A DNA stretch of 64,000 bases from positions 26,739 to 90,738 of the forward strand of contig JAXHVO010000103.1 in NCBI GenBank assembly GCA_034189135.1, written 5' to 3'. This document shows positions 1 through 64,000 of this stretch, piece after piece. The notes below the pieces were generated by a model that was given only the letters and a program-made list of their open reading frames with translations, searched no databases and was not told where the DNA came from. How positions within the stretch are numbered: position 1 is the first letter of the stretch; every line of letters begins with the position of its first letter. The position numbers were made by a program, and so were the translations under genes. This DNA comes from Thermodesulfobacteriota bacterium. GTDB taxonomy: Bacteria > Desulfobacterota > Desulfobacteria > Desulfobacterales > JAUWMJ01.

Positions 1-94
1 CATCCAGGGTGATCTCCTCCATATTCTGGCGGACGACTTTTTTAAAATATCTTTGCTGGAAGTTCGTTGGATCTAATGGCATATCATCTTCCAT
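1..94 (-). CDS. Unidentified protein, N-terminal fragment cut by window edge
   Basis: An open frame runs off the left edge on the minus strand. It starts at ATG 94 (MEDDMPLD) or ATG 82 (MPLDPTNF) and shows 31 codons, with a basic segment (RYFKKVVRQN) followed by MEEITLD. An in-frame stop lies just upstream, so the start is bounded. Too little is visible to name a family. Confidence 0.4.
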   Translation of the reverse strand, partial: MEDDMPLDPTNFQQRYFKKVVRQNMEEITLD

Positions 95-349
95 TCCACG
101 ATCTTCGATGAATCAGGGTTTGGTAATATTAACCATATGATAGCACCCACCGGCCGCGATGTCAAGCCGGAAAGGATCGCAGCCGAAAAGGATCGCTTGA
201 AAATACCAAAAATGAATTGGCAACACATTTCAATATATGATAACATATTGTTTTTATGGAAAGATTATAGAATAATTTCTTTTGTCGGTCAAGCACAAAA
301 GAACTGCAACCTGGGTGGCATCGTGCCGAATTGTCGCTATACTGTTTCT

Positions 350-545
350 CATAAATATATTCCGTTTTAAACGATGAAAAACTCGTATATAAGAAATCGT
401 AAAGAAAGAACTAATTGTCTGTATTATAATTAATTTCAATACTACAACTACTTCAATAAATTAACCATATTGCACTTAAGTTCTTTCTCAACGATTTCTA
501 ATACACTCAGACAGTTTCCTCATTTAAAACGGGACATATTTTTGA
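350..545. repeat. MITE-like inverted-repeat element, family A, copy 1
   Basis: About 196 bp in the gap between the edge gene and cysK. Its two ends are imperfect inverted repeats (CATAAATATATTCCGTTTTA at the left, TAAAACGGGACATATTT at the right). The same element occurs in opposite orientation at 35943-36137, with both end regions and the adjoining segments conserved (for example ACTCGTATATAAG and CACTCAGACAGTTTCCTC). No coding capacity. The rest of the 95-610 gap shows no gene. Confidence 0.75.
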
Positions 546-610
546 GAATTACTATAAACAGCTACCCACGTAAAGAAAGAAACGCCATTGCCAATGCAAA
601 AGATGGGATT

Positions 611-1540
611 TTAGTCGTCTTGGAAGAGATCGGTGCTCAGGTACCGCTCACCCGTACTGGGCAGGACAGCCACAATCTGTTTTCCCGAGTTTTCAGAGCG
701 TTTGGCTATTTCAAGGGCTACCGAGACCGCAGCACCGGAGGAAATACCGCATAAAATTCCTTCATGTCTGGCCAGATCTCTGGCAACTTCAAAAGCCTGG
801 TCACTGGTTACGGTGACGATCTCGTCAATAATCCCGGTATTTAGCACCTCAGGGATGAAGCCGGCTCCTATTCCCTGGATCTTGTGGGGACCGGGGTCGC
901 CCCCGGAGAGGACAGATGAATCGACTGGTTCAACCGCCACGGATGTAAAGGATGGTTTTCGCTCTTTGATCACCTCAGATATCCCGGTGATGGTTCCACC
1001 GGTTCCCACCCCGGCAACCAGGATATCCACACCCCCCGCTGTGTCTCGCCATATCTCCTCAGCCGTGGTCATCCGGTGGATCTCGGGGTTGGCCGGATTG
1101 CTGAATTGGTTAGGCATATAGGCGTCGGCGGACTCGGAAAGAATTTCCTGAGCTTTGTTGATGGCCCCTTTCATCCCTTCCTTTCCCGGGGTGAGGACCA
1201 GTTCCGCGCCCAGGTGCCTGAGAAGTTTTCTCCTCTCCACACTCATGGTTTCGGGCATGGTCAGGATAAGCCGATATCCCCTGGCCGCGCAGACAAAGGC
1301 CAGAGCAATCCCTGTATTCCCGCTGGTGGGTTCAATGATCAGGGTATTCTTGCCGATGAGACCTTGTTGTTCGGCCGCCTCAATCATGGCCAGGCCAATT
1401 CGGTCTTTGACGCTGCCCAGAGGATTCTTGAATTCCAGTTTGGCCAGAATATCGGCATGGAGTCCCTTGGAAATCCAGTTCAGCCGAACCAGGGGGGTGG
1501 AACCGGTTGTTTGGGTAATATCACTAAAGATCTCGATCAT
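611..1540 (-). CDS. cysK: Cysteine synthase A (O-acetylserine sulfhydrylase)
   Basis: PLP enzyme that makes cysteine from O-acetylserine and sulfide in the cytoplasm. The PLP lysine lies in GSVKDR (K45), the substrate loop is PTSGNTG, and the phosphate-binding loop is GTGGT; the length of about 309 aa is normal for CysK. I start at ATG 1540 (MIEIFSD) because GAGG sits 9 bases upstream; a GTG three codons earlier is possible. It is the last gene of a minus-strand series after nifU, nifS and cysE, so substrate synthesis (cysE), use (cysK) and sulfur mobilisation (nifS) are linked. No clear terminator is seen downstream. Confidence 0.95.
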
Positions 1541-1568
1541 TTTCAACACCCTCTTTTTTCGGGTTTTG

Positions 1569-2534
1569 TTACGTTCCTAAAGAAGATTTTTCCTTAAAGA
1601 TCAGTTCGGGTTTTTTCAGAAAGACTTTGTTATCCGGCGGCACCGAATCGGTAATCCAAACATTCCCACCAATCACTGAACGAGCGCCGATCACCGTATC
1701 CCCTCCCAATATGGTAGCCCCTGCATAGATGGTCACATCATCCTCAATGGTGGGGTGGCGTTTTTTGCTCCTGAGTGCTTCCGCTGAATTTCTCGGCAGT
1801 GACAATGCCCCCAGGGTTACCCCCTGATATAGCCTCACATGATTCCCGATCTCTGTCGTCTCACCCACCACCACGCCGGTGCCATGATCGACAAAGAAAC
1901 TCTCTCCGATATGGGCGCCAGGATGGATATCGATCCCGGTCAGACTGTGGGCATATTCTGACATAATACGCGGGATCAAGGGAATGTCCTGATGATGAAG
2001 CTGGTGGGCCATGCGATATACTGTAACGGCAAAAAGCCCGGGATAACTGAATATAATATCGTCATAACCCTTGGCAGCCGGATCGCCCTCATACGTTGCC
2101 CGGACATCCTTGGCCAGCAGAGACCTCAACATAGGCATTTCACGGATGAAATCGATTGCAGATTCCTGGCCTCGTTCTTCGCAATGGGTGCAGGGTTGAT
2201 TATAGCGAAGACAATCATGCCTGATCGCAAGGGTAATCTGTTGGGAAAAGGCCTCAAAAAATGCGGTCACTTCCTGCCCGTAATAGTAGCTGAGATTCAC
2301 CTCGTCCACCCTTGACCGGATAAAGTAACCCGGATAAAGGATGCGTCTCGCCTGTTCAATCAGGTCTATGATCGATTTCTTCGAAGGAACGGGTTCCGGG
2401 CCCACATGATCAAAACATTCTCCGCTGTCACAGGTTTGCACCAGTTTGTCCACAATGGCCGGAATCTCTTCACGGAACCGTTCTGTGGCGGCAACCTCGG
2501 TTTTACACTGATCCTCTTTGTATGAAACATCCAT
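1569..2534 (-). CDS. cysE: Serine O-acetyltransferase
   Basis: Acetylates serine with acetyl-CoA to give O-acetylserine, the substrate of CysK encoded 28 bp downstream. A long helical N-terminal region precedes the left-handed beta-helix with typical hexapeptide turns ([36 protein letters not shown]). At about 320 aa it is the longer type of bacterial serine acetyltransferase. Two in-frame ATGs are close: 2546 sits directly on an AAGGGA motif, while 2534 has that motif 12 bases upstream. I prefer 2534, without certainty. Confidence 0.93.
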
Positions 2535-2566
2535 AGCTAATACCATTCCCTTTTAAGCTAAATCCT

Positions 2567-3751
2567 TCAAACATCCGTGGTGCAGGTCTGCCCATCCGGT
2601 TTCCAGTATGGGGACAGGTTCCTCAATTTCTCAATGATGGGGGGAATCTTATCAATCACAAAATCGATCTCTTCCTCGTTGTTGTATATACTCATGCTGA
2701 ATCTAATGGAACCGTGGGCCATGGTGAATGGCACCCCCATGGCACGAAGGACGTGAGAAGGCTGCAGGGACCCGGATGTGCAGGCAGACCCTGAAGAAGC
2801 ACAGATACCTAATTCGTCCATCAACAGAAGAATGGCTTCACCTTCCACAAATTCAAAACTGATGTTGCTGGTATTGGGAAGACGGTTCAAAGATTCTCCG
2901 TTAAGTCGGCTGTTGGGGACCCGATTTAGGATCTCTTTTTCCAGTTTATCTCGTAAATATTTTACCCGGGTGTTCTCTTCCTCCATATTCCGGGCCGCTA
3001 GTTCACAGGCCTTTCCCAATCCAACAATACTGGCGGTGTTTTCAGTTCCTCCTCTTCGCCCCTTTTCCTGATGCCCTCCGATAAGGAAAGGAGAAAACCT
3101 GGTTCCCTTGCGCACATAGAGAACCCCTGTCCCTTTGGGCGCATGGATCTTGTGGCCCGACAATGAGAGCATATCAATGGTGTTGTTCTTCATATCAATG
3201 GGTATTTTACCCACTGCCTGAACCGCATCGGTATGAAAGATAATGCCCCTGTCCCGTGCCATTTTTGCGGCCTCTTCCACCGGAAAGATAACCCCTGTTT
3301 CATTGTTGGCCCACATAAGGCTGACAATGGCTGTATCACGGGTAAGACTATCTCGGTAACGGTCCATGTCGAGTTGTCCTTCTCTGTTAACTGGAATCTC
3401 GGTCAACCGATACCCTTTATTGGATAGGTGGGTGCCAAGAACCTTAACGGCGGGATGTTCCACCCTGCTGGTAACAATATGGGCCTTCCCGGTCTCGGTG
3501 GACATAGCGGACATGATTGCCGTGTTGTCACTTTCCGATCCGCAGCTGGTAAAAATGATTTCTTCAGGCATGGCACCAATGAGGGTCGCCACCTGCTCCC
3601 GCGCCTCCCGAATCTTGCTGTCCACCTGACCACCAAAGGAATAGGCACTGGAAGGGTTGCCGTAAAAATCGTCATAATAGGGCAGCATGGTTTCCAGTAC
3701 TTCCGGTGCCACCTGGGTTGTCGCGTTGTTGTCAAGGTAAATGGTTGTCAT
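2567..3751 (-). CDS. nifS: Cysteine desulfurase NifS
   Basis: PLP enzyme that takes sulfur from cysteine as a persulfide for Fe-S cluster assembly on NifU. It opens with YLDNNATTQ, has the PLP lysine in SGHKIHAPKG, and the catalytic cysteine in SSGSACTSG near residue 325, all typical of group I NifS/IscS. The 394-aa length is normal. The start overlaps the nifU stop by 4 bp (ATGA), which implies translational coupling. No nitrogenase gene is visible, so this is more likely the housekeeping Fe-S system, as is common in Desulfobacterota, than a nif-specific one. Confidence 0.95.
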   Translation of the reverse strand: MTTIYLDNNATTQVAPEVLETMLPYYDDFYGNPSSAYSFGGQVDSKIREAREQVATLIGAMPEEIIFTSCGSESDNTAIMSAMSTETGKAHIVTSRVEHPAVKVLGTHLSNKGYRLTEIPVNREGQLDMDRYRDSLTRDTAIVSLMWANNETGVIFPVEEAAKMARDRGIIFHTDAVQAVGKIPIDMKNNTIDMLSLSGHKIHAPKGTGVLYVRKGTRFSPFLIGGHQEKGRRGGTENTASIVGLGKACELAARNMEEENTRVKYLRDKLEKEILNRVPNSRLNGESLNRLPNTSNISFEFVEGEAILLLMDELGICASSGSACTSGSLQPSHVLRAMGVPFTMAHGSIRFSMSIYNNEEEIDFVIDKIPPIIEKLRNLSPYWKPDGQTCTTDV

Positions 3752-4572
3752 TGGGCCACCTCCTCAACGACCAGTTCGGGTAAGACCAGTTCCTGGAGCT
3801 TTTTTTCCACCAGGTTTTTAAAAGTCTGTTCAGAAGCATGGCATACGGCACAGGATCCCCGCTTGGCGACCAGAACGCGGTTTCCTACCACATCGATAAG
3901 CTCAACATCCCCGCCGTCATGCTTCAAAGACGGCCTGATTTCTTTTTCAATGGTCTCCTCGATCATCCTGATTTTCTGGATGTTGGTCAATTTGGGTTTG
4001 ACCACGGGCTTTTGTTCAGCTCTTACCGTGGCAATGATTTCTCGGATGTTGTCATGGCAGTTCTCGCAGCCGCCTCCGGCTTTGGTGTAGTTGGTGACTT
4101 CTTCAACCGTGGAAAGGTCATTTTCTCTTATCGCCTTCTCGATTTCCCGGTCGGTCACGCCAAAACATTCACAGACGATCTCACCCTCTTGTTGCTTTAC
4201 TCGTTCACCCTTGTATTGGGCAAGCGCCTGCTCGAGAGCCTGGCGTCCAAGTACGGAGCAGTGCATCTTTTCTTTTGGAAGACCCCCTAAAAAGTCGGCA
4301 ATATCCTGATTGGTGATCTTGTCCGCTTCCTCCACGGTCTTCCCCTTAAGCATCTCAGTAAGGGCTGATGCGGAAGCAATGGCGCTCGCACAACCAAAAG
4401 TCTGGAATTTGGCATCCGCGACCTTACCGTTTTCATCCACTCTTAAACTGAGTTTGAGAGCATCGCCGCATGCCATGGAGCCCACCTCACCAACAGCATT
4501 GGCGTTTTCCACTTCCCCGGCATTACGGGGTTTAAGAAAATGATCTTTCACTTTGTCAGTATATTCCCACAT
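3748..4572 (-). CDS. nifU: Fe-S cluster scaffold NifU (three-domain form)
   Basis: Scaffold on which Fe-S clusters are built from NifS sulfur. Three domains are seen: an IscU-like N-terminus with its three cysteines (MACGDA, TFGCASA, MHCSVLG); a central [2Fe-2S] domain with CECFGVTD and GGCENCHD; and a C-terminal Nfu domain with CAVC. The 274-aa length fits full NifU. ATG 4572 follows a strong AGGAGG. It is the first gene of the nifU-nifS-cysE-cysK series, so the promoter should lie in the gap just upstream. Confidence 0.95.
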   Translation of the reverse strand: MWEYTDKVKDHFLKPRNAGEVENANAVGEVGSMACGDALKLSLRVDENGKVADAKFQTFGCASAIASASALTEMLKGKTVEEADKITNQDIADFLGGLPKEKMHCSVLGRQALEQALAQYKGERVKQQEGEIVCECFGVTDREIEKAIRENDLSTVEEVTNYTKAGGGCENCHDNIREIIATVRAEQKPVVKPKLTNIQKIRMIEETIEKEIRPSLKHDGGDVELIDVVGNRVLVAKRGSCAVCHASEQTFKNLVEKKLQELVLPELVVEEVAQ

Positions 4573-4685
4573 CGGATACCTCCTTTCTTAATAACGTATC
4601 TGCAAACCCTCGATCTTTTATCGTATCTCTATAGTGTGTCTATGAGATCGTTGTGATAAAGGGAGTTTGAAATTTCAATATAATG

Positions 4686-4848
4686 GTGACCACTCATGTA
4701 GCAGGGCTGAAGCTAGTAATCCTGAAAGCTGAAGGGGTCAGAAACCACGCTGGCCGTACTTTGGCAGAAATATCTGATTTTTTCACCAAACGTGATTTCC
4801 CAATACTTCTTTTTCTCGCCGTCTTCAGCCTATCCCCCTGAGTAGTTA
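4686..4848. repeat. MITE-like inverted-repeat element, family B, copy 1
   Basis: A 163-bp element in the gap upstream of nifU. The left end (ACCACTCATGTAGCAGGGCT) and right end (CAGCCTATCCCCCTGAGTAG) are imperfect inverted repeats. A second copy lies at 33415-33574 and shares both ends plus an internal GCTGAAGGGGTCAG / ACTGAAGGGGTCAG segment. No coding capacity. The remaining part of 4573-5044 shows no gene; the nifU promoter probably lies at 4573-4680. Confidence 0.7.
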
Positions 4849-5044
4849 AAAATAACCTTATTTATTAGTATAATCACATTTTAGGGTTTGGCAATAGATA
4901 CACCCGGGGTATAGCTGCACCATGCAATACCTAAAGGCCTTTGCCAATCAGTACTTTCTTGGTCTGAGACTCATCTTTTTCTCTGTAGACAGGCAATAAA
5001 TTCAGCGGTATTTTCGGCCAGTTGGTAAACGCATACAGGGAGAG

Positions 5045-5941
5045 TTAGGGACCATCTTGATCTTCTTCTTCCATTGGTTTCCGCTCTCTTTCTTTTGCCT
5101 TGCCAATCAAATCGCCCGACTCAGTCCAGACAAGTCTGAAACCGGTGGTACGATATCTGCTGGCGGGATGACCCACATTCCGATTGGCAGAACGACACAA
5201 GTATCCCGGCCCGAACCAGCTCCCTCCCCGTCGTATCTTTCTGGTTCCCAAGTCAGTCCCCAGGGGGTCTGCCACGGCAAGTGTCCGGTAATCTTCATGC
5301 CGGTAAATGCACCATTCCCACACATTGCCATGCATATCGTAAAGTCTATAGGCATTGGGGGGATAACTCTTTACCGGAACCGCACCATCAAAGGCCATTC
5401 CCCGTGATTTTACATAATTAAGACATTCCCCTGATTTGATGCGGTTATTGCTGTACATAGCCCTGCTGCAATCAATCCTGCTCCCCCAGCTATAGGCAGT
5501 GGTTGTCCCAGCCCTGCAGGCGTATTCCCATTCCGCCTCTGTCGGCAGTCGATAAACCCCTTTTTCCCGTGCATTCAGCTTTTTTATGAATTTCATACAA
5601 TCATACCACGACACCCGCGCTACCGGCATATCACCGGTCCCCTTTCGCCGGCCGAAGAACCTCTTTCCCATGATCGCCCGCCACTGTTTCAGGGTCACCT
5701 CAGTGTCCTGCATGTAAAAAGGTTTGCTGATTGTAACCGGATGCTGTGCCTCGGTTTTTGACCGATGCGGCTCATCCGGCGGGCTCCCCATGGTGAATGT
5801 TCCTGCCGGGATTAAGACGAATTCCATACCCAATGGATGGTGAAAAACCGGCTCGGAAGCAAGCACCGGGTAAGGCGCAAAAAAGTATGCCAGCACAACC
5901 ATAAAAAAAAGGAAGGCTAATGTTTTTACTTTTTTTAACAT
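5045..5941 (-). CDS. Exported SUMF1/FGE-type domain protein
   Basis: An N-terminal signal peptide (hydrophobic TLAFLFFMVVLAYFF, then VLASEP) precedes a formylglycine-generating-enzyme-like domain. Family hallmarks are present: FVLIPAGTFTMGS, RLPTEAEWEYACRAG, DMHGNVWEWC, RRGGSWF and GFRLV. The C-terminal cysteine pair used by true sulfatase activators is not seen (the end reads TTGFRLVW), so a catalytic role in formylglycine formation is doubtful. It may be a binding or maturation factor in the envelope. It follows oppF on the same strand by 100 bp, and a functional link is possible but unproven. Confidence 0.85.
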   Translation of the reverse strand: MLKKVKTLAFLFFMVVLAYFFAPYPVLASEPVFHHPLGMEFVLIPAGTFTMGSPPDEPHRSKTEAQHPVTISKPFYMQDTEVTLKQWRAIMGKRFFGRRKGTGDMPVARVSWYDCMKFIKKLNAREKGVYRLPTEAEWEYACRAGTTTAYSWGSRIDCSRAMYSNNRIKSGECLNYVKSRGMAFDGAVPVKSYPPNAYRLYDMHGNVWEWCIYRHEDYRTLAVADPLGTDLGTRKIRRGGSWFGPGYLCRSANRNVGHPASRYRTTGFRLVWTESGDLIGKAKERERKPMEEEDQDGP

Positions 5942-6041
5942 CTTGGTCCGTACCTTTTCAATCTATTATAGTGATTGCCATAAATATAATTCGGGCCTGT
6001 GAATCCCCAGGGAAAATCAGCAATAGGCGTTTAATCCTTTT

Positions 6042-7049
6042 TCAACAACCTTTCTTAGCCCCATTGGTCGCATAAAAACAAGCCACCCAGTGGGAATCAT
6101 TCGTTTCTTTTAAAAGGGGTCTTTCCAGTCGGCATTTGGTTTTATTGGCAACCCTGCACCGGGTAAAAAAAGGGCATCCTGTATGTTCCACCGCCTCTCT
6201 CTCCAAAGAAAGTAAGGTATTATTTTGATTTGGCTCAGCGGACCGCCCAAACTTGGGCAGCGCATCAATCAAGGCCTGGGTATAGGGATGTTTGGGCTTT
6301 TGTATCACCTGATCTGCACTCCCCAGTTCCATCATATTTCCCTTATATATCACCGCAATACGGTCACACAGATAGCGGGCAGCCGCCAGACTGTGAGTGA
6401 TAAACAGAAGGGTGACTTCAAATTTTTCCCGCATCTCGAGCAGAATGTTGAAGATCTGGGCCGAGATAGAGGCATCAAGCATGGAAGTCGGTTCATCGGC
6501 GACCACAAAATCAGGGTTCAACACCATCACTCTGGCAATGGCCACCCTTTGCCTCTGACCACCGCTGAGTTGATGGGGATAACGGTTAACAAAATCATCG
6601 GGCGGAGAAAGACCGACTGCTTTCATTATCTGCCACACTTTGTCTTCTCTATCTTTGGCATTTCCTATTTTATGGATAACCAAGGGCTCTGAGATCGTAT
6701 CAAAGATCGAAAGCTGGGGGTTGAGAGATTGATAAGGGTCCTGAAAGATCATCTGGACCTTGCGAGGGAAATTTTTCAATGCCTTTCCCTTGAGCACTCC
6801 CATTTCAAGGCCTTTCAGGTATATTCTGCCTTGCTCCGGTTTTTCCAGTCGGGCAATTAAGCGACCGGCTGTAGTCTTACCGCTCCCGCTTTCTCCCACA
6901 AGACCAAATATCTCTCCCCTTAATATCTTGATGGATATCATATTGAGCGCAATGATATCCTTCCCTCGCGCACCAAAAAAGGATGCCCTGGATGCGTATT
7001 TTTTAACTATGCGTTCCAGCTCAATAATGGTTTCTTTACCGTTGTTCAT
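6042..7049 (-). CDS. oppF: Oligopeptide ABC transporter ATP-binding protein OppF/DppF-like
   Basis: One of two ATPase subunits that power a peptide importer at the inner membrane. Walker A is GESGSGKTT, the signature is LSGGQRQR, and Walker B reads VVADEPTSMLD. The C-terminal oligopeptide-transporter extension carries the usual cysteine group (CPFFTRC, CRLERP). The 335-aa length is typical. It is the last transporter gene of gshB-oppA-oppB-oppC-oppD-oppF and lies 8 bp after oppD. The substrate cannot be read from sequence. Confidence 0.93.
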   Translation of the reverse strand: MNNGKETIIELERIVKKYASRASFFGARGKDIIALNMISIKILRGEIFGLVGESGSGKTTAGRLIARLEKPEQGRIYLKGLEMGVLKGKALKNFPRKVQMIFQDPYQSLNPQLSIFDTISEPLVIHKIGNAKDREDKVWQIMKAVGLSPPDDFVNRYPHQLSGGQRQRVAIARVMVLNPDFVVADEPTSMLDASISAQIFNILLEMREKFEVTLLFITHSLAAARYLCDRIAVIYKGNMMELGSADQVIQKPKHPYTQALIDALPKFGRSAEPNQNNTLLSLEREAVEHTGCPFFTRCRVANKTKCRLERPLLKETNDSHWVACFYATNGAKKGC

Positions 7050-7057
7050 CTTGATCC

Positions 7058-8026
7058 TTACTTACAATCCGAACCACACTGATAACACAGGGTTTTGTGC
7101 CGCGGTGAATTTTCAATCCACACCGCTTCTCCAATTTTACATTCCGCCTTTGCGGTAGGACAGCGGTCACGGAAACGGCACCCGGGAGGTGGGTGGATCA
7201 GGTTCGGCGTTTCACCCGGAATGGGTGCAAGCCGGCTCTTTTCCCCTGTCAACGTCGGATAAGATGACAAGAGCGCCTTGGTGTAAGGATGAATCGGATG
7301 ACTGAAAACCTCTTCCCTGGAACCGTGTTCCACCAACTTGCCCGCATACATAATACCGATATCGTGGCACACGTCTGCCACGATGGAGATATCATGGGAA
7401 ATAAAGATCATGCTGATCCCGAATTCTTTTTGCAGCTTCATGATCTCCTTAAGAATCTGATCCTGAACAATCACATCCAGGGCGGTGGTGGGTTCATCTG
7501 CAATAATCAGCTTGGGTTTGCAGGCCAGTGCCATGGCGATGACTGCCCGTTGCTTCATTCCCCCACTGTACTGGTGAGGATAATCTCTCATACGGTTTTG
7601 AGGTATTCCAACAAGTCGAAAAAGCACTTCCACCTGTTCAAATGCCTCTTTTTTGTCAAGAGAAGCATGATGGGTAAGTATGGCCTCTGCAATCTGTTCA
7701 TTCACTCGGTGGACCGGGTTCAAAGCGTTCATGGCGGCCTGAAAGATCATGGCTATTTTCTGCCACCTGATTTTCCTCATTTCTTCATCCGGCTTTTGTA
7801 AGAGATCCACACCATCAAAAAGTATGCGGCCTTCCCGAATCAACCCATTGGGGGGGAGAAGCCTCATAAGGGCCATACCCAGGGTGGTCTTTCCACATCC
7901 GGATTCTCCGACAAAACCAAAGGACTTTCCCTCTTCCAATGAAAAACTGACATCTTCCACTGCATGGAGATAGCCCTTTTGGGTGTGATAACCGACACTC
8001 AGGTTTTCTACTTGTAGCAATGCCAT
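7058..8026 (-). CDS. oppD: Oligopeptide ABC transporter ATP-binding protein OppD/DppD-like
   Basis: Second ATPase subunit of the peptide importer. Walker A GESGCGKTT, signature YSGGMKQR and Walker B IIADEPTTALD are all intact. The C-terminal extension has the cysteine group CRFRDRC...C seen in OppD/DppD. The length of 322 aa is normal. The start lies 1 bp after the oppC stop, so it is expressed with the permease genes. Confidence 0.93.
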   Translation of the reverse strand: MALLQVENLSVGYHTQKGYLHAVEDVSFSLEEGKSFGFVGESGCGKTTLGMALMRLLPPNGLIREGRILFDGVDLLQKPDEEMRKIRWQKIAMIFQAAMNALNPVHRVNEQIAEAILTHHASLDKKEAFEQVEVLFRLVGIPQNRMRDYPHQYSGGMKQRAVIAMALACKPKLIIADEPTTALDVIVQDQILKEIMKLQKEFGISMIFISHDISIVADVCHDIGIMYAGKLVEHGSREEVFSHPIHPYTKALLSSYPTLTGEKSRLAPIPGETPNLIHPPPGCRFRDRCPTAKAECKIGEAVWIENSPRHKTLCYQCGSDCK

Positions 8027-8027
8027 T

Positions 8028-8960
8028 TTAATCGACTCCTGCCTCCTTCCTCAATCTCGGGTCAAGCACCTCATCCATGGCCCGACCCAACATATAAAAG
8101 GCCAACGTGATCAGGGAGATACAAATGCCCGGTGGCAAAAGCCAGTATGGGGCATTGAACATATGTCCGGTCTTCCACACCCACTGAAGCATCATGCCCC
8201 AACTGACCGTACTGGGATCCCCAAAGCCTAAAAAGGCCAAGGCCGCCTCAATGATAATCGCCGAGGTAACCCTAAAAGTCATGTAAAGAAAGGAAAGCGG
8301 CAATACGTTTGGCATGATATGCCTGAAAATGATTCTGCGATGTGAAGCCCCGGCCACCCTTGCGGCTTCAATGAAAGGCCTGTGCTTCAGGGAAAGGGTC
8401 TGGGCCCTGATCACCCTGGAGACCCCCGGCCAGCGGAACAATGCAATGATCAAAACAATGGTCCAAATGGTAAGCTTACCAAATAACGCGGCAAGCATCA
8501 GTACCACAAGCATGGTCGGCATAACCATGATCATGTCTGCCAGTCGCATCAGAAGCGTGTCAACAAATCTCCCCATATACCCGGCAATCATTCCTATGGC
8601 CGTACCAAGAACAATACTCATAAATGCGGCTGACACTCCCACCAGAAAAGCCACCCGGGCGCCGGCCAGGAGCTGGCTCAGGATATCCCGGCCCATGAAA
8701 TCGGTCCCCAGCCAGTGTCGCAGGCTCGGGCCCGTCGATTGGGTGATTTCCGGGTCCACTCCTGTCATGGGCTGGTACATGGAGTCTATCAGGGGTGGAA
8801 TAAAGCTGCAAACGGCCATCCCGGCAAACATCACCAGCAGGCTGAGACCTATCCTGCCAAGGAGATTTTTCTTATAGATTGCCCACCCGCCCCTAAGACG
8901 ATCCATCCAGGGGAATTTCTTTAAATGCCTTGTATGAGATTTCTCCATATTCGTTTTCAT
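8028..8960 (-). CDS. oppC: Oligopeptide ABC transporter permease OppC/DppC-like
   Basis: Inner-membrane permease subunit. It has an N-terminal cytoplasmic arm, an N-terminal TM segment (IGLSLLVMFAGMAVC), a periplasmic loop with LGTDFMGRDILSQLL (diagnostic of OppC), and the coupling motif EAARVAGASHRRIIFRHIMP. I choose ATG 8960; a TTG four codons upstream overlaps the oppB stop. Tight overlap with oppB supports one operon. Confidence 0.92.
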   Translation of the reverse strand: MKTNMEKSHTRHLKKFPWMDRLRGGWAIYKKNLLGRIGLSLLVMFAGMAVCSFIPPLIDSMYQPMTGVDPEITQSTGPSLRHWLGTDFMGRDILSQLLAGARVAFLVGVSAAFMSIVLGTAIGMIAGYMGRFVDTLLMRLADMIMVMPTMLVVLMLAALFGKLTIWTIVLIIALFRWPGVSRVIRAQTLSLKHRPFIEAARVAGASHRRIIFRHIMPNVLPLSFLYMTFRVTSAIIIEAALAFLGFGDPSTVSWGMMLQWVWKTGHMFNAPYWLLPPGICISLITLAFYMLGRAMDEVLDPRLRKEAGVD

Positions 8961-8968
8961 CAAATGAT

Positions 8969-9946
8969 TCAATATCGTATCCGCGGGTCAAGGTAGGCGT
9001 AAAGGGTGTCCACCACCAAATTGGAAACAAGAACCACGATGGCAATAAGCAGGAAACAGGCCTGGGCCAGAGGGTAATCGTTCTGGCTTACTGACATCAC
9101 AAGCTCCCTGCCTATGCCTGGCCAGGTAAAAACTGTTTCAGTAAGGGCGCCCCCGTTAATGGAAAAGGCCAGACTAAGGCCCACACTTGTCACCACAGGC
9201 AAGGCCGCATTGGGTGCGGCATGATGGTTTCGAATCACCTTTTCCGGGAGACCCTTGGCCCTTCCGGTCAGTATATAATCTTCTTTAAGCGTTTCCAGCA
9301 TACTGCTGCGCATGATCAACAGATAGGAGCCGAAATGTACCAGAAAAAGGGTGGTCAGGGGAAGAATCATATGGTGGATCACATCAAAAAGCTTGGTAAA
9401 GATACCGGCATCCGGGTCAAGCCATATCTCCTCTGAGAGCATACCCGTGATGGGAAACCAGTCCATCTTGTATGCAAACACCCAGATCAGGATCAGGCCT
9501 AACCATGGAAGAAAAACAGTATGGGTGACCAATGCACCGATGGTCATTACCGTATCGGTGGTTTCACCCTTGTGCCACGATGCAATTTTGCCCAAAAATA
9601 CACCGACCAGGGCGGCCAGGATAATGGATGTGGTAAATAACAAAATGGTATTGGGCAACCGATCCCATATAATTTCAATTACCGGTTGACCGTAATGAAA
9701 GGACTCACCAAAATTACCGGTGAAAAAGTTTTTCACATAATAGAGATATTGCATCCCCAGGGGTTTATCGAGTCCCAGTTGGGAGATAAGGTATTCCGCA
9801 TCCTCCGGCGTCATATCCGGATCTACCATTCTTGAAACAGGATCTCCGGGGGCCAGCCGGAAAAGCAAAAACAGGACCGTAATGATCACAAAAAAAATAA
9901 TGCTAATCTGAATCAGTCGTCGGCTGATATATTTCCACAATTCCAT
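8969..9946 (-). CDS. oppB: Oligopeptide ABC transporter permease OppB/DppB-like
   Basis: Inner-membrane permease with six predicted TM segments. N-terminal SRRLIQISIIFFVIITVLF and the motif FRLAPGDPV are typical of OppB; the coupling loop reads ILTGRAKGLPEKVIRNH. C-terminal DTLYAYLDPRIRY is the family ending. I start at ATG 9946 (MELWKYIS). It pairs with OppC to form the channel. It lies about 55 bp downstream of oppA. Confidence 0.92.
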   Translation of the reverse strand: MELWKYISRRLIQISIIFFVIITVLFLLFRLAPGDPVSRMVDPDMTPEDAEYLISQLGLDKPLGMQYLYYVKNFFTGNFGESFHYGQPVIEIIWDRLPNTILLFTTSIILAALVGVFLGKIASWHKGETTDTVMTIGALVTHTVFLPWLGLILIWVFAYKMDWFPITGMLSEEIWLDPDAGIFTKLFDVIHHMILPLTTLFLVHFGSYLLIMRSSMLETLKEDYILTGRAKGLPEKVIRNHHAAPNAALPVVTSVGLSLAFSINGGALTETVFTWPGIGRELVMSVSQNDYPLAQACFLLIAIVVLVSNLVVDTLYAYLDPRIRY

Positions 9947-10001
9947 GTTAGGGGACACCTATCCACTGAAATAAGGTTGATTTATTTTAGGATCACCTGC
10001 C

Positions 10002-11735
10002 CTATTTTGCTTTAAGCTCACAAAATGACCAGAGATTCCCAATTCCTTCAAGCGTTTCCACCCACCCGGTGAATTTATCCTCTCGCACCGCCTCAATCAA
10101 ATCCGGAGTATACAGAGGAATGTAGGGCACATCACGTAAAATAATCCTTTGCATTTCCTTAATCAATTTCCGCCGCTTCTCCTTATCCATGGTTGCAGCA
10201 GATTCATCAGCAATTCTGTCAAAATCAAGATTGTGGTACCCGGCTTTGTTGCCACCTCGCTTTTTGTCCTGTCCTGAATGGAAAAACTTTCTCATCCAGT
10301 CCGGATCAATATCCAGCCTTCCATAGCCCAGTATAAAGGCATCAAAATCATGCTGAGATTTGACCTTTTGGAGTAAAGCTCCCATAGCCATCGGCTTGGC
10401 TGAGACAGGAATGCCTATTTCTTTGAGCCATTCCTGAATAATTATCCCGCTCATGGCCCGAAGTGGATCATAGTCAGCAGGTGGAGTTAAAATACTGAAT
10501 TTTTTCATCGGTTCTCCGTTTGGAAGCCGGATTTCCTGGCCCTTGACCAACTTCCCTGCCTCATTCACCGGTGGTACTTTCCAGGTATACCCTGTCTTTT
10601 TCAGAATCTCATAGGCCTTTTTGATCCTCTCCTCCCGGCTAATCCCTTCGCCGTAGCGGGGCAAATCACTACAGAGCCAGAACTTGTTGCCGGGTGGTAT
10701 GACAGAATTCATCCGGGTCGCGTGCCCCTGTACAATACGAGTAATGATAAAGTCTTTGTCAATAAGTACGGCAATGGCCCGCCTGAGGTTCACGTCGCTA
10801 AAAGGCAGTTTTCTGAGATTGAAACCCCAGTAGTAAAGGGCACTTCTTTCGTTAGAAAACAGCCTTATTCCAGGTACTTTTTTAAGGTCCTCAAGATACC
10901 CTGCCTGAATGCCCCACCAGAACATGTCCATGGTTCCTTTTTTCAGGGCGAGGATGGCGGCATCAGACGTGCCGAAAAATTTGAAAATAATCCCGCTAAT
11001 GTTAGGGCCCAGCATTCGGCCGTCTATGTTATGACCGGTTCCGAAAAAGTGTTTATTTTTCTGGACAAAAAGAAATGCCCCCTGACGCCACTGCTTCAAT
11101 ACAAAAGGCCCCGTGCCCACCGGCTTTTTTATCTTGTAATTTTGTAATGTGGTGAGAGGCTTTTCGCTGTTTCTGGCTTTTTCAACCACCGGCGCCCACT
11201 CTTTTTTTTGCACGATGGGGGAAGTCAGCGTTCGGGTGGTAAAAACAGCCATCGGTTTCTCAAGATAGAATATAACGGTGCGTTTATCGGGGGTTTCGAT
11301 CTTTTTAATGAACTTCCACCTGGCTCGGTACCTGGGTACCTTGAATTCTTTTATGAGTCGTCCGGTAAACGCCACATCCTCGGAGGTAAATTCGGAGCCG
11401 TCTGACCACTTGGCCGGTCTTAGCTCTACGGTATATGAAATGGTCGATTCATCATACACAGGTTTTTTTTCAGCCAGCCACGGAACAAGCTCCAATGTGT
11501 CGGGATCCCGTATATAAAGACGCTGGTACATCAGTGAGAGGACCCTGCCGGACCATTTGTCACTGGCCAGCCAGATATTGAGTGTCTTGGGTTCATCCAT
11601 CAGACCGATTTTAAGGATGCCAGCGGCACTGGCACTGGAAGCTGAAAACCCTGAACCGATCATACAAATCAGGACAAATACCAAAAACCGTATCACTCTA
11701 AAGAAGGATTTTCCCCAAAAACAGGTCAGGATCAT
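10002..11735 (-). CDS. oppA: Extracellular solute-binding protein, family 5 (OppA-like)
   Basis: Periplasmic receptor that captures peptides for OppBCDF. The N-terminus is a signal peptide (VIRFLVFVLICMIGSGF, then SSASAAG). SBP_bac_5 features include GLMDEPKTLNIW, SLMYQRLYIRD, PVGTGPFVLKQW and LRRAIAVLIDKD. The start ATG 11735 shares one base with the gshB stop (TGATG) and follows GGAG, so translation is coupled to the ligase gene upstream. That coupling suggests the transported compound belongs to the same pathway as the ligase. Confidence 0.92.
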   Translation of the reverse strand: MILTCFWGKSFFRVIRFLVFVLICMIGSGFSASSASAAGILKIGLMDEPKTLNIWLASDKWSGRVLSLMYQRLYIRDPDTLELVPWLAEKKPVYDESTISYTVELRPAKWSDGSEFTSEDVAFTGRLIKEFKVPRYRARWKFIKKIETPDKRTVIFYLEKPMAVFTTRTLTSPIVQKKEWAPVVEKARNSEKPLTTLQNYKIKKPVGTGPFVLKQWRQGAFLFVQKNKHFFGTGHNIDGRMLGPNISGIIFKFFGTSDAAILALKKGTMDMFWWGIQAGYLEDLKKVPGIRLFSNERSALYYWGFNLRKLPFSDVNLRRAIAVLIDKDFIITRIVQGHATRMNSVIPPGNKFWLCSDLPRYGEGISREERIKKAYEILKKTGYTWKVPPVNEAGKLVKGQEIRLPNGEPMKKFSILTPPADYDPLRAMSGIIIQEWLKEIGIPVSAKPMAMGALLQKVKSQHDFDAFILGYGRLDIDPDWMRKFFHSGQDKKRGGNKAGYHNLDFDRIADESAATMDKEKRRKLIKEMQRIILRDVPYIPLYTPDLIEAVREDKFTGWVETLEGIGNLWSFCELKAK

Positions 11736-12739
11736 CAATTTAGCTCCTTTTTCCTTTGGCGCTCTTTTACTTTCTGTTCAATAAAATCAATAACTTTAGC
11801 TTCGAGCTTTACATTATTCAGCCGATTGATGCGGGGAATTCCCCCCGGGCTGACACAGTTGATTTCCACCAGTTTATCCCTGAGCACATCGACACCGACA
11901 AAATAAAGCCCGTCTTCAACCAGCCGGTCTTTGATGGCCACACAGATTTCTCTCTCCTTGGGGGTTATATCATGTTTATATGCTCTGGCGCCGGCATGGA
12001 TATTGGTTCTAAAGTCACCTTCTCGGGGTTTTCTTGTCATGGCCCCGAGGATTTCCCCGTTCAGCAGAAGGATTCTTACATCCCCCCCCCTTTGAGCCCC
12101 ATCTATGTATTCCTGAACCATGATCGGATCTCTTTCCGGGTAGGCTTGATATGCCCTTACATAATAATTAATCAGTGAATTCAGATTGTCACGATCCCGA
12201 ATACTAACCTTAATGACCCCTTCACCGCCGTATCTCTGTAAAGGCTTCACTACCATCGCCCCTCCGAAATCATAAATAATCTTCCTGAGACGCGCCGGAT
12301 CTCTGGAAACATGGGTTTCCGGTATGATATCAGGAAAGTTGAGGGTGTAAAGCTTGCTGTTGCCAAGAATCTGCCCGGTGGTACTGTTTATCATAAACAC
12401 CTTATCGTTTACCGGCGCTAGGAATTCCATGGTCTGGTATATCAAAGGCGGGTCCTTCCTGAGAAACAGGGCGTCAAGATCGGTAACGGTTTCAAAAATA
12501 AGCTCCTCTTTTTTGGTGCAGCTTATTAGAGAACGCCAGTATTTTTTCATGGAGAGATCGGGAGGCACCGTGATGTTGCGCATTCTTGCCACAACCTCAT
12601 CCTTACGGATGTAAACATCATGGGGCTCGAGAAAATAGACGGTATGCCCTCTCTGATTGCACTCGTACATCAAATAACTGGTGGTCTCATTCACCGGGTC
12701 GATTGACTCCAAACTATCCATTAGATAAGCGATTCTCAT
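11735..12739 (-). CDS. gshB: Glutathione synthetase-like ATP-grasp ligase
   Basis: ATP-grasp enzyme that would join a carboxyl-activated peptide to an amine. The N-terminus MRIAYLMDSLESIDPVNETT matches the GshB start. The GshB-type ATP-grasp core follows: VVKPLQRYGGEGV, GGDVRILLLNGEILGAM, GDFRTNIHAGA, LYFVGVDVL and EINCVSPGGI. About 334 aa. ATG 12739 is chosen because GGGAGG is placed correctly; the longer frame adds 17 unlikely residues. No gshA is visible, so the real substrate may be another small peptide. It leads the oppABCDF genes and follows a second ATP-grasp gene. Confidence 0.85.
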   Translation of the reverse strand: MRIAYLMDSLESIDPVNETTSYLMYECNQRGHTVYFLEPHDVYIRKDEVVARMRNITVPPDLSMKKYWRSLISCTKKEELIFETVTDLDALFLRKDPPLIYQTMEFLAPVNDKVFMINSTTGQILGNSKLYTLNFPDIIPETHVSRDPARLRKIIYDFGGAMVVKPLQRYGGEGVIKVSIRDRDNLNSLINYYVRAYQAYPERDPIMVQEYIDGAQRGGDVRILLLNGEILGAMTRKPREGDFRTNIHAGARAYKHDITPKEREICVAIKDRLVEDGLYFVGVDVLRDKLVEINCVSPGGIPRINRLNNVKLEAKVIDFIEQKVKERQRKKELN

Positions 12740-12975
12740 AATCCTCCCTAAGGGCTTACAAGCATACGATTGAAACCGTAAACTCACCACAGGTCTTTAA
12801 TGTATTAGAAAACCTTTCTGACCGCCTCAACAGAGGAAGCTCAATCCCTTTTGGCTAAGCTCTCATAGCATAGCTGATTTGATAAGGCAATGATCATCAG
12901 GCAAACGACAACGCTATGCAAAGCATCCACACCCGAAGGGCGTGTTTTAGTAACGTAAGAATTCATGAACGGGTA

Positions 12976-14100
12976 TCACTTTTCCAGCTTGCCTTTAATG
13001 GTTTGCACCAGGTCGTCCCGACCGCGTTGTTTTAACCGGGGAAGTATTGCCTGGTAAAACGGCGCCCTGTGTCTGATGGTTATGTCAAAACCTGAAAAAA
13101 GTTCAGGAGAAACATCATTTTCCACAAATGCCCGGGTTTTGTGGAGAGCCCCAATGGACACAAGTTCAGTCATGGTTCGCACACATTTTTCGCATCTTCC
13201 GCAGTTCAATCTATCTTTTACATTTGCCAGGCACACTCTGAAATTCTGAAAAGCCACATCCCAATCGGCCACTATGTTTAATTTATCCAGCCTCGATAGC
13301 GGAAGATCTGTGTGTTTGATTCTCAAATCAAAGCTGGAATACTCCGGGTCAAGGAGCGGATGCGAACCGCATGGAGCCAGATTGGGTATATCATAGGATG
13401 AAGCAATGTTCACCAAACCGAGTCTTGCATCAAAGGTGTGGGCCACTGCAGCAAGAACCGCCCCGAAAAACTTATTCAGCCAGAGGTCCCGCTCATCACA
13501 CAAATGCCTGATATTGGTATAAACCGGAATAAGGGTCACATCGGCATCTTCCGCCACCAGGGACATGGCGGTTTTGGCTCTTTCGAAAACGTGGTATTTC
13601 ATGCCTCTTTCAACAACCCCCCCTATATCAAATCCATGAACAAGCAGGCAATCTTTTATGGATCCGGGATGTTCCTTGGGGAAGTTCATTCTGTTGACCC
13701 GCAGCGTGGCAAGGGAGTCTATTCCTCCGGACAAAAACATCCCTGCTCGCCTCTGGTCGTTTGAGCGTCGTATAGCAGAACTGATGCCGGTTTCAATATT
13801 TAGCGGTCGGTATGCGCCATCTGACCAATATTCCATCAAAGCCATCACCGTTTTCAAGCCTTCCCGTAGTCCCGGACAAATTTCAGCTTCCAACCGGATT
13901 CTTTTTTCTCTAAAATGCATGGCGGGTATCAGACAACCGACCAGAAAAGCATGGGGGTTGCAGGAAAAGTCCCCGGCAAATTTATTTTCTGTCTCAATAT
14001 AAATTTTCCGGGCCGGTTGATCACAATCCTCCCAATCGACATCCGCGCTCACTCGCGTCAATTTTTTCCCATTCTCTGTCTTCAGGTGGGTGATACGCAT
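12976..14100 (-). CDS. PP-loop ATP pyrophosphatase (QueC/asparagine synthetase-like adenylation domain)
   Basis: The protein has a clear PP-loop, MFLSGGIDSLATL, in its first half. That loop binds ATP and adenylates a carboxyl or similar group before amide or thio-transfer. The C-terminal half has a cysteine group CLANVKDRLNCGRCEKC that could bind zinc or an Fe-S cluster, plus LAPCGSHPLLDPEYSS near the middle. ATG 14100 (MRITHLK) has AAGGGA upstream. It lies between two ATP-grasp ligase genes, so an activation step in the same pathway is likely. The substrate is unknown. There is no glutaminase domain. Confidence 0.75.
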   Translation of the reverse strand: MRITHLKTENGKKLTRVSADVDWEDCDQPARKIYIETENKFAGDFSCNPHAFLVGCLIPAMHFREKRIRLEAEICPGLREGLKTVMALMEYWSDGAYRPLNIETGISSAIRRSNDQRRAGMFLSGGIDSLATLRVNRMNFPKEHPGSIKDCLLVHGFDIGGVVERGMKYHVFERAKTAMSLVAEDADVTLIPVYTNIRHLCDERDLWLNKFFGAVLAAVAHTFDARLGLVNIASSYDIPNLAPCGSHPLLDPEYSSFDLRIKHTDLPLSRLDKLNIVADWDVAFQNFRVCLANVKDRLNCGRCEKCVRTMTELVSIGALHKTRAFVENDVSPELFSGFDITIRHRAPFYQAILPRLKQRGRDDLVQTIKGKLEK

Positions 14101-14175
14101 GGTTCGTCCCTTTTTTGCCAGCACTCAAAGGTTCAAAGCTTTCCGCTGAAACCGGAATTCCGTGTGACCTTTTTA

Positions 14176-15063
14176 TTAGCCGGCGTATCTACTGGCAACG
14201 TATTTCACAATTCTACCGGCAATGTCCAGGCCTGTAGCAGACTCCAGCCCTTTGAAGCCGGGTGAATAGTTTACCTCTATGACACTTATCATTCCATCTT
14301 TATCCATAATTAAATCCACTCCCGCAATTTCAAGACCCACTGCAGCAGTCGCCTTCAGAGCAATCTTCTCCTCTTCAGGTGACAGATCTTTCAACCGACT
14401 CTCTTTGCTCAGATGGAAGTTAGCCCTGAAGTCTCCCCCACTGGGCCTCAGCTCCATGGCTCCGACGGCCTTCCCGCCCACAACCATAACACGTATGTCC
14501 CGACGGCCGCCAGGAGGAATAAAACGCTGTACCAACAGGCCTTTTCTCCTGTCCAGGTGGCGGCGAACAACCCGCTTTTGGTCCTCTTTCGTCTCTACCA
14601 GGACAATCCCTTCTCCCTGCCTGCCGCTGACCTGCTTGGCCACTACAGGATATCCCCCCAGTTGCTCAACGGCCGTCTGAAAACCTTCGGGTGCGTTAAT
14701 AAACACCGTTTCAGGAACATAAATCCGTGACGCAGTCAGGGCCTGCAAGGTAAGAAATTTGTTTTTGGTCAGGAGTATGGATTCCAGGTCGTTTACCAAA
14801 GCAATCCCCATAAGGCTGAAATGCCGTATCAAAGACAGGCAGGAATCCCCTATGGTGGCACCCTGGCGTGGCAAAACTACATCAGGAGGTTTCATATCCT
14901 TGCCACCGGCAAGGCTATATTTACCGCCTTTAAGCACAGGCCACACCTTATAAGGGTGGACAAGGGTTATCCGGTGGCCCTGTTCAGCAGCCGCTTCTGC
15001 TAACCGTCTGTTGGGATGATAATCACGATCCCTGACTGAAATGATTCCTAGGTTCATAACCAT
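14176..15063 (-). CDS. RimK-like ATP-grasp ligase
   Basis: ATP-grasp carboxylate-amine ligase of the RimK/LysX group, 295 aa. Seen are GYPVVAKQVSGRQGEGIVLV (ATP-binding), VQRFIPPGGRRDIRVMVVGG, GAMELRPSGGDFRANFH and the metal-binding segment VIEVNYSPGFKGLE. Such enzymes add amino acids (often glutamate) to peptides or small acceptors. Two starts, ATG 15063 and 15057, are equally possible; no strong ribosome site is seen. It lies between the GNAT-fusion gene and the PP-loop gene, all on one strand. Confidence 0.85.
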   Translation of the reverse strand: MVMNLGIISVRDRDYHPNRRLAEAAAEQGHRITLVHPYKVWPVLKGGKYSLAGGKDMKPPDVVLPRQGATIGDSCLSLIRHFSLMGIALVNDLESILLTKNKFLTLQALTASRIYVPETVFINAPEGFQTAVEQLGGYPVVAKQVSGRQGEGIVLVETKEDQKRVVRRHLDRRKGLLVQRFIPPGGRRDIRVMVVGGKAVGAMELRPSGGDFRANFHLSKESRLKDLSPEEEKIALKATAAVGLEIAGVDLIMDKDGMISVIEVNYSPGFKGLESATGLDIAGRIVKYVASRYAG

Positions 15064-15081
15064 AACTATTGGTTTGAATAC

Positions 15082-17076
15082 TTAAAGCATCCCTTCCGGT
15101 ATCCAGACTCCCACCTCTTTGTTCAGGGTCTGGCTGTAAAAGGTGGCCACTCGCTTTGTTTTATTACGCAGGGCAATCTTCTGAGTGGCCACATTATCCT
15201 CACCGATAATCGAAAAAAGCTTTCTGTTTCCGATTCTTTCGGTCAGACCCTCCAGGAGCTTGGTACCTATTCCCATGCCTCGATATTCGGGCCTAACCGA
15301 TGTATAGCCACGCTCCAGATATTGACTGAGATCAAGACCTGACTTTCTGTTGACCGCCTCCACATACTCGAGTCTGGGATGTTTCAAGCTGGAATTTCCC
15401 ACGATCACATCGTGTTCAAGGACATAACCGATCAAAAAGGCCCGCTCGAGATTGTACCTGACCCACTTCGTTCCCACCGATCCCCCAGCTTCTACCAATC
15501 GGCAGATTTCGTCCAGGTATCCCGGTGGAAGCTCCCCGGGCTTAACAAAATGGTAAACCATTTTCTCTCCCAGATGGTAGACCGAGACTCCATCTTCCTC
15601 TACCCGCCACTGAGTTACCTTTTTGACACCATATCTGTCCACATAAAGCAGCAGATAGGCCGGATCATTCAGTCCGCTCCAAAAAGATCTGCCGGGTAAT
15701 GGGGCAACCTGAGTGTAAGCCGCTGGTGTTTCTTTATTCTGATCAATTGGGCTTTCAAAGGGTGACGCAGAGGAAATAAGGCGGCCCCAGGAATGGACAA
15801 TGTTGGGATTGAATCCCAGAAAACGCATCAGTTCCCGGATCAGGGTCCTCTTCGATCTTGGTGGAATCATTATGTGATTCCATATCCCCGCCCTGGAAAG
15901 GTTCCACAGGGACTTGGTCAGGCGTTCGAGCTGTCCGGCGGGATGGTGCCATTGTATCATCTTCAAACCGGCCTGACAGGCGGCAGCCAAATTTTCCGTG
16001 CATGCCGTGTGATCCAGCAAACATGTCAAACTCAGGCAAAAAGAAGGCGATTCACCGGCCATCTCAGCGGCCATCTCGGCCATATAGTCAGGCGTCATGC
16101 GATCGTCCGCAATTAGAAAACCATATGCTCCGGTATCCTGCGCCTGCTTTTTCAATATGTTCAATAAGTTCGCCGGGAGGATTAAACCGGTCCGGGAGTC
16201 GGTAAGTTCCTCTAAAGGCAGCATGGCTGCCGGAGCCAGATAGTCTTTTAACGGCAGACCGTTATAGTCGGGCACCGCTGATTGTTCTGAAGGGCCGCTT
16301 TCCCCGAATCTGTTGACTAACGCAACAAGCCAGCTCAGGTCGGTCTCCTGCAGCAGGCTGTCCATATAATCCGCAGCATCCCCAACTATCTTGCCATCAC
16401 CCAGCAGGGCCACATGAAGGTCAGGCCTCAGCTTTTTGGCAAAGCAAGCCATGGTCAAAGCGGCCGGTAACTGGTCCGAAACGCCTACGGTCAGAATCAT
16501 AAATTCAACATCCTGGTGGGCGATCCGCCGGGCCAGCCGCTTGCGGAAAAATGAAACAAAGGGATTCTTTTTCTCATCCTCTACAAATACCTCTACCCCG
16601 TTCCAGTCCTTCACCGCAAGGTTAGAAAAACCGTTCCATCGAACACGAGAGGGGTAAAAGGCAAGGGAGCCCAAGGCCAGTAAGTCGTTTATGTCTTTCA
16701 GGGCCACCATGCATGGTCCCGGACGATAGAAGTCTTCTGTTTTAATTATGTTGAGACTGTGGTCTGCCCCGGCAATTTTATCTTTCCAATGTCTCGGGTT
16801 TGAGTTTAGATCTTCCAGTAAAGCGGCGGTATATGAGTCAACTCCGTTATAATCCCCCCGGGTGTTTCGTTTTTCAATTACACCTATGAGACCGGTCAGA
16901 GTCTCTGAAGTAAGAAAATGGTTTATAAAAAAATCGAGATTGGCATCATATGGTTCGATACAAATTCCACTGCCAGACATGTTTCCTGCCACATGGGCCA
17001 AAACCCATGGTGGCATTGTCGGGCTGGTCACCGGTGGATGGACCAGCAGGATATTAGCCGTCGCTCTCGTTTTCAT
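15082..17076 (-). CDS. B12/radical-SAM-like protein lacking the cluster motif, fused to GNAT acetyltransferase
   Basis: The N-terminal 250 residues look like the B12-binding part of B12-radical SAM enzymes (ILLVHPPVTSPTMPPW, LRPDLHVALLGDG). Family members then run PDYxGLPLxxYL...LPL into a CxxxCxxC cluster loop. Here PDYNGLPLKDYLAPAAMLPL is followed by EELTDSRTGLILPANLL, with no cysteine triad. The C-terminal 150 residues are a GNAT domain (VRPEYRGMGIGTKLLEGL). The start overlaps the upstream gene by 23 bp. I infer a former radical SAM scaffold kept for binding, with acetyltransferase activity. Confidence 0.65.
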   Translation of the reverse strand: MKTRATANILLVHPPVTSPTMPPWVLAHVAGNMSGSGICIEPYDANLDFFINHFLTSETLTGLIGVIEKRNTRGDYNGVDSYTAALLEDLNSNPRHWKDKIAGADHSLNIIKTEDFYRPGPCMVALKDINDLLALGSLAFYPSRVRWNGFSNLAVKDWNGVEVFVEDEKKNPFVSFFRKRLARRIAHQDVEFMILTVGVSDQLPAALTMACFAKKLRPDLHVALLGDGKIVGDAADYMDSLLQETDLSWLVALVNRFGESGPSEQSAVPDYNGLPLKDYLAPAAMLPLEELTDSRTGLILPANLLNILKKQAQDTGAYGFLIADDRMTPDYMAEMAAEMAGESPSFCLSLTCLLDHTACTENLAAACQAGLKMIQWHHPAGQLERLTKSLWNLSRAGIWNHIMIPPRSKRTLIRELMRFLGFNPNIVHSWGRLISSASPFESPIDQNKETPAAYTQVAPLPGRSFWSGLNDPAYLLLYVDRYGVKKVTQWRVEEDGVSVYHLGEKMVYHFVKPGELPPGYLDEICRLVEAGGSVGTKWVRYNLERAFLIGYVLEHDVIVGNSSLKHPRLEYVEAVNRKSGLDLSQYLERGYTSVRPEYRGMGIGTKLLEGLTERIGNRKLFSIIGEDNVATQKIALRNKTKRVATFYSQTLNKEVGVWIPEGML

Positions 17077-20000
17077 AACAATTCAATTTCTCATGCGTTT
17101 TACGGAGGCGGGCACCCAACACCCGGCAAATATGAAGGGCGATCTGGGGATATTCCCTTACAATTTCGGCAAAATCCCGCTTGTTGAGCATCAAGAGGCG
17201 GGTCTGTTCTTCAGCACGGATGGTCGCAGAACGCGGTATGTCTTCAAAAAGAGCCATTTCACCGAAATAATCTCCAACGCTGATGCGGTCAAGTTCAATC
17301 TCATGGTCTTTCGCCTGGCCTTTATTGACAGACACTTCGCCGTCAATAATAAGATACATGATCTCTCCGGGTTCACCCTCTTTGATCACCGTCTCTCCGG
17401 GCTGAAATACGCTCACTTCCGTCACAGATGCCACGGCTGCTAGTTCGGTAATTGAAAGCCCTTCAAATATCTGAATATTCCTTAAATGTATAATCTTGTC
17501 AGGGACACTGATTCCTGTTCCCATACCATCCTCCTTTTCTATGGGGCGAACCTGATTCAGATCAAAGACACATTGCGCCATCTGACAAACATAAATCTTA
17601 TCGGACCCGGTTAGGTTCTCAACAGCTTCCTTAACCGCCTCATCGACATCCTGATGCGAGACCAAATACAGCGTCAGAACAACCGTCACCCAGTTCTGTT
17701 TGGCTAGAAGGTGCGGATATATGGCAGTTGGATCAGAAGCAAAATTAGGCAATTTAAACTTTTTTCTGCCCACTGCCAAACACTGGGATGTAGAAAGGCC
17801 TTCCAGAAGGGGCATCATAATTTTGGATAAAGAGGAGTCTAACAAATCATCCAGGGCTTCCACACTGTTTGATCTCTGACGGAGATCGGCTGATGAAATT
17901 CCTCGCCAGATGGTCCGCATCTGACCGGAACGATCCTGTGAGGCCAGCACCCTTAACGCATTTTCCAGGCGTACTTTACTTTTTTGCTCCAGGTGATCCA
18001 AAAGCAAGTCTCTCTCGTGACTCACCGGAAGAAGGCGTACGGTTTCTGCCTCAGCCATGTTTCGGTAACTTCTTTCAAGCTGAAAACGAGCGGCCCGAAA
18101 CACATCCAAATCCTTTATGTCCATTGATTCCAGTAAATAAAAAAGGCCATCCCGGACCTTACGTCGTGGTATGATAAGGGATTCAACCAGCAGTTGGGCG
18201 TTCTGGTAGGAAGAACTTTCAAGCTTGTGTTTTGCTTTTTCATGGACGCGATTTGACGGATCGTTCAAAAGGGCAATAACTGCTCGCAAATCGTCATCAT
18301 CCTCTATTTCAAAAGCCTCCAGGGCTTCCATGCGTACGGATTCCATGGTATGGGAAAGATAATTACCAACAAAAGCATTGCTTTCGGAAGCCCCAAGCCG
18401 GTTAAGGCCTGCCAGGATAAATGATAGGATGGGGTCATTTTTTTGTTCGCCCAGCATGTTTTTCAACCGGGGAATGTACGTATCCTCTCCGGACTCTCCG
18501 GCTGCAATGACCCCTGCCCTTCTCTCGGCAATATCATCCTCATCGAGCCAGGTATCAATCATTTCCCGGTACTTTTCCGGAACTTGATGATAAAGGCCTG
18601 CGGCCGCATAGGCCTTGACTTCAGGATATTTTGCGGTTTTAAAGACTTCCGTTTCAAAATCGGATGAGAGCTTGGAATCCAGCCGGTTCGCGGCTTTGGC
18701 AAGGGCAACCATGAGGTCCGGACTGCCCGGTTCGGCCAATTCCTTAAATACCCGGATAGCCTCATCCCCTGCCTGCGGCGAAAGCATAGAAAGAAGTTCT
18801 ATTTGGATCATGGTCCCCTGGTTTTTAAGGGTGGAAAGAATATAGCCATCCAGCCCTTGCACCTCCAGCGACTTGAGCAAACGGGCATACCACAGGCAGT
18901 CATTATCTTTGGCAGACAAAAAGGCCTGAACCAATTGGTTCTGCACTTTTTTGTCATTGAAGACATGGCCGACGTCCTTTTCTTCCATGGACTTGAGGTC
19001 CAGCATATTTCTGGATATCAAGTCGAGCAGAATTTTCGAGTATCCTCTCTTGAGGAAAAAAGTGGTGATGATCCACCCCGCCACAAAGATCATCGCTACC
19101 ACAGAAAGATACCTGGGATGGACGAGTCCCTCCGAAAACATGATGAATCCCGCACCCATCAGTACTCCAATCCGCACCACGGTCCCCCGTAAAAACGGCC
19201 TGATCACATTCCGATATGATTCCGGGAAAAGACCCATCAGGATGTTGGTGGCAGGGACATTCATGGTGGTTCTCAAAACATTGGTGGATATCCTTGCATA
19301 CATGGCCGAAAAAATATCAAAGCGCAGCAAAAAAGCGATGAAGGCAAACATATAGTTAATGGGATGAAACATAAGAGCAACCGGCAGTCCCCATCGGCCG
19401 TAAAGTTTTCCGATAAACAAAAGAATAACCAGGCTGATAATATTTAGAATGCCCCTGAAATAGCCAAAAAACTCGATCATGGTCCTTTCATTACCAAATG
19501 ACTGATCAACTGCATAATTGAACTGGTAATTTATGATGGGGATAACGATATTGGGCATGAGGGTCAGCATAATCAGGATTTTAACCAGCCTGGATTCTCT
19601 GATAAGAGGAATCACCTTCTTAAATTCTTCAATGATAGAAGTGCGTGATTTTCTTTTTGGGGGAACCTTGTCCGATAGCAGCAAAGTCGGAAAATGAACC
19701 CTCATGCTTTTCACGGTAATCGCACCCAGTAAAGTCGTGCCAAGATAGGCCAGCATCAGATTGTCCATAGATATGGTCTTGGCCAGAAAAGGGGTGGCAA
19801 AACTGCCAATGACGCCTCCTAAGACTCCACCAGCCGTGATCAGCGGAAACAGGCGCTTGGACTGCCTGGTATTGAAGAGATCGTTGGCCAGGTTCCAGAA
19901 AACAAGTCCGAGCAAAACCTCATATTGGGCCTTTAAGATAAACAGCATGGGGTATAGAATATCGATGTCCAGAGGAATAATCAGACGGAGCCCTGCCACA

Positions 20001-20281
20001 GAAGCACCACAAAATAAAAGCAGATATGTCAACAGTCGGCTTCCCTGAAGCCTGCCCATAAGTCCTACCATAAACCCCATAATCACAAATGTAGATACGG
20101 AGTTGACCATGTAAACAATAGGCAGGTACTCGACACCAAATCTCTTTAAAAAAGCGGTCTCGGCAAAATTATTAAAAAGAACACCGGAGGTACGGATGAG
20201 AAAAAGAAGAACGGCAGTCCACAGAAACAGTCTCCTTTCATCCTGGTAGATATTTAACCATTTGCTTAAGATTTTCAGCAT
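17054..20281 (-). CDS. NTT/MFS-like transporter fused to HEAT repeats and a cyclic-nucleotide-binding domain
   Basis: A 1075-residue protein. Residues 1-430 hold about 12 hydrophobic segments like the ATP/ADP translocase (NTT/MFS) superfamily (FNNFAETAFLKRFGVEYLPI, VFWNLANDLFNTRQSKRLFP). Residues about 440-900 are helical HEAT-like repeats (YIPRLKNMLG, DDDDLRAVIALLNDPSN). The last 140 residues are a CRP-type nucleotide-binding domain with the phosphate cassette GDYFGEMALFEDIPRSAT. A regulated membrane transporter or sensor is inferred; the ligand is unknown. It opens the ATP-grasp gene series, and the next gene overlaps its end. Confidence 0.8.
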   Translation of the reverse strand: MLKILSKWLNIYQDERRLFLWTAVLLFLIRTSGVLFNNFAETAFLKRFGVEYLPIVYMVNSVSTFVIMGFMVGLMGRLQGSRLLTYLLLFCGASVAGLRLIIPLDIDILYPMLFILKAQYEVLLGLVFWNLANDLFNTRQSKRLFPLITAGGVLGGVIGSFATPFLAKTISMDNLMLAYLGTTLLGAITVKSMRVHFPTLLLSDKVPPKRKSRTSIIEEFKKVIPLIRESRLVKILIMLTLMPNIVIPIINYQFNYAVDQSFGNERTMIEFFGYFRGILNIISLVILLFIGKLYGRWGLPVALMFHPINYMFAFIAFLLRFDIFSAMYARISTNVLRTTMNVPATNILMGLFPESYRNVIRPFLRGTVVRIGVLMGAGFIMFSEGLVHPRYLSVVAMIFVAGWIITTFFLKRGYSKILLDLISRNMLDLKSMEEKDVGHVFNDKKVQNQLVQAFLSAKDNDCLWYARLLKSLEVQGLDGYILSTLKNQGTMIQIELLSMLSPQAGDEAIRVFKELAEPGSPDLMVALAKAANRLDSKLSSDFETEVFKTAKYPEVKAYAAAGLYHQVPEKYREMIDTWLDEDDIAERRAGVIAAGESGEDTYIPRLKNMLGEQKNDPILSFILAGLNRLGASESNAFVGNYLSHTMESVRMEALEAFEIEDDDDLRAVIALLNDPSNRVHEKAKHKLESSSYQNAQLLVESLIIPRRKVRDGLFYLLESMDIKDLDVFRAARFQLERSYRNMAEAETVRLLPVSHERDLLLDHLEQKSKVRLENALRVLASQDRSGQMRTIWRGISSADLRQRSNSVEALDDLLDSSLSKIMMPLLEGLSTSQCLAVGRKKFKLPNFASDPTAIYPHLLAKQNWVTVVLTLYLVSHQDVDEAVKEAVENLTGSDKIYVCQMAQCVFDLNQVRPIEKEDGMGTGISVPDKIIHLRNIQIFEGLSITELAAVASVTEVSVFQPGETVIKEGEPGEIMYLIIDGEVSVNKGQAKDHEIELDRISVGDYFGEMALFEDIPRSATIRAEEQTRLLMLNKRDFAEIVREYPQIALHICRVLGARLRKTHEKLNCYENESDG

Positions 20282-20805
20282 ACACTACCCTCAGTGCTCA
20301 ATTATAAAAGGAGACCCGGAAAAAAACGAAGTGACAAGAATTCCCCAATCAAGAACGAAATAAGGAACAATTCAACCCGACTTGAGCGATGTTTTTAAAG
20401 TTAGGTGCTGATATCCTAGTGCACAGGAATTTGCAAAAATCACAGGAATATCCGTAGATATGCCAAGGCTTTTTGCGCAGCTAACCGTCACAGATCGAGC
20501 AGAAAATCGCTCAATTTAGTTCAAGGTATTGTGCAGTAACCGAATATTCTAAGACATACAGTGGAAGTGGAAAAAAACGCCACCCATTATCCGGCAACCG
20601 ACGACTCGGATTCAGATAACAGGTACCAACGACATTGTCAAGAAAGCACTTTTCTTATAGGCAATCTAAAATGTTGTAATTTTGGGGATTTCCTCGACCG
20701 GATTCAATCTGACATTGACGTTTTCCTATCAATGTGGTTTTCTAAGATGAAATAAGGGAAACTCAGTGATAATTGAAAGAAAGAAAATGACGGAAGGTTA
20801 ATAAT
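20282..20805. other. Intergenic region between divergent genes
   Basis: About 520 bp between the start of the transporter fusion gene (minus) and the broken radical SAM gene (plus). Both promoters should lie here. I see no gene, RNA or strong repeat. GGAAGG near 20792 is the ribosome site of the plus-strand gene. Confidence 0.5.
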
Positions 20806-22042
20806 ATGAATGATACTTTGTTTCTGCAATTTTATAACCGAACCAAAAGTGGTTACTTTGACCTGTACAACGGTTTTCAGACACCTATGACCTGTGTAAA
20901 AACAAAGGAGATTTTTACTGGACCGAGCATGAGATAGACCGCACCAAATGGTACTTGAATGAAACATATGAAAATAGAAAATTACCTATTAATAAAGGCA
21001 CCGTCTATATCAGCGCCATCTATATGAATCATTTGTATCAATCCTACATATGGGCAAAAGAATATCCGGAAATCCGTTTTATCGTAGGTGGACCCATTGC
21101 CGCAGAAAGGCGAATCGATAAAAACCGCTGGCATCCGGTTTATGTGAAGGTTGACAGTTATGATATGTTGCCATCGAATTTGAAATTAACCGGCCAAAGT
21201 GTAGAGGACTGGTTTGAAGTTCCAAATTTTTCCGGCAAATGGAGGGTGGATGTGCCCGAATTTGTACCGGATGACAGCCGTATTTACTTTTCCTACACCT
21301 TGGATAACGGGTGTTATTGGCGTAAATGCGTATTCTGTAACATTGCCCTTCATGCAGGGGAAGTATTCAGGAAAAGAAAGGATATGAACTATGAGTTTGA
21401 AACTATGGCACATAATGGACATAAGATAGTGCGTTTAAATACAGGATCTATCACCACCAAATACATCAGAGAAGTACTCGTTGAACTACCCCGGGACCAT
21501 GACTTGGAATACCGACTGTTTGTAAGACCTGCCAAAGCGGAAAATAGGGCCTTAAAGGAAGTATTACACAAGGGTGGTCACAAATTTCCCAAACTGGTAT
21601 TGGGTTTTGGTATGGAGTTCCCACCAATCGTATGTTGGAATATATCGGCAAAGGATGTAATACAGATGAAGTATTGGAATTTCTTCGTATCTGTCATGAA
21701 AATAGAATACACATTAATGCGAACTTCATATTGGGTTGGAACAATTTGATCCAGGATGATATTAAAGAATTAGAAAGTTTCATGGACCGTGTACCTGAAA
21801 ATTCGATTACGACTTTTCAAATGAGATGGCTGTTTGCTCATCCACACACCACGGTCCATGACACCTATAAGGGAAAAGCGGTCAGATTGGGACCATTTTA
21901 TGAGGGTTTTCGCACGATCATAAACGAAGAGCAAATTCAGTTAAACAAACAAGCCGGAGATATTATTAACCAATATAAGGACATCAAACATTACAAACTC
22001 GAAGGTATGGTAAATATCAGGAAACATCTGGAAAAGAATTGA
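20806..22042 (+). pseudogene. Radical SAM protein broken by two frameshifts
   Basis: ATG 20806 follows GGAAGG and reads MNDTLFLQFYNRTKSGYFDL, but this frame hits TAG at about 20936. The coding signal continues in a second frame from about 20870 (YDLCKNKGDFYWTEHEID) to about 21612, including the cluster motif GCYWRKCVFCNI, and then in a third frame (TNRMLEYIGKG) to the stop at 22042. The pieces join into one plausible protein of about 410 aa. Either the gene is dead or the assembly has two indels here. GCYWRKCVFC is of the B12-radical SAM type that the fusion protein at 15082-17076 has lost. Confidence 0.75.
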
Positions 22043-22091
22043 TTCAATTATGCTATGATTTAGATAATGTGGATTATCAATGGAGGAAAAG

Positions 22092-23057
22092 ATGAACCTG
22101 AGGCGGTCAATGGTGTTTTTTATCGCCTTTTATTGGGCGTTGTTACCCTGTGGTTGCAGTGGAGGTGGAAAAAACGTACCGATGAGACCGTCCATTGAAA
22201 AGAAGGAGAAAAGCAAACCCAGACTGATCGTACTCCCCCTCCAGCCTGAGAAAGGTCAGGCATACAATGGAATTGGGATAGGGATTCATTTCCTGCTGGG
22301 AAATGTGGTGGCCCTTCACAGCGGACTTAAGGAGTTCTGGTTTGGCTGGCGGGTAAAGAAAATCTTCCTCCAAAAAGAAAAACTAACCGCCTATTGCCGG
22401 GGTAAGGGTCCCCGGCTTGACATTACCAAACTTGCCAAAGCACAGGGCATCCGTTACTGGCTATGGGGCAGCGTTCAACAGCACCGAGAAATGGTAAAGG
22501 TCACACTGGTACTTAAGGATACAAAGGGAAAATGCGAAAAATGGAAAACCGGTCTGATGCTGGATCCGGCCGACCATCTCATAGGATTCCGCAAAGGGTT
22601 CTTGGCCTGGTTAAAGGCTTGCGGCCTACCCCTGGCAGATACCCAGGTCCCCAAGGCCTTATGGCCTGAAACCACCACTCTAAAAAGTCTGGATCTTCTG
22701 GGCCGGGATTTAAAGACTTATTATTTCCATTCATCCTGGGGTGATAAAGGTCCGCTGGATTCCAAGCTGTTCGATCGTTCCATCTCCGCAGCCCCTTCCT
22801 CTTACCTGGCTCACAATCTAAAAGGCTGGGTCCGTTATAAGAATAAGGACTATGAGTCAGCCAAAGAATCATTCCGATCCGCCATCAATATAAATCCAAA
22901 CGGTTTGGGCGCGATTTCCGGCCTGATGTGGTGCGCGGTTTATACCAATGATAAAGAAAAGGCCTGCCAATGGGCCATGGCAAAGGCCGATATCAGAGGC
23001 GAAAGCCGCGAGGCGGCCATGGTCAAGGTGGAAAAACGGATGAAAAATCTCCACTAG
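22092..23057 (+). CDS. Lipoprotein with TPR-like C-terminus
   Basis: The N-terminus has a signal peptide ending in a lipobox-like LLPCGCSGG, so the mature protein should be lipid-anchored at Cys. A middle domain (RLIVLPLQ, IRYWLWGSVQ) resembles the part of outer-membrane-associated proteins that feeds a beta-sandwich. The C-terminal segment (AHNLKGWVRYKNKDYESAKE, NPNGLGAISGL) fits two TPR helices. ATG 22092 is chosen because GGAGG lies just upstream. It follows the broken radical SAM gene by 50 bp. Function unknown. Confidence 0.65.
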   Translation: MNLRRSMVFFIAFYWALLPCGCSGGGKNVPMRPSIEKKEKSKPRLIVLPLQPEKGQAYNGIGIGIHFLLGNVVALHSGLKEFWFGWRVKKIFLQKEKLTAYCRGKGPRLDITKLAKAQGIRYWLWGSVQQHREMVKVTLVLKDTKGKCEKWKTGLMLDPADHLIGFRKGFLAWLKACGLPLADTQVPKALWPETTTLKSLDLLGRDLKTYYFHSSWGDKGPLDSKLFDRSISAAPSSYLAHNLKGWVRYKNKDYESAKESFRSAININPNGLGAISGLMWCAVYTNDKEKACQWAMAKADIRGESREAAMVKVEKRMKNLH

Positions 23058-23248
23058 CCTGGCATGAGATATTTTCTCATCCCCCACCAACCCCAATGGC
23101 AAGGACCGATTTTTCTGATATCAAAATTAATTTTATAAATCGTTGCAATCGTTTTGATTATGATTATATTTTGTCTGTCGATATGAACCTCACTCATCTT
23201 AAACCCAGACCTTAGGGCTTAAAAGTCAAATGCGGAAAGGAAAGCGAA

Positions 23249-23761
23249 ATGAATAAAAACACAGAGGAAGTACTACAAGGATTAAAAACAGCCATGGAGG
23301 CAGAGCTGACCGGCCATGAGTTTTACAAAAATGCCGCTCAAACCACCGCTGACCCAGTTGGGAAAGAGACCTTCTCCCGCATGGCCGAAGAGGAGATCGG
23401 CCACTTCAACTATCTGAGACATCAGTACAAATCCGTTCTGGAAAAAGGTGAGTATGACTTTACCAAAAAGCTGCTAAAAAAAGATCATCAACATGCGGAA
23501 AGTCCGATCTTCAGTGATGAGATAAAAAGAAGGATCAAGGACAGTCATTTTGAAGTCAGTGCACTGACCATTGGCATGAAATTGGAATTAGATGCCATGA
23601 GATTTTACCGGGCTTGTGCGGAAAAGGCTGACGATGAGGAGGTAAAAACGCTTTATAATGAATTGGCTGACTGGGAAACAGATCATTATCGCGCCTTTGA
23701 GCAGCAACTGAATATGCTGAAAGAAGACTACTTTCAGGCAAATAATTTTGTTCCCATGTAA
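23249..23761 (+). CDS. Rubrerythrin/ferritin-like diiron protein
   Basis: A four-helix ferritin-like protein of 170 aa with two ligand pairs: EAELTGHEFY plus EEEIGHFNYL in the first half, and LELDAMRFY plus DWETDHYRAF in the second. The rubredoxin domain of classical rubrerythrin is absent. Such proteins act in peroxide reduction or iron handling in the cytoplasm of anaerobes. ATG 23249 follows GGAAAG. It converges on hgcB, with 104 bp between the two stop codons. Confidence 0.85.
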   Translation: MNKNTEEVLQGLKTAMEAELTGHEFYKNAAQTTADPVGKETFSRMAEEEIGHFNYLRHQYKSVLEKGEYDFTKKLLKKDHQHAESPIFSDEIKRRIKDSHFEVSALTIGMKLELDAMRFYRACAEKADDEEVKTLYNELADWETDHYRAFEQQLNMLKEDYFQANNFVPM

Positions 23762-23865
23762 GGGTGTTTTTTCTATTTTTTTAGAATCATTTGAATTTCA
23801 TGTGCAGCAGCCTGCTCTGTAATAGGTTTACTGGCTTTTAAAGTGCTTCCCAGAAGGCTTATGTT

Positions 23866-24165
23866 TTAGCAACAACCACCTGTTTCAGCAGAACCACAGC
23901 TAGCATTTTCTTTGCCTTTTATCCAGACCTGGATAATATAGGAGGCTCAACCTACACCAGGACTGACTTCTATTGCATGGGTAGGACAGTTATTCACACA
24001 TGCCCCGCACTCCATGCAGGCGTTAAAGTCGATAATTGCCGCTTTTCCCTGCCTGATCTCAAAAACATGGTGGGGGCATACTTCGGTACACAAACCACAC
24101 CCGATGCATTCCTCCCGGTTGAGTATCAGTGACGAAACATCGTCTAGGTATCTTATATCTTCCAT
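23866..24165 (-). CDS. hgcB: HgcB, ferredoxin-like partner of HgcA, with in-frame TGA read as selenocysteine
   Basis: HgcB carries electrons to HgcA in mercury methylation. From ATG 24165 the frame gives CIGCGLCTEVC (C20-C30) and CMECGACVNNC (C50-C60), two [4Fe-4S] motifs including the ECGAC of HgcB. TGA at 23949-23947 is codon 73. The frame then runs ASYIIQVW to GGCC and TAA, 99 codons in all, ending in the vicinal cysteine pair expected of HgcB. In studied HgcB (P. mercurii ND132, from memory) position 73 is an essential cysteine. A perfect hairpin with GGUC loop follows the TGA. I infer selenocysteine. A nonsense mutation or sequencing error is the alternative. It lies 22 bp after hgcA. 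Confidence 0.88.
23914..23949 (-). promoter_or_regulatory. Candidate bacterial SECIS element after the hgcB TGA
   Basis: Read on the minus strand, the TGA is followed by a 17-nt stretch and then loop GGTC. The stem TTATCCA/TGGATAA is perfect, 7 bp. GCCT directly after TGA can also pair with AGGC at the far end, closing a longer stem with an internal loop. The apical part CCAGGTCTGG resembles the E. coli fdhF SECIS (GCAGGUCUGC), whose loop lies about 18 nt from the UGA. The distance and a G at the start of the loop fit SelB recognition. Confidence 0.75.
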
Positions 24166-24187
24166 GATTTGTTTTCCTGTTTTAAAA

Positions 24188-25396
24188 TTAAAATGCCGAA
24201 TAGATCCAGAAACCTGTTGATATTACCAAAGCGATTAACTGTACAGGGATGAACCTTTTCATCTCCTTTTCAACACCGGAGGGTGAGGTAAAGGGGGTGG
24301 CGCCGGTAAAATTCATGGACAGATAGGAGCTTATGGCCATCACCAATAAAAACAGACCGATAAAGGCCGTAATCCCATGAATGGACGATGAAATTGACAG
24401 AAATAAAAGCGCGGCAAACACAATTCCGCATAGGAGACCTTTTGCGGCAAACTCTCTAAATGGGATATAGGGCAGCAGTGCGGGGGTAATGACTGCACCG
24501 GAAATAATTCCCACCAAAAGCGCCAGGATAGACACCATTCCCCTTTCAAAAGCACTTGAAAAGGAAAAGAAGCCCGGCCCGAAACCGGACAGAATAATCA
24601 AAACCATTGAGGCTAGCAAAGCCGGCTTGAGGACCGTTTTCAATTCAACCGGGGTGAGAATCAGCCTTTCAATAAAAGTGAAGGTAACCATTCTCATCTT
24701 TTTATCGGCCTTTCTATTGTTTTTAACAAAAGCGGGAATGTCTTTTGCCCTGACAGGGCCGAATACCACTTTAAAGCCGGATTCTTTTTTTACCTTTCCG
24801 GCAGTCACTCCGGTTGCACCCAGTTGTGGAACGATCACCCGTTTATGGTCAACCACTTTTTCCAGGGAACATCGTTTTATTCTTTTAACCAGTTCTCCAG
24901 TGGAAAAGGTTCCTTTTCCGGCAGCACACCAGACATTTACCCCGCCGGTATCCAGAACAAGAATCCAGGCATCCATATACTCCAGCTCCCGCCTCAGGTG
25001 ATCAAAGGTCAGTTTGAAATTTGCGGTAACCAGGACCTCTGAAGCTTTGTCAGGGTTTCCCACACAATAAAGACCGGGTGCCACTTTGTAATTGTGCCTG
25101 CCAATACCGCTTCTTACCACCAGGGTGGATAGAATATCACTTTTATCCGGTTTGGTTTTTACCTTGGGAACAAAACCGGTATCGGTGAAAACAAAATCTT
25201 CCACAAACGAGCCAATGATATACCCCGGCTTTTCATGATCGGCAAAAACATTCTTTGGTCCAATGCCGCCATCGGTCCCTGCATCATCCATTTCTGGCAT
25301 GATTGAAACCCCGGTGGATTCAAGCCTAGTGTCACAGCCCTCGTTGCTGCTGCAATCAGACCCACAGCCACATCCGGTATCTAATGGTTCTTTCAA
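24188..25396 (-). CDS. hgcA: HgcA, corrinoid mercury methyltransferase
   Basis: Membrane corrinoid protein that transfers a methyl group to Hg(II). The cap-helix motif NVWCAAGK is exact, with Cys157 as the expected lower cobalt ligand. A CFeSP-like globular domain (residues about 60-230) is followed by five TM segments (for example LLASMVLIILSGFG and FIGLFLLVMAISSYLSM). The 402-aa length exceeds many HgcA proteins because of an N-terminal extension rich in cysteine (GCGCGSDCSSNEGC). The start is TTG 25396, with AGGGAG well placed. arsR lies 14 bp upstream and hgcB 22 bp downstream. Confidence 0.96.
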   Translation of the reverse strand: MKEPLDTGCGCGSDCSSNEGCDTRLESTGVSIMPEMDDAGTDGGIGPKNVFADHEKPGYIIGSFVEDFVFTDTGFVPKVKTKPDKSDILSTLVVRSGIGRHNYKVAPGLYCVGNPDKASEVLVTANFKLTFDHLRRELEYMDAWILVLDTGGVNVWCAAGKGTFSTGELVKRIKRCSLEKVVDHKRVIVPQLGATGVTAGKVKKESGFKVVFGPVRAKDIPAFVKNNRKADKKMRMVTFTFIERLILTPVELKTVLKPALLASMVLIILSGFGPGFFSFSSAFERGMVSILALLVGIISGAVITPALLPYIPFREFAAKGLLCGIVFAALLFLSISSSIHGITAFIGLFLLVMAISSYLSMNFTGATPFTSPSGVEKEMKRFIPVQLIALVISTGFWIYSAF

Positions 25397-25410
25397 ATTC
25401 AGCTCCCTGT

Positions 25411-25692
25411 TTATAATTTCGACACATACTTTTTGAATTGATTCAATACATCAAAATCGACACAGTAACACGTTTTTGGTCCTTCAATTTCACCATGGAC
25501 AATACCTGATTCTTTAAGCAGCTTAAGGTGTTGGCTGATGGTCGACTGGGAAAAGGGGAAAATATTCACAATTTCTCCACATACACAAGAATTGATTTTT
25601 ATTAAATGCTCCACAATCTTAACCCTGGTGGGATGTCCCAGCGCCTTGAAAATTTTGGCGAGTGTATCTGCATCCATTTTAAGTTTCGGCAT
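25411..25692 (-). CDS. ArsR/SmtB-family repressor heading the hgcAB operon
   Basis: Winged-helix DNA-binding protein, 93 aa. The recognition helix is in FSQSTISQHLKLLKESGIV. The N-terminal half reads KALGHPTRVKIVEHL, and NSCVCGEIV puts a CxC pair in the metal or arsenic sensing position; TCYC near the end could also bind metal. It is the first gene of arsR-hgcA-hgcB, 14 bp before hgcA. ArsR-type regulation of hgcAB is known in other methylators, so metal- or arsenic-dependent derepression of hgcAB is inferred. Confidence 0.92.
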   Translation of the reverse strand: MPKLKMDADTLAKIFKALGHPTRVKIVEHLIKINSCVCGEIVNIFPFSQSTISQHLKLLKESGIVHGEIEGPKTCYCVDFDVLNQFKKYVSKL

Positions 25693-25710
25693 AAATACTT
25701 ACCTCGATTT

Positions 25711-25735
25711 CTGGTAACTACCCCCGCTGTCAGGC
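25711..25735. repeat. Solo end of family B inverted-repeat element
   Basis: GGTAACTACCCCCGCTGTCA followed by GGCTGAAG resembles the outer end of the family B element (GTAACTACTCACGTAGTCA, then GGCTGAAG, at 33415). No matching second end is seen nearby, so it is a solo end or decayed copy, lying just upstream of arsR where it may affect the promoter. Confidence 0.45.
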
Positions 25736-25911
25736 TGAAGCATGCCAGACCGAGTCGTTACCTTTTCTTTAAAAATCCAAATAGAGTTGTTTTCCTTCGC
25801 TGCTGTATAAGGACATAAGAACAGTATCTAAGCAAACATCGGTTCCCTTGCAAATACAGCTGTCTTGATCAAACTTGCTTTTCAATTTTGGGCTTTCTTT
25901 TCTGTCATCGT

Positions 25912-25931
25912 TTATCGTCTTTTAACGATAA
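25912..25931. promoter_or_regulatory. Dyad upstream of arsR-hgcAB
   Basis: A perfect inverted repeat TTATCGT-CTTTTA-ACGATAA (7-bp arms, 6-bp spacer) lies about 220 bp upstream of the arsR start in the 25693-26053 gap. It could be an operator of the repressor or an unrelated hairpin. The rest of this gap shows no gene. Confidence 0.35.
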
Positions 25932-26053
25932 TATAAAAACCATACTCTGTCAATGGCGTTTTAAAAATTTTTAATTTTTAAAACGGAAAAAAATAAGGAA
26001 AAAAATTAGGAGACCGTCAAGTTCTAATGGACTAATTTATTGCAGTGGGAAGT

Positions 26054-26425
26054 TCATGTTCTGTCAAGAACCTTAGCGACTGTCTTTTTAATGCGATCGA
26101 TACTGCTCCCTCTTTTCTCCACAAAGGTCACTGTGTTCAAGATATCCTGCTGTATTCCTTTTTCCGACAGAAAAGAATGAACCACTACAGTCAATGCTGG
26201 GAAATGCTCCCTGAGTGTCTTCACCAGGAGTAAATTATCTGTATCAGGCAGATCGGGGTCTACAATCAAAAGGTCTAAAGGCTCTTGCCCCAATGTATAT
26301 TGAATGATTTCCTGACCGGTTTTCGCCAGTTGAACCTGGTAACCTTCCAGCGTCAGCTCGCGCCTTAACAACTCCCGGACATGGGAATTGCGGTCAGCTA
26401 TTAATATGTTGTAATTTTTTCTCAA
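26054..26425 (-). CDS. Stand-alone receiver-domain protein
   Basis: A single CheY-like receiver domain of 123 aa: ILIADRNSHVRELLRREL at the N-terminus, the phospho-acceptor in LLIVDPDLPD, and FVEKRGS in place of the usual lysine loop. There is no output domain. The acidic pocket has one D (ADRN) rather than the usual DD pair, so phosphorylation may be weak. No partner kinase is adjacent. Confidence 0.75.
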   Translation of the reverse strand: MRKNYNILIADRNSHVRELLRRELTLEGYQVQLAKTGQEIIQYTLGQEPLDLLIVDPDLPDTDNLLLVKTLREHFPALTVVVHSFLSEKGIQQDILNTVTFVEKRGSSIDRIKKTVAKVLDRT

Positions 26426-26902
26426 GGGTCTTCCTTAACTGTTCGGTATTACATCAATATCGACCATGATTACCGATAAATTATGAATACGTAAAATATG
26501 ATCACAATGGGGATGGAACACTACATGTGGAACAACACTTTATCAAAAACTACGGTATATGGTAGTCGCATTTCAAACTTCTTTTTTTACCAAATTATCA
26601 AACCGGATCAATTCCTAAAGTCGAATCGATCCGGTTTTAGCTGCCAAGTATTTTCCATAAAAAATTTTAACTAACATTTAAAGCAAACCCCGCCGGACGA
26701 GATTAACCATAACACATGTATAAAAAGCGGTCTTTAGAAAAGAACAACTTCCCTTCTTAATTGCCTATACTATTAAATGCTTAAAAAATTTATGAACGTG
26801 TTTACAGCCAACCTACCGGCCTAACAGGCCCATCCCTTTTCAATCACAATACGCAAGGTTTGTGCCAATTAGGAAAGGAAAGGTCAAAACTTATTAACTG
26901 TC
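26426..26902. other. AT-rich intergenic region, nothing recognised
   Basis: About 480 bp between the receiver gene and the truncated kinase-like gene. I see no gene, RNA or clear repeat in it. Confidence 0.4.
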
Positions 26903-27274
26903 TCAAAATACAAGCAATTTTTTAATAAGAGAAAAAGCGAGTGAATGCAGGTGAAGAAATTGGGTGTCGGTTGTTTTTACAAGTTGTAAAGCAGACAGAC
27001 CATTTGATTCGATTTTTTGCATCTTTTGCGATATAATTAAAATTTCATGATCGGTAACAGCATAGTCGATTTTTTCGGCCAGTATATCGGCAATTTCCAG
27101 TGCACCAACGCCTATTTTAGGGGAAAGGCAAATGGTAGATGATATCTTTGCCGGAAAAGTTTCTGGTGTGTTTTGAAGCCGCTGTTCCCAATTGCCCGCG
27201 TACTGGTCTGCCACCGTATGAGCATCCACTCGTTCTTTGTCATAAGCCCCTGGTATATATTTTAGCTCATTCAT
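26903..27274 (-). pseudogene. Truncated cytidylate-kinase-like protein
   Basis: The first 80 residues are clearly related to the full protein at 29167-29913: KYIPGAYDKERVDAHTVADQY matches its KYVPGTYAKKRPDAAQIAGQY region, and IGVGALEIADILAEKIDY is nearly the same nucleotide-binding segment. After EILII the match ends and a 40-residue unrelated tail follows. The gene is probably a decayed partial duplicate. It lies downstream of the enoyl-CoA hydratase gene by 33 bp. Confidence 0.6.
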
Positions 27275-27307
27275 GGTTAACTTAGGTCGTTAACTTCCGA
27301 CGAAGTG

Positions 27308-28111
27308 CTAAACGTTTTCTTTAATCCTTTTCCAAAACTCAGATGACAAATCGTCTGAAAGTTCTTCATGGGGCCCGATAATTTTCAAGATCTCTTGGTT
27401 TTCAAAATCAAGGTAGCCCTTAAGGTCTTCTAAGGAATAATTGAGCAGCCTTTTGACTACGGTCAGCGTGCTGGCCGGTTTTCTGGCCAGGTGCCGGGCC
27501 ATTTCCATTGCAGCCTCTTCAAGCTTTCCTACCGGGACAATCTTATCAACAATACCAAGTTCCAAGGCTTCATCTGCAGTGATGTCCCTGTCGGACAACA
27601 GTATGGAAAATGCCTTGCTTCTGCTTAGAATCCTGGACAGAAAAAATGCCCCACCTCCGGTGGGAACCATCCCCAGCTTCAGATATGGTTTCTGAAACAG
27701 GGTATTGTCGGCAACAATCCTGTAGTCGCAAGCCAGGCTTATATTTAAAAACAGCGGAATAGCCAATCCGGAGTTGATATGCACCACCACTTTGTTTAAA
27801 GATACAATCTTTAATATGATCTGATTAAAGACGTTGAGCATTTTATGCACAGCCAAGCGGTCTAGTTGGGATTGTAATACCTTACGGTAGAAATCAATAT
27901 ACTCTTCACTTCCCGACTTTTCCGGTGAGCTGACAATGACCACCACTTTTATGGTGTCGGATTTTGCAATATCATCAAAAAAATCCAACACCCTGTCCCT
28001 GGCAGTTAAATCAGTTGAACGAATCAGCAGATTCTTATTTAAACTGAGAACAATGGTATCATCGATTTCTTTGGCAGAAAAAAAATCACTGTGATTAAAT
28101 TGAGCGTTCAT
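27308..28111 (-). CDS. Enoyl-CoA hydratase/isomerase-family protein
   Basis: Crotonase fold, 267 aa from ATG 28111 (MNAQFNHS), preceded by AAAAGGGG. Typical segments are SLACDYRIVADNTLFQKPYLKLGMVP (split here as SLACDYRIVAD and LKLGMVPTGGGAFFL) and ADEALELGIVDKIVP. The usual active-site glutamates are not obvious, so the reaction is uncertain. Its neighbours are Usp proteins and kinase-like proteins and not beta-oxidation genes. Confidence 0.8.
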   Translation of the reverse strand: MNAQFNHSDFFSAKEIDDTIVLSLNKNLLIRSTDLTARDRVLDFFDDIAKSDTIKVVVIVSSPEKSGSEEYIDFYRKVLQSQLDRLAVHKMLNVFNQIILKIVSLNKVVVHINSGLAIPLFLNISLACDYRIVADNTLFQKPYLKLGMVPTGGGAFFLSRILSRSKAFSILLSDRDITADEALELGIVDKIVPVGKLEEAAMEMARHLARKPASTLTVVKRLLNYSLEDLKGYLDFENQEILKIIGPHEELSDDLSSEFWKRIKENV

Positions 28112-28121
28112 GGGGCCCCTT

Positions 28122-28562
28122 TTAACTCTTGCGAACAATCATTACGCTGCAGGGGGCCTTATGGGAGATTCTTTTGGCCACACTGCCGAAAACCACCAGT
28201 CCCATGCCTGAAAGCCCGTAAGATCCCATTACCACCACATCTGTTTGGTTATCTTCCAGGTATCTTAAAATTTCAGTGGAAACATGTCCGTCGAGAACAA
28301 CCAGGTCATGTTTTATATGCTCTCCCAACCCGTCACCATATTCTGTCTGCATCTGTTGTTCCAGCTTTAACAGCAAAGAGTCTTTGGGTTCATCGGACAA
28401 CATCATTGCGGCTTCTGCAAACATTGGATTTATCACAGGTGGCAACACATGGATAATGGAAAGACGGGCCTGGTATTTCTCCGCCATTTCGATGGCTGTT
28501 TTAACAGCCGCTTTGGCATTTTCCGAAAAATCTGTACAACATACGATTTTTTTAATAGCCAT
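28122..28562 (-). CDS. Universal stress protein (UspA), ATP-binding type
   Basis: A single Usp domain, about 146 aa. KKIVCCTDFSENAKAAV is the N-terminal strand-loop-helix, and GSYGLSGMGLVVFGS fits the ATP-binding pattern Gx2Gx9GS. ATG 28562 is chosen because AAGGAGG lies just upstream. Cytoplasmic, role in stress survival. It lies 10 bp upstream of the enoyl-CoA hydratase gene on the same strand. Confidence 0.88.
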   Translation of the reverse strand: MAIKKIVCCTDFSENAKAAVKTAIEMAEKYQARLSIIHVLPPVINPMFAEAAMMLSDEPKDSLLLKLEQQMQTEYGDGLGEHIKHDLVVLDGHVSTEILRYLEDNQTDVVVMGSYGLSGMGLVVFGSVAKRISHKAPCSVMIVRKS

Positions 28563-28735
28563 GATTCCTCCTTGGGCCAAATGAAAGCCGGTTATAGTAA
28601 TTAGACAGTTAAAATGATGGTTGCCATTATCCGGTGCTGCTTTTTAGCCAGCAACCGGAAACGGCCACACACCTGGTTACAGCGGGATAAATAAAAATAG
28701 CGTATTTCTTAACAAAATGCAAAGGTCTGTCGTAA

Positions 28736-29128
28736 TTATCTGACCGTAACCACCGGACAAGTGGCATGCAAAATCACATGCTGGGCGGTAGACCCAAAAA
28801 AAAGTTTTCCCACTTTTGATCGTTTTTTAATACCGATGATGATCTCATCTACTTTTTTTTCATCGGCAAATCGAACCAGATCTTCTCCCGGATTAAGACC
28901 GCGAACCAGAAGCTTTGGTTCACAACATACTTTTTCATTATCAAAAAGACGTTGTGCCCGGCTTAAATCATGTTCGGCATTCACAAAATCCCGCTTGTGT
29001 ACTTCAAGGCCTCCGGTCATCGAATGGATCAGGTAAACTTCGGCGTTCACTGCTTGTGCCCGTTTTACCGACAGTTTTAATGCTTTGGTTGCCTCCGCTG
29101 AGCCATCATAACAAACCATTATCTTCAT
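28736..29128 (-). CDS. Universal stress protein (UspA), degenerate ATP site
   Basis: A single Usp domain of 130 aa starting MKIMVCYDGSAEATKAL. The C-terminal loop reads GIKKRSKVGKLFFGSTA, in which the second glycine of Gx2Gx9GS is replaced by lysine, so nucleotide binding may be altered. It lies between two other genes of the same stress cluster. Confidence 0.85.
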   Translation of the reverse strand: MKIMVCYDGSAEATKALKLSVKRAQAVNAEVYLIHSMTGGLEVHKRDFVNAEHDLSRAQRLFDNEKVCCEPKLLVRGLNPGEDLVRFADEKKVDEIIIGIKKRSKVGKLFFGSTAQHVILHATCPVVTVR

Positions 29129-29166
29129 GGTTGCGCCTATTCTTATGAAGATCGATTCCTCATGCC

Positions 29167-29913
29167 TTAAACAAAATCCATGAATTTCTCTTTAAAGGCC
29201 CGGGAAACAATTTCCGCAGCCCACTCAGGCTGTGTAATAAAGTCACAATTGATTACCATATCAAATTCATACGGAGAGGCATCTTTTTTGCCAAAGACTT
29301 TTTTAAAAAAGTCTCTTTGTCCCTTATCAACCTCATCTATCTTTTTTCCCGCCACTTCCTGTTCCACGTTCAGAATCTCAGCCAATCGCTTTACCCGATA
29401 TGGCTTGGAAGAAATAAATCGGACTGCCAGCTGCGAATCCTTTGGCAAAATAAGGTGTGTCCCTCTACCGACAAAAATAGTGGGCTGCGCACTGGCCATG
29501 GAAAACACAGCGCTGATCAAGTGTCTGGTGTAATCACTCATAATAAAGGATTTTTCTCTAAAGAGCAAAGCGGATAATTCATTCATTTTGCCGGGATAGT
29601 GTTCATCAAAAAAATCGACGGTTTTTTTGCTTAAAGCCGCATGATTGGCGATGTGTTCAATGACTTCCCGGTCGACCACCCGGTATCCGATCTTCTCCGC
29701 CAGCATATCTGCAATCTCCAGTGCCCCCACACCGATTTTTCTGGAAAAGCAGATGGCAGGCGAAATTACGCCCAGTGCCGCTTGTTTTTCTTTGGCTTCA
29801 AGTTGCCTTTTTTCCCAGGAGCGTATGTATTGCCCGGCTATTTGAGCGGCATCCGGCCGTTTCTTGGCATAGGTTCCGGGAACGTATTTAATTTTATCAA
29901 TATTTATAGCCAT
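29167..29913 (-). CDS. Cytidylate-kinase-like family protein
   Basis: 248 aa. FSRKIGVGALEIADMLAEKI is the nucleotide-binding segment, in a variant of the usual P-loop, followed by YRVVDREVIEHIA and the LID-type part VGRGTHLILP. Members of this family are kinase-like proteins of unknown substrate, often near stress or signalling genes in Desulfobacterota. ATG 29913 has GGGAGG upstream. A truncated relative is at 26903-27274. Confidence 0.75.
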   Translation of the reverse strand: MAINIDKIKYVPGTYAKKRPDAAQIAGQYIRSWEKRQLEAKEKQAALGVISPAICFSRKIGVGALEIADMLAEKIGYRVVDREVIEHIANHAALSKKTVDFFDEHYPGKMNELSALLFREKSFIMSDYTRHLISAVFSMASAQPTIFVGRGTHLILPKDSQLAVRFISSKPYRVKRLAEILNVEQEVAGKKIDEVDKGQRDFFKKVFGKKDASPYEFDMVINCDFITQPEWAAEIVSRAFKEKFMDFV

Positions 29914-30009
29914 GTTGCACCTCCCTCTATCTTCCTGATTTTTATTTCAGCGGGTATCTCCCATCAATAAACAAAAAATATCAGAAAATAGGATAAAATC
30001 ATACCATTT

Positions 30010-32694
30010 CTATATGTTATCTGTTTTTGTTAAATCTATCTTTAATTCATACTCGTTTGAGCCCTGAATTCTGCCGATTTTAAATCCCAGTTTTTTCCCT
30101 AATTTCAACATCTGTGAGTTTTCCGTCAGCACGCTGCCCCATACGGTTTCTAAATTTCGTTCTTTGGCAATTGTCAGGCAGCGTTTAAGCAACTCGGAGC
30201 CAATCCCTTTTCCCTGCCATTGGTCCCCAACCACCACGGAAAACTCCGCATGCTTTTGGTTGCGTTCATTGATCACTCTGGCAACCCCCAGCATTTTTTC
30301 TTTTAATTGAGATTTAGACAGGGCGACCAGTGCAATTTCACGGTCATAATCAATTTGGGTAAATCGTGCCAGCATACTATGAGGTAGACGTTTGAGAGGG
30401 TTGAAAAATCTCATATATACACTTCTCGGAGATAGAGATTCAAAAAGTTCAACCAAAAGTGGTGCATCTTCCGGACGAATCGGCCGGACAAATATATCTA
30501 CCCCCATAGCGGTTGTTGCCTTTCCCTCATATCGATCAGGATAGGGGCTGATTACTAAATGAAGAGGGCTCTGGATCTGTGACGGCTTCAGCAGCACTCT
30601 GGCATCGACCACACAGGCATCATCCCCTTTAACCAGTAGCGGATTGATATCGAGTTCTTCAATTTCGGGGAAATCAATCACCAACTGGGCCAGGCGAATA
30701 AGAATTTCTTCCAGCAACTCAATATCGGCAGGAGGTATGTTCCGGTAACCTTCGAGCAATTGGTAGATCTTCGTTTTTTTCATGAGGTTTTTCGCCAGAA
30801 GACGATTGAGCGGCGGCAGCGCAATGGCGCTGTCCTTAAGAACTTCTGTTAACGTTCCACCCATACCGAATAGAATAACAGGACCAAAATCACGGTCTTT
30901 TTTCGCCCCTAAGATGAGTTCATAATGGCAACTTTCGGCCATGGGCTGGATGGTTACCCCTTCAATTTTGGCTTTAGGGTTATAGGCGATTGCATTTTCC
31001 CAAATGGTTTCAAAGGCATGTTGGACCTCTTTTTCATTTGTTAGATTGAGACATACGCCTTTGGCATCAGATTTATGGGTAATATCCCGGGAATTTACCT
31101 TTAAAACCACGGGAAATCCCAAATCTTTGGCTTTTTTCACCGCTTCCTCTTTTGAGGCAGCCTGCTCCATCCGGTTTACCGGAATACCATAAGCAGACAG
31201 CAAAGCTTTGGCCTCCAGCTCGGTAACAAGATGGTTTTTAGTCGCCAGTTTTTCTTGAATCAGCTGTTTTGCTTTTTCACGATCAAATTCCAGTTTTTTC
31301 GGCAGTCTGGCGGGAATCTGTTGAAGTGTCTGGATGTTTCGTGAATTGTGATAGATATCCATGAAGGCTCGGACCGCACGTTCCGGTGTGTTGAATGCCG
31401 GAATTCCGGCCTGATTAAAGATCTCCCGGCCTGTTTGCATTTCTGCCCCTCCTACCCAGGAAGTGAAAATAGGAAAGGGTTTGTTTCGAAAAAGATCCAC
31501 CAGGGAAGCCGCTACCTCGGTCATATCGGTCAGAGCTTGAGGGGCGGACATAATTAAAAGCCCGTTTATCTCTTTAGCAAATAAACAGATTTCCACTACC
31601 TTGCGATAAAGGTCCGGGGTGACATCGCCGAGCATATCAATAGGATTTCTCTTGCTCCAGTATGGAGGTAGGATCACATCTAATTTTTCAATGGTTTCGG
31701 TTGCCAAAGCCACCGGCTCATATCCGTAATCGGACAAGGCATCGGCAGCCATTACCCCCAGGCCACCTGCATTGGTTATGATCGCCAGCCCTGGTCCTGA
31801 AGGTGTGGGTTGTTTTGCCAACAGCTCTGAGCAATCAAAAAGTTCTTCGAATGTTTTGACTCTCAGGATGCCGGCGCGTTTAAATGCCGCATCATAGATC
31901 GAGTCCTCTCCGGCCATAGCACCCGTATGTGAAGCGGCGGCCAATGCCCCTGCCCGTGTTCGCCCGGCTTTCAATGCAATAATCGGTTTGACCATCGATA
32001 CCGACCGGGCGGCGCTCATAAAATTTCTAAATCGGCACAGGCTCTCCACATACATTACAATGCTGCTGACTTCCTGCTCACCCCCTAAAAAATCAATCAG
32101 GTCTGCAAAATCGACATCCAGCATATCCCCGATGCTCACAAAATAGCTGAATCCAATGTTTTCTTTTATGGACAAATCCAAAATAGAAGAACAAATTGCG
32201 CCGCTTTGGGATATAAACGCCATCTTACCCGGAATCGGCATCTGACTTGTAAAACTGGCATTCAGCTTGGATCGGCTGGAGATAATGCCGACACAATTCG
32301 GACCGATAATACGAAGACCACCGTCCTTGGCTTCTTTTTTAATGGCTGTTTCCAGCTCAACGCCCTTTGCGCCTGCTTCTTTTCCTCCCGCGGAAATGAT
32401 CACCGCACCTCCTGCCCCTAAGCTGACACATTGTTTAACTATTGCAGGAGCGGTATGAATGGGTGTGGCAATAATCACCAGATCCGGCGGGGTGTTGATG
32501 TCCGAAAGAGTGGCACATGCCGGTTTGTCAAAAATGGTTTTATAATTCGGGTTAACCGGGTAAATATTTCCCGGGTACTCTCCATGGATCAAATTTTGCA
32601 TAATGGCACAGCCGACATTTCCTTTCTTTTGGCTGGCCCCGACCACCGCCACCGATTTCGGATGAAACATTTTTTCCAGATTGTAAATACCCAT
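30010..32694 (-). CDS. NDP-forming acyl-CoA synthetase fused to GNAT (Pat-like lysine acetyltransferase)
   Basis: 894 aa. CoA-binding domain (HPKSVAVVGASQKKGNVG), succinyl-CoA-ligase-like domains with ASHTGAMAGEDS, where the His is the phosphorylated residue of active NDP-forming synthetases, an ATP-grasp segment (GFPVVLKVNSRDITHKSDA), and a C-terminal GNAT domain (VVGDQWQGKGIGSELLKRCL). Related Pat proteins acetylate lysines of acyl-CoA synthetases. Unlike many Pat proteins, the His is retained, so ligase activity may remain. It stands among Usp and CBS genes, which suggests a link of acetyl-CoA or energy state to stress. Confidence 0.88.
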   Translation of the reverse strand: MGIYNLEKMFHPKSVAVVGASQKKGNVGCAIMQNLIHGEYPGNIYPVNPNYKTIFDKPACATLSDINTPPDLVIIATPIHTAPAIVKQCVSLGAGGAVIISAGGKEAGAKGVELETAIKKEAKDGGLRIIGPNCVGIISSRSKLNASFTSQMPIPGKMAFISQSGAICSSILDLSIKENIGFSYFVSIGDMLDVDFADLIDFLGGEQEVSSIVMYVESLCRFRNFMSAARSVSMVKPIIALKAGRTRAGALAAASHTGAMAGEDSIYDAAFKRAGILRVKTFEELFDCSELLAKQPTPSGPGLAIITNAGGLGVMAADALSDYGYEPVALATETIEKLDVILPPYWSKRNPIDMLGDVTPDLYRKVVEICLFAKEINGLLIMSAPQALTDMTEVAASLVDLFRNKPFPIFTSWVGGAEMQTGREIFNQAGIPAFNTPERAVRAFMDIYHNSRNIQTLQQIPARLPKKLEFDREKAKQLIQEKLATKNHLVTELEAKALLSAYGIPVNRMEQAASKEEAVKKAKDLGFPVVLKVNSRDITHKSDAKGVCLNLTNEKEVQHAFETIWENAIAYNPKAKIEGVTIQPMAESCHYELILGAKKDRDFGPVILFGMGGTLTEVLKDSAIALPPLNRLLAKNLMKKTKIYQLLEGYRNIPPADIELLEEILIRLAQLVIDFPEIEELDINPLLVKGDDACVVDARVLLKPSQIQSPLHLVISPYPDRYEGKATTAMGVDIFVRPIRPEDAPLLVELFESLSPRSVYMRFFNPLKRLPHSMLARFTQIDYDREIALVALSKSQLKEKMLGVARVINERNQKHAEFSVVVGDQWQGKGIGSELLKRCLTIAKERNLETVWGSVLTENSQMLKLGKKLGFKIGRIQGSNEYELKIDLTKTDNI

Positions 32695-32708
32695 GGTTCT
32701 TCCTGTGA

Positions 32709-33386
32709 TTAAAAAATTTCTCTTAAGTTTTCACGGTGATCCACCAGATATAGCAAGCTCGCTGTTTTTCTAAGTTCGGATTTAAGTTCCGGAAGCCTGG
32801 AACGATCAATACCGTACAGATGAATATAAACCTTACGATAACCGGCGGTCACATTGTCATAGGAAGACAAAATACTGGCAACACGCCCACCATACTGTCT
32901 TAATATATCGGCAAGCTCCTTAATTGATCCCGGGCGGTCCTCGGCCTCAAAGGCAAACTGCATCCCTTTGGTTCGTGCACCGGACAGTGAAATCAGCACT
33001 TTGAAAAGGTCTGTTTGAGTGATGGTCCCCACCATTTCCTTATCATGGTTAACCACCGGCACACCGGATATTTTATGTTTTAATAGTATCTCGGCGGTTT
33101 CTTCTACCGTAAAGTCAACAGGAACCGTAATCGGATTTTTGGTCATGATGTGTTTAAGCTTAACGGTAGAAATAAGATGAATCAGTTCATGGACATCCAG
33201 GGTGGTGACATCTGATGCGGACGCCCTTTTTAAGTTCCGGTCTGTCACGATTCCTACCAGTTCGCCCTGTTCCATAACCGGAAGCATACGAATGGCATGT
33301 TCTCTCATCAGCTTGACGGCATCCTGTATGGTATCATTGACATGGGCGGTGATGACTTTTTGGCTCATCCAGTTTTTAACCAGCAT
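32709..33386 (-). CDS. CBS-CBS-ACT protein (AcuB-like), copy 1
   Basis: Two CBS domains (MLVKNWMSQKVITAHVNDTI and HIMTKNPITVPVDFTVEETA) form a nucleotide-binding pair, followed by an ACT-like domain (AFEAEDRPGSIKELADILRQ). Such proteins sense adenine nucleotides or amino acids. ATG 33386 follows GGAGG; the longer frame adds 13 unlikely residues. It is a close paralogue of 35030-35707. The stop is 14 bp before the acyl-CoA synthetase gene start on the same strand. Confidence 0.88.
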   Translation of the reverse strand: MLVKNWMSQKVITAHVNDTIQDAVKLMREHAIRMLPVMEQGELVGIVTDRNLKRASASDVTTLDVHELIHLISTVKLKHIMTKNPITVPVDFTVEETAEILLKHKISGVPVVNHDKEMVGTITQTDLFKVLISLSGARTKGMQFAFEAEDRPGSIKELADILRQYGGRVASILSSYDNVTAGYRKVYIHLYGIDRSRLPELKSELRKTASLLYLVDHRENLREIF

Positions 33387-33414
33387 CTTTGTCCTCCATT
33401 TACCGCATTTTTTG

Positions 33415-33574
33415 TAACTACTCACGTAGTCAGGCTGAAGCTGTTTAGACTGAAGACTGAAGGGGTCAGTAAAGCACGCTTGCAGCGCTTAAGCGGAATG
33501 TGATTCTTGCATCAAACATGGCTCTAAAATGCTTTTTCCCTAACAGTCTTCAGCCTATCCACCTGAGTAGTTAT
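33415..33574. repeat. MITE-like inverted-repeat element, family B, copy 2
   Basis: 160 bp between the CBS-ACT gene and a Usp gene. Left end GTAACTACTCACGTAGTCA, right end CAGCCTATCCACCTGAGTAG, which are inverted repeats of each other. Shares ends and the internal ACTGAAGGGGTCAG with copy 1 at 4686-4848. No coding capacity. Confidence 0.75.
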
Positions 33575-33584
33575 AACTTTCCTT

Positions 33585-34046
33585 TTACTTCTTTCTCCTA
33601 CGCACGCTCAATAAGGGAACCGGGCAGTGGCGAAACATTTTTTCCGCTGTTGAACCGAAAAGAAAGCCTTTAAGATTACCCCGCCCCTTTGGCCCCATCA
33701 CTAAAAGATCGGCACTTTCTTCTTTAATCACCTGGACCAGTTCATGAAAGGGAACACCAACGCGGAATACTTTTTTAACTGAAAGATGGTCGCAAGAAAA
33801 TTCCTGAGTGACTTTATCAATTTCATCAGATCTGTCTTTTTTTTGAGTTTCAATATATTCACTTGAGGTAAAGACAGTGCTTGCCAGCTCGACCATTCTG
33901 ACCGCTTCCACATCTCTTTGATGGATCACATTAGCAACAATCAGGTCGGCATTAAAGTTATCCGCCAGTTTACAGGCATATTTCAAAGCTTCCCTGGAAT
34001 ACTCTGAAAGGTCAAAAGCCACCATGATTTTTTTTATGTTTTCCAT
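33585..34046 (-). CDS. Universal stress protein (UspA), ATP-binding type
   Basis: A single Usp domain of about 153 aa, starting [32 protein letters not shown] fits the ATP-binding pattern Gx2Gx9GS. ATG 34046 has GGGAGGG upstream. It follows the double Usp gene on the same strand by 17 bp. Confidence 0.88.
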
Positions 34047-34063
34047 TTTGTCCCTCCCTCGGT

Positions 34064-35002
34064 TTATGTCACAACCCATACCGCTTTTTTTCTGGCCAGT
34101 TGAATCACTTTACTGCTGACCCTTCCAATAAAAAAATCTCTGACTCTGGAAAGCCCTTTTCTGGCAACAACAATCGTGCCGTAATCCTTTTTTTCAGCTT
34201 CCTGAACAATAGCACCGGCACGACTGAAAACATCGGTAATTATTTGGGTACTTATTTGATCAGACGAAAAACCTGATTTTATCAACAGGCTTTTGGCTTC
34301 ATCAAAAAACGGAATAATAGTCTTTTTGGCATCTTTGATGACATCATCCTTTAAAACAAGCTGTTGGCCGTCTCTTTCAAAGGCATGATCCTCTCTGATC
34401 ACATGTACCAGTTCCGTCTCGCAAGCATCGCAATCGCCAAGTGTCTTACATACAAAATCCACCGCCTGCATCGAGCCCTTTGAACCGTCTAAAGCAAGCA
34501 GTACTTTGCCCGGCTCGACACTCTTACCCACCACCACCAGGGTGGTAAAAGAAATCTTTTCCACAAGTTTGGTTGCCACGCTTCCCAAAGCGAGCTCTTT
34601 TATCTTGCCGGTACTCTTTCGTCCGACCACCACGAAATCATAGCCGTTATGAGCTTCTTTGATGATATCTCTGGCAATTCCTTTTTTCCGGTGACGGATC
34701 TTCAGCGAAACCGCATCTGTTGGAAAACCGGCATCCAAAAGAATTTGCTCCACCGTCTTTGAGTGCGCCTTCAACGCCTCTTTCTGTTGTGATTCCCATA
34801 TTCTGGCACTTCTTACTGACTGTCTGAACTGAGGTCCTTTTCCCAGGTCGCTGAAATTTTGGGGGACCCCCCTGAAAACGTAAAATAACACCACCTGCAT
34901 TTGGCCAAAAGGGGGAATCCGGCTGACATACCTGACCGTTTCAAAAGAGCGATCCGATCCGTCAACCGCTAGTAATATTTTCTTTGGTTTATTTGGTTTC
35001 AT
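34064..35002 (-). CDS. Tandem universal stress protein (two Usp domains)
   Basis: 312 aa with two Usp domains: [17 protein letters not shown] begins the first and [17 protein letters not shown] the second. The ATP-binding glycine patterns are poor in both ([30 protein letters not shown]). Such double Usp proteins are often non-ATP-binding sensors. ATG 35002 follows AAGGAG. It lies between the CBS-ACT gene and the single Usp gene. Confidence 0.85.
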
Positions 35003-35029
35003 CCCATAGCTCCTTTTTCGCCTATTATT

Positions 35030-35707
35030 TTAATAAATCTCCCTTTTGTTTTTTTTATGATCCACCACGTAAAGCAGGGTTCCTTTTTCGCGCAGTTCCT
35101 CCTTGAGTTTTTCAATATCCGTACGCTCGATATCATACATGCGGATATAGACTTTGCGAAATCCCTGGGTGGCACCTTCGTAGGAAGTCAGAATGCTGAC
35201 CATGCGGCCGCCGTGTTTTCTGATTTCATCTGCAATGACTTTTATCGAACCCGGTTCATCTTTAAGCAGAAAAGCGAACTGAATGCCTTTGGTTCCAACA
35301 CCGGTCAGGGAAATCAGCACCTTGAACAAATCAGTCTGGGTGATGGCTCCGACCACCTGCCCTTCATTATCTGTCACCGGGGCACCGGATATTTTATTTT
35401 TTAAAAGAATTTCGGCTGTTTCCTCTACCGTAAAATCCTGGGGAATCATGATTGGATCTTTGGTCATGATATCCTTGATTTTTATCTTTGAAAGAAGAAA
35501 AAGGAGCTCGTGAACATCCAAAGATGTGGCATCAGAGGCCGAAGCCCTTTTTAAATCCCGGTCTGTAATGATACCGGCGAGTTTACCTTTTTTCATCACC
35601 GGTAACATTTTAATGTCATTTTCCTTTAGTCTTTTTATGGCGTCCTGCATTGAATCGTTGATATCAACAGTGATCACATTTTTGCTCATCCAGTTTTTTA
35701 CCAGCAT
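35030..35707 (-). CDS. CBS-CBS-ACT protein (AcuB-like), copy 2
   Basis: The same architecture as 32709-33386: CBS pair (MLVKNWMSKNVITVDINDSM, DIMTKDPIMIPQDFTVEETA) and ACT-like domain (LLKDEPGSIKVIADEIRKHG). Roughly 60-65% identical by eye. ATG 35707 follows AAGGAGG. The two copies flank the Usp genes, consistent with a local duplication. Confidence 0.88.
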   Translation of the reverse strand: MLVKNWMSKNVITVDINDSMQDAIKRLKENDIKMLPVMKKGKLAGIITDRDLKRASASDATSLDVHELLFLLSKIKIKDIMTKDPIMIPQDFTVEETAEILLKNKISGAPVTDNEGQVVGAITQTDLFKVLISLTGVGTKGIQFAFLLKDEPGSIKVIADEIRKHGGRMVSILTSYEGATQGFRKVYIRMYDIERTDIEKLKEELREKGTLLYVVDHKKNKREIY

Positions 35708-35942
35708 GGTTATACCTCCTTGGTTCATAAATATTTTATACTTTGATCATTTGACTGCTTTATTTTTTATGATCCTGCTATTTGTTGAGCAACAAATGTG
35801 CCAACATAACTATTGACCAGTCAAACAATTATAACTGTCTGAATATAAATTTGATTATATCATCTTTGAGATAAAGTAAGGAAAGGAGGTAAGGCGGACA
35901 GATGTCGGATTATTTTACAGGATGTAAAGTTATAGTAGTTGC

Positions 35943-36137
35943 CATAAATATGTTCCGTTTTAAATGAGGAAACTGTCTGAGTGTATTAGAGATCGTTAAG
36001 AAAGAACTTTGATAGGATATGGTCAATTTATTAAGATAGTGCTAATAACGAAATCAATTATAATATGGTCAGTCTGTTCTTTCTTTACGAGCCCTTATAT
36101 ACGAGTTTTTCATCGTTTAAAATGGAATATATTTATA
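35943..36137. repeat. MITE-like inverted-repeat element, family A, copy 2
   Basis: 195 bp in the gap between the CBS-ACT and the response regulator gene. It is the reverse complement of the copy at 350-545, with differences. Left end CATAAATATGTTCCGTTTTA, right end TAAAATGGAATATATTTAT. No coding capacity. The rest of the 35708-36170 gap is AT-rich and shows no gene. Confidence 0.75.
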
Positions 36138-36170
36138 GCAAACAGTATAACAACTCGCTTGAAGTAAAAA

Positions 36171-37604
36171 CTACGACCGGTCTTCCTTAATGGAAGTTTT
36201 GATTTTTAAATTGTACTTTTCTATTTTTGAATGTAGCGTTGGCCTGGAAAGCCCAAGGAGCTTTGCCGCACGTGAGCGATTGCCCCCGGAAAGGGTAAGC
36301 GCTTCGCTTATGATAATACTTGCCATATTGTCCATGCATGAATCAAAAAGATTCTTTTCCTTTTTACCGCTGAGGGCCTCTCTGACCCATTTTTGTATTG
36401 CCCGGTCGGCGGGTTCATCGGATAATGTGCTCCGGGTTTCACCGCTGATCGCCTGAGCAATTTCTTCATTATGAATCGGAGTCCCACGGTTAAATATCAG
36501 GGCTTTTTGGATGGCGTTGCCAAGCTCTCGGACATTGCCCGGCCATGAATGCCTGGCGAGTAATTCCATCGCCTCTTTGGTAATTCCCGGATTATCCATT
36601 GACAGTTCGTGTGCGTAGCGGGAAATGAAATATTCGGTCAAAAGCGGTATATCACTAGTACGTTCACGCAAGGGGGGAAGTGAAATGGTGACTACTTTAA
36701 GACGGTAATACAGGTCATCCCTAAACCTGCCTTCGTTTAGAGCCGTTTCAAGATCGCGGTTGGTGGCGGCAATAATCCTCACATCCACCGGAATGGTGGA
36801 GCGACCACCCAGGCGTTCGATACTTCTTTCCTGTAACAGTCTCAGGATCTTAGCCTGTATGGAAAAAGGCATATCACCGATTTCATCCAAAAAAACAGTC
36901 CCTTTGTGAGCCTGTTCGATCTTTCCCACACGGCGATGGGACGCACCGGTAAATGCCCCTTTCTCATAACCGAACAGTTCACTTTCAAGAAGATTTTCCG
37001 GAATGGCCACACAGTTAATGACCAGAAAGGGCCTGTCCGCTCGAGAGCTGTACTGATAGATCGCTCTGGCCACCAACTCCTTTCCGGTGCCGGATTCTCC
37101 CCTGATCAGTACAGTGGCATCAGATGATGACACCCTGCCGATGGCTTTATAAACATCCTGCATCGGCCGGCTGCGGCCGATAATCGCCTCTTCCGAAGCC
37201 TTTTCCGGTATCACGTCCATTTCCACCGGAGTACGCATAAAGCGACCTGCTTCCAGTGCCTGTCCGATCACGGTCAGCATGTCCGGAATATCGAACGGTT
37301 TGAGCATATAGTCGAATGCCCCCATTTTAGTGGCTTCAATAGCGGTTTCGGTGGTACCATAAGCCGTCATAATAATGACCGGAAGCTTTCCCTCTATTTC
37401 GCGAATAGCCTGAAAGGTTTCTATACCGCTCATACCCGGCAAACGTATATCTAAAACAACCAGGTCCGGAACTTTATTTTGAATAATTTCAAGACCTGCC
37501 TCACCTGAAGCAGCGCCCTGGACATGATAACCCTCTTCGGACAAAACCTTTTGAAAGCTTTTTCTCAGCTGATCATCGTCGTCAATTATCAGAATACTAT
37601 TCAA
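36171..37604 (-). CDS. Sigma-54-dependent response regulator (NtrC family)
   Basis: 477 aa: receiver domain (SILIIDDDDQLRKSF, LVVLDIRLPGM), AAA+ domain with Walker A GESGTGKE and the sigma-54 contact loop GAFTGA (in EKGAFTGASHRR), and a C-terminal Fis-type HTH (RSRAAKLLGLSRPTL). It would activate sigma-54 promoters when phosphorylated by the kinase whose gene overlaps its start by 8 bp. Target promoters are not evident in the window. Confidence 0.95.
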   Translation of the reverse strand: MNSILIIDDDDQLRKSFQKVLSEEGYHVQGAASGEAGLEIIQNKVPDLVVLDIRLPGMSGIETFQAIREIEGKLPVIIMTAYGTTETAIEATKMGAFDYMLKPFDIPDMLTVIGQALEAGRFMRTPVEMDVIPEKASEEAIIGRSRPMQDVYKAIGRVSSSDATVLIRGESGTGKELVARAIYQYSSRADRPFLVINCVAIPENLLESELFGYEKGAFTGASHRRVGKIEQAHKGTVFLDEIGDMPFSIQAKILRLLQERSIERLGGRSTIPVDVRIIAATNRDLETALNEGRFRDDLYYRLKVVTISLPPLRERTSDIPLLTEYFISRYAHELSMDNPGITKEAMELLARHSWPGNVRELGNAIQKALIFNRGTPIHNEEIAQAISGETRSTLSDEPADRAIQKWVREALSGKKEKNLFDSCMDNMASIIISEALTLSGGNRSRAAKLLGLSRPTLHSKIEKYNLKIKTSIKEDRS

Positions 37605-39072
37605 CGTCTGACTCCTTTACGGGAAGGGTAATAATAAATGTTGTTCCTTCACCTTCTGTTGAGGTGACATCCAGCCAGCCTTGGTGCTCGTCCATAATTC
37701 GGGTGGCAATGCTAAGCCCCAGACCGGTTCCCTCTTCCTTGGTGGTAAAAAAAGGTTGCAATATTTTCTCCCTTATCGACTCTGAAATCCCAGGGCCATT
37801 ATCGCTAAGCCGGATAACAGCTACCCTGCCCCGTGGTTGTAAAAAAGTTTCTTCTTCCTGAATGACCACCCTGCCACCTCTTTCCATGGCTTCACAGGCG
37901 TTCATCACGATATTAACCAGAACCTCTTTTAACTGTTCCGGGTCCGCTTGGATTTCGGGAAGTGGTTGCCTGCGTATGATTTTTATGGTGACATCATATG
38001 ATTTCAAACGATGTTCCAGCAATTGTATCACCAGATCAACCACCACTGACGGACTTATTTGCTGCATTTTCAGCTTTGGCGGCCTGGAAAATTCAAGAAA
38101 ATTCTGCACAATATTATCAATGTGGTGGATCTCTTGGGAAATGACTTCAAAATCCTCCTTCTGGGTAGCAGAGAGTTCAAGTGATCGGTCCAGGGAGAAA
38201 AGACGCATTTTGACTGAAGTAAACGGGTTGCGTATGCTGTGGGCCACTCCTGCCGCCAGCTTTCCCACCAGAGCCATCTTTTCAGCCTGCAACAGGTGTT
38301 CACGGCTTTTTTCCAGCTCCCCGTGAACCTGGTCTACATCTTCAATCAGATTTCCCACACTGCGGCTGAGTGCTTTAATCTCATTTTCCGCAGGGTGTTT
38401 GATGCCTTCCCGGTCAGCCGCAAGGGTTAACCTTTGAACAGGAAGCAAAATATGCTTAATCATCACAAAGGCAAGAAAAACCCCCAGAAAAAAATTAATT
38501 ACAATAGCAGCTACAGCTATCACTCTTAGTTTTTCAGCCCGAATGCTGCTTTCCTTTCGGGCCTGGCTGATTCTCTCGGTATGGGTATCTTTGTATTGTT
38601 GACAAAGGGAAAGAATTTCAAAATATCGATCCCGCACATCCTTGTGAAGTTCGGCACCGGTTTTACGATCTCCTGTTCTGTAATGTGCAATGACCCGATC
38701 TTTGTTTTTAATATAAAGCGCGTATTCTGATTTTATCCGATCAACCGTCTCTTTCTCAACTTTATCTTCGGCAAATTCTTTAGCCTCATTGAGCCGCTCA
38801 TTAAAAACCTGCCTGTATTTTCCCAGTTGTTTGAGCCATTGCTGATCACCATCTATAAAATAGTAAGAAACAAAACCTTTCTGATTGATAAGAGAGCTTG
38901 CCAAAGCCTCGGCCTTCTGGAAGGCTTTCAAATCCTTTTCAATAATAGATGCAAGCTGTGCCTCCATCCGATAGGTATACCATACCATGACAATACCTCC
39001 TATCATGGTAATAATAACCAACGAGGATAAAATTATAAAAATACGGCTGCGCAGGCTGATTCGATTCCACAT
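37597..39072 (-). CDS. Membrane sensor histidine kinase paired with the NtrC-type regulator
   Basis: 491 aa. N-terminal TM (IFIILSSLVIITMIGGI), a helical periplasmic sensor of about 150 residues, a second TM (IAVAAIVINFFLGVFLAF), HAMP, then HisKA with GKLAAGVAHSIRNP and HATPase (DNGPGISE, TTKEEGTGLGLSIA). The H-box reads HSIRNP where HEIRNP is usual. It overlaps its regulator gene by 8 bp and forms a two-component system with it. The signal is unknown. Confidence 0.93.
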   Translation of the reverse strand: MWNRISLRSRIFIILSSLVIITMIGGIVMVWYTYRMEAQLASIIEKDLKAFQKAEALASSLINQKGFVSYYFIDGDQQWLKQLGKYRQVFNERLNEAKEFAEDKVEKETVDRIKSEYALYIKNKDRVIAHYRTGDRKTGAELHKDVRDRYFEILSLCQQYKDTHTERISQARKESSIRAEKLRVIAVAAIVINFFLGVFLAFVMIKHILLPVQRLTLAADREGIKHPAENEIKALSRSVGNLIEDVDQVHGELEKSREHLLQAEKMALVGKLAAGVAHSIRNPFTSVKMRLFSLDRSLELSATQKEDFEVISQEIHHIDNIVQNFLEFSRPPKLKMQQISPSVVVDLVIQLLEHRLKSYDVTIKIIRRQPLPEIQADPEQLKEVLVNIVMNACEAMERGGRVVIQEEETFLQPRGRVAVIRLSDNGPGISESIREKILQPFFTTKEEGTGLGLSIATRIMDEHQGWLDVTSTEGEGTTFIITLPVKESDVE

Positions 39073-39166
39073 CTTAGGGATTCCCTTGCGTAAAAAATTG
39101 AGTGATCGGGGAGTTTCTTATCAATGGTCTTTTTTATATACCGTTTGAACTTTAATGATTGTTAGT

Positions 39167-39410
39167 GGTTCGGCTGGAGAAGCGCCCATTTGCCCGTATC
39201 AGCCTTAACAATGATTTCAAGAAACTGACGTACGGTCCGCCTGAGGCGGACTGAGATTCGATTTGAACCAGCCCTAGGGAACAGAACTCCGCGGCAGCGT
39301 TAATCGTTTCTGCCTGTATGGATTTCACTGAGAAGATAGGGGCGTGTACAGAGTACCGGAATTATTTATTAAGGTGGATACGGGCAAATGGGCGCTTCTC
39401 CGGACGAACC
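39167..39410. repeat. Element with long perfect inverted ends, family C
   Basis: The 25-bp arms at 39176-39200 and 39377-39401 are perfect inverted repeats (beginning GGAGAAGCGCCCATTTGC). Weaker matching (CGAACC/GGTTCG) extends them to about 34 bp. The 244-bp element has no coding capacity and fits a MITE or decayed transposon. It contains GTCCGCCTGAGGCGGAC at 39235-39251. The rest of 39073-39457 shows no gene. Confidence 0.7.
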
Positions 39411-39457
39411 GAGTAGGGATTGAATAACTCCCCGATCCCTCAAAAACTTTATTTTTC

Positions 39458-40021
39458 TCACAGGCTGCAGGACTTGATAACCTCGCAAACTTCCATAAAA
39501 ACATCTGTTTTTCTTAAAATTCCGGTGATATTCTTAATATTGTCATCTTTTGTAACCAGCAGAGATAAATGATGCCCCATAACCAGGCGATGAATCGCCA
39601 CATCCAGGGAATCATTCTCATTAACGTATTCTCTTTCCGTGGGAGTGTACATGATATTCTTCGCCTTCAGCAAAGCCGCCTTTTGACAAATTTCTTCCAT
39701 AGGTCTGTCAAAAAGGCTGAACTGTTCCCGCAAGGTACATAATAGTTTCTTGCTGAACCCGTAATGGGATATGCCTCTTCGATTTCCTATCTCATCATAT
39801 TTAGGTTCCAACGCCCTAAGTATATCGAGTTGACTTAACTTTCCCGTAATATGCCCGTTCTTATCATATATCAAAATTGATCTGTGTCGGTACCGGGATT
39901 GGTCAAATTTTTTCTGTGCTTCTTCCAAGGCAATGATGGCTTCATATAAGGTGGCATCTTCAGAAGCGGTGGCATAATCAGCAAGGGGAACCATCAGATC
40001 TTTCACGATTTTTGTTTTCAT
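39458..40021 (-). CDS. CBS-domain-pair protein
   Basis: 187 aa. A CBS pair split by an insert: KDLMVPLADYATASEDATLY with SQLDILRALEP, and YTPTEREYVNENDSLDVAI with GHHLSLLVTKDDN. Its paralogue at 44660-45220 starts in the same way (KDLMVPLSEYATV). ATG 40021 follows GGGAGG. It lies between the histidine kinase gene and the anion transporter. A nucleotide-sensing role is likely, but the target is unknown. Confidence 0.82.
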   Translation of the reverse strand: MKTKIVKDLMVPLADYATASEDATLYEAIIALEEAQKKFDQSRYRHRSILIYDKNGHITGKLSQLDILRALEPKYDEIGNRRGISHYGFSKKLLCTLREQFSLFDRPMEEICQKAALLKAKNIMYTPTEREYVNENDSLDVAIHRLVMGHHLSLLVTKDDNIKNITGILRKTDVFMEVCEVIKSCSL

Positions 40022-40278
40022 TATAAACCTCCCATTTTACTAGTTATTGCTTGCCGGTTGAATTGTTATTTTGACTTTGTACCTTTTTTCCCACTACTCA
40101 GCAACTTACTGAGTTTTAATATATTTATGTAGCATGAACCGCTATACATGTAAACAGAACTTTTTGCTCTAAAACCGGCTTTTTATGGTAAATATAAGGA
40201 TGTTTGGGTTGAAGTACAGCCTTGACTTGATATTGGTTAAATGGTAATTGCTAAGCCCTTATCAATTAATACCAACAA

Positions 40279-40342
40279 GGTGCCGTGGTATTTTCTCTCT
40301 TTTGCACAGAAAAAGAGACCCGGCATTCGGAGTGAAGCCGAA
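40279..40342 (+). promoter_or_regulatory. Structured leader upstream of the anion transporter
   Basis: Three possible stems lie just before the gene: GTGCCG/CGGCAT (40280-40285 with 40321-40326), an inner TCTCTTTT/AAAAGAGA hairpin (40296-40318), and TTCGG/CCGAA (40326-40342). It does not match a riboswitch class I know. The rest of 40022-40373 shows no gene. Confidence 0.3.
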
Positions 40343-40373
40343 CAAATGGGAAATTCAATCAAGGAGGACCTGA

Positions 40374-41846
40374 ATGGATATGGATGAAAGGGCATTTAAC
40401 TGGAAAAACCTGATTTTTCTCTTCACCGGAGTGTTGCTCTTCGTAGTCGTTTATTTTTCTTCCGCCTGGCCTGATGCGGTGGACCCGATGGGGAAAAGCT
40501 TTGCGCTGAGCAGGGAAGGTAAAGGAGCTCTGGCTATTTTTCTGCTGGCAGGAACCTGGTGGGTGTTTGAAGTGGTACCCATAGGAGTGACCAGCCTGAC
40601 AATCGGTGTGCTGCAGGCCATGTTTTTCATCCGTCCGGCCAAGGAAGCCTTTAAGGATTTTATGGATCCTTCAGTGATGTTTATCTTTGGCTCCATTGTA
40701 ATCGGTATCGTTTTTACCAAAACCGGATTGACCCGCCGGCTGGCTTATAAAATGCTTTCCATCGTCGGTGAGAAAACCAGCATGATTTACCTGGGCTGTT
40801 TCGTTCTTACTTCAGCTCTGGCTCATATTATGGCCCATACTGCTGTGGCTGCCACCGTATATCCGCTACTGGTTGCCATCTACGCGCTGTACGGAGAAGG
40901 TGACAAGCAAACCAAGTTTGGCAAAGGAATGTTTATCGGCATGGCATACGTGGCAGGTGCCGGTTCCATTGTGACCTTGCTGGGTGCCGCCCGCGGGGCC
41001 GTTGCGCTTGGTTTTTTTAAAGATGTCGCGGGCCAGGATATCGGATTTTTCGAGTTGACCTACTATATGTTTCCAATCGGCTGGATCATGACCTTTTTGT
41101 TATGGGGATTTTTTATGGTGGTATTAAAACCCGAAAAGAAAACCATTCCCGGTTTGAAAGAGAAAGCCAAGAGACTCTATACTGAACTGGGTGGCATTAC
41201 AAAAAATGAAATCATCGCCGCCTGTATTGTGGGAGCATGCATCGTGTCATTGGGTGTCATCGCCATATTAAAAACCAATATGGCCAATTTTCGCGCACCT
41301 GACAAAACCGCCATTATTTTGATATCCACTGTTTTATTTTTTATCACCGGGATTCTTGATATCGACGACCTGGAAGAAATTCCCTGGAACATCATCCTGC
41401 TGTTTGCCGGAGCAATGAGTATCGGATTTTGCCTTTGGGAAACCGGCGCTGCCCAATGGCTGGCCATCAACTGGCTAACCATGTTTAAAGAATCTCACTG
41501 GTTTATATTTGTCTTAAGCATTGCATTTTTCGTCATGATGATGACCAATTTTATTATGAATGTGGCGGCCATCGCCATTTCGCTTCCGGTGGCTCTGGTC
41601 ATAGCCCCTTATCTGGGTGTGGCCGGTGAAGTCATCCTGTTTTCTTCCCTGGTTGTTGCCGGTATGCCGTTTCTGCTTTTGGTGGGAGCCGCGCCCAATG
41701 CCATTGCCTATGATTCCAAGCAGTTTTCAACCGGAGAGTTTTTTCTTTATGGGATTCCGGCCAGTATCATATTGATGATCGTCACCGCTTTTGCGGTGTA
41801 TATTCTTTGGCCACTGATGGGAATGCCGATTCTTCTGAACGGCTAA
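40374..41846 (+). CDS. DASS-family sodium/anion symporter
   Basis: 490 aa, about 12-13 hydrophobic segments, of the divalent anion:sodium symporter family (dicarboxylate, sulfate or phosphate). Family-like segments include DPSVMFIFGSIVIGIVFTKT, TNFIMNVAAIAISLPVAL and GMPFLLLVGAAPNAIAYDS. ATG 40374 follows AAGGAGG. A histidine kinase gene follows by about 118 bp, so anion-responsive control is possible. The substrate cannot be read from sequence. Confidence 0.88.
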   Translation: MDMDERAFNWKNLIFLFTGVLLFVVVYFSSAWPDAVDPMGKSFALSREGKGALAIFLLAGTWWVFEVVPIGVTSLTIGVLQAMFFIRPAKEAFKDFMDPSVMFIFGSIVIGIVFTKTGLTRRLAYKMLSIVGEKTSMIYLGCFVLTSALAHIMAHTAVAATVYPLLVAIYALYGEGDKQTKFGKGMFIGMAYVAGAGSIVTLLGAARGAVALGFFKDVAGQDIGFFELTYYMFPIGWIMTFLLWGFFMVVLKPEKKTIPGLKEKAKRLYTELGGITKNEIIAACIVGACIVSLGVIAILKTNMANFRAPDKTAIILISTVLFFITGILDIDDLEEIPWNIILLFAGAMSIGFCLWETGAAQWLAINWLTMFKESHWFIFVLSIAFFVMMMTNFIMNVAAIAISLPVALVIAPYLGVAGEVILFSSLVVAGMPFLLLVGAAPNAIAYDSKQFSTGEFFLYGIPASIILMIVTAFAVYILWPLMGMPILLNG

Positions 41847-41963
41847 ACAGATGGGCGCTTTATGGGTTGCATAAATTTTCTTGAACCATTTTTGGCACAT
41901 TCACCAAAATAAGTTTTAAACCCGTATTAAATTAAAACTCAATTAATAAAAAAAAGAAAAACA

Positions 41964-43655
41964 ATGGATCATTACTATAAGGCTCTGAAACGGAATATGA
42001 TGCTTACAATCATTATTGTTTCTTTTATTCCCGTATTCTTTGTCAGCAGTACCATTTACTACCAGTTTCGTAACTCATATCGCGAAAAGGTGATCGCTCA
42101 TCTGCAGGAACTGGTGAAGAAGCATCAACAGAGGATCGACGATTTTTTAAAAGAAAAACTTGCGGAAGTAAAGTTTTTGGCCGTGAGTTTCAGTTTAATC
42201 GATTTAAGCGACGAGGCATTCCTGAAAGAAAAGCTGATAACTCTGCACCGGGGTTACAGCTCGGTTTTTGTTGATTTGGGTGTGGTTGACAGTCAGGGCA
42301 AGCAAATCGCCTATGCCGGGCCCTTTAGCCTAGGAGAGGCTTTTTACGCTGAGATGGACTGGTTTCAAAAAGCGATGAAATATGACTATGTCATCAGCGA
42401 TGTTTTTTTAGGATTGCGCGGTCTGCCCCATTTTATCGTTGCGGTAAAACAGGTTTGGAAAGGCCAACCCTGGATACTCAGGGCTACCATTGACTTTGTG
42501 GCCTTTAATCGTCTGGTGGAAAGTATTCGTATTGGTGAAACCGGATTTGCCTTTATTTTAAATAAGCAGGGCGAGTTTCAAACCAAGCCAAGCTATGATT
42601 TTCAGCCCAGTTCAGGATGTTACGGACACTTTTATAACTGTGAACAAGAAGCGGCCATAGACGGAATTTACACTGAAGAACGGTTTGATGATTCAGGTGT
42701 CAAAAGCCTCTATCTGGCTGCGTTCCTTAAGGATAAAGACTGGCTGTTGGTGTATAAACAGGTTTCAGCCGATGCCCTTTCAGGACTCAGTCATGCTCAG
42801 AATATTGCGATTATCATTTTTATACTTGGCGGAGTGGCCATCATTACCATGGCATTTGTGTTGTCCCGGCATACGGTTAAACATATTGTACTGGCCGACA
42901 GAGAAAAGGAGATGATGAACAAGCAGGTGATTGAAACCGGCAAACTGGCATCTGTGGGTGAACTGGCAGCAGGGATTGCCCATGAAATTAATAACCCGGT
43001 GGCCATTATGGTTGAAGAGGCTGGATGGGTCGGGGATTTGCTGGAGGAAGAAGAGTTTGAAAAAAGTGAAAACCTTGATGAGTTCCAACGTGCATTAAAG
43101 CAAATTAATACACAAGGAAAACGCTGCAAGGAGATCACTCATAAATTGCTAAGTTTTGCCAGGAAAACAGATTCAAGGATCCAGGCCGTCCAGGTAAATG
43201 AACTGATTGAGGATGTGGTAAGCCTTTCGGCCCAACGGGCCAGATACTCTAACGTGGATCTGCGTACAAATTTTCAACACAGTCTGCCTACCATTCAGGC
43301 TTCTTTGTCCGAAATGCAGCAGGTGTTTTTAAATCTGATCAATAATGCCCTGGACGCCATGGAAAAAGACGGCGGAGCCATTGAAATAACCAGTAAACTG
43401 CAAGACAGCCAGGTAATCGTTGATATAGCCGATACCGGCCCCGGCATACCCAAGTCAAACCTTGCAAGGATATTCGATCCCTTTTTTACCACCAAGCCGG
43501 TGGGTAAAGGAACAGGACTTGGATTGTCCATCTGTTACGGTATTATCAATAAAATGGGGGGAGAAATCGATGTCAAAAGTTCCGTTGGTCTGGGAACCAC
43601 TTTTAGTATCCGAATTCCTGTGGAAAACACAGACTCTGTGGATTTAACCAATTAA
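41964..43655 (+). CDS. Membrane sensor histidine kinase with Cache-like sensor
   Basis: 563 aa. TM 1 (MLTIIIVSFIPVFFVSST), an extracellular double-Cache-like region of about 250 residues, TM 2 (IAIIIFILGGVAIITMAFVL), HisKA with AAGIAHEINNPVAI, and HATPase (NLINNALDAME, DTGPGIPKS, GTGLGLSI). The H-box is complete. Two receiver-only proteins follow at 43683 and 44124. It lies next to the DASS transporter gene, so it may sense a transported anion. Confidence 0.92.
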   Translation: MDHYYKALKRNMMLTIIIVSFIPVFFVSSTIYYQFRNSYREKVIAHLQELVKKHQQRIDDFLKEKLAEVKFLAVSFSLIDLSDEAFLKEKLITLHRGYSSVFVDLGVVDSQGKQIAYAGPFSLGEAFYAEMDWFQKAMKYDYVISDVFLGLRGLPHFIVAVKQVWKGQPWILRATIDFVAFNRLVESIRIGETGFAFILNKQGEFQTKPSYDFQPSSGCYGHFYNCEQEAAIDGIYTEERFDDSGVKSLYLAAFLKDKDWLLVYKQVSADALSGLSHAQNIAIIIFILGGVAIITMAFVLSRHTVKHIVLADREKEMMNKQVIETGKLASVGELAAGIAHEINNPVAIMVEEAGWVGDLLEEEEFEKSENLDEFQRALKQINTQGKRCKEITHKLLSFARKTDSRIQAVQVNELIEDVVSLSAQRARYSNVDLRTNFQHSLPTIQASLSEMQQVFLNLINNALDAMEKDGGAIEITSKLQDSQVIVDIADTGPGIPKSNLARIFDPFFTTKPVGKGTGLGLSICYGIINKMGGEIDVKSSVGLGTTFSIRIPVENTDSVDLTN

Positions 43656-43682
43656 CAAATAGACAATTAAGGAGGACTGGAT

Positions 43683-44114
43683 ATGGCAATGGCAAACGTA
43701 CTTTTGGTGGATGATGAGGTCCCTTTTGTCGAGACCATGACAAAACGCTTAACCAAAAGAGACCTTGATGTTTCCACTGCATTCAATGGCCAGGAGGCCC
43801 TCGATAAACTGGAAAATAGCCGCAGTATTGAAGTCGTCATACTCGATGTTAAAATGCCCGGCATGGATGGTCTGGAAACCTTGCAAAAAATCAGGAAAAA
43901 ATATCCCCTGGTGGAAGTAGTCATGCTAACCGGGCATGCGACCGTAGAATCAGCTATTGACGGGATGAAATTGGGTGCCTTTGATTACCTTATGAAGCCC
44001 TGTGATATGGATATCCTCATCTCCAAGGTTGGAGAAGCCGCCAAAAAAAAGCGCGCACAAGAGGAGAAAATCATCGAGGCGCGAGTCAAGGAGATTACTT
44101 CCAGGCGAGCTTAG
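43683..44114 (+). CDS. Response regulator with receiver domain only, 1
   Basis: 143 aa: VLLVDDEVPFVETM, phospho-acceptor in VVILDVKMPGMD, VMLTGHATVES and DYLMKPCD. A short lysine-rich tail follows with no output domain. ATG 43683 follows AAGGAGG. It lies 28 bp after the kinase gene and 9 bp before the second receiver, so phosphotransfer between them is likely. Confidence 0.92.
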   Translation: MAMANVLLVDDEVPFVETMTKRLTKRDLDVSTAFNGQEALDKLENSRSIEVVILDVKMPGMDGLETLQKIRKKYPLVEVVMLTGHATVESAIDGMKLGAFDYLMKPCDMDILISKVGEAAKKKRAQEEKIIEARVKEITSRRA

Positions 44115-44123
44115 GGAAACGAC

Positions 44124-44504
44124 ATGGAAAAGGATAAAAAGGATAATCCGATCCGGCTTCTTCTGGTGGATGATGAAGAAGGCTTTGTAAGTGTGCTCAC
44201 CAAAAGACTGGCCCGAAGGAATATAAACGTGACTGTGGCGTTAAGCGGCACCGAAGGCATTCAGGCCCTTCGCAAACAAGATTTTGACGTGGCCGTTTTA
44301 GACCTCAAGATGGAGGATATGGACGGCATTGAGGTGCTCAAAATATTTAAAAAAATGTATCCAGAAATGGCTGTGATCATGCTTACCGGTCATGGATCTG
44401 AACAGGCCGCAAAGGAAGGCGTGGCATATGGCGCTTTTGACTACCTGACCAAACCCTGTGAGCTGGAAGAGCTGATTGAAAAGATTCATGAATCGGTAAA
44501 ATAA
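44124..44504 (+). CDS. Response regulator with receiver domain only, 2
   Basis: 126 aa receiver: RLLLVDDEEGFVSVLTKRL, phospho-acceptor in VAVLDLKMEDMD, VIMLTGHGSE and DYLTKPCE. It is similar to the preceding receiver. The start ATG 44124 has only weak SD (GGGAAACGAC). It is the third gene of the kinase-receiver-receiver set. Confidence 0.9.
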   Translation: MEKDKKDNPIRLLLVDDEEGFVSVLTKRLARRNINVTVALSGTEGIQALRKQDFDVAVLDLKMEDMDGIEVLKIFKKMYPEMAVIMLTGHGSEQAAKEGVAYGAFDYLTKPCELEELIEKIHESVK

Positions 44505-44659
44505 TATGTCACGACTCCGGCTCAGTGGTTCTTGATTCAGGGCTTTTCAAAGATCTCTGTGGTAAAAAAACACAGGATGTGTAAAAGGCAACTGGCTAAA
44601 CAGACCGATTCAATCTCAACTTAAATCCATTTTTTCGAATTTTAAACCGGAGTTTCTCT

Positions 44660-45220
44660 GTGAAAAAATATCTTGTAAAAGACTTAATGGTTCCACTTTC
44701 CGAATATGCAACGGTTTTCGAAGGAGCAACGCTGCTTGAAACCCTTCTTGCCCTGGAAAAAGCTCAGGAAGAATTTCAACACACCAGATACTCTCACCGT
44801 GCTGTGTTGATTCTAGACAAGAATAAACAGGTGATCGGCAAACTCAGCCAGTTGGATTTCCTCCGCGTGCTTGAACAGGAAAATGAACATATTGAGGAAA
44901 TTAACCGCATCAACAAATTTGGTTTCAGTCCAATGGCTATTATCGCATACCAGGAAAAGCACCGGGCCAAAGGCGCTCCCATAGACGAGGCTCTTTTAAC
45001 TGCAGCGAAGCTTAAGGTGGAAGATTTTATGCGATCTCCTTCCGAAGGCGAATATATTAAAGAGAGTGCATCTTTAGATATCGCCATTCATCAATTTACT
45101 ACCGGACTTCATTTGTCTCTACTGGTTACAAAAGGGAGGGATATTACAGGCGTTTTGAGATTGTCGGATGTATTTGCTGCGGTTTTTCATGCCATGAAAG
45201 AGTCTGATTTAAAGAAATAG
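44660..45220 (+). CDS. CBS-domain-pair protein, paralogue
   Basis: 186 aa, similar to the protein at 39458-40021: KDLMVPLSEYATVFEGATLL, SQLDFLRVLE, then a second CBS (FMRSPSEGEYIKESASLDIA, GLHLSLLVTKGRD). The start is GTG 44660, with poor SD. It lies 155 bp after the receiver pair and 29 bp before the next gene. Confidence 0.82.
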   Translation: MKKYLVKDLMVPLSEYATVFEGATLLETLLALEKAQEEFQHTRYSHRAVLILDKNKQVIGKLSQLDFLRVLEQENEHIEEINRINKFGFSPMAIIAYQEKHRAKGAPIDEALLTAAKLKVEDFMRSPSEGEYIKESASLDIAIHQFTTGLHLSLLVTKGRDITGVLRLSDVFAAVFHAMKESDLKK

Positions 45221-45249
45221 ACCCGGTACTACTTTTAAAAGGACACATA

Positions 45250-46671
45250 ATGAAAGAATTAGAAAGGCTTTTGGACAGGATAATCCAGCGGGTAAATATT
45301 AATCTTCGGGAGCTTGAATTTGACGTAAATCCTTTTGTTCAAAACCTTATTGCGCCAAACCAGATGACAAAATTCTATGCATTTTACGGTATTACGCCTC
45401 ACCACCCATTAAACTTTCGATTTAAGCACTCCAACCTAGCCGGAAGCTATTTCCTGGGAAAATGCCGGGTGACCAACTCACTTCTTTACAAAAGCGACAT
45501 CCGGGGTGATGAATTAAAGAAAAAAGGCGATCTGTTTCAATACCATAATTTTGAAATTCCGGTTGACAGGGATGAGGAAATTGAAATTGATGACAGCTTT
45601 CTCGTCAAAACCCTTGTCCATAATAATTCGCATGACCCGGAAACACTAGAAAAATTTTTTATCAGAGACACGGTATCCACCCATTTTGCGAATATCCACG
45701 GCTCTCCTATTGACGGAGCATTCCTGGGACCATTTGCAACGGTGGACCTCACTACAATGCGGGATTGCCTGATCGGAGCGTTTTCATACATACAGGCAGG
45801 AGAGGTCAGCCACCTGGATATCAAACCTGGAACGGTATGGATACGTTATCCCGAAGAGTTCAATTTCTTGTACCGGTATCCTGTTGACCGGTTGAACAAT
45901 TATATCTATTTTGCAGCAGGCATTCCACCCCGGGGTATATTTATCGACTTTGTTGAAGAAAGTAAGGAAGCCTTTCAGCGGGTTTTTAACACAGTCAATA
46001 TAGAACCGTCCGTATCGGTTCCAAACAGCGCTTCCCTTGACCGTTATTCAGTAATAAAACCCAAAACCCATATCAGTGAAAATGTGCTGGTCGCCCAACG
46101 TGCTTATCTTGAAAATGCATGGCTCGGTAAAGGAGCTAATGCACAGGAGCAGTGCTATATCATCAACTCACACCTGGAAGGGTTTGATATCACTGCCCAT
46201 GGCGCAAAAATTATTGAAGCTGATTTGGGAAAAAATGTATTCGTCGGGTTTAACAGTTTCTTAAGGGGCCGGCCGAAATCCCGATTGACCATCGGACAGG
46301 GCAGCATCATTATGCCGCATACCATCATAGATATCAAAAAGCCCCTGACCATCCCGGATGCTCATATCGTCTGGGGTCTGGTAACAAATGAGCGAGACCT
46401 TGCAATCAACAGTATGTCCATGAAGGCCTTTTCAAAGATCGACACTCCTTTTTCCAAAGGGAATATGCATTTTGAAGGCAGTGGACTCAGCTTTGTTGCG
46501 TCATTCAAAGAACGGATTCAACACATTTTGGAAGAAAACGGTGCTTTCTTCCACGAAAACTCAAATCGAGGACATGCCCAGAAAAACCAGAATATTTCGT
46601 TCAACACGATCCATCCCTATCCGAAAGGTAATAAAGAGGGATTGTATCCAACCATTCTTATTCAGCCCTGA
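45250..46671 (+). CDS. Beta-helix (hexapeptide-repeat-like) protein of unknown function
   Basis: 473 aa. The middle (SVPNSASLDRYSVIKPKTHI, LGKGANAQEQCYIINS, GAKIIEADLGKNVFVGFN) has the spacing of a left-handed beta-helix. No catalytic motif for acyl or nucleotidyl transfer is recognised. ATG 45250 (AGGACACATA upstream). It follows the CBS protein gene by 29 bp, so the two may work together. Confidence 0.6.
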   Translation: MKELERLLDRIIQRVNINLRELEFDVNPFVQNLIAPNQMTKFYAFYGITPHHPLNFRFKHSNLAGSYFLGKCRVTNSLLYKSDIRGDELKKKGDLFQYHNFEIPVDRDEEIEIDDSFLVKTLVHNNSHDPETLEKFFIRDTVSTHFANIHGSPIDGAFLGPFATVDLTTMRDCLIGAFSYIQAGEVSHLDIKPGTVWIRYPEEFNFLYRYPVDRLNNYIYFAAGIPPRGIFIDFVEESKEAFQRVFNTVNIEPSVSVPNSASLDRYSVIKPKTHISENVLVAQRAYLENAWLGKGANAQEQCYIINSHLEGFDITAHGAKIIEADLGKNVFVGFNSFLRGRPKSRLTIGQGSIIMPHTIIDIKKPLTIPDAHIVWGLVTNERDLAINSMSMKAFSKIDTPFSKGNMHFEGSGLSFVASFKERIQHILEENGAFFHENSNRGHAQKNQNISFNTIHPYPKGNKEGLYPTILIQP

Positions 46672-46769
46672 CAGTTTCGTAAAAAGTCTCCCGCTTCAGT
46701 TCAGCGGGACATTGTGCTGCTTCTCCTGCTCATTCAATGTACATTAATTCTGAATAAGGGACTACAACT

Positions 46770-47558
46770 CTATAAATACTTTTCGATAACCGCTTCTTTC
46801 AGGTATTGGAAAACATCGGGCCCTTCTTTTGAGGCATCCTCATTTTGGGCAATCACCTGTCTAAAATATTCCATTTCCCCTTTATTATAACTGCCGAGCT
46901 TCTTTTCAATCAGTTTTAAAGTGTTATGGGCCAGGCTGTAAATCACAGCCGGGCCGAACACCCTTTCACCGCCGGCTTTCTTGGTTAAACGGCCCATTAT
47001 TTCATAATGGCGCATTTTAAACGCTTTCGGCGGAGGGCTAAAGTCAAGGAGTTCGGCAAACAGAGCAAGGGACTCAATGACCCCAGCTGAATAGCCGTTT
47101 TCCAACGAAGCCGATCCTTCTTTTTCAATTTCTTCAATGTCCGCTTGGTTAAAAGATAAATCCAGCAGATCGATACATTCTTGCCGAATGGTATTGACCG
47201 ACTCTTCTCTTTTGCTGATCACCACGTCCGAGTCACTTAATATTTTAATTGCATTGCGAATGCTCACCATTTCCTTGATTGTAGGGCTTTTACGAAGGGC
47301 AACATCATCAGCGGTGGTATGGTAAATGGCCAGTTCATTATCGAGTACCAAAATCTCACCTTTTTCCTCAGGATTACCTTTAATGTAAAGATCGAGGTCC
47401 CGTTTTTGATGCGGCGTGTAGGGACTCATTTCAAGAAGACGCCGCATGGTGGCCTTATCGGTTTTGCGTTCACTACCCGGAGGGCCGATTGAGCCAAGCA
47501 CCTTTTTGGACATGTTTATGATGTTTATTTTTTTTAACAGATTATCTTTAAAGGACAT
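46770..47558 (-). CDS. Conserved hypothetical protein
   Basis: 262 aa, mostly helical and soluble, no TM or signal. Segments such as MSPYTPHQKRDLDLYIKG and YEIMGRLTKKAGGERVFG are not tied to a known family by me. It is convergent to the beta-helix gene, with about 100 bp between. Function unknown. Confidence 0.55.
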   Translation of the reverse strand: MSFKDNLLKKINIINMSKKVLGSIGPPGSERKTDKATMRRLLEMSPYTPHQKRDLDLYIKGNPEEKGEILVLDNELAIYHTTADDVALRKSPTIKEMVSIRNAIKILSDSDVVISKREESVNTIRQECIDLLDLSFNQADIEEIEKEGSASLENGYSAGVIESLALFAELLDFSPPPKAFKMRHYEIMGRLTKKAGGERVFGPAVIYSLAHNTLKLIEKKLGSYNKGEMEYFRQVIAQNEDASKEGPDVFQYLKEAVIEKYL

Positions 47559-47579
47559 AATAACTTCTCTATATGAAAA

Positions 47580-47723
47580 TGAGACCTTTGAAAAACAGCA
47601 CTTTTTGCCCGATTTCTGCGTCAGACTTAAATTTCAATCCTCGAAATATTTTATATATTCCTGTGGTTGAAATTTTCGCCTTCCTTGAACTCGAACAAAT
47701 ATTACTATTTTTCAAGGGTCTCA
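47580..47723. repeat. Inverted-repeat element, family D
   Basis: 144 bp with ends TGAGACCTTTGAAAAA and TTTTTCAAGGGTCTCA, inverted repeats with one mismatch. A further half-match (GAACCTTTGAAAAAC) is at about 47951. No coding capacity; the rest of 47559-48067 shows no gene. Confidence 0.6.
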
Positions 47724-48067
47724 AAGTGAACATAATTATCTGAGTTTCGCACGAACCTAAGTCTTTCATATGCAAGATTCAGATATAAACTTAGCATAAA
47801 TAACCTGCCATGTAAATAAAGCTTTATGCTCTGAGCAGGATAAACACATTTGAAAAAATTCGTTTAAGAGGAAGGGTTTAAAGGTTTTTTGTACTACCAA
47901 AACTTTTGGAGAAAAAATCAATAAATTCGAAATCGCTTCAGGCTGTATGTGAACCTTTGAAAAACTGAAAAATTTTTAATGGGTGTGGTTTAAATTAACC
48001 TACTATTTCTTCTTTAAAACATTACGTTATGAGCTTTGTAAAATCAGCTGGGGTCCTTAAAACGTTT

Positions 48068-49240
48068 CTATATGAAGGCAGTAAGGAATTTATCCACGGG
48101 CATCACTCTTATTCCTTTATACATACGTTCATTTCTGCATTTCTTCACAACCTGGTAATTATAAGGTATGGATAATTTGTCTTTAAAATAAAATAAGTTT
48201 TTTGAAATGTTTGAATCATTATTTTTAACTTCTACGGAAAACCATGGCTTGTTGTCAATGGAAACTAAAAAGTCAACTTCCCTACCTGTCGAATCCCTTA
48301 AAAAAGACAAAGAAACCTTAAACCCTTCATAAGAATAAAGGTAATTGCAATATTTTAATAGGTGAGAGGCAACAAAATTTTCCAGTTTTTGCCCATCTTC
48401 CTCAATAACTGACCAGTCCCACAGATAGAGCTTTTTTTCTTTCCTTACCGCTGCAATTTTTCTGGACTGAAAAGGCGGAATCCTGAAGCAGTAATAAAAC
48501 AACTCAAATGTATCCAGCCAGTTTGCAACAGTTCTAAAATTTACCTGAAGATCTTCCGCCAGCGAATTAATTGACAGGATTGAAGATGTCCTTTCAGGAA
48601 GAAGCTCGGATAACAATGCAAGGTTCCCAAAATTCCTGATCAGGGTTAAATCACGAATATCCTCTTTGAAAAACCTCTCTGTTCTTTCATTATGCCATCT
48701 TCTTAAAAACCGATGGTTTTGCTTTATTAAAGGTTCGGGAAATCCACCGTATTCATAAAGCACAGAAAAATCTTCCCGGTTTGATTTGTCATGAAAGACA
48801 AGCTTATTAACTGGCCTTACGTCAGGAATCAGATTATTTAGCTCTGCAATTGAAAAAGGGTGCAAGGTGTAATAGTGATATCTTCCCTGAAGAGAATCTC
48901 CTCCGCGGCGGTAAATGTTCAGTCGAGCGCTGCCGGTTAAAAGAAAACGGTATTGATCTTTGCAGGTGTCATACTCTCCTTTTATCCATGTTTTCCATTT
49001 GGAATGCTTATGAAATTCATCCAGGATAATCAGATCGGAATCCGGGGGCCATTCTCCTTTTAAGGCGGCACGCCTGTCACTTATTCTGTCCCAGTTATAA
49101 TAAAAACTTTTAAAGCTTTTGGCGATAATTTCTGTGGCCACCGTCGTTTTGCCGACCTGTCTGGGACCACCGAGAAAAACCATTTTTTCATTGAGGTCTT
49201 CTTTAATGTTTTCTGTAAGATATCTTGGTTTTACCGTCAT
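48068..49240 (-). CDS. AAA ATPase with C-terminal DUF4143
   Basis: About 390 aa. Walker A is GGPRQVGKTT, Walker B DLIILDEFHK, sensor LLTGSARLN; the C-terminal half with VDFLVSIDNKPWFSVEVKN is the DUF4143 nuclease-like fold. Such proteins are common in accessory genome and may be toxin-like or defence-linked. I start at ATG 49240 (MTVKPRY), because a -10 TACAAT and -35 TTGACA upstream put the transcript start on that A. ATG 49255 is in the palindrome arm. Confidence 0.88.
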   Translation of the reverse strand: MTVKPRYLTENIKEDLNEKMVFLGGPRQVGKTTVATEIIAKSFKSFYYNWDRISDRRAALKGEWPPDSDLIILDEFHKHSKWKTWIKGEYDTCKDQYRFLLTGSARLNIYRRGGDSLQGRYHYYTLHPFSIAELNNLIPDVRPVNKLVFHDKSNREDFSVLYEYGGFPEPLIKQNHRFLRRWHNERTERFFKEDIRDLTLIRNFGNLALLSELLPERTSSILSINSLAEDLQVNFRTVANWLDTFELFYYCFRIPPFQSRKIAAVRKEKKLYLWDWSVIEEDGQKLENFVASHLLKYCNYLYSYEGFKVSLSFLRDSTGREVDFLVSIDNKPWFSVEVKNNDSNISKNLFYFKDKLSIPYNYQVVKKCRNERMYKGIRVMPVDKFLTAFI

Positions 49241-49243
49241 GGG

Positions 49244-49299
49244 TGTATTGTACATCTCTACAAAATAATGTCAAGTATTTTGTAGAGATGTACAATACA
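49244..49299 (-). promoter_or_regulatory. Promoter inside a 24-bp perfect palindrome, DUF4143 gene
   Basis: Arms 49244-49267 and 49276-49299 are perfect inverted repeats with an 8-bp spacer. On the minus strand, TTGACA (49274-49269, in the spacer) and TACAAT (49252-49247, in the arm) are 16 bp apart. Transcription would start about 49240, on the A of the ATG, giving a leaderless mRNA. Each arm also holds a nested TTGTA-N6-TACAA. A repressor bound here would block the promoter; autoregulation is inferred. Confidence 0.7.
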
Positions 49300-49342
49300 G
49301 AGGATGGGATTTCATGTAATTATGATGATCTTTATCAACCCG

Positions 49343-50005
49343 TCAGCTTCGGGTGATGCTGGCCGTTAAGATTGCATTACCGGCCGGCTGCTTTCGGTAG
49401 TATCGTTGATATTGAAGAACTTTTTTTATATAGGCATGAGTGGCTTTGAATGGGGGTATTCCCTTATACTCCCTGACATACCGACTTCCTGCGTTGTAAG
49501 CGGCCAGCGCTAAGCGAACGTCGCCTTTAAATCGTTTCAACAGTTTTTTGAAGTACCTGGCTCCGGCATGAATATTTTGTATCGGGTTGAAACTGTCTGT
49601 TACCCCTAACTCCCTGGCGGTTTTAGGCATGAGTTGCATCAGACCTTCCGCTCCCTTTTCGGATATCGCCATGAGATTATAGCTTGATTCAGCCATTATA
49701 ATTGCCCTTATCATGGCATGATCCACCTTGTAACGTTCAGATGCCTCCTGAATAACCGGTTGTAGGAATCGTTCTGTGTTGCAGTCATCATCCAGCAAAA
49801 ATTCTACCGGATCAAAGGCGATAAGGTCTGCCGGAAATAATGAAGGAATCATACTTTTTTCAACCACCGGTTCCAAGTCTGCCGGTAAAGTCTCTTTTTG
49901 CGCAACCGAAGTCTGCGTAAAGTAGATATTAAAGATGACAACAGCACTAATCAGCCACAACGCCAAAGTTGCTGTTGATGAATTTTTAAGTGGGTTGGGA
50001 CTCAT
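49343..50005 (-). CDS. Lytic transglycosylase (SLT family), membrane-anchored or exported
   Basis: 220 aa. The N-terminal hydrophobic segment (LALWLISAVVIFNIYFT) is a signal or anchor. The SLT domain has the catalytic glutamate in MAESSYNLMA, then GLMQLMPKTA and LALAAYNAGSRYV. It cleaves peptidoglycan between MurNAc and GlcNAc in the periplasm. It lies on the minus strand, upstream of the DUF4143 gene. Confidence 0.9.
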   Translation of the reverse strand: MSPNPLKNSSTATLALWLISAVVIFNIYFTQTSVAQKETLPADLEPVVEKSMIPSLFPADLIAFDPVEFLLDDDCNTERFLQPVIQEASERYKVDHAMIRAIIMAESSYNLMAISEKGAEGLMQLMPKTARELGVTDSFNPIQNIHAGARYFKKLLKRFKGDVRLALAAYNAGSRYVREYKGIPPFKATHAYIKKVLQYQRYYRKQPAGNAILTASITRS

Positions 50006-50915
50006 AATTACCTTATAATGAATTAAATGATAAAAAATTCAGAAAACGTATGATAACTATCAATTTCAACATGTCAACCAAGCTGCCTGGAGCCATTTTT
50101 ATATGATCGCATAGGTTCAAATGCAAAAACCGTGCACAAATTGAATTTTAATGATTATTTCTTTATAATCAAAGTATTAGGGGAATAGATTGTGGTTGTC
50201 TTAAAAGATTATGAAATGAAAGTAATACATACCGGGCATTTTTTTTCATATAGTATGGCAAGTATGTTACCCACAGCGACAGGATTTATTATGGTTGGTT
50301 TCGCAAAAAATATCACCGATAGTTAAGCGCTCTAATCCTCTCCCTTGAAAGCGTCATTTATGTAGATTTCTCTCACCGCACGCTTCGCTCAAGACGCTGA
50401 GGTCCCAAAGGAACATTTTTATTGCCTTCCGCTAAGAGAGCGGAAAGCAATAAAGGATTCATCCCTACAGTAATAATAATTTGATAAAAACAAGTCGTTG
50501 TACTAAAATAAACGTTGATTGATTTTCCTTTGCCGGCGTCCCTGTCCCTCAACAAGCGGAGTCAATGGCAAAGGAAAAAACATTAAGCTCTGCGTGTTCT
50601 GCGTTTTGTGGTGAAAATAAAGCATGATACTTAATCGTTTATCAGAATATAGCTGCTAAGTAGAAAGTTTCATAAACAAGGTTTTGTACAGCTTGACTTT
50701 TTAATTGCTTTGTAACACTTTAGGTTTCTCAACCGGTTTCATAATAAATGCCGCCGCTAAAAGGCAACGGGATAAATAGGCGTACCAATTTTGTAATCAT
50801 AAGGCATACCAATAGCACCTTGAACAACTATGAAATGCAGCACAACGCCCCACTGAACTGAAGCGGAAGGCTCTGTACCAAACCGTCAAATTTTCCATAA
50901 ATATTGGAGGACACT
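50006..50915. other. Long intergenic region with one hairpin
   Basis: About 900 bp with no gene that I can support. A hairpin at 50421-50451 has arms ATTGC/GCAAT and TTCCGCT/AGCGGAA around AAGAG. A segment near 50590 (CTGCGTGTTCTGCGTTTTG) resembles repeated intergenic sequences seen in many genomes, by impression only. Confidence 0.4.
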
Positions 50916-51308
50916 ATGCCAAATAAACGTAAAAAAACGGTTAGTTTTGACGCTATGGTGAAATTTTTTATGTCCGCTTATGACATTCCAACCAAAAAAG
51001 ATATAAACAAACTGATGGACAAGCTGGACAGGCTGGAAAAACTGATCAGGACCACGGCTGTATCTGGTAAAAAGAAACGAGTGACCGCCCTGAATTTCCC
51101 CGAAGGAAAAAGACTTCAATCAAAAGTGGTTGCAACAGCTTCTGATGAAGTGTTTAATGTCATAAAACGTTTTAATAATGGCGCAGGTTTTCCCGAAATA
51201 CAGGACAGAACTGGTTTCGGGGATAAAAAAATTCGTAATATATTATTTCGCTTGAACAAGCTGGGTAAGATCAGGCGCAAAAGCAGGGGCGTATATATTG
51301 CCACTTAA
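50916..51308 (+). CDS. Small protein with C-terminal winged-helix-like domain
   Basis: 130 aa from ATG 50916 (MPNKRKK), with GGAGG upstream. The N-terminal part (FFMSAYDIPTKKDINKLMDK, LDRLEKLI) resembles a coiled-coil helix, and the C-terminal part (VFNVIKRFNNGAGFPEIQDR, KKIRNILFRLNKLGKIRRK) fits a winged HTH. A DNA-binding regulator is inferred. It precedes the M16C protease gene by 69 bp. Confidence 0.65.
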   Translation: MPNKRKKTVSFDAMVKFFMSAYDIPTKKDINKLMDKLDRLEKLIRTTAVSGKKKRVTALNFPEGKRLQSKVVATASDEVFNVIKRFNNGAGFPEIQDRTGFGDKKIRNILFRLNKLGKIRRKSRGVYIAT

Positions 51309-51377
51309 TCGCCATAATAGAATTGATTGATTCCCTTAAATTAAAATTTCCCATGCAAACTAGAAAAGGATCTTCTT

Positions 51378-54359
51378 ATGAGCTCATCTTTAGATAGCAA
51401 CAACACCGGTCTTAATAAAGGAGACCGTATTTCCGGTTACCTGATTAAAAGAATCGTTACACTTAAAGAAATCCATTCTTTTTTTTATGAGCTTGAACAT
51501 ACCGCTACCAAGGCCAAGCATGTTCATATCAGCAATAACGACAGTGAAAATACATTCAGCGTTGCCTTTAAGACGGTACCGACAGATTCTACCGGAGTGG
51601 CACATATTCTGGAACATACTGTTCTATGCGGCTCCAGAAAATTTCAGGTGCGCGATCCTTTTTTCTCCATGCTGAAACGCAGCCTTTCCACCTTTATGAA
51701 TGCCTTTACAGCTTCCGACTGGACCATGTACCCGTTTTCCACCCAAAACCGAAAAGATTTTTATAACCTCATGGACGTTTATCTTGACGCCGCCTTTTTC
51801 CCCAATATCAAAGAGCTCAGCTTTATGCAGGAGGGCCATCGTTTGGAGCTCGAAGGCGACGATCCTTCCAGTCTGGTGTATAAAGGTGTGGTATATAACG
51901 AAATGAAAGGCGCCATGTCGTCCCCGGACCAGATAATGGCACGGTCTTTATTAAAAGCCTTGTATGCTTCATCCACCTACCGATATAATTCGGGGGGAAA
52001 CCCGCCAGACATTGTCAGTCTCACCTATGAACAGCTTAAGTCTTTTCATAAACGACACTATCATCCCAGCAATTCATTTTTTTATACCTATGGAGATTTG
52101 CCCCTGGCCGAGCATCTTTCTTTTATAGAAAATAAAATCCTGAAGGCATTTAAGTTCGTTGATCCTAATACCACTGTTGATCCCGAACCTCGCCGGCATA
52201 AACCTGAAAAGAAATCCTTTCCATATCCCTTGGGGAAGAATGAAGATCCGAAAAAAAAATGCCAGGTCAGCCTGGCCTGGCTCATGGTGGATGTCAAGGA
52301 TAATTACAAAGTTCTTGCTCTCACTCTGCTTGAACAGATTCTTTTGGGGAATGCTGCATCTCCCCTACACAGGGCATTGATTGAATCCAAGCTTGGAAGC
52401 GCACTGAGTGATCAGACCGGTTTCGACGCCAACAACAGGGACACCCTGTTTTCCTGCGGGCTTAAGGATGTGGAACAATCCAATGCGGAAAAAATCGAAT
52501 CGATTATTTTAGATGTGCTGAACAGTCTGGTTACTAAAGGGGTGGATAAAAAGCTCATTGAATCTGCCATTCATCAGCTCGAGTTTCATCGCAAAGAGGT
52601 CACCAACACCCCCTATCCATATGGCATAAAGTTGCTTTTAACCTTTTCCGCAAGCTGGTTTCATGGTGGGGACCCGGTAAAAACATTGCAGTTTGATGCT
52701 GATCTTAAAAGAATTAAAAATGCCCTGGTAAAAGGCCCTTTTTTTGAAAACCTGATAAAAGAATATTTTGTGGAAAACCCTCACCGGGTGTTGCTTACCC
52801 TGGTTCCCGATCAACTGATGGAGCAAAAAGAAGCCAAACGGGTTGAAGAAAAACTCAAACATATCCGATCTGTCATTCCGCCCGACGAACTGGGGAAGAT
52901 ATTGGAAAACACCAAACAGCTTAAAAAACTTCAAGAATCCATAGAGGATGTTTCCAGTCTCCCCACCCTGGAGATTAAAGACATACCTCCTTCCATTCAA
53001 GAAATTAAACAAACTGCCGAATCTGATAACAGGCCTGCCGCATGTTATAATCAACCGACTTCGGGTATTTTTTATCTGTCAGCAGCCGTAGCCACAGGAG
53101 CGATTAAAAAAGAGCTGATTCCCTTTATCCCTTTTTTTTGCTTTGCCATACCTAGAATCGGTACTGCGGTTCGCGATTATTCGGAAATGGCCAGACGCAT
53201 TGACGCATATACCGGCGGCATCGTGCTATCGGCTCATGCCCGAACATGCTTTGATAAAACCGGCAGCTTAAAGCCCTTCGTCTCAATTAACGGAAAAAGC
53301 CTTACCCGAAATCAGGCAAAGATGTTTGATATCATTGAAGAGTTGTTATTCAAACACCGCTTTTCGGATTTATCCCGTTTAAAGAGTCTGTTACTTGAGT
53401 TTAAGGCGGGTCTGGAATCTGCAGTCATTCAAAACGGACACCGGCTGGCGATTTCCGCTGCTTCGAGAAATTTATCACCCGCCAGCAACCTTAGTGAAAT
53501 ATGGGGCGGCATTCACCAGCTTAAAGCCATAAAACGGATAACCAAAAAACTTTCAAACAGCAGCCTGGAATCGATTTCAAATGACCTTTTGGAGATTGCC
53601 CAACAGCTTTTTACCCGCGACAATCTGGTCATTGCTTTGATAGGCGAAAACGATTATTTAACCCAAGGCTTAGAATTGTTAAATCAAAGCAAAGAGCTGT
53701 CAGGGATAAACCCCGGGATATCAGGTAACAGTAATGAGCTTCCGGATATTGATTTTAACCATCAAATTTCCCGTGAAGGATGGAGCACATCATCGGCGGT
53801 TTCGTTTGTTGCTCAAACGTTTAGCGCAGTCCGTATGCAACACCAGGATGCACCTGCGTTATCTGTCATCAGCAAAATACTTCGGTCCATGTATTTGCAT
53901 CGAGAGATTCGTGAAAAAGGCGGCGCATATGGTGGTTTTGCATTATATAACGCTGAAGACGGGTTGTTTAGCTTTGCCTCATACCGGGATCCCCATATCG
54001 TGGCTACCTTGAACACGTACAAAAACGCTTTCGATTTTATAAAATCGGGAAATTATACAGCTGAAGATATCAAGGAGTCGATTTTGCAGGTATGCTCGGA
54101 AATCGATAAACCGGATCCGCCCGGCCCGGCGGCTAAAAAAGCTTTTTTTAGGAAAATTATTTCACTTTCAGATGACATGCGCCGGCATTTCAAAGAAAGA
54201 CTCCTTGGTTTAACCAAAAAGCAGGTCACCCAGGCGGCAGAAAAATACTTTTCTTCCAGTGGCAAAAATCAGGCAATCGCCGTTATTTCCGGGGAAGATG
54301 CTTTGAAAGCCGCCAATAAAAAACTTTCCGGTTATGCACTGGAGCTTTATCGTATATAG
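51378..54359 (+). CDS. M16C zinc metalloprotease (PreP-like)
   Basis: 993 aa. The inverted zinc motif HILEH in GVAHILEHTVLCGSRKF is at about residue 75, and the downstream glutamate lies in NEMKGAM. Two M16 halves make a clamshell that degrades unfolded peptides; PreP (presequence protease) is the nearest known type. Length normal for the M16C group. ATG 51378 follows AGAAAAGGA. Substrates are not known. Confidence 0.92.
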   Translation: MSSSLDSNNTGLNKGDRISGYLIKRIVTLKEIHSFFYELEHTATKAKHVHISNNDSENTFSVAFKTVPTDSTGVAHILEHTVLCGSRKFQVRDPFFSMLKRSLSTFMNAFTASDWTMYPFSTQNRKDFYNLMDVYLDAAFFPNIKELSFMQEGHRLELEGDDPSSLVYKGVVYNEMKGAMSSPDQIMARSLLKALYASSTYRYNSGGNPPDIVSLTYEQLKSFHKRHYHPSNSFFYTYGDLPLAEHLSFIENKILKAFKFVDPNTTVDPEPRRHKPEKKSFPYPLGKNEDPKKKCQVSLAWLMVDVKDNYKVLALTLLEQILLGNAASPLHRALIESKLGSALSDQTGFDANNRDTLFSCGLKDVEQSNAEKIESIILDVLNSLVTKGVDKKLIESAIHQLEFHRKEVTNTPYPYGIKLLLTFSASWFHGGDPVKTLQFDADLKRIKNALVKGPFFENLIKEYFVENPHRVLLTLVPDQLMEQKEAKRVEEKLKHIRSVIPPDELGKILENTKQLKKLQESIEDVSSLPTLEIKDIPPSIQEIKQTAESDNRPAACYNQPTSGIFYLSAAVATGAIKKELIPFIPFFCFAIPRIGTAVRDYSEMARRIDAYTGGIVLSAHARTCFDKTGSLKPFVSINGKSLTRNQAKMFDIIEELLFKHRFSDLSRLKSLLLEFKAGLESAVIQNGHRLAISAASRNLSPASNLSEIWGGIHQLKAIKRITKKLSNSSLESISNDLLEIAQQLFTRDNLVIALIGENDYLTQGLELLNQSKELSGINPGISGNSNELPDIDFNHQISREGWSTSSAVSFVAQTFSAVRMQHQDAPALSVISKILRSMYLHREIREKGGAYGGFALYNAEDGLFSFASYRDPHIVATLNTYKNAFDFIKSGNYTAEDIKESILQVCSEIDKPDPPGPAAKKAFFRKIISLSDDMRRHFKERLLGLTKKQVTQAAEKYFSSSGKNQAIAVISGEDALKAANKKLSGYALELYRI

Positions 54360-54616
54360 ATTGGGGCTTTCGCAGATAAGCGCAGACTTAGAAACATCAC
54401 TTTATGAAGTCTTTGCTGCAAAAGATGAGAATCTTTTTTTTATTTCTGGATTTAGCAAGATTCCGCAGCTTAGACATATTACCCGCCACGAGTGCTTCCT
54501 TTTTAGCACAAGTCCAGCGTTTGATTTGTGCTTCTCGTTTTCAGGCCTCAGCAAAGGTTGGAAAGGATTCTGAATAGACCAACTTTAATGGTGTATCGAG
54601 TATAGAAGCCGGATCG

Positions 54617-54703
54617 GTTAACAAGGCCGAACTGGCACGCCGTCATGGCATGAGCCGGGCCGTGTCACGCAGATCATGAACCTCCTCAATCTCGAATCCA
54701 GGA
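54617..54703 (+). pseudogene. Recombinase HTH remnant
   Basis: NKAELARRHGMSRA followed, after a shift of frame, by VTQIMNLLNLESR. This matches the HTH segment that follows the catalytic part in many serine recombinases. Only this fragment remains. It marks the left side of an accessory island. Confidence 0.55.
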
Positions 54704-54723
54704 TAAAATAGGAAATCTTAAAT

Positions 54724-54858
54724 ATGTTCCAACCTGAACAACGCTACTTCACGGAAAGAAAGCCTCAAAAATTTGCTGGGCTTTCATCATTAAAAAAGCA
54801 GTTACAGGCGTTCGAACATCTAAAATCAGACATCGAGCAGGAATGGAAAAGACATTAG
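54724..54858 (+). CDS. Small ORF, possible recombinase-associated remnant
   Basis: 44 codons from ATG 54724 (MFQPEQRYF...) with KKQLQAFEHLKSDIEQEW near the end. It lies directly after the recombinase HTH remnant and may be its last piece or a small accessory protein. No family recognised. Confidence 0.3.
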   Translation: MFQPEQRYFTERKPQKFAGLSSLKKQLQAFEHLKSDIEQEWKRH

Positions 54859-54959
54859 TAAATGGAAGGCCTTCAAAAATTCCCCTTGATTTTTAACTAT
54901 GCATGAGACATATTGTTGCCATTTATTAATAAGTGAAAGCTTTTTGTCTGCATTTAAAA

Positions 54960-55553
54960 ATGAAAAAAACTCCTATAGAGATATTCCGCAAGCAAGGTGG
55001 TCAACTCCGGATGAGTGAGGCTCTTGGACACGGTATTACACGTTACATGCTATACTCACTCAGAGACAAGGGCATCATCAAGCGAATGAGCAGAGGTGTT
55101 TATCGGCTGGCAGAGCTGCCGCCGATATCCAACCCGGACCTGGTAACGGTAAGCCTTCGGTTCCCTAATACCGTCGTGTGTCTCATTTCAGCACTGGCTT
55201 ATCATAATATCACAACCCAGATACCGCATGTTGTATCAGTTGCTGTACCAAGAGGGTCAAGAATACCTTCCCTCGATTATCCTCCTGTTCAAGCCCATCA
55301 ATTCTCAAATGAAGCATACAACGCCGGCATTGAACATCACGCCATTGATGGCGTATCGGTAAAAATCTATACGCCCGAGAAAACTTTGGCCGATTGTTTT
55401 AAGTTCCGCAACAAACTTGGGATGGACGTTGTCATTGAAGCTCTTAGGCTTTACAGATCCAAGCAAAGATCCAATCTCGAAAAGCTGCTCAAATATGCTG
55501 AGGTATGTCGGGTTAAAAATATTATGATGCCTTACCTGGAGGCAACCATTTGA
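54960..55553 (+). CDS. abiEi: AbiEi-type antitoxin (type IV toxin-antitoxin)
   Basis: About 197 aa. An N-terminal winged HTH (LRMSEALGHGITRYMLYSL, MSRGVYRLAE) represses its own operon; the C-terminal domain (VTVSLRFPNTVVCLISALAY, TPEKTLADCFKFRNKLG) is the AbiEi antitoxin fold. I choose ATG 54960 (MKKTPIE); GTG 54933 is possible. The toxin gene that should follow is deleted, so the antitoxin is orphaned. Confidence 0.88.
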   Translation: MKKTPIEIFRKQGGQLRMSEALGHGITRYMLYSLRDKGIIKRMSRGVYRLAELPPISNPDLVTVSLRFPNTVVCLISALAYHNITTQIPHVVSVAVPRGSRIPSLDYPPVQAHQFSNEAYNAGIEHHAIDGVSVKIYTPEKTLADCFKFRNKLGMDVVIEALRLYRSKQRSNLEKLLKYAEVCRVKNIMMPYLEATI

Positions 55554-55838
55554 CCAAAACATCTTGAAGGAAAAACTTTGGCAGAAGCCATCAGGTTGAC
55601 GCTTGAACAACGCGGGACCGAACTTCCAGATAAGATCGTTGCCTTTTCTCAGGAGTTCATCGCAACGAAACAAATCCAATGGAATGCTTTCAGGAAAAAA
55701 CTCCAACAAGATCGCGTCCCTACTGAATTTAAAAATATTATCATGCAAATGAGAAAATTTATCGGCCCCATAACATCTTCTCTTACTTCGCAAAAACAGC
55801 CTCCTTCAAAATGGTCTGCACCCGGCCCGTGGGTATAA
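55550..55838 (+). pseudogene. AbiEii toxin remnant with N-terminal deletion
   Basis: TTG 55550 begins MTKTS and stops at 55665-55667 relative region (TGA 55565-55567). The C-terminal part of AbiEii continues in another frame: EGKTLAEAIRLTLEQRG, then FIATKQIQWNAFRKKLQ and ending KWSAPGPWV. The nucleotidyltransferase domain (GSx9DxD) is missing. An internal deletion of several hundred bases is inferred. The stop TAA overlaps the next start (TAATG). Confidence 0.7.
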
Positions 55839-58774
55839 TGATGGATTATAAAATATTGCTCGAAAAATATAATTACCTATTGGAACAAGTAATTCAATTG
55901 ACAGAAGAAAATAACCAGTTGAAAGCACAACTCGGGCTTCGGAAATCCGAGTTTATCCAAAACACTTCCCCAGCAGAAATCGCGGAAAGAAATATAAATG
56001 AGGATGAATCGGCTGACAGGAAACCCTTTTTAAATATTGATAACCAATCCGACACTTTTTCTAAGATCCATCTGTTCATGTCACTTTTCAAAGGCCGTAA
56101 CGATGTGTATGCCAAGCGCTGGGAGAATAAAAATAAGAAGACCTCTGGCTACTCACCGGTTTGTCTGAATCAGTGGCAAAAAGGGCTATGCAGCAAGCCA
56201 AAAATTCCCTGCTCCAAATGCGGAAATAAATTTTATGCTGCTTTAGATGAAGGTGTCATTGAAAATCATTTGCGAGGAAATATTTTGGCCGGCATCTATC
56301 CGATGCTGTCAGATGAAACATGCTGCTTTTTGGTAATGGATTTTGACGATGCAGACTGGCAAAAAGACATCAATGTTCTCAGAGATGTTTGCATGGAGTT
56401 CAACATTCCTTTCGCTGTTGAACGTTCACGATCGGGAAAAGGTGGACATGTCTGGTTTTTTTTCGAAAATCCTTTGCCTGCTGCTTTGGCTCGTAGATTC
56501 GGCACCGCCCTGCTTACCCGCTCTATGGGCAGAAGACATGAAATCCAATTTAAATCCTATGACCGTTTGTTTCCCAGCCAGGATACCATGCCCAAAGGCG
56601 GTTTTGGGAATTTGATTGCACTGCCGCTGCAAAAAGCAGCCAGGGAAAACCAAAACAGTGAATTTATCGATGAAAATTTTCAATCCTATGGTGATCAATG
56701 GGCATTCTTGTCCGCTATCCAAAAGATTCCCGAAGGCCGTCTTGATGGTCTCATATCGGATCTCTCACCCGGCCATGAATTGGGATCATTAAAACCCGAT
56801 GAAGAAGAGGAATCAGAAAAACCTTGGGAAAGACGTAGAGGCAAAATAAAGCTAGAAAAAAGTGATTTTCCAAACCAACTCAATATAGTCAAGGCGAATA
56901 TGCTGTTTGTGCCAAAAGCGGGGATTTCCCAGCGGGCATTGAATCGGTTAAAAAGACTCGCATCTTTTAAAAACCCAATGTTCTATAGGCAACAAGCCAT
57001 GCGTTTATCGACCTACGGTCATCCAAGAGTCATCTCCTGCGCTGATGAAACAAAAGATTACTTGTGTTTACCAAGAGGATGTGAGCTTGATTTGTCCCGC
57101 AAACTGGAACAACTTGGAGTTGATATTCGGATTATTGATAAAACCTATCGCGGGAGAAGAATTGATGTGGAATTCAATGGTCAACTGAGAGATGAACAAT
57201 CTATGGCCCTCAAATATTTAATGCATGACGATACAGGAATACTTTCAGGTACAACCGCATTCGGCAAAACAATCTTGGCGATTAAACTGATTGCCGAGAA
57301 AAAAGTTAAAACACTTATCCTGGTTGATAAAGTAAGCTTGCTATCGCAGTGGAAAGAAAAGCTGTTGCAATTTCTCGTTGTGAATGAGCCCTTACCGAAA
57401 CCATCGGCAAATGAAAAGAAACAAAGGGGAAGAAAGAAGAAAATAGGTGTCATCGGTCAATTGGGAGGTGGCAAAAACATTTTAAGCGGCATTGTGGATA
57501 TTGCGACAATACAATCGCTGAGTCGCCAAGGAGAAGTTAAGGAATGTGTGATAAATTACGGTATGATCATTGCCGATGAGTGTCATCATGCATCAGCTTT
57601 CACTTATGAACAGATTTTGAAAACCGCCCATGCGAAATATATTTATGGGCTGACCGCAACACCAATGAGAAAAGACGGGCATCATCCAATCCTGTTTATG
57701 CATTGCGGTCCTATTCGATATCGGGATAATCCCAAAAAACAAGCGGAGAACAGGCCTTTTGACCATTATATTGTTCCGCGGTTCACATCTTTCAGGGTTC
57801 CTTTGGATAGAGACGGGGACGATGTGTCCATTCAGGAGTTATACGCCGAACTTGTGGATAACGACTTCAGGAATCAGCAGATTATCCAGGATGTCCTTGA
57901 AAATTATAAACAAGGTAGAAACTGCCTTGTTCTATCACTCAGAACGGCCCATGTTCAACTTCTTGTAGATAATTTAAAGGAAGATGTTCAGGATGTCTTC
58001 ACGCTGATTGGCGGCATGGGAAAAAAATCAACTCGGGAAATATTTCAGCACCTCGCCGACATTCCCGCTGATAAAAATATCATCCTGATAGCAACGGGTC
58101 ATTTTATCGGGGAGGGTTTTGACGAGCCACGCTTAGATACACTGTTTTTGGCTATGCCGATATCATGGAAAGGTACACTTCAACAATATGCCGGGAGGCT
58201 TCACCGACTGTATAAAACGAAAAAAGAGGTACGAATCTACGACTATGTGGATATCCACGTAAAGATGCTGGAAAGAATGTACCAAAAGCGTCTCAACGGG
58301 TATGCCTCAATGGGATATAAGGCCAAAGGCGAGGATATAAAAGGTGCCCCTTTGGACATCATTTTTGATAAAGATAGCTTTTTACCTGTTTTTAATCAGG
58401 ATATAGGAGCCGCTAAAAAGGAAATTCTAATTGTAAGCCCGTTTATCAGGAAAAGGCGTTGTACTCAAATGATCGATCATCTCAAGATCGCTTTGGGAAA
58501 TAATATCCGTGTCACTGTCGTAACCCGACCACTTGAGGACTTCAAACCCAAGGACCGGCCCGCGCTGCATAGAATGATAGACCTGCTGAAAAACAACAGC
58601 GTACGGGTTGTTTTTAAATCCAACATCCACCAGAAATTCGCCGTAATGGATCAAAAAACAGTATGGTATGGGAGCATCAACCTTTTAAGTTATGGCAATG
58701 CGCTGGAAAGCATCATGCGCATTGAGAGCGCCAATATCGCCAACGAGTTGATTAAAAGTATAGAAAGCCTATAA
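55838..58774 (+). CDS. Primase-helicase-PLD conflict protein (TOTE type)
   Basis: About 978 aa from ATG 55838. Short N-terminal coiled coil (LTEENNQLKAQLG); an archaeo-eukaryotic primase domain (FKGRNDVYAKRWE, catalytic VMDFDDADW, GKGGHVWFFFENP); SF2 helicase with Walker A GTTAFGKT and DEAH-like ADECHHA; helicase C (TGHFIGEGFDEP); C-terminal PLD nuclease motif HQKFAVMD...GSIN. Such fusions belong to TOTE-type conflict systems, thought to act against invading nucleic acid. It follows the abiE remnant. Confidence 0.85.
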   Translation: MMDYKILLEKYNYLLEQVIQLTEENNQLKAQLGLRKSEFIQNTSPAEIAERNINEDESADRKPFLNIDNQSDTFSKIHLFMSLFKGRNDVYAKRWENKNKKTSGYSPVCLNQWQKGLCSKPKIPCSKCGNKFYAALDEGVIENHLRGNILAGIYPMLSDETCCFLVMDFDDADWQKDINVLRDVCMEFNIPFAVERSRSGKGGHVWFFFENPLPAALARRFGTALLTRSMGRRHEIQFKSYDRLFPSQDTMPKGGFGNLIALPLQKAARENQNSEFIDENFQSYGDQWAFLSAIQKIPEGRLDGLISDLSPGHELGSLKPDEEEESEKPWERRRGKIKLEKSDFPNQLNIVKANMLFVPKAGISQRALNRLKRLASFKNPMFYRQQAMRLSTYGHPRVISCADETKDYLCLPRGCELDLSRKLEQLGVDIRIIDKTYRGRRIDVEFNGQLRDEQSMALKYLMHDDTGILSGTTAFGKTILAIKLIAEKKVKTLILVDKVSLLSQWKEKLLQFLVVNEPLPKPSANEKKQRGRKKKIGVIGQLGGGKNILSGIVDIATIQSLSRQGEVKECVINYGMIIADECHHASAFTYEQILKTAHAKYIYGLTATPMRKDGHHPILFMHCGPIRYRDNPKKQAENRPFDHYIVPRFTSFRVPLDRDGDDVSIQELYAELVDNDFRNQQIIQDVLENYKQGRNCLVLSLRTAHVQLLVDNLKEDVQDVFTLIGGMGKKSTREIFQHLADIPADKNIILIATGHFIGEGFDEPRLDTLFLAMPISWKGTLQQYAGRLHRLYKTKKEVRIYDYVDIHVKMLERMYQKRLNGYASMGYKAKGEDIKGAPLDIIFDKDSFLPVFNQDIGAAKKEILIVSPFIRKRRCTQMIDHLKIALGNNIRVTVVTRPLEDFKPKDRPALHRMIDLLKNNSVRVVFKSNIHQKFAVMDQKTVWYGSINLLSYGNALESIMRIESANIANELIKSIESL

Positions 58775-58957
58775 ATTCAAGAGGTTGAAATTCCCAAAAG
58801 AAAAGGTGCCACCCGAAAAGATCGCACCCTTTCTTAATCCATTATATAACTACTTGAAATATATCAAGATTATGTCCTGGCTCCCCGTGTGCAACCCCCT
58901 TCATAACCGTTCTCTTTCTCCCCCAGTTAACCTAAGTACTTCAATATCAGCGGGTTA

Positions 58958-59527
58958 TCAGAGATCAGGCCGTCCCCGATGAGGTGGAAGTGGTGTTGAG
59001 TCACATTTCCGGTTTGCTTTGGTTTCATCCAGACCGATGGCTTGGTGAGTCAACGTTTGTTCAAAAAGGCCGACAGTGCGCCGTAAATCAGCCAGTTTTT
59101 GTTCCTGTTCCCGCAACTGCTTTTCGTTGAGGGTGAAGCCCCTGAGCAGGTGCTCCCGCAGCACATTGGTGGCCCAGATTCGAAATTGAGTGCCGCGCCT
59201 GGATTTGACACGGTAACCAACCGATATGATAACATCAAGATTGTAAAAATTGACCTTACGGCGGACCTGCCGCCCACCTTCCCTTTGAACTACCGAGGAT
59301 TGCTCGGTAGTTCCCTTTCGGGTCAGCTCGCCTTCTTTGTATATGTTACGGATGTGTAGGCCGATGGTGTCCGTATCCTTATCAAACAGCTCGGCCATCT
59401 GGCGCTGATTGAGCCAGACTGTTTCCTGCTCCAGACGCACATCCAGCGCAGCCTTGCCGTCCGGCGACCGATATAGAATGATCTCGCCTTTATCGGAACT
59501 TTCTGTTTTATCAATGTTTTTTGCCAT
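58958..59527 (-). pseudogene. Truncated RhuM-family protein
   Basis: The first 165 residues match the RhuM family (LNQRQMAELFDKDTDTIGLH, NLDVIISVGYRVKSRRGTQF). The C-terminal half of full RhuM proteins is missing, and the frame ends in an unrelated tail (PPHRGRPDL). An intact relative is at 61837-62892. It is probably a broken duplicate. Confidence 0.7.
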
Positions 59528-59781
59528 TAATCCGTTCTCGGAATATAAATTTCTTGGACAACATTTATTTCGCTGCCCGATTCGCTACCCTATTCATTCG
59601 ACATTACCCAATTGCCATACGGCGATTTTTCCCCAATGGGAGTATTAATTCGCCGGGTTCAACACCGATTGTCCCTTCAACCCGAAGCACATATTCCAGG
59701 TAGCTGTGGCTTCGCTCGTCAAAAGATCGCATCAGCCGAATACGGGGCTGCGCGGTTGAAATGCGTCCCGACCATTCGATT
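59528..59781. other. Gap between truncated RhuM gene and next gene
   Basis: About 250 bp with no coding signal that I can support; it should hold the promoter of the truncated RhuM gene. Confidence 0.3.
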
Positions 59782-60642
59782 TTATTCGTTTTCTCGATCC
59801 TCCCAGGCGGTTTTTCTTTTCACATCATCGATAAGAAATCGCAAGCCCTGGTTGTCGGACGGGTTCAACCAAAGCATTTGTTGAAAGATGTGCTCCGCCT
59901 CGTCAAAGCGCCCAAGCCGCCAGAGACACAATCCATAGCCGTGCATACAGCGCAGAAACGGTCGGTTGTCGATAAGGCCCCATGTCAGCACACCAGCAAA
60001 TTCATCACCCAAAGACAGCTCGCCGATGCGCAGGCCGACTTCATAATGTCGAATGGCAACTTGTGGGCTGTGATCAAAAGTAAAATTGCCCAGATGCGAA
60101 TGGGCATCTAGACAGCGAAGGTCCGCCTGGCACAGCTCCATCAAAATCTTAATTGCCTCTGCCCGCTTGCCGTCATCTTTGAGATCGTTGGACCGGGTGA
60201 TGGGGTCATTGAAAGGATCGTCAGGGGCCTCGCCAGGCAGCACCTGCTCCATTTCGAACATGGGGCGTGGTCCGTGAGAGATGATCGGCTCGGCCCACTC
60301 TTCGATAGATTCGTCATCTTCTCCCCAGTACTCTTCCTTGGGGTCCCACATGCCCATCTCTGCAAGCCCCAAAGGCGCCAGGTCGAGGGCTTTCAGGTCG
60401 ATCCGAGTCGACTGAATATCGCCGGAAAGATACGGATGGCCCCTGTAGCGCCACTGCTTTCGTGGCATTATCTTGACGATAGCGCCAGGCACCACCTCCC
60501 AAAGGCGACTTGTGCGCAGGGTAATGATCCGGTCGCTTCCCAACAAACGGCACCGGGCGGCCCGCTCCTTGATCGCAATGGCAACCAGTTCGACCGGTTT
60601 ACTCAGGTCGATGTCATCGTCTGTCGTCTTGTGCTTTCGCAT
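59782..60642 (-). CDS. Conserved hypothetical protein with TPR-like C-terminus (ST7-like)
   Basis: 286 aa. N-terminal region RIITLRTSRLWEVVPGAIVK and KQWRYRGHPYLSGDIQS is a conserved pattern I recall in unnamed bacterial proteins. The C-terminal part (AIKILMELCQADLRCLDAHS, CLWRLGRFDEAEHIFQQMLW) forms TPR helices. The start codon follows the previous stop directly (TAAATG), so it is coupled to the next gene upstream. Function unknown. Confidence 0.65.
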   Translation of the reverse strand: MRKHKTTDDDIDLSKPVELVAIAIKERAARCRLLGSDRIITLRTSRLWEVVPGAIVKIMPRKQWRYRGHPYLSGDIQSTRIDLKALDLAPLGLAEMGMWDPKEEYWGEDDESIEEWAEPIISHGPRPMFEMEQVLPGEAPDDPFNDPITRSNDLKDDGKRAEAIKILMELCQADLRCLDAHSHLGNFTFDHSPQVAIRHYEVGLRIGELSLGDEFAGVLTWGLIDNRPFLRCMHGYGLCLWRLGRFDEAEHIFQQMLWLNPSDNQGLRFLIDDVKRKTAWEDRENE

Positions 60643-61797
60643 TTATTCTTCCCTCCATATACCGGCCTTCACTAATCGCTGAATCAGCGCCTTGCGCCGC
60701 AGGTGTCCCGCCATGAATTTTTTCAGATTGCTTTGAAATTGATTTTGGGTCGCGAACAGGTCGTAGGCTTCGGCAATGTCGACGAGTTTGCGGCAGGCCT
60801 CGTCATACCCCCGTCCCGATCCGCGCTCGACAGGTTCTTTAACCGTCGCCCAGGCCTTGGGAAAATCGCTGGACAGATTCTTCAGATACGCCTTGCGTTT
60901 TTCACGTCGCTTGATCTCCCGTTGCCTGCGGTTCCGTTTTTGTTTTTCCAGCCGGATTAGACGCGCCTTTTCGGCGTTCTGCCGCAAATTTCCTACCGTA
61001 CGCCGGGGTGCGTCGGTATCGCCCGTCTGTAAGCCGCGCCGCCATGATATGAACCGGTTCCTGATGGACCGTTCGGCCTGCTGCCCCTTGCCCTCCAGCA
61101 GTTGTTTCAAGACCGAATTGATCTCATCCCGGGACAGGGCATCGATCCACTTTTTCATTTCCCGTCGTGAAACTTCCTTCTCCTGCGCAGCCAGACTGCC
61201 CATGCCGGCGCCGGCCAGCAGGTCCGGGTCCACCTCGAGAAATTCGGCCAGCGCCTGCTGGGCCGCAGTCAGGTTTCCCAATCCACTCACGGATAACGGC
61301 TCCATCTCATCATCATCCATCATCTCCCCGGCTACGGCCGCCAGCCATCCGATGTAAAGGCTGCGCAAATCCCCGCGCAGCAATTCATCCCGCACCGGAG
61401 CCAGACGCGCCATCCAGCCGCGGCCGTCCTCCATGCCGAAGCGGTCGTAGTTTTCCGATTCCTCCAGGCTCCAGGTAATGATCCAATGGGTCTTGGTGGG
61501 CTTGATATCCAACAGGTAAGGCACGGCCGCTGCTTTGGCGGTTTCTCGGGTCAAGGCCTCCATGGGCAGACGCACCATGAATATGGCCGTCATCCAGTTG
61601 GCCACATAGACATGGGCATCGAAATAACGCTGCATCAGCTTGTCGGGGTTGCCCTTGAAGTCGCCCCAATTATATTCGTTGGTGAAGCTCACCGGCGTGA
61701 TCGTGGCCCGCGTTGAAAGCGCCCTCAGCTCGGCCATCTCCCCTTCTTTCAGAGGCCGGTCAATGGCCAGGAACTCATAATACTGGTATTCGCTCAT
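60643..61797 (-). CDS. Conserved hypothetical protein (MSEYQYYEFLAIDRPL type)
   Basis: 384 aa. N-terminal MSEYQYYEFLAIDRPLKEGE and FTNEYNWGDFKGNPDKL recur, from memory, in unnamed proteins of diverse bacteria. The C-terminal half is very basic (LEKQKRNRRQREIKRREKRK), so nucleic-acid binding is possible. It is coupled to the TPR gene (adjacent stop and start) and follows the RhuM gene by 39 bp. Function unknown. Confidence 0.7.
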   Translation of the reverse strand: MSEYQYYEFLAIDRPLKEGEMAELRALSTRATITPVSFTNEYNWGDFKGNPDKLMQRYFDAHVYVANWMTAIFMVRLPMEALTRETAKAAAVPYLLDIKPTKTHWIITWSLEESENYDRFGMEDGRGWMARLAPVRDELLRGDLRSLYIGWLAAVAGEMMDDDEMEPLSVSGLGNLTAAQQALAEFLEVDPDLLAGAGMGSLAAQEKEVSRREMKKWIDALSRDEINSVLKQLLEGKGQQAERSIRNRFISWRRGLQTGDTDAPRRTVGNLRQNAEKARLIRLEKQKRNRRQREIKRREKRKAYLKNLSSDFPKAWATVKEPVERGSGRGYDEACRKLVDIAEAYDLFATQNQFQSNLKKFMAGHLRRKALIQRLVKAGIWREE

Positions 61798-61836
61798 GGT
61801 TTTAGTTCAGCCTTTATCCGCCGGTATTGAACTGGT

Positions 61837-62892
61837 TCAATCATCTTTGTTCACCTTGCCGCCATTTTCCAGAAACCTTTTCAGTTCCGCATCGTCGGCC
61901 AACGTTTCATCCCGAGCTTCCTCGGATAGCCGGTGCTGGTTGAAGGCATCGTATTGTTTTAGGGCCAGTTGGTCGGCAACGGCTTTGCTGACCTTGCCGG
62001 GATGATTAAGAATGTCTCGCTCATTGAACTGCAAAAAGGCATCCAGCTTCTCGCGCCAGTCACGCATGAAGATCTGTCGGCGGCGTTTGGCCTGATCCTC
62101 GGCATAGTCCAAGTACATAGTCACGATGCGGTTGAGCCCCTCTATTTCAGCGGCGTTCAGATAGTTTTTGGCAATGGTGACATCGCCTTTGCGCACCCTG
62201 GCTCCTTTCCAGGAAGTCAGCCCCATGTTGGGTTTGGTGGCGTCGGCCCTTTCGGCAATCAGCTCTGCGGCGGTTTTGCCCGCAATGGCAAAATGCAGCT
62301 TGTTCTGGACAATGCTGAAAAACTCCAGCGTCTCCTGGGCCTTGGGGTTGTAGTCCACCGCCAGTTTATAGATGTCGCGGATTTTCTGATAAAAACGTTT
62401 CTCGCTGGACCGGATGTCCCGAATCCGCTCCAGCAGTTCGTCGAAATAGTCGGACCCGATGTTGCGCACCGCCTTGAGCCGTTCATCATCCATGGTGAAG
62501 CCCTTGACCAGGTATTCATTCAGGCGCTCGGTGGCCCAGCGGCGGAACTGGGTGCCCCGGGGGGATCGCACGCGATAGCCCACGGCGATGATGGTTTCCA
62601 GGTTGTAGAATTTGGTTCGGTAATTCTTACCGTCAGCGGCAGTTGTCAAGTATTCCTTGACAACTAGATTTTCCGCCAACTCCCCTTCATTAAAGATATT
62701 TTTCAGGTGCAGGCTTATGTTCTGTTTGGTGGACTGGAACAATTCGGCCATGGTGGCCTGGGTCATCCAGACGGTTTCATCCTGCAGCCGAACTTCGACG
62801 CGAGTGCGGCCGTCCTCGGTACGATACAGGAGCAACCGGCTTTGGAAGGGTAACATCCGCTCTTTATCATTGGGTCCGAAGCTCTTTTCCAT
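61837..62892 (-). CDS. RhuM-family protein, full length
   Basis: About 351 aa. It has WMTQATMAELFQSTKQNISLH (HTH-like), NLETIIAVGYRVRSPRGTQF and the C-terminal part ALKQYDAFNQHRLSEEARDE. RhuM is found on pathogenicity and mobile islands; its exact role is not settled. ATG 62892 has GGAGGATGAG upstream. It leads the gene set RhuM-basic protein-TPR protein on one strand. Confidence 0.85.
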   Translation of the reverse strand: MEKSFGPNDKERMLPFQSRLLLYRTEDGRTRVEVRLQDETVWMTQATMAELFQSTKQNISLHLKNIFNEGELAENLVVKEYLTTAADGKNYRTKFYNLETIIAVGYRVRSPRGTQFRRWATERLNEYLVKGFTMDDERLKAVRNIGSDYFDELLERIRDIRSSEKRFYQKIRDIYKLAVDYNPKAQETLEFFSIVQNKLHFAIAGKTAAELIAERADATKPNMGLTSWKGARVRKGDVTIAKNYLNAAEIEGLNRIVTMYLDYAEDQAKRRRQIFMRDWREKLDAFLQFNERDILNHPGKVSKAVADQLALKQYDAFNQHRLSEEARDETLADDAELKRFLENGGKVNKDD

Positions 62893-62904
62893 CTCATCCT
62901 CCAT

Positions 62905-63435
62905 TAACCATCCAGACCAAAGTGACCGTTGGTTCCTTTTTCGATAGGATTATCTGGCTGCAATGCTTCATGAAAAACCACTTCAACAAAATCGGTTCAG
63001 AAGCAAGCTGGTGAGATTAGCACAATTAATTTTGGAGAATACTTATCTGTATTATCTGATATTATAAAATTAGCAATAGAAGAAGATAGGCCGCTCAATC
63101 ACCAAATTATTCATATGCTAAAAGAGCAGTTAAAAATTAAAAATGTCGTTCAATAAATTATCAAACTATATGAGAAAAAACGGGGTAAAACACCTATTTT
63201 TTGTCGCATTTAGTTTGATCACTCATATAATGTTTTTAAACACACCACAAAATAACATGCCTTCATAACCTGCTTATTTTACTTAATTAATAACATACTC
63301 AACTCATATTTATGTCACATATAACGCATTGAATTCATCAACCACGCATGATCAAACTAAATGCCCCCTCACAATGACCACAATAGAATCGACCTGTGCT
63401 TTGGCTTTGAAGAATATAAACCCAGTATTTCATAA
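62905..63435. other. AT-rich region between RhuM gene and tRNA
   Basis: An open frame on the plus strand at about 62977-63155 reads ISTINFGEYLSVLSDIIKLA and ends KIKNVVQ at a stop. It lacks a start and may be a remnant of a lost gene. Otherwise I see nothing in this stretch. Confidence 0.3.
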
Positions 63436-63462
63436 TGAAAAAGGCCAGGAAATCCTGGCCTT
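63436..63462 (-). terminator. Rho-independent terminator of the tRNA-Asn gene
   Basis: On the minus strand AAGGCCAGGA-TT-TCCTGGCCTT forms a strong 10-bp stem, followed by TTTC. It lies just 3' of the tRNA gene. Confidence 0.75.
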
Positions 63463-63470
63463 GGAATTGT

Positions 63471-63546
63471 TGGCTCCCCAGCACGGACTCGAACCGCGGA
63501 CCCAGTGGTTAACAGCCACTTGCTCTGCCAACTGAGCTACTGGGGA
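63471..63546 (-). tRNA. tRNA-Asn (GUU)
   Basis: A full 76-nt tRNA on the minus strand. The acceptor stem is TCCCCAG/CTGGGGA with encoded GCCA end, the D-arm contains AGCTCAGTTGGCAGAG, the anticodon stem-loop AGTGG-CTGTTAA-CCACT carries GTT, and the T-arm has GGTTCGAGTCC. Confidence 0.95.
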
Positions 63547-63573
63547 TCAGTTTCAAACAGCATAAAATACATC

Positions 63574-63634
63574 CCTACTCAGTGGTTAATCCGCCTCTGG
63601 CGGACCCTGCCAATTGAGCCAGCGGATAATCCCG
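63574..63634 (-). pseudogene. Degenerate tRNA-Asn-like copy with a hairpin insert
   Basis: On the minus strand GCTGGCTCAATTGGCAG and ATTAACCACTGAG recall the D-arm and anticodon arm of the tRNA-Asn gene next to it. Between them lies the hairpin TCCGCC-AGA-GGCGGA, like the one at 39235. No complete cloverleaf can be drawn. Confidence 0.4.
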
Positions 63635-64000
63635 TCTTTGCGAGATCGCTGAATAAAGATTTAAAACATAAATAAATATATACAGCAGAAAATAATGTCA
63701 AGATAAATTTAAATAAATCATATGGCAAGGTCTCTTATGATGAAAGGATATTCATTTTTTCTATATATTTCCTTTCCGCTTCTCATCCCCATAGCATTAA
63801 AGCTTTTTTGTCCCCCCAGCTTCCAGGCTTCTTTGCTTCACATCTTCCAAGCTTCCTAACTTCCTATCTTGCCAGCCTTTTATTAGTCATGACCTCCGGC
63901 CCAGCCGGAGGCTTGCATAAAGCCCTATAAGGGCATCGATACTGATAACCCCTTAAGGGGTATTATTGTGTTAAAATTACTGTTCTGCGACCAAATCCAT
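63635..64000. other. Non-coding end of window with three hairpins
   Basis: Pyrimidine-rich sequence up to about 63880. Then three hairpins follow: CCTCCGGC-CCA-GCCGGAGG (63893-63911), GCCC-TATAA-GGGC (63922-63934) and the palindrome ACCCCTTAAGGGGT (63948-63961). No gene seen. Confidence 0.4.

What the first reader, a model, noticed from the sequence alone, without database searches (positions are those of the whole stretch)
23866..24165. HgcB with selenocysteine in place of the essential Cys73
The mercury-methylation ferredoxin HgcB reads as 72 codons ending at TGA. The frame then continues for 26 codons to the expected Cys-Cys end (GGCC). The TGA is codon 73, the position of the strictly conserved cysteine that is essential in studied HgcB (from memory of ND132 mutagenesis). 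A SECIS-like hairpin follows. I know of no description of HgcB as a selenoprotein. A selenolate at the Hg-handling site could bind Hg(II) far more strongly or alter its transfer to HgcA.
Basis: partly seen in the sequence, partly recalled or inferred. Interest (0 to 1): 0.95.

Follow-up and report, generated by a model that had tools for sequence, protein, structure and literature searches.

The report
Selenocysteine form of mercury-methylation protein HgcB
The gene for the mercury-methylation protein HgcB has a UGA codon exactly where its relatives have an essential cysteine, and it is predicted to be read as selenocysteine; dozens of related bacterial genomes share this, and HgcB is already listed in print as a likely selenoprotein, so it is real but not new.

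Summary
On the minus strand, hgcB runs from ATG at 24165 to TAA at 23868-23866, with UGA as codon 73 (23949-23947). Read through, it is a 99-residue HgcB (NF040864, 124 bits, cut-off 99) directly downstream of hgcA and arsR. A 7-bp hairpin with loop GGUC, 17 nt after the UGA, meets the published bacterial SECIS model. The genome has selA, selD, two selB and two selC (anticodon TCA).

Comparison makes recoding close to certain at gene level. A pattern leaving the third base of codon 73 free found 64 places in 62 of 389 genomes of the class; all 64 read TGA. In 60 distinct Sec-type genes the hairpin's three isoleucine codons are ATT, ATC, ATA in 60 of 60, against 0 of 39 Cys-type genes. pN/pS after the UGA is 0.09, against 0.95 after the true stop. 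On an HgcA tree 57 of 58 Sec rows form one clade.

A 2026 review lists HgcB (NF040864, motif GVGU) as a selenoprotein, citing Haft and Gwadz 2023; a 2024 PNAS paper says the same of some homologues. Whether selenium is present, and what it does to mercury chemistry, is untested. One relative carries the Sec tail on a Cys-type backbone, a lead only.

The parts
23866..24165 (-). hgcB, 99 codons plus TAA, read through UGA codon 73
   Evidence: NF040864 124.4 bits over a cut-off of 99, profile 1-93 of 93
23947..23949 (-). UGA codon 73, predicted selenocysteine, at the column of conserved Cys73
23914..23946 (-). predicted bacterial SECIS: upper 7-bp stem 23936-23919 with loop GGUC at 23929-23926, plus a weaker lower stem (GCCU/AGGC in this gene)
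   Evidence: model constraints from PMC13188914 section 5
23869..23946 (-). 26-codon tail after the UGA, ending Cys-Cys
24188..25396 (-). hgcA, 402 aa, probable TTG start, cap-helix motif NVWCAAGKG; no in-frame UGA
   Evidence: NF040863 430.1 bits over a cut-off of 275
25411..25692 (-). ArsR/SmtB-family regulator directly upstream of hgcA
   Evidence: NF033788 72.6 bits over a cut-off of 55

Best explanation
The gene has an in-frame UGA at codon 73 of hgcB followed by a conserved hairpin, and is predicted to make a 99-residue HgcB selenoprotein in which selenocysteine replaces the cysteine that other HgcBs carry there. Shown: UGA, hairpin, hgcA next door, the four kinds of Sec gene in the genome, and the same UGA with hairpin in 62 of 389 genomes of the class. 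Inferred: the hairpin recruits SelB with Sec-tRNA so that UGA is decoded as Sec; the 72-residue product is termination leakage or an annotation artefact. Inferred from work on Cys-type HgcB: residue 73 would be the acceptor that takes methylmercury (or Hg(II)) from the C-terminal Cys-Cys pair before release, and a selenolate, being a softer and stronger mercury ligand (general chemistry, recalled), would make that hand-over tighter or faster in exchange. The change was most likely made once, in the ancestor of a Desulfobacteraceae-centred clade of hgcAB.
For: UGA at residue 73 and whole-length family match. Codon 73 was TGA in 95 loci, TGC in 70, TGT in 33; the 95 are 60 distinct genes. Class survey: 150 hits listed, 57 flagged with a TGA, all 57 read, 56 at codon 73; the two flagged TAA have it only at their ends. 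Pattern search: 64 of 64 TGA. Ile codons ATT, ATC, ATA in 60 of 60 Sec genes; in 0 of the 39 (of 95 distinct) Cys genes with Ile at the three sites. Residue +7 is Val or Gly in 60 of 60 Sec genes, keeping G in the loop; in Cys loci mostly Thr, Gly, Ser. pN/pS 0.22 before the UGA, 0.09 after it, 0.95 after the true stop; 56 of 60 tails end CC. Folding z against synonymous shuffles: -1.92 for 41 Sec rows, -0.29 for 66 Cys rows. selA, selD, selB x2, selC x2. Cys73 essential: C73A abolished methylation, stated in PMC7305189 (passages).
Against: No selenium or peptide evidence. The Sec genes are nearly one clade, so the 60 of 60 counts are not 60 independent events. The upper stem is invariant, so covariation cannot test it; the lower stem pairs in only 83% of cells and has one pair with changes on both sides, a number the column shuffles reach in 500 of 500. 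11 of 60 Sec genes miss a constraint of the SECIS model as I coded it, 9 of them on fold energy alone. tRNA-Sec over the cut-off is in 48 of 55 Sec-type genomes but also in 46 of 55 Cys-type ones, so its presence does not discriminate; 7 Sec-type genomes lacked a hit. The protein search found one 95-residue relative (P0003) with Leu at 73 and a Sec-type tail.
Confidence: 0.95

Rival explanations
1. UGA is a true stop: the protein is a 72-residue dicluster ferredoxin and the tail is dead sequence.
For: Gene callers treat it so: 19 of the 120 listed database relatives are exactly 72 residues long.
Against: The tail is under strong purifying selection and keeps Cys-Cys in 56 of 60 genes. Of the 150 listed class hits, 56 have UGA and none UAA or UAG at codon 73, all flagged stops having been read. 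It would delete a residue that is essential in the studied HgcB.
Confidence: 0.02
2. Sequencing or assembly error or pseudogene: the real codon is TGC or TGT.
For: The genome is a draft in 140 contigs; raw reads were not available.
Against: The same TGA in 60 distinct genes from many assemblies, with hairpin codons that Cys genes lack.
Confidence: 0.005
3. UGA is read as an ordinary amino acid (reassigned code, or suppression giving Trp or Cys) rather than as Sec.
For: Read-through alone does not identify the residue.
Against: 41 of 60 of these genes end with TGA as their own true stop; the Sec genes are present; the hairpin sits where the bacterial SECIS model requires it.
Confidence: 0.02

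Closest known systems
HgcB selenoprotein, NF040864, motif GVGU (Haft and Gwadz 2023, J Bacteriol 205:e00259-22; listed in review PMC13188914)
   Same: Same family, same motif GVG-U, Sec at the column of the conserved Cys.
   Different: No difference found. The primary paper is not held, so its members and hairpin could not be compared.
Cys-type HgcB (studied in strain ND132)
   Same: Two CxxCxxCxxxCP motifs, GVG at 70-72, C-terminal Cys pair, partner HgcA with its cap-helix Cys (ND132 itself was not aligned, three HgcBs titled Pseudodesulfovibrio were).
   Different: UGA instead of a Cys codon at 73; hairpin with fixed Ile codons; Val where Cys loci mostly have Thr, Gly or Ser at +7.
HgcA selenoprotein, NF040863, motif CU (PMC13188914)
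   Same: A Sec site in the same two-gene system.
   Different: The window's HgcA has no in-frame UGA. In the aligned part of HgcA an in-frame UGA near the N-terminus was seen in 6 of 151 loci, all six with Cys-type HgcB.

Membership tests
HgcB (NF040864) | Score over the curated cut-off along the whole profile | tested here: met
   124.4 bits, cut-off 99, profile 1-93 of 93, with U given as C
HgcB (NF040864) | Two CxxCxxCxxxCP motifs for [4Fe-4S] clusters | tested here: met
   C20xxC23xxC26xxxC30P and C50xxC53xxC56xxxC60P read
HgcB (NF040864) | Encoded next to hgcA | tested here: met
   hgcA 25396-24188, NF040863 430.1 bits
HgcB (NF040864) | Conserved Cys at residue 73 | tested here: not met
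   UGA, predicted Sec, in that column. The published list already gives U here for this family, so membership stands
HgcB (NF040864) | C-terminal cysteines | tested here: met
   Ends GGCC; 56 of 60 Sec-type genes end CC
Bacterial selenoprotein | In-frame UGA aligned with Cys of homologues | tested here: met
Bacterial selenoprotein | SECIS hairpin: 3-9 nt loop, 4-16 bp upper stem, G in the first two loop positions, loop 16-37 nt after UGA, MFE -7.5 kcal/mol or lower | tested here: met
   Window: 4-nt loop GGUC, 7 bp, 17 nt, -9.8 kcal/mol; 49 of 60 Sec-type genes meet all as coded
Bacterial selenoprotein | selA, selB, selC, selD in the genome | tested here: met
Bacterial selenoprotein | Selenium in the protein | not testable with these tools
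   needs mass spectrometry or 75Se labelling
Mercury methylator | Hg(II) methylation by the organism | not testable with these tools
   needs culture or enzyme assay

The most novel reading that the evidence does not exclude
The UGA with its SECIS forms a compact 3'-end cassette of hgcB that arose once and can move on its own: in G133 (L167) the HgcA and the first 72 HgcB residues sit with Cys-type relatives, while the 48 nt after the UGA are 94% identical to a Sec-type gene (59% before it). Recombination would have turned a cysteine HgcB into a selenium HgcB in one step, which would mean that selenium at the mercury site can be gained by exchange and kept.
Probability: 0.25. Interest if true: 0.6.

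Novelty: already known. Interest (0 to 1): 0.35.

Why it matters
HgcB is needed for methylmercury formation, and residue 73 is essential in the studied protein. A whole clade that would use selenium there offers a natural comparison of sulfur and selenium at the mercury-handling site, and would link mercury methylation to selenium supply. Practically, databases hold such HgcBs cut at residue 72, so surveys lose the essential residue and tail. Whether the 2023 paper already has these could not be checked.

Tried and rejected
True stop, sequencing error and code reassignment were considered and rejected. tRNA-Sec presence as a discriminating test gave nothing: 48 of 55 Sec-type against 46 of 55 Cys-type genomes. 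Covariation gave little because the upper stem never varies. A Rfam scan of the window at the gathering threshold found only a tRNA. A plasmid search found no relative covering 80% of HgcB. A PDB search with HgcA found only corrinoid/iron-sulfur proteins of the CO dehydrogenase kind; HgcB was not searched there. The HgcB-only tree has too few columns to resolve most forks; it too needs 2 changes of the Sec label, of which its starred branches force 1. A first HgcA scan returned nothing, probably for a bad program option, and was repeated. A second G131 match is a truncated copy of the hgcB 3' end. Literature searches for prior art; outline, passages or a section seen in PMC13188914 and passages in PMC11588087, PMC7305189, PMC10418091 and PMC12013277, none whole.

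Full report
The observation. The feature lies on the minus strand. hgcB starts at ATG 24165, meets UGA as codon 73 (23949-23947), runs on for 26 codons to ...GSAETGGCC and stops at TAA 23868-23866. Read with the UGA as a residue, the 99-aa product matches NCBIfam NF040864, mercury methylation ferredoxin HgcB, at 124.4 bits (cut-off 99) over profile positions 1-93 of 93. hgcA lies 22 nt upstream (NF040863, 430.1 bits) and an ArsR-family regulator before it. The window lies in a genome of 4.63 Mb in 140 contigs, 95.5% complete. Its nearest HgcB relatives among named records are titled Desulfobacula, Desulfobacteraceae, Deltaproteobacteria and the like.

The site. In an alignment of 14 Sec-type and Cys-type HgcBs the UGA occupies the column of the conserved Cys after GVG, residue 73 in the window and also in three Cys-type HgcBs titled Pseudodesulfovibrio. 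For ND132 HgcB, C73A abolished methylation, and at least one of Cys94 and Cys95 is needed for full activity (PMC7305189, passages; see also PMC11588087, passages).

Relatives. Codon 73 was read in 198 loci: TGA 95, TGC 70, TGT 33; one locus (L128) could not be assigned. The 95 TGA loci are 60 distinct genes. I read all 57: 56 have it at codon 73, one (G146) only as its ordinary stop. Two listed hits flagged TAA (G321, G374) have Cys at 73 and TAA only at their ends. By my count of the list, the 48 hits of tool family f12 are all of the TGA kind; the other eight TGA hits lie in seven genomes of families f1, f13, f26, f30, f55 and f58. In the phylum survey of 395 genomes, 115 were over the cut-off; besides the window's own, 5 hits were flagged TGA, all outside the order, and none has it at codon 73; one flagged TAG (G555) has Cys at 73. 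A pattern built from Sec-type genes, with the third base of codon 73 left free and up to 2 mismatches allowed, found 64 places in 62 of 389 genomes; all 64 read TGA, and the reversed control pattern found none. I read 62 of the 64 as HgcB with the UGA after GVG; one (G361) starts at a contig edge in the right frame, and one (the second of G131) is a truncated copy. With up to 3 mismatches in the 395 genomes of the phylum draw, only the window's own genome had a TGA match; three weaker matches read TGC or TGT.

The hairpin. UUAUCCA-GGUC-UGGAUAA has its loop 17 nt after the UGA. The window's 45-mer folds at -9.8 kcal/mol. It meets the published bacterial SECIS constraints (PMC13188914 section 5). 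Of 60 distinct genes 49 meet all constraints as I coded them; 9 fail on energy only (-6.3 to -7.4) and 2 on the outermost stem pair. The seven upper-stem pairs are identical in 50 of 50 distinct 45-mers, so covariation is silent there; the lower stem is only 83% paired and weakly supported. The better test is synonymous: the stem covers three Ile codons, which are ATT, ATC and ATA in 60 of 60 Sec genes and in none of the 39 Cys genes (of 95 distinct) that have Ile at these three sites, while before the UGA the Sec genes use all three Ile codons (ATT 75, ATC 57, ATA 42). Protein constraint does not explain that. The Sec genes are related, so the counts are not independent, but their synonymous difference elsewhere is large (pS 0.72 before the UGA, uncorrected). 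The residue facing the loop is Val (58) or Gly (2) in Sec genes, which keeps a G in the loop; in the 103 Cys loci it is Thr 30, Gly 28, Ser 25, Glu 8, Val 6, Ala 3, Arg 2, Lys 1 (counted by position). Fold energies are lower than synonymous shuffles in Sec rows (mean z -1.92, n 41) but hardly in Cys rows (-0.29, n 66, made before the later loci were fetched).

Selection after the UGA. pN/pS over pairs of the 60 distinct Sec genes is 0.22 before the UGA, 0.09 in the 16 codons after it, 0.12 after it outside the hairpin core, and 0.95 after the true stop. Tails end CC in 56 of 60. The true stop is itself TGA in 41 of 60, so UGA is not generally reassigned.

Machinery. The genome has selA (603.9 bits), two selB (374.6 and 303.5), selD (378.9, itself with one in-frame TGA) and two tRNA-Sec genes, both with anticodon TCA. 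tRNA-Sec is over the cut-off in 48 of 55 Sec-type genomes, 25 of 27 of the good ones; but also in 46 of 55 genomes whose listed HgcB has no TGA at codon 73, 28 of 31 of the good ones (55 of 93 such genomes of the list were given). It is necessary but not diagnostic. Of the seven Sec-type genomes without a hit, four are under 90% complete (G359, G377, G145, G121) and three are not (G039, G265, G302).

History. On a tree of 147 HgcA proteins, which do not hold the trait itself, 57 of 58 Sec rows form one clade (SH-aLRT 100); the label needs 2 changes against 45.8 in shuffles. The exception, L167 from G133, has HgcA and HgcB 1-72 nearest to Cys-type rows (75% protein identity to L090), but its 48 nt after the UGA are 94% identical to L095, against 59% before it. 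A caution: any two Sec genes are more alike after the UGA (0.82-0.85 on average) than before it (0.64-0.68), because the hairpin is fixed, so the contrast alone is not proof; L167 is only slightly closer to Sec than to Cys rows before the UGA (0.61 against 0.59). It is either recombination of a Sec tail onto a Cys backbone, a second origin, or a chimeric assembly; one case cannot decide, and no clade test was run.

Mechanism. Shown: the codon, the hairpin, the selection and the Sec genes. Inferred: SelB-dependent insertion of Sec. Inferred from the model of Cys-type HgcAB in PMC7305189 (passages): residue 73 receives methylmercury from the tail cysteines before release; a selenolate there would bind mercury more strongly. 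No call tests this. Some HgcAs instead have an in-frame UGA near the N-terminus (6 of 151, all with Cys-type HgcB, which saw only the aligned part of HgcA), so selenium may enter the system at different points in different lineages.

Prior art. PMC13188914 (outline, passages and one section seen) lists HgcB, NF040864, motif GVGU, and HgcA, NF040863, motif CU, as selenoproteins; [quoted passage not shown] The 2023 paper itself is not held. The window's gene is a further member of that published kind.

Verdict. A real selenocysteine HgcB at gene level, already known as a kind.

Noticed in passing
G000:C62:115833-117874 (L002, L010, L257): A second tRNA-Sec gene (TCA, 53 bits) sits directly before a second selB (304 bits), followed by ORFs that look, by eye, like a 2-hydroxyacyl-CoA dehydratase subunit and its activator. 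Two tRNA-Sec hits also occur in some relatives. Which SelB serves hgcB is unknown.
   Followed up: partly
L167:1782-1826 (G133:C6): HgcB with a Cys-type backbone and a Sec-type tail: mosaic, second origin or chimeric assembly.
   Followed up: partly
L118, L125, L129, L031, L159, L148: In-frame TGA near the N-terminus of HgcA, five times directly after Cys (fits the published CU motif), in all six with Cys-type HgcB.
   Followed up: partly
L086 and L169 (G302:C158): A second in-frame TGA in the tail of a Sec-type HgcB (ENASC-TGA-DSGCC), at a Gly position of relatives: early stop, base error or second Sec.
   Followed up: no
L174 (G644:C363): Cys73-type HgcB whose tail has TGA (GAPPD-TGA-SDGCGDGPSSPSSCC) beside the cysteine-rich stretch of relatives.
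   Followed up: no
L259 (G321:C11): Cys73-type HgcB with Val at +7 and a tail that ends at TAA before its Cys pair (KAACG-TAA-GGC).
   Followed up: no
L255 (G131:C1:4038795-4038829): A truncated second copy of the hgcB 3' end, with UGA and hairpin (one mismatch), about 7 kb from the intact gene.
   Followed up: yes
P0003: A 95-residue HgcB with Leu at position 73 and a Sec-type tail, a single database sequence.
   Followed up: no
window 23249-23761 (+): Rubrerythrin/ferritin-like protein gene convergent with hgcB (PF02915).
   Followed up: no
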